Assembly (NCBI GenBank): GCA_023423605.1
Contig: JAFAFF010000020.1
Location: forward strand, 1-20,880
Direction of reading: 5' to 3'
Length of the DNA: 20,880 nucleotides
Origin: Pseudomonadota bacterium
GTDB lineage: Bacteria; Pseudomonadota; Gammaproteobacteria; Xanthomonadales; Xanthomonadaceae
Below the pieces are notes generated by a model. It did not search any database. It had not been told where the DNA came from and worked only from the letters and a program-made list of their open reading frames with translations. Position 1 is the first letter of the stretch. Every line of letters starts with the position of its first letter. The translations under genes were made by a program, and so were the position numbers. Shown one piece after another: positions 1 to 20,880 of this stretch.

Positions 1-3000
1 CTGTCGGACAGGTCGAACTTCCACAGGTTGCCCTGCATGTCGCCCGCATACACCGTGTCGGTGATGCCGTCGGCATTCTTGAGCGCCACCGGGGCAAGGT
101 TGATCAGACCGTTACGCCCCGCATAGCCGGCGCCTGCCGGACTGATCCTGCTCAGTACCTGGCCTGTGGCGATATCCACCACGAACAGTACCGGCTTGCC
201 GCTGGTGGAATTCACGCCATTGCCGAACAGGGCCACGAACCGTGGTGCGGCATTGGCCGAAGGCGCGGTCAGCGGCACGATCGCCGGCTTGCCGAGCACG
301 AAACCCAGATCGGACTCGGTCTTTCCGGAAACTTCCCACAGCACCTTGTCGGCATTGAAGCCGGTGGGGTCGCCCACATCCAGGCCGAACACCGAGCCGA
401 AACCGACGCCGCTTGCATTGGGTGCCTTGCTGGAGCCGCCGCCGCCCGTGGTACCGACCAGCACCGAATGCCAGGCGTCGCCGTAATACACGTCCGACGA
501 GGTCAGCGGACCGTCCACGTAGTAGCGATGGCCATATTTAGGATTGGCGAGCTCACTGATGTGCTGAAGCGCACCGGAGGGAATGAAGGCAAGCTCCTCG
601 TTACCCGCCGCGGCACTGTCAGACCCGTTGAAGCCGTGCAGCATGCCGTCGTTGGCACCGACATAGACCATCGTCGGCGGCCCGTTTGCGGCTCGCTTGG
701 CGGTCAGAAAGCTCTTGTATGCCGTACCCAGGGTCTTCTTCCACTCGGTGGAATAGGTCGACCACGACGCATAACCATAATCATCGCGGTTGGAAACAAT
801 TTCCGTTGTCGAGTTGACGATATCGCCCAGCGGCGTGCTGCGTGTACGCAGGCCACTCACCGGAGACCCGCGCAGGAAGGTCATCAGCCGGGAGAGCTTC
901 TCACTATTGGTGCCCTCTCCTATCCATCCAGGTATGGAATCACTGAAGCCCAGTACCGACAGTTTCTCCCGGTCGTTGGCCCCTGGAATATTGGTAGCGA
1001 GGAATTCCACCACCTTGGCCGGCGTGACGGCCCCATCATTTGCCGTGCTGGTGGGCGCTGTCGCCGTATAGATGCGACGGGTTGAGCCGGCGATCTTGCT
1101 GGAGGCACGCCACAGTTCGGCCTCATCGGTACCATTGGTGGCCACGCGCGTGGCAATCACATCACCGGTCCAGTCATAGGAGCCGCTGGGCACAGTGAAG
1201 TGGGACGACACCGTGAACGAACCAGTGGTGATGCGTGCACCGGCACCGCTGCCGCCGACCGGGGCATCGCCTTCGGCAGCGCTGTCGAAGATCGATTCCA
1301 GCGCTTCCTTGAGCTTGGCGGGGTTGCGCGCCAGGAAGTAGTTGTCCGGCACGCCGGGCTTCTTGCTGTCCCACTTCTTGCCGGCAGGCACGCCGTACTT
1401 GGCCGCATACCACAGCGGGCTCTCCAGCTGGCCAGCTGCGCCCTTTGAAAGCTTGTACTTGATGACGACCGGCTTCTGCCAGGTGCCGGGAAAGTCATTG
1501 ACGGATGTGAGTACCGAGTTGTCCTGGTTACCCGGTCGCAAGGCCAGGCGTTGCACGCCATCGGCCGCGTTGGAACCGGTGATGGTGTAACCGGTAAGCA
1601 TCGCATTGCCGGCGTAGGCGGACAGGTTCTCGATGCGGATCATGACCTCGTCCGCGGCTACGGTACCGTTGATGGTGCCATTGGTGGTGCAGACACGTGT
1701 ATTGGTGTTGGCTGCACTGACGCTTTTCGTCGCATCCGAACGCCAGCAGATGTTGTTGAAACTCCCCGTCTCCGTGCAGGCAGCACCCACGCAGTAGCTC
1801 ATCATGGCGACCACGTCGTTGTCGTGGTCGTTGCCCCACAGCGAATCCTCCCACACAAGGGAGAAACTGCCCGCCGTACCGTCGGCCTTGTACGGCCGGC
1901 CATAGACATTCTTCTCGGAAGTCGTGGAAACTTTGGTACCCACGCCGATGGAGCCGAGGAAACAGCTGCGCCAGCCGCCATCGGTGATCTTTGCACCGCC
2001 GGTATTGTTCGCCTGGCAAAGCGGCGACAGGCCGATCTTGCCACCGCCGACATTGATCTCGAACTTCGGCAGGTTCTCCGCCATGGCAACGGCGTAGGTA
2101 GTCGCAGTGACCTTGTAATTGGATGGCTTGTTCTGCAGACCGGGGCGCAGATCCGTCTCAGCGGCGGCCTTGGCCAGGCCGGCCATCATGAAACTGCCTT
2201 CCATGGACGGAATATCCGGACAGATGCCGCGTACGCTGCTCAGCGCGCTGACGGTCCGTCCCTGGCAGATGTTCTCGTGTGCATTCGTCCTGTCGCCGGG
2301 GCTGGTGAAGATGTTGCCGGCCATGTACTCCTTGCCGACCAGACCTTCGGCCGTACCGATGGCATCGGTAGCGCTGGTGGCCGACGCCAGGTTGACCACG
2401 CTGCCGATGTTGTCGCTGTCGAACGACGGCAGGCCCGAAGACATGACCAGGATGTTGCAACTGGCGCAGTAGGAGTTGCCGCCGTCTTCCGGCAGACGAT
2501 AGGGGTCCTGCCAGGTCACGCCGGTGGGCAGGCCATCCAAGTCCGTGCCGTCGTTGTACGACGTCGTCTTGCTGCCGTGGGTCACATACCGCAACGCTTC
2601 GGCATACATTTCCGCCAGCGGATTACCCCATGCACTGCACTTCTGCGAGCCGGTACCCGGGTCATCCAGGGCGCGGTCCGCATTATTGCCATTGCCTCGA
2701 CGGTTGAGGATGCTGTAGGCGTTGCAGTCGGTCCAGTTGTTGCTCCAGTTCCACTTGTCGATCTTGAAGGTGGAGATGGTGTTGATCACGCCTTCTCCGT
2801 TCCTGGTCGCGCCGTCCTTCAGATAACAGAACTGCCCCGTGGACAGATCGATCTCATCGCCTGCCGCACAGAAGGTAGAGCCATTGCCGGCGATCTTGCC
2901 GATGTTGCGGCGGAGCACACCGCCATCGCGTGGCTTGGAATAGGTACCGGAAACCAGTCCGAAGCGCAGGCGACCGCTTTCACCATAGGTCTGCAGCAGG

Positions 3001-3845
3001 CCAGCAGGCTTGTACCGGTCTGTGGTGCCGTTGTTGTATTTGCGGCAGAAGCTCTCGCGTACGGCGTTGGTGCCCGATGCGCACACTTCCACACGGACCG
3101 TGTAATTGGTTGCCGAAGCCGGAGTATCGCTGTTGCGGTTCACGCCGCACTGCACGCTCGCCGTCGAAGCCCATTCGGACCAGTTGCCGCCCGCCACGCG
3201 CATCAGCGGCATGCCACCGGATGCAACCGTCGCGTTGCAGAACGACTGCGTTCCCGTCAACGGCGTGAAATCGTTGATGTCCGAACCGCTGTATACCTTT
3301 ACCCAGGCATGCAGATCGCTGGGAATCTGCGCGCGCTCGATGACCGTCGTGTCGCCATCGGTGACGCGTTGGCCGCCATAGAGCACGCTGCGCACCACGT
3401 CCAGTCGGCTCATGGTGACCCAGTTGAGGAAGTTGCCGGACCAGTCGCCGTTGCAGGTGTGCCCGTTGGCACCGCCGGCCTGCTTGGAGGCCTTGAATTT
3501 GCCGCCGGTACCGGTGCCGGATGAGGCATAGCACAGCTTGGAATCGAAATACCCACCGTATTCGAACTTGTCCAGGTAGGTGGTATCGAGCACACCATCC
3601 TCATCCAGGTCGCTGTAATCGCTGTAGGCCTTGTTGAACAGCTGCTCATCGCGCGACATCACCATCATCATCAGCGGCGGCTGGCTCTGCTTGGTGTACA
3701 GCGGCTCCTGTGCGATGTCGTAGTCGCCGATGGCCGCACGCAGCGGAACCACCAGCGCGACCACGCCCGCCAGTACCGCGGTGGCCGCGCCTGCACGCAG
3801 CCAGGTGGCAGGAGTCATTCGGAGAAAGCGACGCTGGGAAGTCAT
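1..3845 (-). CDS. pilY1: PilY1, type IV pilus tip adhesin/assembly protein (C-terminus cut by window edge)
   Basis: Large secreted protein of the type IV pilus tip, needed with the minor pseudopilins to prime pilus assembly and often involved in adhesion and surface sensing. The frame is open from an ATG at 3845 to the left edge, about 1281 codons. The N-terminus (MTSQRRFLRM, then a hydrophobic stretch around residues 18-35) looks like an export signal. A calcium-loop-like DLDEDGVLD lies at residues 79-87. The C-terminal PilY beta-propeller is recognisable from YVGANDGMLHGF (about residue 1061) and YAGDMQGNLWKFD near the edge. In P. aeruginosa PilY1 the propeller carries an EF-hand-like calcium loop; the nearest match here, LKNADGITD, lacks the first acidic residue. 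The start overlaps the pilX stop (ATGA). It is the last complete-start gene of the operon in this window; pilE would be expected further left. Confidence 0.93.
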   Translation of the reverse strand, partial: MTSQRRFLRMTPATWLRAGAATAVLAGVVALVVPLRAAIGDYDIAQEPLYTKQSQPPLMMMVMSRDEQLFNKAYSDYSDLDEDGVLDTTYLDKFEYGGYFDSKLCYASSGTGTGGKFKASKQAGGANGHTCNGDWSGNFLNWVTMSRLDVVRSVLYGGQRVTDGDTTVIERAQIPSDLHAWVKVYSGSDINDFTPLTGTQSFCNATVASGGMPLMRVAGGNWSEWASTASVQCGVNRNSDTPASATNYTVRVEVCASGTNAVRESFCRKYNNGTTDRYKPAGLLQTYGESGRLRFGLVSGTYSKPRDGGVLRRNIGKIAGNGSTFCAAGDEIDLSTGQFCYLKDGATRNGEGVINTISTFKIDKWNWSNNWTDCNAYSILNRRGNGNNADRALDDPGTGSQKCSAWGNPLAEMYAEALRYVTHGSKTTSYNDGTDLDGLPTGVTWQDPYRLPEDGGNSYCASCNILVMSSGLPSFDSDNIGSVVNLASATSATDAIGTAEGLVGKEYMAGNIFTSPGDRTNAHENICQGRTVSALSSVRGICPDIPSMEGSFMMAGLAKAAAETDLRPGLQNKPSNYKVTATTYAVAMAENLPKFEINVGGGKIGLSPLCQANNTGGAKITDGGWRSCFLGSIGVGTKVSTTSEKNVYGRPYKADGTAGSFSLVWEDSLWGNDHDNDVVAMMSYCVGAACTETGSFNNICWRSDATKSVSAANTNTRVCTTNGTINGTVAADEVMIRIENLSAYAGNAMLTGYTITGSNAADGVQRLALRPGNQDNSVLTSVNDFPGTWQKPVVIKYKLSKGAAGQLESPLWYAAKYGVPAGKKWDSKKPGVPDNYFLARNPAKLKEALESIFDSAAEGDAPVGGSGAGARITTGSFTVSSHFTVPSGSYDWTGDVIATRVATNGTDEAELWRASSKIAGSTRRIYTATAPTSTANDGAVTPAKVVEFLATNIPGANDREKLSVLGFSDSIPGWIGEGTNSEKLSRLMTFLRGSPVSGLRTRSTPLGDIVNSTTEIVSNRDDYGYASWSTYSTEWKKTLGTAYKSFLTAKRAANGPPTMVYVGANDGMLHGFNGSDSAAAGNEELAFIPSGALQHISELANPKYGHRYYVDGPLTSSDVYYGDAWHSVLVGTTGGGGSSKAPNASGVGFGSVFGLDVGDPTGFNADKVLWEVSGKTESDLGFVLGKPAIVPLTAPSANAAPRFVALFGNGVNSTSGKPVLFVVDIATGQVLSRISPAGAGYAGRNGLINLAPVALKNADGITDTVYAGDMQGNLWKFDLSD

Positions 3846-4327
3846 GGGATGAAAACCGTGTCGATGACGGCACTGGCCGAAGCGTTGGCGGGATCGTCAC
3901 TGGCAAGGGCCGTGACCTGGTAGATGTTTCCGGTTTCTTCGTTCTGGCGCTCGCCAACGCGGCGGCTGGACGCGGCGAAGCATTTGTCGACGCGCCGCGT
4001 GTAGTTCGCCGTAGCGGTGCTGACGCCGTCGGCCCACGTCAGTGGGTCGTAGGTGGGGCTGCACTCCTCCTGGTCGGCCACGAATACGTCGCCGCCGGAG
4101 ATACCCGCCTCGATGTCGTTCTCGATCTGCCGCGCATCCGCCTCGGCGTTCTGGAACGCCTGGTTGGTACGGAAATAGTTGGCCGCCATGCGTTCCTGCA
4201 TGCCGGTGACCTGCATGCCGGCGATACCGATGAGCGCAAGCAGGATCAGCATGATCAGGGCGACATACAGCACCGCGCCACGTTGTGCATGGCGGGATGG
4301 CGGGCGGCGGAGCATCCGCAGGGACAT
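3842..4327 (-). CDS. pilX: PilX, minor pseudopilin (PilX_N family)
   Basis: Minor pseudopilin that joins the tip complex priming type IV pilus assembly in the inner membrane and periplasm. The protein is 161 aa. After a basic leader, a prepilin peptidase site is visible at G17 (QRG, then AVLYVALIML), followed by a hydrophobic helix to about residue 40 and the PilX_N-type sequence ERMAANYFRTNQAFQNAEA. As in other PilX proteins, the glutamate usual at mature position 5 is absent (valine here). I chose the ATG at 4327 because AGGTG sits 4-5 nt upstream and it begins just after the pilW stop. The frame extends 24 codons further up into pilW without a better site. The stop overlaps the pilY1 start by ATGA, implying translational coupling. 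Confidence 0.9.
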   Translation of the reverse strand: MSLRMLRRPPSRHAQRGAVLYVALIMLILLALIGIAGMQVTGMQERMAANYFRTNQAFQNAEADARQIENDIEAGISGGDVFVADQEECSPTYDPLTWADGVSTATANYTRRVDKCFAASSRRVGERQNEETGNIYQVTALASDDPANASASAVIDTVFIP

Positions 4328-4334
4328 GGACACC

Positions 4335-5531
4335 TCAGTTGCCATACAGGCGGTTACGAAGGGCGATGGTGGTCTGGTAGACCGCGCGCATGCGCCCATC
4401 GCTCGGCGCGGTGAAGGTCACGCCCAGTGCATTCAGTTCGGCCGAACCTGATGCCTGGCGTGCGGCGGCCGGGTCCGGGCTGGACATCAACAGGCCCAGC
4501 TGTACGGCGCCGACGCGCCGCCATGCGAGCGCGTCATCGGCAGGCACGGAGGCCAGCACCGATGTGGCCGTGCCCTGCCTGTCGATATAGCCGGTCGGTG
4601 CCGTGGTGGACAGCGCACGGTCCTGGCCGTACAGCAGCTGCATGTTCTCCACGCCCTCTACCAGCGCCTCCGGAGCGCTGGCGACCAGATCACCACTGGG
4701 CTTGGCCGAAAAACGCACCCTGTACAGGGAGGTGCCGCCGGTATCGGCGTCGCGTCCCACGTAGTAGACCGCGCTCTCCGCACGATGCAGCATCGCCTGC
4801 CCGGTGGTGTACAGGCTGGTGAAGGAGCGGTCGCCATTGAGCTTGCCGGTATAGAAGGCAATCCGCCCACCGGCAGCATCCACCGCATTGGCCTGGAACG
4901 TGGTGACGGACAGGCAGTCGGCCACGGCGAACAGGCCGGGGTCCTCGACGCCGCTGCGCAGCACGTCAAAACGCGTTCCGTCGAAATGGAACGTCGGTGT
5001 ATCCGGGGCATCGGTGATGGAGGTTACCGGCACGCCATCAGGCATCAGATAACGCAGGGAAACCATGTCGCTGCCGTCCACCCGGTTACTGGTCGCGTTG
5101 GCGATCACATCCGGCAGTGCCGGGGTATACGCCGTTCCCCCGGTCGCAGGTGTGGTGGCGATGGTCACCGATGTGCCCGGTCCGGTATCGGTAGCTTCGA
5201 AGCCCTGGATGGAACGGGTGAAATCCAGCACGGGTTGGTTGGCGCCATCCAGCGTGGAGTTCAGCGAACCGGGTGACTGCAACGTATGCGCCTGGTCGTT
5301 GACGCAGCCGAAATGGCCGGCCATGCGCAGTTCGCGCTGCAGCGAATCCATCGCGAAGCGGCTGTTTTCCTGCACGCGGGCCAGGCCTTCGGACAGCTGG
5401 TAGGCCGCGCGCGAGGCGGCGAACACCTGGATGACTCCCAGCATGACGATCAGGCCGATGACCATGGCGATCATCAGCTCGATCAGCGACAGGCCGGCCA
5501 TCCGCCGGATCTTGGATAGCGGGCGGCTCAC
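4335..5531 (-). CDS. pilW: PilW, minor pseudopilin
   Basis: Minor pseudopilin of the type IV pilus tip complex, 398 aa. It begins with GTG, overlapping the pilV stop as GTGA. The type III leader MSRPLSKIRRMAG is cut after G13 by prepilin peptidase PilD. The mature N-terminus LSLIELMIAMVIG has Glu at mature position 5 and a long hydrophobic helix. The conserved PilW stretch ENSRFAMDSLQRELRMAGHFGC follows at about residues 81-102. The long globular C-terminal part is typical of PilW, which is much larger than the other minor pilins. Seven bases separate its stop from the pilX start. An in-frame ATG at residue 11 leaves too short a leader, so the GTG is preferred. Confidence 0.93.
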   Translation of the reverse strand: MSRPLSKIRRMAGLSLIELMIAMVIGLIVMLGVIQVFAASRAAYQLSEGLARVQENSRFAMDSLQRELRMAGHFGCVNDQAHTLQSPGSLNSTLDGANQPVLDFTRSIQGFEATDTGPGTSVTIATTPATGGTAYTPALPDVIANATSNRVDGSDMVSLRYLMPDGVPVTSITDAPDTPTFHFDGTRFDVLRSGVEDPGLFAVADCLSVTTFQANAVDAAGGRIAFYTGKLNGDRSFTSLYTTGQAMLHRAESAVYYVGRDADTGGTSLYRVRFSAKPSGDLVASAPEALVEGVENMQLLYGQDRALSTTAPTGYIDRQGTATSVLASVPADDALAWRRVGAVQLGLLMSSPDPAAARQASGSAELNALGVTFTAPSDGRMRAVYQTTIALRNRLYGN

Positions 5532-5992
5532 AGGATGGTCCTCGCGGTGAAGGTGGTGTCTTCCGCTTCCGGGTTCCAGCGCTCATCGCCCCAGGTGACG
5601 TTGACGGTGATCTCCGAACCGTTGCGCACCACCGTTGCCGTGGCATTTTCGCCCAGCGCCTTGCCCAGCCGGCACCGCCAATCGGTCATGAACACTTGCT
5701 GGGTGATGTTCTGGCCGGTCGGCGAGGTGCAGTCCTCCTTGGCGACGCTGGCCTGGTAGGTACCTGCATACAGTGTCGCGGCGACACGGTTCATACGGAT
5801 CTGGTCGAGCAGTTCGTAGCTGAGATTGGTGGCCTGGGTACGGTAGTTCGCGCTCTGCACGTACCGCACGTTCATCGTCTGCAGCAACGCAAACCCCAGC
5901 AGGCCGAAGCCCAGTACCAGGATCGCGATCAGCACTTCGATCAGGCTGAAGCCGCCCTGCTGGCGGCGACGGGCGTGGATGGCACGCATCAT
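5528..5992 (-). CDS. pilV: PilV, minor pseudopilin
   Basis: Minor type IV pilus pseudopilin, 154 aa from this start. The leader MMRAIHARRRQQGG ends in the prepilin peptidase site after G14, followed by FSLIEVLIAILVLGFGLLGFALLQ with Glu at mature position 5. The motif ANYRTQATNLSYELLDQIRMNR is typical of PilV. Start choice: AAGGA lies 9 nt before the ATG at 5992, which also overlaps the fimT stop as ATGA. Another ATG six bases upstream (5998) is only 3-4 nt from the same ribosome-binding sequence. The frame is open much further upstream, but that part is antisense-like sequence inside fimT. Its stop overlaps the pilW GTG. Confidence 0.92.
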   Translation of the reverse strand: MMRAIHARRRQQGGFSLIEVLIAILVLGFGLLGFALLQTMNVRYVQSANYRTQATNLSYELLDQIRMNRVAATLYAGTYQASVAKEDCTSPTGQNITQQVFMTDWRCRLGKALGENATATVVRNGSEITVNVTWGDERWNPEAEDTTFTARTIL

Positions 5993-6507
5993 GCGCATGC
6001 TTCCTTGTGCAACCGGACCTGTCCGGTCGGTGAGATGGTCAGCCTTCGCTGCAGATCCTGCTTGCCGCATTCGTCCGGCCGCAGGGTGATGTCCTGTGCG
6101 GCCGCAGCGCGGTTCCGGCCACGTCCATCGAACGCCACGGTCAGCTCCGGGTCGCTGGCGCCCTCGATATCCGGACGGCCCTCGGAAAAACGCAGCACCG
6201 TTTCGGTACTGTCGAATTCGCCGTCGCCGTTGGTATCGGCCCATACCATCCAGCCGTTCGACCAGGCATCGCCATCGCAGCCAGTGCCGTCCAGCGAGGC
6301 ACACACTGCGGCACCGCGCGTGTTCTTGACGGCTTCGGAGCGGGCCAGCGACAGGGCGGCGATCAGCTCATTGGACGTGGTCGCCATCCGGTTCGAGCGG
6401 AGGGTGGCCTGGAAGCTCGGATACGCGATGCCGGCCAGGATCGCCAGCACGGCGATGGTGACCATCAGTTCGAGCAGAGTGAAGCCGTTGGCCCGGCGCA
6501 ATGACAT
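5989..6507 (-). CDS. fimT: GspH/FimT-family pseudopilin
   Basis: First gene of the minor pilin operon and a member of the GspH/FimT (FimT/FimU) pseudopilin family, 172 aa. The short leader MSLRRANG ends at the prepilin peptidase site after G8. The mature protein begins FTLLELMVTIAVLAILAGIAYP, with Glu at mature position 5 and the AYPSF turn that ends the helix. The GspH-domain pattern SNELIAALSLARSEAVKNTRGAAVC and a NGWMVWADTNGDGEFD strand follow. In Pseudomonas the corresponding position holds fimU/fimT upstream of pilV. GAGCG lies shortly before the ATG. The 207-base gap to ppnN probably contains the operon promoter, but I see no convincing -35/-10 pair in it. Confidence 0.9.
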   Translation of the reverse strand: MSLRRANGFTLLELMVTIAVLAILAGIAYPSFQATLRSNRMATTSNELIAALSLARSEAVKNTRGAAVCASLDGTGCDGDAWSNGWMVWADTNGDGEFDSTETVLRFSEGRPDIEGASDPELTVAFDGRGRNRAAAAQDITLRPDECGKQDLQRRLTISPTGQVRLHKEACA

Positions 6508-6690
6508 GGAACGCTCCCCAGCGTGATGGCCGCCACGATGCCCCGACGCCGCCCGTCCGGCAAGCAGCGGCAGGACGAACGGTCATTCCCGGGTGACAGG
6601 CGTCAAAAGATCGGCGCGCGGCGACGAAGATGTCCCGAAACCCATGGCCAGGCCCCCTTCACTGCCCCGGACGGCAAGGTAACGGCCAAC

Positions 6691-6704
6691 GGCCGGCACC
6701 GGCC
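6691..6704. terminator. GC-rich perfect hairpin just after the ppnN stop
   Basis: GGCCGG-CA-CCGGCC is a perfect inverted repeat about ten bases past the ppnN stop codon, with flanking GTAAC (6679-6683) and GTTAC (6714-6718) also complementary. There is no T-run after it on the minus strand, so intrinsic termination is uncertain; it may only stabilise the 3' end. Confidence 0.3.
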
Positions 6705-6714
6705 TGCCGCAGGG

Positions 6715-8109
6715 TTACGCAAGCACCTGGTAGCAGGGCTTGTATTCCCCGGAGATCTTCATGCGGCGCTGGTCCACGAACGCGCGCAGCAGCCCATCCA
6801 GTGCCTGCATCATGTCCGCGTCGCCATGGATCTGGAACGGACCGAACTCCTCGATGCGGCGCATGCCGTCTTCCTTGACGTTGCCGGCGACGATGCCGGA
6901 GAACGCACGACGCAGGTCCGCCGCCAGCGCATGCGGCGGGCGCCCATGGTGCAGGTCCAGGGCGGCCATGGCTTCGTGCGTGGGCACGAACGGCTGCTGG
7001 AATTCCCACGGAATGTCGATGGACCAGTTGAAGAAGAACGAGTCCTTCTGCGCCAGGCGGTATTCGCGCACCTGCTTGATGCCGGCCGACATCGTCCTGG
7101 CCACGGCGGTCGGATCGCCGATGATGATCTGGTAGCGCTCGGCCGCCGCATCGCCCAGCGTGAGGCGGATGAAGCGATCGATCTGCTCGAAATAAGGCGC
7201 CGCCACGGTGGGGCCGGTCAGGATCAGCGGGAACGGCAGGTCCTTGTTCTCCTCGCGCAGCAGAATGCCAAGCAGGTACAGAATTTCCTCTGCGGTGCCC
7301 ACGCCACCGGCGAACACGATGATGCCGTGGCCGATGCGCACGAACGCTTCCAGGCGCTTTTCGATGTCCGGGGTGATGACCAGGTGGTTGACGATCGGAT
7401 TCGGCGACTCGGCGGCGATGATGCCCGGCTCGGTCAGGCCGATATAGCGTGTTACGGTCCTGCGCTGCTTGGCATGGGCGATGGTGGCGCCCTTCATCGG
7501 CCCCTTCATCGCGCCCGGGCCGCAACCGGTGCAGATGTCCAGGCCGCGCAGGCCCAGCTCGTAGCCCACCTGCTTGGTGTACAGGTATTCGTCGCGACCG
7601 ATGGAGTGGCCGCCCCAGCACACCACCAGGTTGGGATCGCCCGGGTTGAGGATGCGTGCGTTGCGCAGCAGCCCGAACACGGCGTTGGTGATGCCTTCGG
7701 AGGTTTCCAGTTCGGCCGCGTAGGCCGGACCCATTTCGATGGCCATGTAGGCCAGGTCGCGCACCACGGCGAACAGCAGTTCGGCGACGCCGCGGATGAT
7801 CTCGCCATCCACGAAGGCCATCGCCGGTGCGTTGGCCAGGTCGATGCGCACGCCACGGTCCTGCTGCGCCACCTGGATATCGAAATCGGGGTACAGATCG
7901 CGTGCGGCGCGCGGATCGTCCGATGCGCTGCCGCTGGTCAGCACCGCCAGCGCGCAGCGCCGCAGCAGCTCATGCATGCCACCACCGGAGGCATCGCGTA
8001 GGCGCGCTACCTCCGCCCGCGACAGCACATCCAGCCCACCACGCGGGTAGATCCGCGCGTCCTGCACCGGCAGCGTCCGCGCCGGCTTTTCAATGATCGT
8101 CATATCCAC
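6715..8109 (-). CDS. ppnN: PpnN, pyrimidine/purine nucleotide 5'-monophosphate nucleosidase (LOG family)
   Basis: Cytoplasmic nucleosidase that hydrolyses nucleoside monophosphates to free base and ribose 5-phosphate. In E. coli PpnN (YgdH) it is activated by (p)ppGpp. The protein is 464 aa, against about 454 in E. coli, and shows the full architecture. The N-terminal domain has AVLTSGS (55-61) and RGVRIDL. The central Rossmann/LOG domain has WGGHSIG (165-171), GCGPGAMKGPMKGA (195-208) and AGGVGTAEE (267-275). The C-terminal domain has LAADLRRAFSGIVAGNVKEDG and RRIEEFGPFQIHGD. The LOG signature is normally PGGxGTxxE; here Ala267 replaces the proline while the rest is kept. GTG at 8109 is the chosen start because GAGG lies 8 nt upstream; an ATG two codons later is 14 nt away. 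A terminator-like hairpin precedes the gene. Confidence 0.95.
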   Translation of the reverse strand: MDMTIIEKPARTLPVQDARIYPRGGLDVLSRAEVARLRDASGGGMHELLRRCALAVLTSGSASDDPRAARDLYPDFDIQVAQQDRGVRIDLANAPAMAFVDGEIIRGVAELLFAVVRDLAYMAIEMGPAYAAELETSEGITNAVFGLLRNARILNPGDPNLVVCWGGHSIGRDEYLYTKQVGYELGLRGLDICTGCGPGAMKGPMKGATIAHAKQRRTVTRYIGLTEPGIIAAESPNPIVNHLVITPDIEKRLEAFVRIGHGIIVFAGGVGTAEEILYLLGILLREENKDLPFPLILTGPTVAAPYFEQIDRFIRLTLGDAAAERYQIIIGDPTAVARTMSAGIKQVREYRLAQKDSFFFNWSIDIPWEFQQPFVPTHEAMAALDLHHGRPPHALAADLRRAFSGIVAGNVKEDGMRRIEEFGPFQIHGDADMMQALDGLLRAFVDQRRMKISGEYKPCYQVLA

Positions 8110-8149
8110 TTCGCTTTCCTCAAGGTTTCCGACTGTAGCGCCGCCCCCT

Positions 8150-8237
8150 TAAAAAGCAAAACGGCCGGGAAACCCGACCGTTGGATAGGTGTCGCCGGCG
8201 TCCCGAGGGTCGCGGCAGCGGCTCTGGCCGCGTACGG
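8150..8237 (-). ncRNA. Candidate small RNA or attenuated leader upstream of ppnN
   Basis: On the minus strand a promoter-like pair (8244-8272) would start a transcript near 8237. It contains a 5-bp hairpin GCGGC-CAGA-GCCGC (8218-8231) and ends in a 9-of-10 bp hairpin (8160-8182) followed by TTTTGCTTTTT. That is the layout of a free-standing small RNA of roughly 85-90 nt, or of a ppnN leader with an intrinsic terminator 40 nt before the coding start. I recognise no Rfam family and see no start-stop frame that fits as a leader peptide. Confidence 0.3.
8160..8182 (-). terminator. Intrinsic terminator-like hairpin upstream of ppnN
   Basis: Read on minus, AACGG-T-CGGG / loop TTT / CCCG-G-CCGTT forms ten stem positions with a single mismatch, directly followed by TTGCTTTTT (8151-8159 complement). 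This is a good rho-independent terminator shape. It lies between the receptor gene's own terminator and ppnN, so it should end a transcript that begins in the 100-base gap. Confidence 0.5.
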
Positions 8238-8243
8238 GAAGCG

Positions 8244-8272
8244 ATGCTACGCGTGACGGGCGGACTCCACAA
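8244..8272 (-). promoter_or_regulatory. Candidate sigma-70 promoter (TTGTGG - 17 bp - TAGCAT)
   Basis: On the minus strand TTGTGG (8267-8272) and TAGCAT (8244-8249) are separated by exactly 17 bases. It would serve ppnN and/or the candidate short RNA at 8150-8237. The boxes match the consensus only partly, so confidence is limited. Confidence 0.35.
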
Positions 8273-8293
8273 GCCCGGCACATGAATCAAACA

Positions 8294-8321
8294 AGGACGG
8301 CCGGGTTTCCCCGGCCGTCCT
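8294..8321 (-). terminator. Rho-independent terminator of the TonB-dependent receptor gene
   Basis: Perfect 12-bp stem (AGGACGGCCGGG and its complement) with a 4-base loop, starting 25 bases after the receptor stop codon. On minus it is followed by TGTTTGATT, a moderately T-rich tail. Confidence 0.75.
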
Positions 8322-8346
8322 GTTCAGCACTTCAGTTCCGGGTGGA

Positions 8347-11300
8347 TCAGAACTCGTAACGCAGGGTCAGCATGGCCGACCAGCGCGACACCACGCGGGA
8401 CGGATAGCCCGAGCTGAAGTCGTAGGTTTCCAGCGGCTGCGGCGAAGCCTTGGACAGGTCGTACTGGTACTTGCCATCGCCCGTGACGGTGGCCCCGGTC
8501 AGGTAACGCGTGTCGAAGCCACCCACGTTGCGGGTGTTGCCCCAGTCCTTGTCCAGCATGTTCAGGAAGTTGTAGATATCCAGACGCAGGATCGACTTGT
8601 GCTCCTTGAAGAAGCCCGGCAGTTCCTGCTGGATGGCGATATCCAGCTGGTTGACCCACGGATTGCGCGCACCATTGCGGTCAGCCACGCCACCACGACG
8701 TGCCGCCAAGTACGGATCGGCATCGATACGGGCCTGGAAGGCCGCGATCTGGTCAGCCGAAGCGGCACCGTTGCGGCCATTGACGAAGACCACATTCGGG
8801 TCGTTCATCAGCGGAATGTACGCCGGATCCTGGAAAATACCGTCGCCGTTGAGATCGCCATCGACGATCCAGGTGTACGGCAGACCATCATGCCCGTTGT
8901 AGAAACCGGTGACGCTGGTCTTGTAGTCACCGAAGAACGCATGCTCCCAACCCAGCGACAGCTTGATCGAGTTGCGGATTTCACGGGTCGAACGGCCAGC
9001 GATTTCCTCGTTCGGATTGAGGCGCGACACATACTGGTAGCTGGACCACGCCTGCGAGCTGGTGTCCGAACCCACTTCCGTAGCCTTGGTGTAGGTGTAC
9101 GCCAGGTTGCCGTACCAGCCGTTGGCCATCGGCTTGTCCAGCGAGAAGGTCACTGCGGTGGACGAGCCCTTGTCGCTGTTGGTCAGGTAGGTCGAACGGG
9201 TGTCATAGCCCAGGACAGCGCCAGCATTCTTGGTGCCACCCGGAGTAACCCAGTAGCTGTCGCGACCGTCGAACAGCTGGCCCTGCGGCGTGCCGATGTT
9301 CAGCGCGTTGTAGAACACCGCATCCTTGTTCTTCAGGTGCAGCAGTTCGACCGTGCCGACCATGCCCATCCACGGCAGCTCGTGATCGTAGCCCAGGGTG
9401 AACTTGTAGACCGACGGCAGCTTGAAGTCCGGATCGATGGTATCCATCTGCGCGTTCGTCGGCGCACTGGCACCTGCCGGGAACGGCTGGTTGTACGGAT
9501 CCGGACTGAAGGCGTACTGGTTGCCGATATTCTGCTGGCAGCCACGGATGCTGACATCAGCACGCGTAGCGCAGAAGGTACCGGCGGCTACGCCGTTGTT
9601 CTGGTACGGATTGGCCAGCCACACGAACGGCGGGACCGACTGGAACAGGCCCGCGCCGCCACGCAGCTGCGAGTAACGCTCGGTGTCGAACGCGTAGTTG
9701 AAGGCGAAGCGCGGCATGATGACCTTGTTGCTGCTGCCGAGCTTGTAGTCATTGCGGAAGCCGAAGGTTTCCTCGAAGCCCGGCTTGGTCGGCGGCGCCT
9801 TCTTCGCCTTCGGCACGTTCATGCGCAGGCCATAGGTGACCGACAGGTTGTTGTTGACCTGCCAGGTATCCTGGATGAACGGGCTGATCTGGCTGAACTC
9901 GATCTGCGCAGCGGTATCGTCTTCGGTGAAGCCGCCGACCGGGCGACGCACGTCATAACGGTAGTAGTTGCCGTCGGCGAAGTCCTGGATGCTGTCGAAC
10001 GAGTAGACACCATGCAGGTCGCGGCCGTACATGTTGTAGGCCTCGGTGTTCTGGTAATCGACACCACCCTTGATGGTGTGGTCGCCAGCATAGTAGGTAC
10101 CGAAGAACGACGCGGTCAGCTTCTTGGTGTCGATCGCGTTCTCGTGGCGGTTGCGGTCCTCACCGAAACGCACGCCGTTGGTCGAGCCCGCAACGGTGCT
10201 GGCCACGCCGACGTTGATGGCCGGCAGATCCTGCGAGGCGCCCGAGATCTGCGAGAACTTCTGATAGCTGACCTTGGCTTCGGTGGTGAAGTTGTCGGAC
10301 CAGTCGCTGAACAGCTGCAGCGAGGTGTTCTTGGTCTCGCTGGCCTTGGTGAACCAGCGGCTGGTCAGGATGATCGAATTGGAATTGCTGTCATACGGCT
10401 GCGGCAGCGTTTCTTCGGTCTGCTGATAGGTCAGGCTGGCGCGGTGGGAGTCGCTGATGTTCCAGTCGATCTTGCCCAGGTAGCGCTTGTTGGTCAGGTT
10501 GACGCCACCGGACGCACCATAGGTACCCGCGTCGATGCCGTAGCGGCTCTTGGCGATATCGATGACCTGGTTGATCTCGTCCTGGGTCACCGCGCCGGTG
10601 CTGAAGCCATCCGAAGATGCCGCGCCGCCGAAATCGGTGATTTCCTGTTCTTCGTACGAACCGAAGAAAAACAGGCGATCCTTCAGGATCGGGCCGCCGA
10701 GGGTGAAGCCCTTGGTGGTGTCCTTGCCGAACGCATCGTAGTCCTCGCCATCACGCGAACCGACCATGCTGTCGGCTTTCTTGTACACGTAGTACGCCGA
10801 ACCGTGGAATTCGTTGGTACCGGACTTGGTGACGGCGTTGACGGCCGCACCGACCACGTCCTGCGACACGTCGAAATCGCTGACGTTGATGTCGTACGCG
10901 GCGATGGTGTCCACCGAGATCGGCGAACCGGTGTACGGCATGCCGTTGGCGTTCAGGCCGAACGGGTCGCCCTGCGACAGGCCATCGACGGAGATGCTGT
11001 TGTAACGGTTGTTGACGCCGGCCACGGAGATGGCACCGGTCGCTTGGTCGGTCACGGTGACGCGCGGGTCGAGACGGGCAACGTCATCGAGCGAGCGGCT
11101 GCCCTTCGGCGCCAGCTCCAGCTTGCGGCCATCGACCGAGGTGCCGATGCCCTTGGTTTCCGAACTGAACACGCTCGGGCCGGCCGCCATGACGGTCACG
11201 CCGTCCAGCGACTTGATGTCGCCGGTCAGCGCCGCGTTGACGGTGCCCACCTGGTTCAGGCTCAGGAAAACGCCATCTTCAGTCTTGGTGCCCTCACCCG

Positions 11301-11562
11301 GCTTGGTGATGGTGACGGTGTACGGTCCGCCGACGCGCAGGCCGCGCGCAACGTAACGACCCGACGCATCGGTGGTCGCACGTGATACGGTGCCCGATTC
11401 GGTGTGGGTGATGGTGACTTCGGCGCCGACGACAGGCGTACCTGCGTTGGACGTGACCTGGCCGCCGAGACCAGCAGAAGTGCTCTGGGCAAAGGCGGGG
11501 GCAGCGGCAAGTGCGGCCACGAGACCAAGGGTGAGCTTGGACATCCGGAGTGGGTGGTTCAT
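8347..11562 (-). CDS. Oar-like TonB-dependent outer-membrane receptor with CarboxypepD_reg domain
   Basis: Outer-membrane beta-barrel transporter energised by TonB, 1071 aa; the substrate cannot be told from sequence. A signal peptide (MNHPLRMSKLTLGLVAALAA, then APAFA) is cut about A25. A carboxypeptidase-regulatory-like beta-sandwich follows at roughly 29-112 (GGQVTSNAGTPVVGAEVTITH...TTDASGRYVARGLRVGGPYTVTI). The plug is at about 130-250, with LDDVARLDPRVTVTD, VDGLSQGDPFGLNANGMPY and VVGAAVNAVTKSGTNEFHGS. The rest is barrel, ending MLTLRYEF with the C-terminal aromatic typical of outer-membrane proteins. Length and domain order match the Oar group, common in Xanthomonadaceae. GAGG lies 9 nt before the ATG. 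It is a single gene with its own terminator and a 230-base upstream region. VTVMAAG near residue 125 may be the TonB-box-like segment. Confidence 0.92.
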   Translation of the reverse strand: MNHPLRMSKLTLGLVAALAAAPAFAQSTSAGLGGQVTSNAGTPVVGAEVTITHTESGTVSRATTDASGRYVARGLRVGGPYTVTITKPGEGTKTEDGVFLSLNQVGTVNAALTGDIKSLDGVTVMAAGPSVFSSETKGIGTSVDGRKLELAPKGSRSLDDVARLDPRVTVTDQATGAISVAGVNNRYNSISVDGLSQGDPFGLNANGMPYTGSPISVDTIAAYDINVSDFDVSQDVVGAAVNAVTKSGTNEFHGSAYYVYKKADSMVGSRDGEDYDAFGKDTTKGFTLGGPILKDRLFFFGSYEEQEITDFGGAASSDGFSTGAVTQDEINQVIDIAKSRYGIDAGTYGASGGVNLTNKRYLGKIDWNISDSHRASLTYQQTEETLPQPYDSNSNSIILTSRWFTKASETKNTSLQLFSDWSDNFTTEAKVSYQKFSQISGASQDLPAINVGVASTVAGSTNGVRFGEDRNRHENAIDTKKLTASFFGTYYAGDHTIKGGVDYQNTEAYNMYGRDLHGVYSFDSIQDFADGNYYRYDVRRPVGGFTEDDTAAQIEFSQISPFIQDTWQVNNNLSVTYGLRMNVPKAKKAPPTKPGFEETFGFRNDYKLGSSNKVIMPRFAFNYAFDTERYSQLRGGAGLFQSVPPFVWLANPYQNNGVAAGTFCATRADVSIRGCQQNIGNQYAFSPDPYNQPFPAGASAPTNAQMDTIDPDFKLPSVYKFTLGYDHELPWMGMVGTVELLHLKNKDAVFYNALNIGTPQGQLFDGRDSYWVTPGGTKNAGAVLGYDTRSTYLTNSDKGSSTAVTFSLDKPMANGWYGNLAYTYTKATEVGSDTSSQAWSSYQYVSRLNPNEEIAGRSTREIRNSIKLSLGWEHAFFGDYKTSVTGFYNGHDGLPYTWIVDGDLNGDGIFQDPAYIPLMNDPNVVFVNGRNGAASADQIAAFQARIDADPYLAARRGGVADRNGARNPWVNQLDIAIQQELPGFFKEHKSILRLDIYNFLNMLDKDWGNTRNVGGFDTRYLTGATVTGDGKYQYDLSKASPQPLETYDFSSGYPSRVVSRWSAMLTLRYEF

Positions 11563-11680
11563 CTAGGGTAGCCTCGATGGGAGTTGGCGATGGCGGAAAA
11601 AACGCATCCGTACAGCCTTGCGGGCGGCTGGACGGAAATTTATCTGGGGTTCCCGACCGTGAACGGCGGGCGCCGCAACG

Positions 11681-11697
11681 GTTAACAATAGATTAAC
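11681..11697. promoter_or_regulatory. GTTAA/TTAAC inverted repeat upstream of the receptor gene
   Basis: GTTAA-N7-TTAAC lies about 120 bases upstream of the receptor start in an AT-rich island within a GC-rich gap. It resembles an operator half-site pair, or AT-rich promoter DNA. No regulator can be assigned. The rest of the 230-base gap (11563-11792) shows nothing else I can name. Confidence 0.25.
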
Positions 11698-11792
11698 ACG
11701 GTACGATCTGATTGTGACGGTAGTGCGACAAAAGGCACGCCATCGCAACGGCACCTTGACGCGACCTTCACATCAACAGGGTGATGACGCCA

Positions 11793-12560
11793 CTATCCAG
11801 CCATTTGCCCCTGGAGCGATTCCACCGCCAGCACCTGCCCCCGCCATGTCAAGCCTTCTGACGCCAACAGCCGCACCGCCGCCGCCGCCGCGGTTTCCGG
11901 GCCTTGGGCGGCCTCGTCCTGGTCCAGCGACCAGGCCCGTGCCCTGAGGGCAGTACGCATCGGCCCGGGCTGCAGCCCCGCCACCCGCACCGGCGTACCC
12001 TGCAGCTCACCGTGCAGGCTGGCCAACAGGCCGCGCAGTCCATGCTGAGCGGCCCCGTAACCGCCCCAGTACGCGGCCCCTACCCGCGCCGGATCGTCCA
12101 CGCACAATACGATGGCGGCATCCGGCTGCTGGCGCAGCAGTGGCAGGCAGGCCTGCAGCAACCATGCCGGGGCGGTGAGGGTCACATGCAGCGAACGAGC
12201 GAACGCCGCCGGATCGGCAAGCGCGAACGGCGTCAGGCCGGGGAAATCGGCCGCGCAGACCAGCACGCCATCCAGCCTGCCCAGCTCGCTGTGCAGGCGT
12301 GCGGCCAGCTCGGCGAAGTCGTCCGGGCTGGCTCCTTCCAGGTCCATCGGATAAAGCAGCGGCTCTGGCCCCACCGCCTGCACGTCCTGGTAGACACGGT
12401 CCAGCCGGCGCGGCTTGCGGCCCAGCAGCACCACGGTGGCCCCGGCACGGGCGCAGGCCACCGCCGCAGCGCTGCCCAGGCCGCCCCCTGCGCCGACGAT
12501 GAGGATCACCCGGCCATCCAGCACCTGGTCCTCGGGAACAGGCGACGGACGGGCACTCAT
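11793..12560 (-). CDS. SDR-fold protein related to YciK, catalytic residues degenerate
   Basis: Short-chain dehydrogenase/reductase fold, 255 aa, closest by eye to E. coli YciK. The nucleotide-binding loop is kept as GAGGGLG (23-29), followed by GATVVLLGRK and RLDGVL. The catalytic tetrad is largely gone: aligned to YciK, the usual Asn is Thr127, the catalytic Ser is Asp155 (CVDDPARVG), Tyr168 is kept, and the Lys of YxxxK is Gln172 (YGAAQ). The NAG motif after beta4 reads CAA (102-104). C-terminal QPGPMRTALRARA matches the family's PGxxRT(A/P)(M/L)RA region. It may bind a dinucleotide without normal oxidoreductase chemistry; function unknown. Its ATG overlaps the grx4 stop (ATGA), so the two are co-translated. 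The frame is intact with normal codon use, so this is not a decayed gene. Confidence 0.85.
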   Translation of the reverse strand: MSARPSPVPEDQVLDGRVILIVGAGGGLGSAAAVACARAGATVVLLGRKPRRLDRVYQDVQAVGPEPLLYPMDLEGASPDDFAELAARLHSELGRLDGVLVCAADFPGLTPFALADPAAFARSLHVTLTAPAWLLQACLPLLRQQPDAAIVLCVDDPARVGAAYWGGYGAAQHGLRGLLASLHGELQGTPVRVAGLQPGPMRTALRARAWSLDQDEAAQGPETAAAAAVRLLASEGLTWRGQVLAVESLQGQMAG

Positions 12561-12883
12561 GCGACGGAGGCTTCTTCGACGATGCGCTTGAGCTCGCCGG
12601 ATTCGAACAGCTCCATGATGATGTCGCAGCCACCGATCAGCTCACCATGCATGAACAGCTGCGGGAACGTGGGCAGGTTCGAGAACCGCGGAAGGTTCGC
12701 GCGTATTTCCGGCTCCTCCAGCACGTTGATGGTGCGCAGCGAAACGGCGCCGGCCGCCATCAATGCCTGTACGGCACGGCTGGAAAAGCCGCACATGGGG
12801 TACTGCGGCGTGCCCTTCATGTACAGCACGAGCGGGTAACGGTCGACCTCGGCCTGGATCTGCTGCATCACTGCCACAACCAC
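12557..12883 (-). CDS. grxD: Grx4-type monothiol glutaredoxin (CGFS)
   Basis: Monothiol glutaredoxin of the CGFS class, 108 aa, which carries and transfers [2Fe-2S] clusters with glutathione and BolA-type partners. The active-site motif CGFS is at residues 31-34 (YPMCGFSSRAV), preceded by LVLYMKGTPQYP. The glutathione-binding TFPQLF (cis-Pro) and GGCDI motifs follow near residues 72-87. Length is that of a single-domain Grx4. GGAGG lies 4 nt before the GTG at 12883 and 10 nt before another GTG at 12877, so the start may be two codons later. The downstream SDR gene overlaps it; the SOD-like gene diverges from it 112 bases away. Confidence 0.93.
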   Translation of the reverse strand: MVVAVMQQIQAEVDRYPLVLYMKGTPQYPMCGFSSRAVQALMAAGAVSLRTINVLEEPEIRANLPRFSNLPTFPQLFMHGELIGGCDIIMELFESGELKRIVEEASVA

Positions 12884-12995
12884 ACTGCCTCCTGCTGGAA
12901 GAACCCGACCGCGCCGGTCGGCTAGACTTCACCACGGTAACCGTCATTGTATGCCGATGGAACCTGCCACGGCGCCCACCTGTCATCCTGATCGC

Positions 12996-13577
12996 ATGCC
13001 CATCGAACCTGCCGCCCTGCCCTACCCGCCTGCCGCGCTGCAACCGCACCTGTCCGAACGGGCGGTCCTGCTGCAGCATGGGCAGCACCAGCGTGCCTGT
13101 CTGGATGCGGTAAACGCGCACATGGCGGGAACCGAGCGCGAACAGGCCCCATTGGAACAGGTGCTGCGCGAAGCGCAGGGCAGCGTGTTCGAGGCCGCCG
13201 CCCAGGCCTGGAACCTGCAGTTCCAATGGCAGTGCCTGCGCCCGCGGGGCGGTGGCGAACCGCAGGGCCGGCTGGCCGACCTGGTCAAGCGGCGCTTTGG
13301 CGATACCGCCCAGCTTAGGCAGGCATTCAACGATGCCGCGTTGGGTCTGTTCGGCTCCGGCTGGGCATGGCTGGTGCAGCATCCCGATGGCAGCCTGGCC
13401 ATCCTGGTGACGCGCAATGCGGGCACACCATTGACTGGCAGCAGCACACCGCTGCTGGGCTGCAACCTGTGGGAACACGCCTATTACCTGGATTACCAGA
13501 ACGACCGCGCGCGGTATCTGGAAGCGTGGTGGCAGATGGTGAACTGGGAGTTCGCTGCGAGCCAGCTGCAGGGCTGA
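12996..13577 (+). CDS. Fe/Mn superoxide dismutase-fold protein lacking three of four metal ligands
   Basis: Unmistakable SodB-type sequence (ALPYPPAALQPHL; FGSGWAWLV; NAGTPLTGSSTPLLG; WEHAYYLDYQN; MVNWEF). From this ATG it is 193 aa and colinear, without gaps, with E. coli FeSOD. At that numbering the metal ligands are H27 to Gln, H74 to Leu (WNLQFQW), D157 to Asn (GCNLWEHAYY), with only H161 kept. The active-site Tyr35 is Cys, while Gln70 is kept. It should therefore not bind the catalytic metal normally and is probably a pseudoenzyme. The reading frame is complete with no stop or frameshift. An in-frame ATG at 12951 would add 15 residues with no counterpart in SodB; neither start has a strong ribosome-binding site. 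It diverges from grx4 and ends just before palindromic repeats. Confidence 0.9.
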   Translation: MPIEPAALPYPPAALQPHLSERAVLLQHGQHQRACLDAVNAHMAGTEREQAPLEQVLREAQGSVFEAAAQAWNLQFQWQCLRPRGGGEPQGRLADLVKRRFGDTAQLRQAFNDAALGLFGSGWAWLVQHPDGSLAILVTRNAGTPLTGSSTPLLGCNLWEHAYYLDYQNDRARYLEAWWQMVNWEFAASQLQG

Positions 13578-13602
13578 CGCCTGCACGTATCCCATCCGCC
13601 GT

Positions 13603-13663
13603 GTAGAGCGGGGCTCTGCCCCGCTGCGCGGTGACACTTCAGCCGGGCAGAGCCCGGCTCTAC
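13603..13663. repeat. SMAG-like (GTAG) palindromic repeat pair 1
   Basis: Two inverted 23-base elements, each beginning GTAGAGC with internal stems (GCGGGGC/GCCCCGC at 13603-13625; the GCCGGGC form at 13641-13663, opposite orientation). Such extragenic palindromes are characteristic of Stenotrophomonas. The pair can also fold on itself and lies just past the SOD-like gene. Confidence 0.8.
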
Positions 13664-13690
13664 ACCGCTGCACGGTGAAGCCCCAGCCAT

Positions 13691-13751
13691 GTAGAGCGGG
13701 GTTCTGCCCCGCTGCGCGGTGATGTCCCAGCCGGGCAGAGCCCGGCTCTAC
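13691..13751. repeat. SMAG-like (GTAG) palindromic repeat pair 2
   Basis: A near copy of the preceding pair: GTAGAGCGGGG form at 13691-13713 (with GTTCTG in the loop side) and the inverted GCCGGGC form at 13729-13751, ending 12 bases before the nadC stop. Together the four elements fill the gap between two convergent genes and probably stabilise or end both transcripts. Confidence 0.8.
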
Positions 13752-13763
13752 ATTGGGCATTGG

Positions 13764-14621
13764 TCAGGCGGGGGGCGGGCCCAGCTTCAATGACAGGTCA
13801 ATGGCCTGCACGTGCTTGGTCAGGCCGCCGATGGATATGCAGTCCACGCCATCTTCGGCGATGGCCCGCAGCCCTTCCAGGCCGACACTGCCGGATACTT
13901 CCAGCGGAATGCGTCCCGCGGTGATCCGCACGGCTTCGCGGCGCGACCGCGCATCGAAGTCATCCAGCAGGATGCGCTCGCATCCGGCCTGCAATGCCTC
14001 TTCCAGCTGCCCCAGGTCCTCGACCTCCACCACCAGTGGCAACCCGCGCCACATGGCCCGTGCTGCGGCCACCGCTGCGGCGAGCGACCCGGCGGCGCGG
14101 ATGTGGTTTTCCTTCAACATCACCGTGTCGTACAGGCCAAGCCGGTGATTTTCCCCGCCTCCGCAGCGCACCGCGTATTTCTGCGCGGCACGCAGGCCAG
14201 GCAGGGTCTTGCGGGTATCCAGGATGCGTGTCGCGGTTCCCGCCACTGCATACACGTACGCGGCGGTGGTCGTGGCGGTACCGGACAACGTCTGCAGGAA
14301 ATTCAGCGACGTGCGCTCGGCGCTCACCAGCGCACGGCTGCGGCCCTGCAGCAGCGCAAGCACGGTTCCGGCGGCAACGCGCTCGCCATCGGCCACGTTC
14401 CATTGGATGCGCACGTCCGGATCGAGCGCACGGTGGGTGGCATCGAACCATGGCTGGCCGGCGATGACCGCCTCCTGCTTGCACAGCAGGTAGGCGCAGT
14501 CCGCCGTCTCCGGCAACAACGCGGCGGTGACATCACCGCTACCGATATCCTCAGCCAGCGCGCGGGCGACATCGCCGGCCACTGCCGCCGCATCCGGAGC
14601 CGGCACCGACGAGCCGGTCAT
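13764..14621 (-). CDS. nadC: NadC, nicotinate-nucleotide pyrophosphorylase (carboxylating)
   Basis: Quinolinate phosphoribosyltransferase, 285 aa. It converts quinolinate and PRPP to nicotinate mononucleotide, CO2 and pyrophosphate in de novo NAD synthesis (cytoplasm). Family motifs appear in order: LAEDIGSGDVTAALLP near the N-terminus, AERTSLNFLQTLSGTATTT (about 100-118), DTRKTLPGLRAAQKYAVRCGGGENHR (about 134-159), MLKENHI, VEVEDL, LLDDF and EVSGSV with the C-terminal phosphate-binding SIGGLTK. The Arg, Lys and His residues that bind the substrate carboxylates and phosphates are in these conserved blocks. The ATG overlaps the stop of the upstream small gene (ATGA). Confidence 0.96.
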   Translation of the reverse strand: MTGSSVPAPDAAAVAGDVARALAEDIGSGDVTAALLPETADCAYLLCKQEAVIAGQPWFDATHRALDPDVRIQWNVADGERVAAGTVLALLQGRSRALVSAERTSLNFLQTLSGTATTTAAYVYAVAGTATRILDTRKTLPGLRAAQKYAVRCGGGENHRLGLYDTVMLKENHIRAAGSLAAAVAAARAMWRGLPLVVEVEDLGQLEEALQAGCERILLDDFDARSRREAVRITAGRIPLEVSGSVGLEGLRAIAEDGVDCISIGGLTKHVQAIDLSLKLGPPPA

Positions 14622-14887
14622 GCTGCCGGGAAATCGGTGATCTGTGCGGTGGGGATGGCCTCTTCGGCCAGCAGCACCGGAATGCCGTCATCCAGCCGGA
14701 AGACCTGCCGGCGGTCGCGGGTGACCAGCGCCTGGCGCAGCGGCTGGGCCAGCGGATTGCCATCGGCCTTGTTCACCGTGCCGGCTTCGATGGCTCGATT
14801 GAGCACTTCCAGCCCCTTGGCGTCCAGCAGGGAAAGAGGCTGGCGGGTGTCGGGCGATACCAGCAGATCGAGCAGCTTGCGGTCCAT
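14618..14887 (-). CDS. YcaR/Trm112-like small protein lacking the zinc cysteines
   Basis: An 89-aa protein matching the YcaR/Trm112 (UPF0434) family at both ends: MDRKLLDLLVSPDTRQPL corresponds to the E. coli YcaR start, and RLDDGIPVLLAEEA to its conserved RDGIPVLL block. The CPxC knuckle near residue 11 reads SPDT, and the whole protein has no cysteine, so it cannot form the usual zinc site. It also carries a longer middle (about residues 24-55) than YcaR. Family members are small partner or stabilising proteins (Trm112 activates methyltransferases); the role here is unknown. It is translationally coupled to nadC and diverges from purE. Confidence 0.75.
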   Translation of the reverse strand: MDRKLLDLLVSPDTRQPLSLLDAKGLEVLNRAIEAGTVNKADGNPLAQPLRQALVTRDRRQVFRLDDGIPVLLAEEAIPTAQITDFPAA

Positions 14888-14893
14888 GATTCT

Positions 14894-14920
14894 TTGTCTT
14901 GCGTGGAAGATGGCTAGAAT
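14894..14920 (+). promoter_or_regulatory. Candidate purEK promoter
   Basis: TAGAAT (14915-14920) is a good -10 box 25 bases before the purE ATG. TTGTCT (14894-14899) is the nearest -35-like element with a short 15-bp spacer. AGGTGA (14934-14939) is the purE ribosome-binding site. No PurR-box-like palindrome is obvious. Confidence 0.5.
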
Positions 14921-14945
14921 ACGTCTTTAAGGCAGGTGACGGCCA

Positions 14946-15449
14946 ATGACCCTCAACCAATCCACGCCGCTCGTCGGCATCATCATGGGTTCCCGTTCCG
15001 ACTGGGAGACCATGCAGCACGCTGCCCAGAAGCTCGACGCGCTGGGCGTTCCGTTCGAAGTGAAGGTGGTATCGGCGCACCGCACACCCGATGTCCTGTT
15101 TTCATATGCAGAACAGGCCGGCGCACGCGGGCTGCGTGCCATCATCGCCGGCGCCGGCGGTGCAGCGCACCTGCCGGGCATGATTGCCGCCAAGACCGCC
15201 GTGCCGGTGCTGGGCGTGCCCGTGCAGTCCAAGGCGCTCAACGGCATGGATTCGCTGCTGTCCATCGTGCAGATGCCGGCCGGCGTTCCGGTGGCCACCT
15301 TCGCCATCGGCAATGCGGGGGCTTCCAATGCCGCACTGTTCGCAGCGGCCATGCTGGCCAGCGACCAGCCGGCGATCGGCCAGGCGCTGGATGCCTTCCG
15401 CACGCGCCAGACTGAAGACGTGATGGCCCACGACGATCCGCGTCAATGA
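14946..15449 (+). CDS. purE: PurE, N5-carboxyaminoimidazole ribonucleotide mutase
   Basis: Moves the carboxylate of N5-CAIR to give CAIR in de novo purine synthesis; 167 aa, the size of class I (bacterial) PurE. Motifs: [13 protein letters not shown] (residues 11-23) with the SDxxTM phosphate loop, VVSAHRTPD (42-50) with the active-site histidine, [14 protein letters not shown] (66-79), and [10 protein letters not shown]...[20 protein letters not shown]. The presence of purK immediately downstream agrees with the two-step bacterial route rather than the one-step animal enzyme. The stop overlaps the purK ATG (ATGA). Confidence 0.97.
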
Positions 15450-16594
15450 GCACGAAGACGGTCGGTATCCTGGGGGGCGGCCAGCTCGCCCGCATGATGG
15501 TCCTGGCGGGTGCACCGCTGGGCCTGCGTTTTGAACTGTTCGATCCTGCCGCCGATGCGTGTGGTGCACCGCTGGCGCCACTGACCGTCGGTGCGTTCGA
15601 TGACCGCCAGGCGCTGGCGGACTTTGCTGCCCGGGTCGATGTGGTGACCTTCGATTTCGAGAACGTACCGGCCGACAGCGCGCAGTGGCTGGCCGCACGC
15701 GTGCCGGTATATCCGCCGCCGTCTGCCCTGGCGGTGGCACAGGACCGGCTGAGCGAGAAGACCCTGTTCCAGCAGCTGGGCATCCCGCTGCCGGCCTTCG
15801 CCGACATCCGCAGCCGTGACGAACTGGCAGCGAAGGCCGCCGAATTCGGCCTGCCATGCATCCTCAAGACGCGACGCCTGGGATATGACGGCAAGGGCCA
15901 GTTCCGGCTGCGCAGCGATGCCGATATCGATGCCGCATGGCAGGCTCTGGGCGATCAGGTGGAGCGTACCGGGTTGATCCTGGAAGGCTTCGTCGCGTTC
16001 CAGCGCGAGGTCAGCGTCATTGCCGTGCGCGGGCGCGATGGCGAGTTCCGTGCGTGGCCGGTAACCGGCAACTGGCATGTGGATGGCGTGCTCTCGGCGA
16101 GCGTGGCCCCGGCGGTGCTGTCGGCGGCCGAACAGGAGGCGGCGGTGGGCTATGCGCGCCGGCTGGCCGAGCACCTGCAGTATGTCGGTGTGTTCGCGCT
16201 GGAGCTGTTCTGTCGCGATGGCGAGCTGCTGGCCAACGAGATGGCGCCACGCGTGCACAATTCCGGCCACTGGACCATCGAAGGCAGCGAGACCTCGCAG
16301 TTCGAGAATCACCTGCGCGCGGTGCTGGGCCTGCCGCTGGGCGACACGCGCATGCTGGGCCATGCCTGCATGTTGAACTGGATTGGTGCGATGCCTGATC
16401 CGGCCCCGGTACTGGCACAGGCCAGCGGCCACTGGCATGACTACGGCAAGCACCCACGCGAGGGCCGCAAGGTTGGCCATGCAACGTTGCGCGACGACGA
16501 TGCGGCGGTGCTGGCCGATGCGTTGCAACAGGCGGGCGATGCGCTGGGCCGGCAGGCGCAGGTGGAACCGGCGATCCGCGCCCTGCGCGGGTGA
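15446..16594 (+). CDS. purK: PurK, N5-carboxyaminoimidazole ribonucleotide synthase
   Basis: ATP-grasp enzyme making N5-CAIR from AIR, bicarbonate and ATP, feeding PurE; 382 aa. Motifs in order: [12 protein letters not shown] (8-19), [40 protein letters not shown] (ATP-grasp), [18 protein letters not shown], and the C-terminal block [18 protein letters not shown] with [17 protein letters not shown]. All the conserved parts of the family are present. It is translationally coupled to purE. The gap after it holds a palindrome pair rather than another operon gene. Confidence 0.97.
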
Positions 16595-16651
16595 CCTGGC
16601 CGGCAGGGACAGAGGGGGGCCGGGCCCTGATGCATTGCGCCGCAGCGGAGA

Positions 16652-16712
16652 GTAGAGCCGGGCTCTGCCCGGCTGAAGGATTGTCGCGCAGCGGGGCAGA
16701 GCCCCGCTCTAC
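16652..16712. repeat. SMAG-like (GTAG) palindromic repeat pair 3
   Basis: GTAGAGCCGGGC form at 16652-16674 and inverted AGCGGGGCAGAG form ending CTCTAC at 16690-16712, about 60 bases after purK. Compared with pairs 1 and 2 the two stem variants appear in the opposite order. It fills most of the purK to DUF2272 gap and may end the purEK transcript. Confidence 0.8.
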
Positions 16713-16788
16713 GTGTTGGCGGTGCCTTCACGGTTCGGGCACGCGGCATTCTGCGAGGCTGGAGCTACCCCATGAGACGGAGCACCGC

Positions 16789-17772
16789 ATGCGCCGGTTG
16801 CCACTTGCCTGCCTGCTGCCGCTGTGCGCGCTGTCGCTGGATGCGGCCGCCGCCGAAGCCTGCGATGTTCCTCCCCGCTTCGGCCTGAGCCCACTGGCAG
16901 TGTCCATCCGCGATACGGCCTGCAACGAGCACCGCCTGTGGTACCGCCCTTTCATCGACCGTGAGGGCCGCGCAGCCAGCCTGGCCGTCACCGAAGCGGA
17001 AAGCGAGCATCTTGCCGACAATGGACTGATTGCCTGGCAGCGGGTCGCCGGCTACTGGCGCGAAAGTGGCACGTTGAACGCGATGGGCAGCCTGCCTGGC
17101 GCCAGCAGCTGCATCGCACCGTTGGGTTCGCGCTATACCGACAGCGACTGCCGTGCGTTCCTGATCGACAATCCCTGGTCGGCCGCCTTCATCTCCTGGG
17201 TGATGGTGCGCGCGGGCGTTCCCGGCTTCAACGCATCCCCGCGCCATATCGATTACATCCGCCAGGCGTATACCGGTGGCTCGCCCTATCGGCTGACGGA
17301 TCCGGCAACGGAGAAGCCCGCACCGGGTGACCTGCTGTGCTTCCTGCGCGACCGCCGCGAAACGCTCAGCCATGCCGGACTGGTGCAGGCGCTGGGCAAC
17401 GGTTCGGTGGGCCACTGGAAATCCCACTGCGAAGTGGTGGTGTCGGCCAACATGGGCGGCGACCACACGCTCTACCTGGTCGGTGGCAACGTGATGAATA
17501 CCGTGGCCATGCGCATGCTGAAACTGGACCGGTCCGGGCGGATCGAACTGCCCGCGGCACGCAGCGCGGAAAGCGACGGCATCGCCGCGATGTGCACGCC
17601 GGGGCGTGAAGACGAATGCAGCTTCAACCGCCAGGACTGGGCGGCGTTGCTGAAACTGACGGCGGGCGCCGCGATGCCTGCACCGGCGGCAATGCCCGCG
17701 CCCACCGGGCAACCGGGCGTGCCCACTGAGCGCGACGCGGCGCCATCGAACGTGCAGCCCGCGCTACGCTGA
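16789..17772 (+). CDS. Exported DUF2272-domain protein
   Basis: A 327-aa secreted protein of the DUF2272 family; function not established. The signal peptide MRRLPLACLLPLCALSLDAA is cut near A22. The domain spans about 60-270. It contains NPWSAAFISWVMVRAGVPGF (128-147), PAPGDLLCFL (178-186), LSHAGLVQAL (193-202) and SHCEVVVSANMGGDHTLYLVGGNV (212-235). This order resembles papain-like CHAP/NlpC folds, where the first motif carries the catalytic Cys; here it is Ser131. That relation is inference. The tail from about 296 is rich in Ala and Pro. GGAG lies 6 nt before the ATG; the frame is open back to 16591, but that part is repeat sequence and would bury the signal peptide. Confidence 0.8.
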   Translation: MRRLPLACLLPLCALSLDAAAAEACDVPPRFGLSPLAVSIRDTACNEHRLWYRPFIDREGRAASLAVTEAESEHLADNGLIAWQRVAGYWRESGTLNAMGSLPGASSCIAPLGSRYTDSDCRAFLIDNPWSAAFISWVMVRAGVPGFNASPRHIDYIRQAYTGGSPYRLTDPATEKPAPGDLLCFLRDRRETLSHAGLVQALGNGSVGHWKSHCEVVVSANMGGDHTLYLVGGNVMNTVAMRMLKLDRSGRIELPAARSAESDGIAAMCTPGREDECSFNRQDWAALLKLTAGAAMPAPAAMPAPTGQPGVPTERDAAPSNVQPALR

Positions 17773-17897
17773 TGCCAGAGAGGCCGGATCAGCAGCGCCC
17801 GGCGACCTACGCCGGTGCGCGTTCCATTACGTTCATGGCTTGATCTGCGCGCCAGCGACCGCCATCTTGTGCTTACCTTTCCCTGTAGCGCGCCGCC

Positions 17898-18248
17898 ATG
17901 CCCAGCCTGATCCTGTTGATGATTGCCGGCGCACTCGCGTACGCCTTCTGGAATTCGTCGCGCGCTGCGGCCGAACGGGCCGGTGTGCTGGGCCGCAATG
18001 CCTGCCGCGCCGCGGATGTGCAATGGCTCGACCAGAGCGTGCACGCCATCGGCCTGCGGGTGGCGCGCGGCGATGACGGCAAGCTCTGTTTCGAGCGCAC
18101 CTTCAAGTTCGAGTATTCGTACGATGGCATGGACCGGCACATGGGCCGGATGGTGTTGCGCGGCGACGAACTGGTGTCGTTCACCGGTCCCGGCGCCGCG
18201 CGGATCAGTGCCATCCGCCCGGACGTGGACGACGTGCAGGACGTCTGA
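17898..18248 (+). CDS. DUF3301-domain small membrane-anchored protein
   Basis: A 116-aa protein of the DUF3301 family, function unknown. An N-terminal hydrophobic segment (LILLMIAGALAYAFW, residues 4-18) should anchor it in the inner membrane. The conserved part follows: SSRAAAERAG...ACRAADVQWLDQSVHAIGLRVARGDDGKLCFERTFKFEYSYDGMDRHMGRMVLRGDELVSF. There is no clear ribosome-binding site before the ATG, though the hydrophobic start fits the family. It is preceded by 125 bases with a bulged GC hairpin near 17795-17820 that might end the upstream gene. It is followed by the tandem array and terminator. Confidence 0.8.
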   Translation: MPSLILLMIAGALAYAFWNSSRAAAERAGVLGRNACRAADVQWLDQSVHAIGLRVARGDDGKLCFERTFKFEYSYDGMDRHMGRMVLRGDELVSFTGPGAARISAIRPDVDDVQDV

Positions 18249-18300
18249 TGCCGCCATTGGGGGAAGCCTGGTTTGTCACTGGCATTCCGCCGTGCAGGCC

Positions 18301-18323
18301 GGTGACGACCAACGGTCGTCACC
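18301..18323. repeat. Perfect 10-bp inverted repeat at the left edge of the tandem array
   Basis: GGTGACGACC-AAC-GGTCGTCACC: a perfect stem with a three-base loop. Its right arm is the beginning of the first tandem unit, so the array is bounded by a hairpin on each side. Confidence 0.8.
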
Positions 18324-18479
18324 CACCTTGGGATGGTCCTCATCCACCCGGGATGGTCTTCACCCATCTATGGTTGGTCATCACCATCTTGGATTGGACT
18401 TCACCTATCCCGGGATGGTCGTTACCCACCTTGGGTTGGTCGTCATCCCCCCGAGGTGGTCTTCATCCACCTCGGGGGG
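18314..18479. repeat. Eight tandem units of 20-22 bp
   Basis: Units start at 18314, 18335, 18355, 18376, 18396, 18417, 18438 and 18458, each near GGTCxTCAyCCAyC...GGGAT, with lengths 21, 20, 21, 20, 21, 21, 20 and 22. Most junctions are self-complementary (for example ATCCCGGGAT at 18407-18416). The array lies between the convergent DUF3301 and sspB genes and has no spacers. The mixed 20/21 lengths argue against a coding function. Confidence 0.85.
18447..18479 (+). terminator. Strong intrinsic terminator formed by the last two repeat units
   Basis: Perfect 13-bp stem CCCCCCGAGGTGG / CCACCTCGGGGGG with a 7-base loop, followed on plus by TTACTTTCATTT. It ends the DUF3301 transcript and begins 6 bases past the sspB stop on the other strand, so it may act for both. 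Confidence 0.8.
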
Positions 18480-18485
18480 TTACTT

Positions 18486-18947
18486 TCATTTCACCACACG
18501 CAGTTGCGGCCGGCCGCTGGGACGTGGGGGTGAACCCTCCGGCGGCGTGTCGTCGGGCGGGGTCGAGCCGTCTTCCACGTCGTGGGCAACGTCGTTCTCC
18601 GGCGATTCACCGCCGATCACGTCATCAGGCAGCGCCATGCCCTGCCCGGTCTCGCGTGCATACACGGCCAGCACGGCGCTGACAGGCACCTGCACCGGGT
18701 AGCTCACGCCGGAAAAACGCGCGGAAAAGCTGACCGAATCGTTGTCGATCATCAGCCGGGATACCGCACGCTCGGCGATGTTGAGCACCACGCGTCCATC
18801 CTTGATGGACGAAGGCGGTACCTGGACACCGGGCACGCCGGCATCCACCAGCACGTGCGGGGTGAGCTGGTTGTCGTTGATCCATTCCACCAGCGCACGC
18901 AGCAGGTACGGGCGATGGCTGGTCATCCGGAAGAATTCTTCAGTCAT
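18486..18947 (-). CDS. sspB: SspB, ClpXP protease specificity-enhancing adaptor
   Basis: Adaptor that binds ssrA-tagged proteins and delivers them to ClpXP, 153 aa from this start. The substrate-binding domain is clear: SHRPYLLRALVEWINDNQLTPHVLVDAGVPGVQVP, then DGRVVLNIAERAVSRL, FSARFSGV and AVLAVYARETGQGM. An acidic, proline-rich flexible linker follows. The C-terminal ClpX-docking tail RPQLRVVK is almost identical to E. coli's RPALRVVK. ATG 18947 (MTEEFF) is chosen; an ATG seven codons later (18926) gives the E. coli-like beginning and is also possible, since neither has a strong ribosome-binding site. A small inverted repeat CCCGTG-N5-CACGGG lies just upstream. It is co-directional with sspA, 82 bases apart. 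Confidence 0.94.
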   Translation of the reverse strand: MTEEFFRMTSHRPYLLRALVEWINDNQLTPHVLVDAGVPGVQVPPSSIKDGRVVLNIAERAVSRLMIDNDSVSFSARFSGVSYPVQVPVSAVLAVYARETGQGMALPDDVIGGESPENDVAHDVEDGSTPPDDTPPEGSPPRPSGRPQLRVVK

Positions 18948-18969
18948 GGGTGAAGTGTACGCGCACGCA

Positions 18970-18986
18970 CCCGTGTCTGGCACGGG
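18970..18986. repeat. Short inverted repeat in the sspA-sspB gap
   Basis: CCCGTG-TCTGG-CACGGG, about 22 bases upstream of the chosen sspB start. There is no T-run, so it is not a clear terminator; it could fold in the sspB leader. Confidence 0.4.
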
Positions 18987-19029
18987 ACGCATGCGTGGTG
19001 TTCGCCATCGGTTCGGAAAAGAAACCGGC

Positions 19030-19665
19030 TCAGCCCGGCAGATCGCGCAGCTTGCGCTCCTGGTCGGTCAGGCTGTGCACGAAGCCAGGATGCCGGAAGA
19101 TGCGATTGCCGTAATCCTCGATCGGCTTGCCATCCTTCGGCAGTGCGACATCCAGCGCCTTCAGGCGCCAGATGATCGGCGCGATGGCGCAATCGGCCAG
19201 GCTCATCTCGCCATTGAGGAAGAACTTGCTGGCCTTGAACAACGGCAGCGACGCAGTGAGCAGTTCCTTCAGGCGCTTGCGTCCGCTTTCGGCCTGGCTC
19301 TTGTTGCCCAGCTGGATCGCCTGCACCTGCGGCACCCAGTCATGTTCGATGCGCAGCATGGCAAGACGGATGCGCGCGCGCGAAAGTGGATCCACCGGCA
19401 TCAGCGGCGGGTGCGGATAGCGCTCGTCCAGGTATTCACTGACCACCGATGCGGCATACAGCACCAGCTCGCGCTCGACCAGCGTGGGCACTGAATGATA
19501 GGGATTGAGATCGATCAGGTCTTCGGGTGGATTCTGCGGGTCCACCGGAACGAAATCGTACGTGACACCCTTGGCCGCCAGGACCAGGCGCACGCGGTGG
19601 CAGAGTACATCGTCGTTCGAGGAAAACAGCGTCAGGGTATTACGCATGCGTACGCTCGCCGCCAT
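19030..19665 (-). CDS. sspA: SspA, stringent starvation protein A (GST-fold RNA polymerase partner)
   Basis: Glutathione transferase-fold protein without GST activity that binds RNA polymerase holoenzyme and alters promoter use in starvation. The protein is 211 aa. The N-terminal thioredoxin-like domain has MTLFSS-like TLTLFSSNDDVLCHRVRLVLAAKG, DLIDLNPYHSVPTLVERELVLY and EYLDERYPHPPLMPV. The last contains the Pro-His-Pro surface pocket known to matter in E. coli SspA. The alpha-helical C-terminal domain has FLNGEMSLADCAIAPIIWRL. ATG 19665 has GGAG 8 nt upstream; the frame is open 18 codons further without a family match. It lies between petC and sspB, a common gammaproteobacterial order. Confidence 0.95.
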   Translation of the reverse strand: MAASVRMRNTLTLFSSNDDVLCHRVRLVLAAKGVTYDFVPVDPQNPPEDLIDLNPYHSVPTLVERELVLYAASVVSEYLDERYPHPPLMPVDPLSRARIRLAMLRIEHDWVPQVQAIQLGNKSQAESGRKRLKELLTASLPLFKASKFFLNGEMSLADCAIAPIIWRLKALDVALPKDGKPIEDYGNRIFRHPGFVHSLTDQERKLRDLPG

Positions 19666-19830
19666 CAAAGGCTCTCCAACGACAGGAGTCCGCCTGCCGC
19701 ATCGGCGCTGCCGGACCATTTCCGACAGTCGACTCGTCCCCGAGTGTGCAACCGGCGATCACAAAAGCCAATAGGCCATGGGTACGGGAAATCCTGCCGA
19801 CGAACATGCGACGGGGGCCGGCGCCATGCG

Positions 19831-20580
19831 TCAATGCACGTCCTTCCAGTAGTCTTTCTTCAGCAGGTACAGCAGGAACGTAAGCAGCGCCAGGAACAGC
19901 ACCACCCATACGCCCAGCTGCTGCCGCTTGAGCGCGGCAGGCTCGCCGGCATAGGCCAGGAAGTTGGTGATGTCGCGGACGGCCTGATCGTACTGACCCG
20001 CATCCACGCTGCCCGGCGTACGCACTTCCAGTGCCAGCACCGGGGGATCCGACCCTTCCGATTCCGGCTTGCCGAGCACTGCATGCTGCAGGCCCTGCAT
20101 CTGCCACAGCGGATTGGGCATGGAGGCGTTGGGGAACACCGTGTTGTTCCAGCCCAGCGGCCGGTTGCTGTCCAGGTAGAAGGACTTGAGGTAGGTGTAC
20201 ACCCAGTCCGGCCCGCGCACCCGCGATATCAGGCTCAGGTCCGGCGGCATCTTGCCGAACCATTTTTCGGCCTGGTCCGCCGGCATGGCCACCGGTACCG
20301 GATCGCCGATGGCCGCGCCGGTGAAGTTGAGGTTGTTCATCACCTCTTCCTCGGTCAGCCCGAGGTCGGCGGCCATCCGCGAATAGCGCAGGTATTTCAG
20401 CGCATGGCAGCTGGAACAGTAGTTCATGTACAGCTGGGCACCGCGCTGCAGCGACGCGCGGTCGCCGAGGTCATTGCCCGCCTGCATCAGCTTGGCGCTG
20501 CCTTCGGCTGCCAGTGCGAAGCCGCTTGCCAGCATCATCGTGGCCGCAAGGGCCAACCGGACCATCCAGCGCTCAGTCAT
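19831..20580 (-). CDS. petC: Cytochrome c1 of the bc1 complex
   Basis: Heme c subunit of ubiquinol-cytochrome c reductase, 249 aa, on the periplasmic face of the inner membrane. It passes electrons from the Rieske centre to soluble cytochrome c. The signal peptide ends near residue 25 (ASGFALAA). The heme-binding CSSCH is at 55-59 and the likely axial Met at M154 (FPNASMPNPLW). A C-terminal anchor helix VWVVLFLALLTFLLYLLKK spans about 224-242, with the usual basic residues after it. MPPDLSLISR and RDITNFLAYAGEPA are family blocks. The start overlaps the petB stop by 8 bases. Confidence 0.96.
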   Translation of the reverse strand: MTERWMVRLALAATMMLASGFALAAEGSAKLMQAGNDLGDRASLQRGAQLYMNYCSSCHALKYLRYSRMAADLGLTEEEVMNNLNFTGAAIGDPVPVAMPADQAEKWFGKMPPDLSLISRVRGPDWVYTYLKSFYLDSNRPLGWNNTVFPNASMPNPLWQMQGLQHAVLGKPESEGSDPPVLALEVRTPGSVDAGQYDQAVRDITNFLAYAGEPAALKRQQLGVWVVLFLALLTFLLYLLKKDYWKDVH

Positions 20581-20880
20581 GCGTGACCACCCTTTCCGGC
20601 ACCGGTTTGGTCCTGTCCAGGCTGGTCCATACCGGCATGGTGATGAAGAAGGCGAAGTACAGGAAGGTCAGCACGCGACCCACCCAGGTTTCCCAGACGG
20701 CGGTACCCGGCCCGGAACCGATCACGCCCAGCCAGACGAAGCAGACCACCAGCACGCCCAGCATCACCCTGGATATCCAGCCGCGGTAGCGCACCGACTT
20801 GACCTTCGCGCGGTCCAGCCAGGGCACCAGGAACAGGATGGCGATGGCCGAGAACATCACGATCACGCCACCGAGCTTGT
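20573..20880 (-). CDS. petB: Cytochrome b of the bc1 complex, C-terminal part (start beyond window)
   Basis: About 101 C-terminal residues of cytochrome b, cut by the right edge. It begins KLGGVIVMFSAIAILFLVPWLD and shows three hydrophobic segments (about MFSAIAILFLVPWL, MLGVLVVCFVWLGVIG and VLTFLYFAFFITMPVW). The KLGG...PWLDRAKVKSVRYR block is the conserved loop between the last helices of cytochrome b. It overlaps petC. The Rieske gene petA would be expected upstream, outside the window. Confidence 0.93.
   Translation of the reverse strand, partial: KLGGVIVMFSAIAILFLVPWLDRAKVKSVRYRGWISRVMLGVLVVCFVWLGVIGSGPGTAVWETWVGRVLTFLYFAFFITMPVWTSLDRTKPVPERVVTHD

Follow-up and report, generated by a model that had tools for sequence, protein, structure and literature searches.

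A SodB-family protein of a putative Stenotrophomonas clade that lacks most of its metal ligands and is retained under selection

What keeps a superoxide dismutase (SOD) gene intact once its product has lost most of the residues that should hold the metal? This question is raised by a gene in a 20,880-nucleotide stretch of Xanthomonadaceae DNA (contig JAFAFF010000020.1 of assembly GCA_023423605.1), which in its whole length is called the window below. An earlier note on this DNA proposed that the fold of the protein was under selection without its metal site.

The protein and its metal site

Translation of 12996-13577 gives 193 residues with zero internal stops. In its 208-aa version the protein matches Sod_Fe_C (6e-37) and Sod_Fe_N (6.3e-12) of Pfam, and its closest NCBIfam model is SodB (PRK10543; 1.3e-64), at 217 bits and thus below the 348-bit cut-off, while the best PDB sequence match is the E. 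coli FeSOD (1isa; HMMER, E 1.6e-60). Both domains and a predicted SOD fold place it in the SodFM protein family. The AF2 model, built on 47 aligned sequences, reached a pLDDT of 95.6 and a pTM of 0.91, with FeSODs as top PDB matches (E. coli: TM 0.95, rmsd 1.0 Å), and comparable values (pLDDT 95.9, pTM 0.92) were obtained for P0019, a protein of the same clade with four of four ligands lost; the alignments under both models include canonical SODs, which helps such models. The product is predicted to fold as a SOD. In-frame ATGs also lie upstream, at 12951 and 12957, and the start site is not certain. Of ten loci compared at the conserved upstream ATG (12957 in the window), four have it in the frame of the downstream start and six out of frame, which favours a start at 12996; some database proteins (e.g., P0004, P0006, and P0013) are recorded from the upstream start.

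The gene and the codons of interest, the latter assigned by alignment, are:

12996..13577, + strand: sodB orthologue encoding a pseudo-SOD of 193 aa (Q27/L74/N157/H161, C35, Q70)
13074..13076, + strand: codon 27, Gln; first metal His in canonical SodB
13098..13100, + strand: codon 35, Cys; active-site Tyr in canonical SodB
13215..13217, + strand: codon 74, Leu; second metal His in canonical SodB
13464..13466, + strand: codon 157, Asn; metal Asp in canonical SodB
13476..13478, + strand: codon 161, His; sole retained metal ligand

At the positions that we take to be H26, H30, Y34, Q69, H73, D156, E159, and H160 of the E. coli FeSOD (E. coli numbering), the aligned window protein has Q27, H31, C35, Q70, L74, N157, E160, and H161. 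Hence, the three His and one Asp of the enzyme are represented by Q27, L74, N157, and H161, and the active-site Tyr34 (E. coli numbering) by Cys35, whereas the Gln69 of Fe-SODs (same numbering) is kept as Gln70, and W159, E160, and H161 of the WEH motif are all present. The alignment bears out what the earlier note had read from the letters, namely an uninterrupted frame, the changes H27Q, H74L, D157N, and Tyr35 to Cys, and the retention of H161 and Gln70; it is also gapless as claimed, not over 193 residues, but over the 188 columns (residues 4-191) aligned by HMMER. With its catalytic residues lost within an intact frame, the protein is by sequence a SodB-family pseudoenzyme. It probably carries no metal at the canonical site and would lack SOD activity; in principle, Asn157, Gln27, and His161 might still hold a metal weakly.

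The same residue pattern occurs in three orthologues from other genomes (L113, L114, L116) and in the database protein P0002, and a further orthologue, L115, differs solely by Gln74. As the ligand losses are found across several genomes and database proteins, both a sequencing error and the decay of a single strain are ruled out.

The sodB-grxD locus

The surroundings of the gene comprise the following features:

12557..12868, − strand: glutaredoxin gene, head-to-head with sodB (Pfam Glutaredoxin, 1.2e-15)
12869..12995, no strand: intergenic region common to sodB and grxD (ten loci aligned)
12905-12921, between grxD and sodB: palindrome CCGACCG-CGC-CGGTCGG, retained with minor changes across ten aligned loci
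12945-12951: CATTGTA, promoter-like, kept in the ten loci aligned
8347-11562: CarboxypepD_reg/outer-membrane beta-barrel protein
11793-12560: short-chain dehydrogenase
4335-8109, 8347-12560, and 13764-17772: neighbours in all, i.e. PilW-like, PpnN, CarboxypepD_reg/outer-membrane beta-barrel, short-chain dehydrogenase, nadC (QRPTase), purE, purK, and DUF2272

The glutaredoxin gene, whose ORF has 108 aa if read from a GTG at 12883, is presumably grxD, of the monothiol type with a CGFS motif. In 132 of 133 loci examined sodB lies head-to-head with it (in the exception, L255, grxD was not found in the stretch examined), which identifies the pseudo-SodB as the sodB gene itself. This location, together with a SOD content of pseudo-SodB and one SodA only in the four nearest genomes, does not favour a paralogue or a horizontally acquired copy. 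The palindrome is a possible operator, and palindrome and CATTGTA may both have a promoter role. An antisense gene was also considered as the source of constraint and rejected: across 14 loci, the antisense frame that is open in the window is interrupted by zero to two stops, L114 and L115 of the clade having one apiece, and no Pfam match was obtained for the antisense ORF of 372 aa. Between sodB and nadC, at about 13600-13755, we spotted by eye inverted repeats (GTAGAGCGGGG...CTCTAC), which to us resemble SMAG/REP elements.

Recurrent loss of ligands among relatives

A protein search scored 7999 candidates, 1608 of which had E <= 1e-40, and the best 120 of these were analysed; database relatives (P0002-P0121 and P0124-P0139) are known from protein sequence alone. 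Most of the best 120 matches are named Stenotrophomonas, with few others (Xanthomonas sp. 60, Flavobacterium sp. MXW15), and from match names and trees the window and its clade would belong to this genus. The canonical seven-residue pattern was found in 87 of 121 proteins (the best 120 of 1608 plus the window protein), and at least one primary ligand was lost in 31 of them: one in 12, two in seven, three in ten, and all four in two. Similarly, 87 of 91 genomes of one genus, taken for Stenotrophomonas, have a SodB match (57-80% identity), and at least one ligand is lost in 11 of these 87 (one in five, two in two, three in four). Two of the four remaining genomes (G407 and G339) have a divergent SodB adjoining grxD; in the other two of the 91 (G222 and G357) neither SodB nor a close grxD was found, and either both genes were lost or the region is missing from the assemblies. 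In total, sodB is found in 89 of the 91 genomes, with a full-length frame in 88, and none of the 87 SodB matches first listed has an internal stop. L193 (G416), with canonical ligands, has a frame that diverges near the C-terminus, the match ending at residue 172 of a 236-aa ORF.

In trees of chosen rows (116 rows, with near-identical rows and L193 dropped, and 71 rows), from which the seven active-site columns were left out, the window protein falls into a clade of 18 rows (SH-aLRT 95 on the 116-row tree; UFBoot/SH-aLRT 95/96 on the 71-row tree). All 18 have lost ligands: four rows lost two, 12 three, and two all four. The sister clade, by contrast, is canonical in 16 of 18 rows; it is presumably the S. 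maltophilia complex, as suggested by three SOD genes and by P0013 (70% identical), named Stenotrophomonas sp. SKA14. Within the clade of the window, position 27 is Q, L, or H, position 35 C, W, or Y, position 74 L, Q, or H, position 157 N, C, or S, and position 161 H, with Q in two rows. The loss of ligands is common to a clade, an outcome in favour of the earlier note, but the exact substituted residues vary, and these differing patterns imply that the site kept changing after the first loss. Parsimony puts the number of changes in the state 'four ligands kept' at 12 for the 116-row tree and at eight for the 71-row tree, losses and gains taken together, on trees of which many deep forks are weakly supported. 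Ligand loss recurs within the SodB family, including a second clade described below. In another lineage, with canonical sisters, P0138 (57% identity to the window protein) has V27, C35, L74, and N157, an apparent parallel loss.

The second clade is represented as follows:

L267, 1921-2490, + strand: second-clade SodB
L268, 815-1381, − strand: second-clade SodB
P0124-P0133: second-clade proteins

The divergent SodB of G407 is 99% identical to P0124, a 'hypothetical protein' of S. ginsengisoli. In it and in its relatives P0125-P0133, two to four of the four ligands are gone by alignment, as is the WEHAYY motif, and the clade is well conserved at residues 1-20, 81-110, and 121-140 and at the last residues. 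In most of the proteins scanned (P0122, P0123, P0129, and P0131), Sod_Fe_N falls below the Pfam cut-off, and it has no match in P0133. P0134, basal to this clade (100/100), has His27, His74, Asp157, and His161, but Leu35, Glu70, and Gln160.

The wider family was sampled by 40 loci hand-picked, not at random, from 371 matching genomes: 38 in rank order after the Stenotrophomonas rows, skipping G317, G366, several rows further on, and G001, which was already in the set, and another two (G216 and G071) from lower in the ranking. HCEQ, HLDQ, or HYEQ was found in nine of the 40. Leu35 together with Glu70 (E. coli Y34L and Q69E), with all ligands kept, occurs in 19 of them, one of which also has Tyr31 (L227, L229, L231, L232, L234, L235, L237, L238, L240-L245, L247, L249, L251, L256, and L261). 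Alterations of SodB are not confined to the genus Xanthomonas.

Selection and the location of constraint

Selection was estimated by a self-written MG94-like codon model (F3x4) on 13 taxa, consisting of five DNA sequences of the clade (the window and L113-L116) and eight chosen background rows, including the altered L172 (N157); synonymous divergence is high, and most of all for L267/L268 of the second clade. Omega was 0.111 inside the clade and 0.097 in the background, and raised to 0.65 on the stem branch (about 0.65-0.76 over all fits); a model with three ratios improved on a single ratio by 2dlnL 17.6. An inside omega constrained to 1 cost 2dlnL 270.6, and 250.5 when the seven active-site columns were left out (inside omega 0.118). 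Three alternative topologies gave 0.111-0.112 inside and 0.67-0.75 on the stem. Setting the inside equal to the background cost a 2dlnL of only 0.5-0.7, i.e. the two are not distinguishable. By branch, omega was 0.113 for the window, 0.122 for L115, 0.059 for L113, 0.038 for L114, and 0.100 for L116, and 0.229 on the inner branches of the clade; by domain, it was 0.155 inside versus 0.121 in the background for the N-terminal, and 0.087 versus 0.080 for the C-terminal domain. For grxD on the same tree the values were 0.040 (background), 0.016 (inside), and 0.099 (stem). When evolution without constraint was simulated (300 runs per branch), the branch of the window acquired a median of four stops and 1.7% of runs stayed stop-free (L115, 2%; L113, 3%; L116, 9.7%); the actual clade sequences contain stops in zero of five cases. 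As far as this small codon set shows, the gene has been retained by selection after the loss of its ligands, in line with the proposal of the earlier note that the fold is selected without the metal site; a dN/dS near 1, which it had named as a counter-sign, is not what we find inside the clade.

Low values are also seen in altered lineages outside the clade of the window (0.065-0.197 overall). A Xanthomonas-like group (n=8) had 0.065 inside, 0.14 in the background, and 0.35 on its stem; scattered altered Stenotrophomonas lineages ranged from 0.073 to 0.197 with a background of 0.10, and the Leu35/Glu70 group (12 loci) had 0.126 inside, about twofold its background of 0.062, and 0.18 on its stem. 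For the second clade (L267/L268) omega was 0.10 and omega = 1 was rejected at 2dlnL 96, with synonymous sites saturated.

Column entropies of the 18 clade rows were compared with those of 40 chosen canonical rows. The canonical rows have 95 nearly invariant columns; in the clade, 52 of these show no variation at all and 28 are changed, five of the latter being pocket positions (27, 35, 74, 157, and 161). Columns outside the pocket are altered as much as those of the pocket, and some (e.g., 6, 43, 83, and 128) more. Averaged over columns, entropy amounts to 0.66 in the clade versus 0.56 in the canonical rows. Given this higher entropy, the inner-branch omega, and the N-terminal domain values, some relaxation is possible. 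In the clade, the most conserved ten-residue block is 161-170 (entropy 0.17; canonical, 0.27), W159 and E160 are invariant in 18 of 18 rows and H161 in 16 of 18, whereas positions 27, 35, 74, and 157 vary. In canonical SODs, the Trp159-Glu160 stretch and the following loop join the two subunits through the Glu-His double bridge. A further 14 positions are fixed or nearly so in a state unlike the canonical majority (e.g., Q32, R82, D131, L158, and L165), most of these states also occurring in part of the canonical rows. Taken at face value, the pattern of constraint favours a retained interface over a newly fixed catalytic site. Precisely the loop kept in the clade of the window is free to vary in the second clade (residues 161-170, entropy 2.2). 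Conservation along the sites of one clade is barely correlated with that of the other (Spearman 0.10), an argument against one identical second role; the residues invariant and identical in both number 27.

Each of the four nearest genomes has two Fe/Mn SOD matches and no more, namely the pseudo-SodB and a single SodA. In these four genomes that SodA, with all four ligands, is the canonical SOD for which the earlier note suggested looking elsewhere in the genome. Among 13 SodA sequences inspected, 12 have four ligands, and L213 aligned in its C-terminal part only. Most genomes of the sister clade have three SOD matches and a canonical SodB, with the exception of L127 (three matches, N157). Gain of SodA1 as the event that freed SodB is unsupported, as clade genomes have one SodA each and most sister-clade genomes three SOD matches.

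A possible role beyond dismutation

Among known proteins with the SOD fold, mS42 and mS43 of the yeast mitoribosome are SOD-derived subunits of a large complex. Likewise, PAP9/FSD2 of the plastid RNA polymerase (8qma, 8r6s) is a SOD fold serving as a subunit of a large assembly. These are eukaryotic organelle complexes, likened to the bacterial protein by the SOD fold. Closer to it stand E. coli SodB, of the same family, alignable without gaps and alike in predicted fold, and the canonical SodB of the genus, with the same grxD neighbourhood; both have a metal site, in contrast to the window protein with three of four ligands and the active-site Tyr missing. According to PMC6479884, S. maltophilia carries two SodA enzymes and a single SodB (Smlt1616b) with conserved ligands, and loss of SodB barely affects viability under the conditions tested, from which the authors suggest unidentified functions. 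In the same study, the triple sod mutant grows minimally and the sodA1 sodA2 double mutant grows with a defect; since the double mutant outgrows the triple mutant, S. maltophilia SodB probably still dismutates. Another bacterial likeness is the Xanthomonas SodB (XAC2677/Xac3), from the same bacterial family and beside an MnSOD, which in a 2019 study was judged highly likely inactive by homology modelling because of the second-sphere changes His31 to Cys and Tyr35 to Glu, a trait called Xanthomonas-specific, the Stenotrophomonas site being called conventional (PMC6322740). Our X. euroxanthea locus (L001) agrees with that description. L001 and its group keep the four ligands and are changed at positions 31 and 35, whereas the window protein has H31 and C35 and has lost three ligands, and hence is not of the Xac3 type (Cys31 and Glu35 with ligands kept). 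Among the best-ranked matches of a literature search that reached few subscription journals, we found no bacterial Fe/Mn SOD without its primary ligands, the Xanthomonas proposal aside, and neither genus was named in the main texts of PMC10172142 and PMC13008324 as searched by term.

Our preferred reading, to which we assign a probability of roughly 0.6, is that the pseudo-SodB is a folded, probably metal-free protein retained for a non-catalytic role after SodA took over dismutation. The gene would be the vertically inherited sodB of a Stenotrophomonas clade, in which a SodA able to carry cytosolic dismutation would have released the metal site of SodB from selection. The loss of the site would then have proceeded in steps with no overall decay of the protein, which kept the Trp159-Glu160 stretch and the loop behind it. 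The earlier note had named dimer partner of a true SOD, regulator, scaffold, and sensor as candidate roles. We hypothesize that the selected role is most likely binding or structural and was already held by SodB beside dismutation; both dimerisation and the greater age of this second role would belong to this scenario. With somewhat less than even confidence, we extend it to the Xanthomonadaceae, whose SodB may have an old metal-independent function, so that the metal site was shed repeatedly where SodA suffices, yielding several independent pseudo-SOD families, in at least one of which even the subunit-joining motif was replaced and another face newly fixed. The poor correlation in conservation and the loop freed in the second clade weigh against taking one common second role for granted.

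Alternatively, the pocket may have been remodelled into a new ligand-binding or redox-sensing site, formed for example by Cys35 with Cys156 and His161. Cys35 is present in 13 and Cys156 in 18 of 18 clade rows, the change from Tyr35 to Cys recurs outside the clade, and a reactive Cys has been pointed to, at another position, in Xanthomonas SodB (PMC6322740). However, a new active site should be fixed, and positions 35, 74, 27, and 157 vary; moreover, Cys156 is equally invariant across alignment A1, whose rows are a mixture of canonical and altered proteins. We therefore hold this reading to be unlikely. A little more doubtful still is that pseudo-SodB pairs with SodA in a heterodimer, of the kind known as hybrid SOD in E. 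coli, and modulates the activity, stability, or metal loading of SodA. The four nearest genomes do possess SodA, and the most conserved block of the clade is 161-170; yet canonical rows conserve this block as well, as homodimers would need, and the second clade has lost it.

Two further readings deny either any function or the loss of catalysis. A functionless gene in slow decay, its low omega due to selection against toxic misfolding or to saturated synonymous sites, would account for a varying pocket, for the many changes that are single-base steps in the genetic code, for the slightly higher entropy and inner-branch omega, and for the small effect of SodB loss in S. maltophilia under the conditions tested (PMC6479884). 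But an unneeded gene would be silenced or broken, and we see stops in none of five clade sequences, sodB in 89 of 91 genomes (full-length in all of these except L193), and an inside omega indistinguishable from background, so that we regard decay as quite improbable. It would be most surprising, finally, if the protein were still an enzyme, binding a metal through H161 together with Asn157, Gln27, or Gln70 and retaining a measure of SOD activity or of another redox activity: H161, Q70, and W159 are indeed kept, but Leu at 74 removes one ligand outright, and the clade members P0019 and P0020 are without H161 too (L27, L74, C157, and Q161).

If a folded pseudo-SodB with a non-catalytic role is indeed what this clade retains, the superoxide dismutase annotation of such genes would mislead. 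The Xanthomonas SodB, predicted inactive through second-sphere changes, is a partial precedent (PMC6322740). The recurrent losses would represent a natural experiment separating the enzyme chemistry of SodB from its other role, and would open to experiment the suggestion by Jair et al. that S. maltophilia SodB, which their tests found nearly dispensable for defence against superoxide, may have unidentified functions (PMC6479884).
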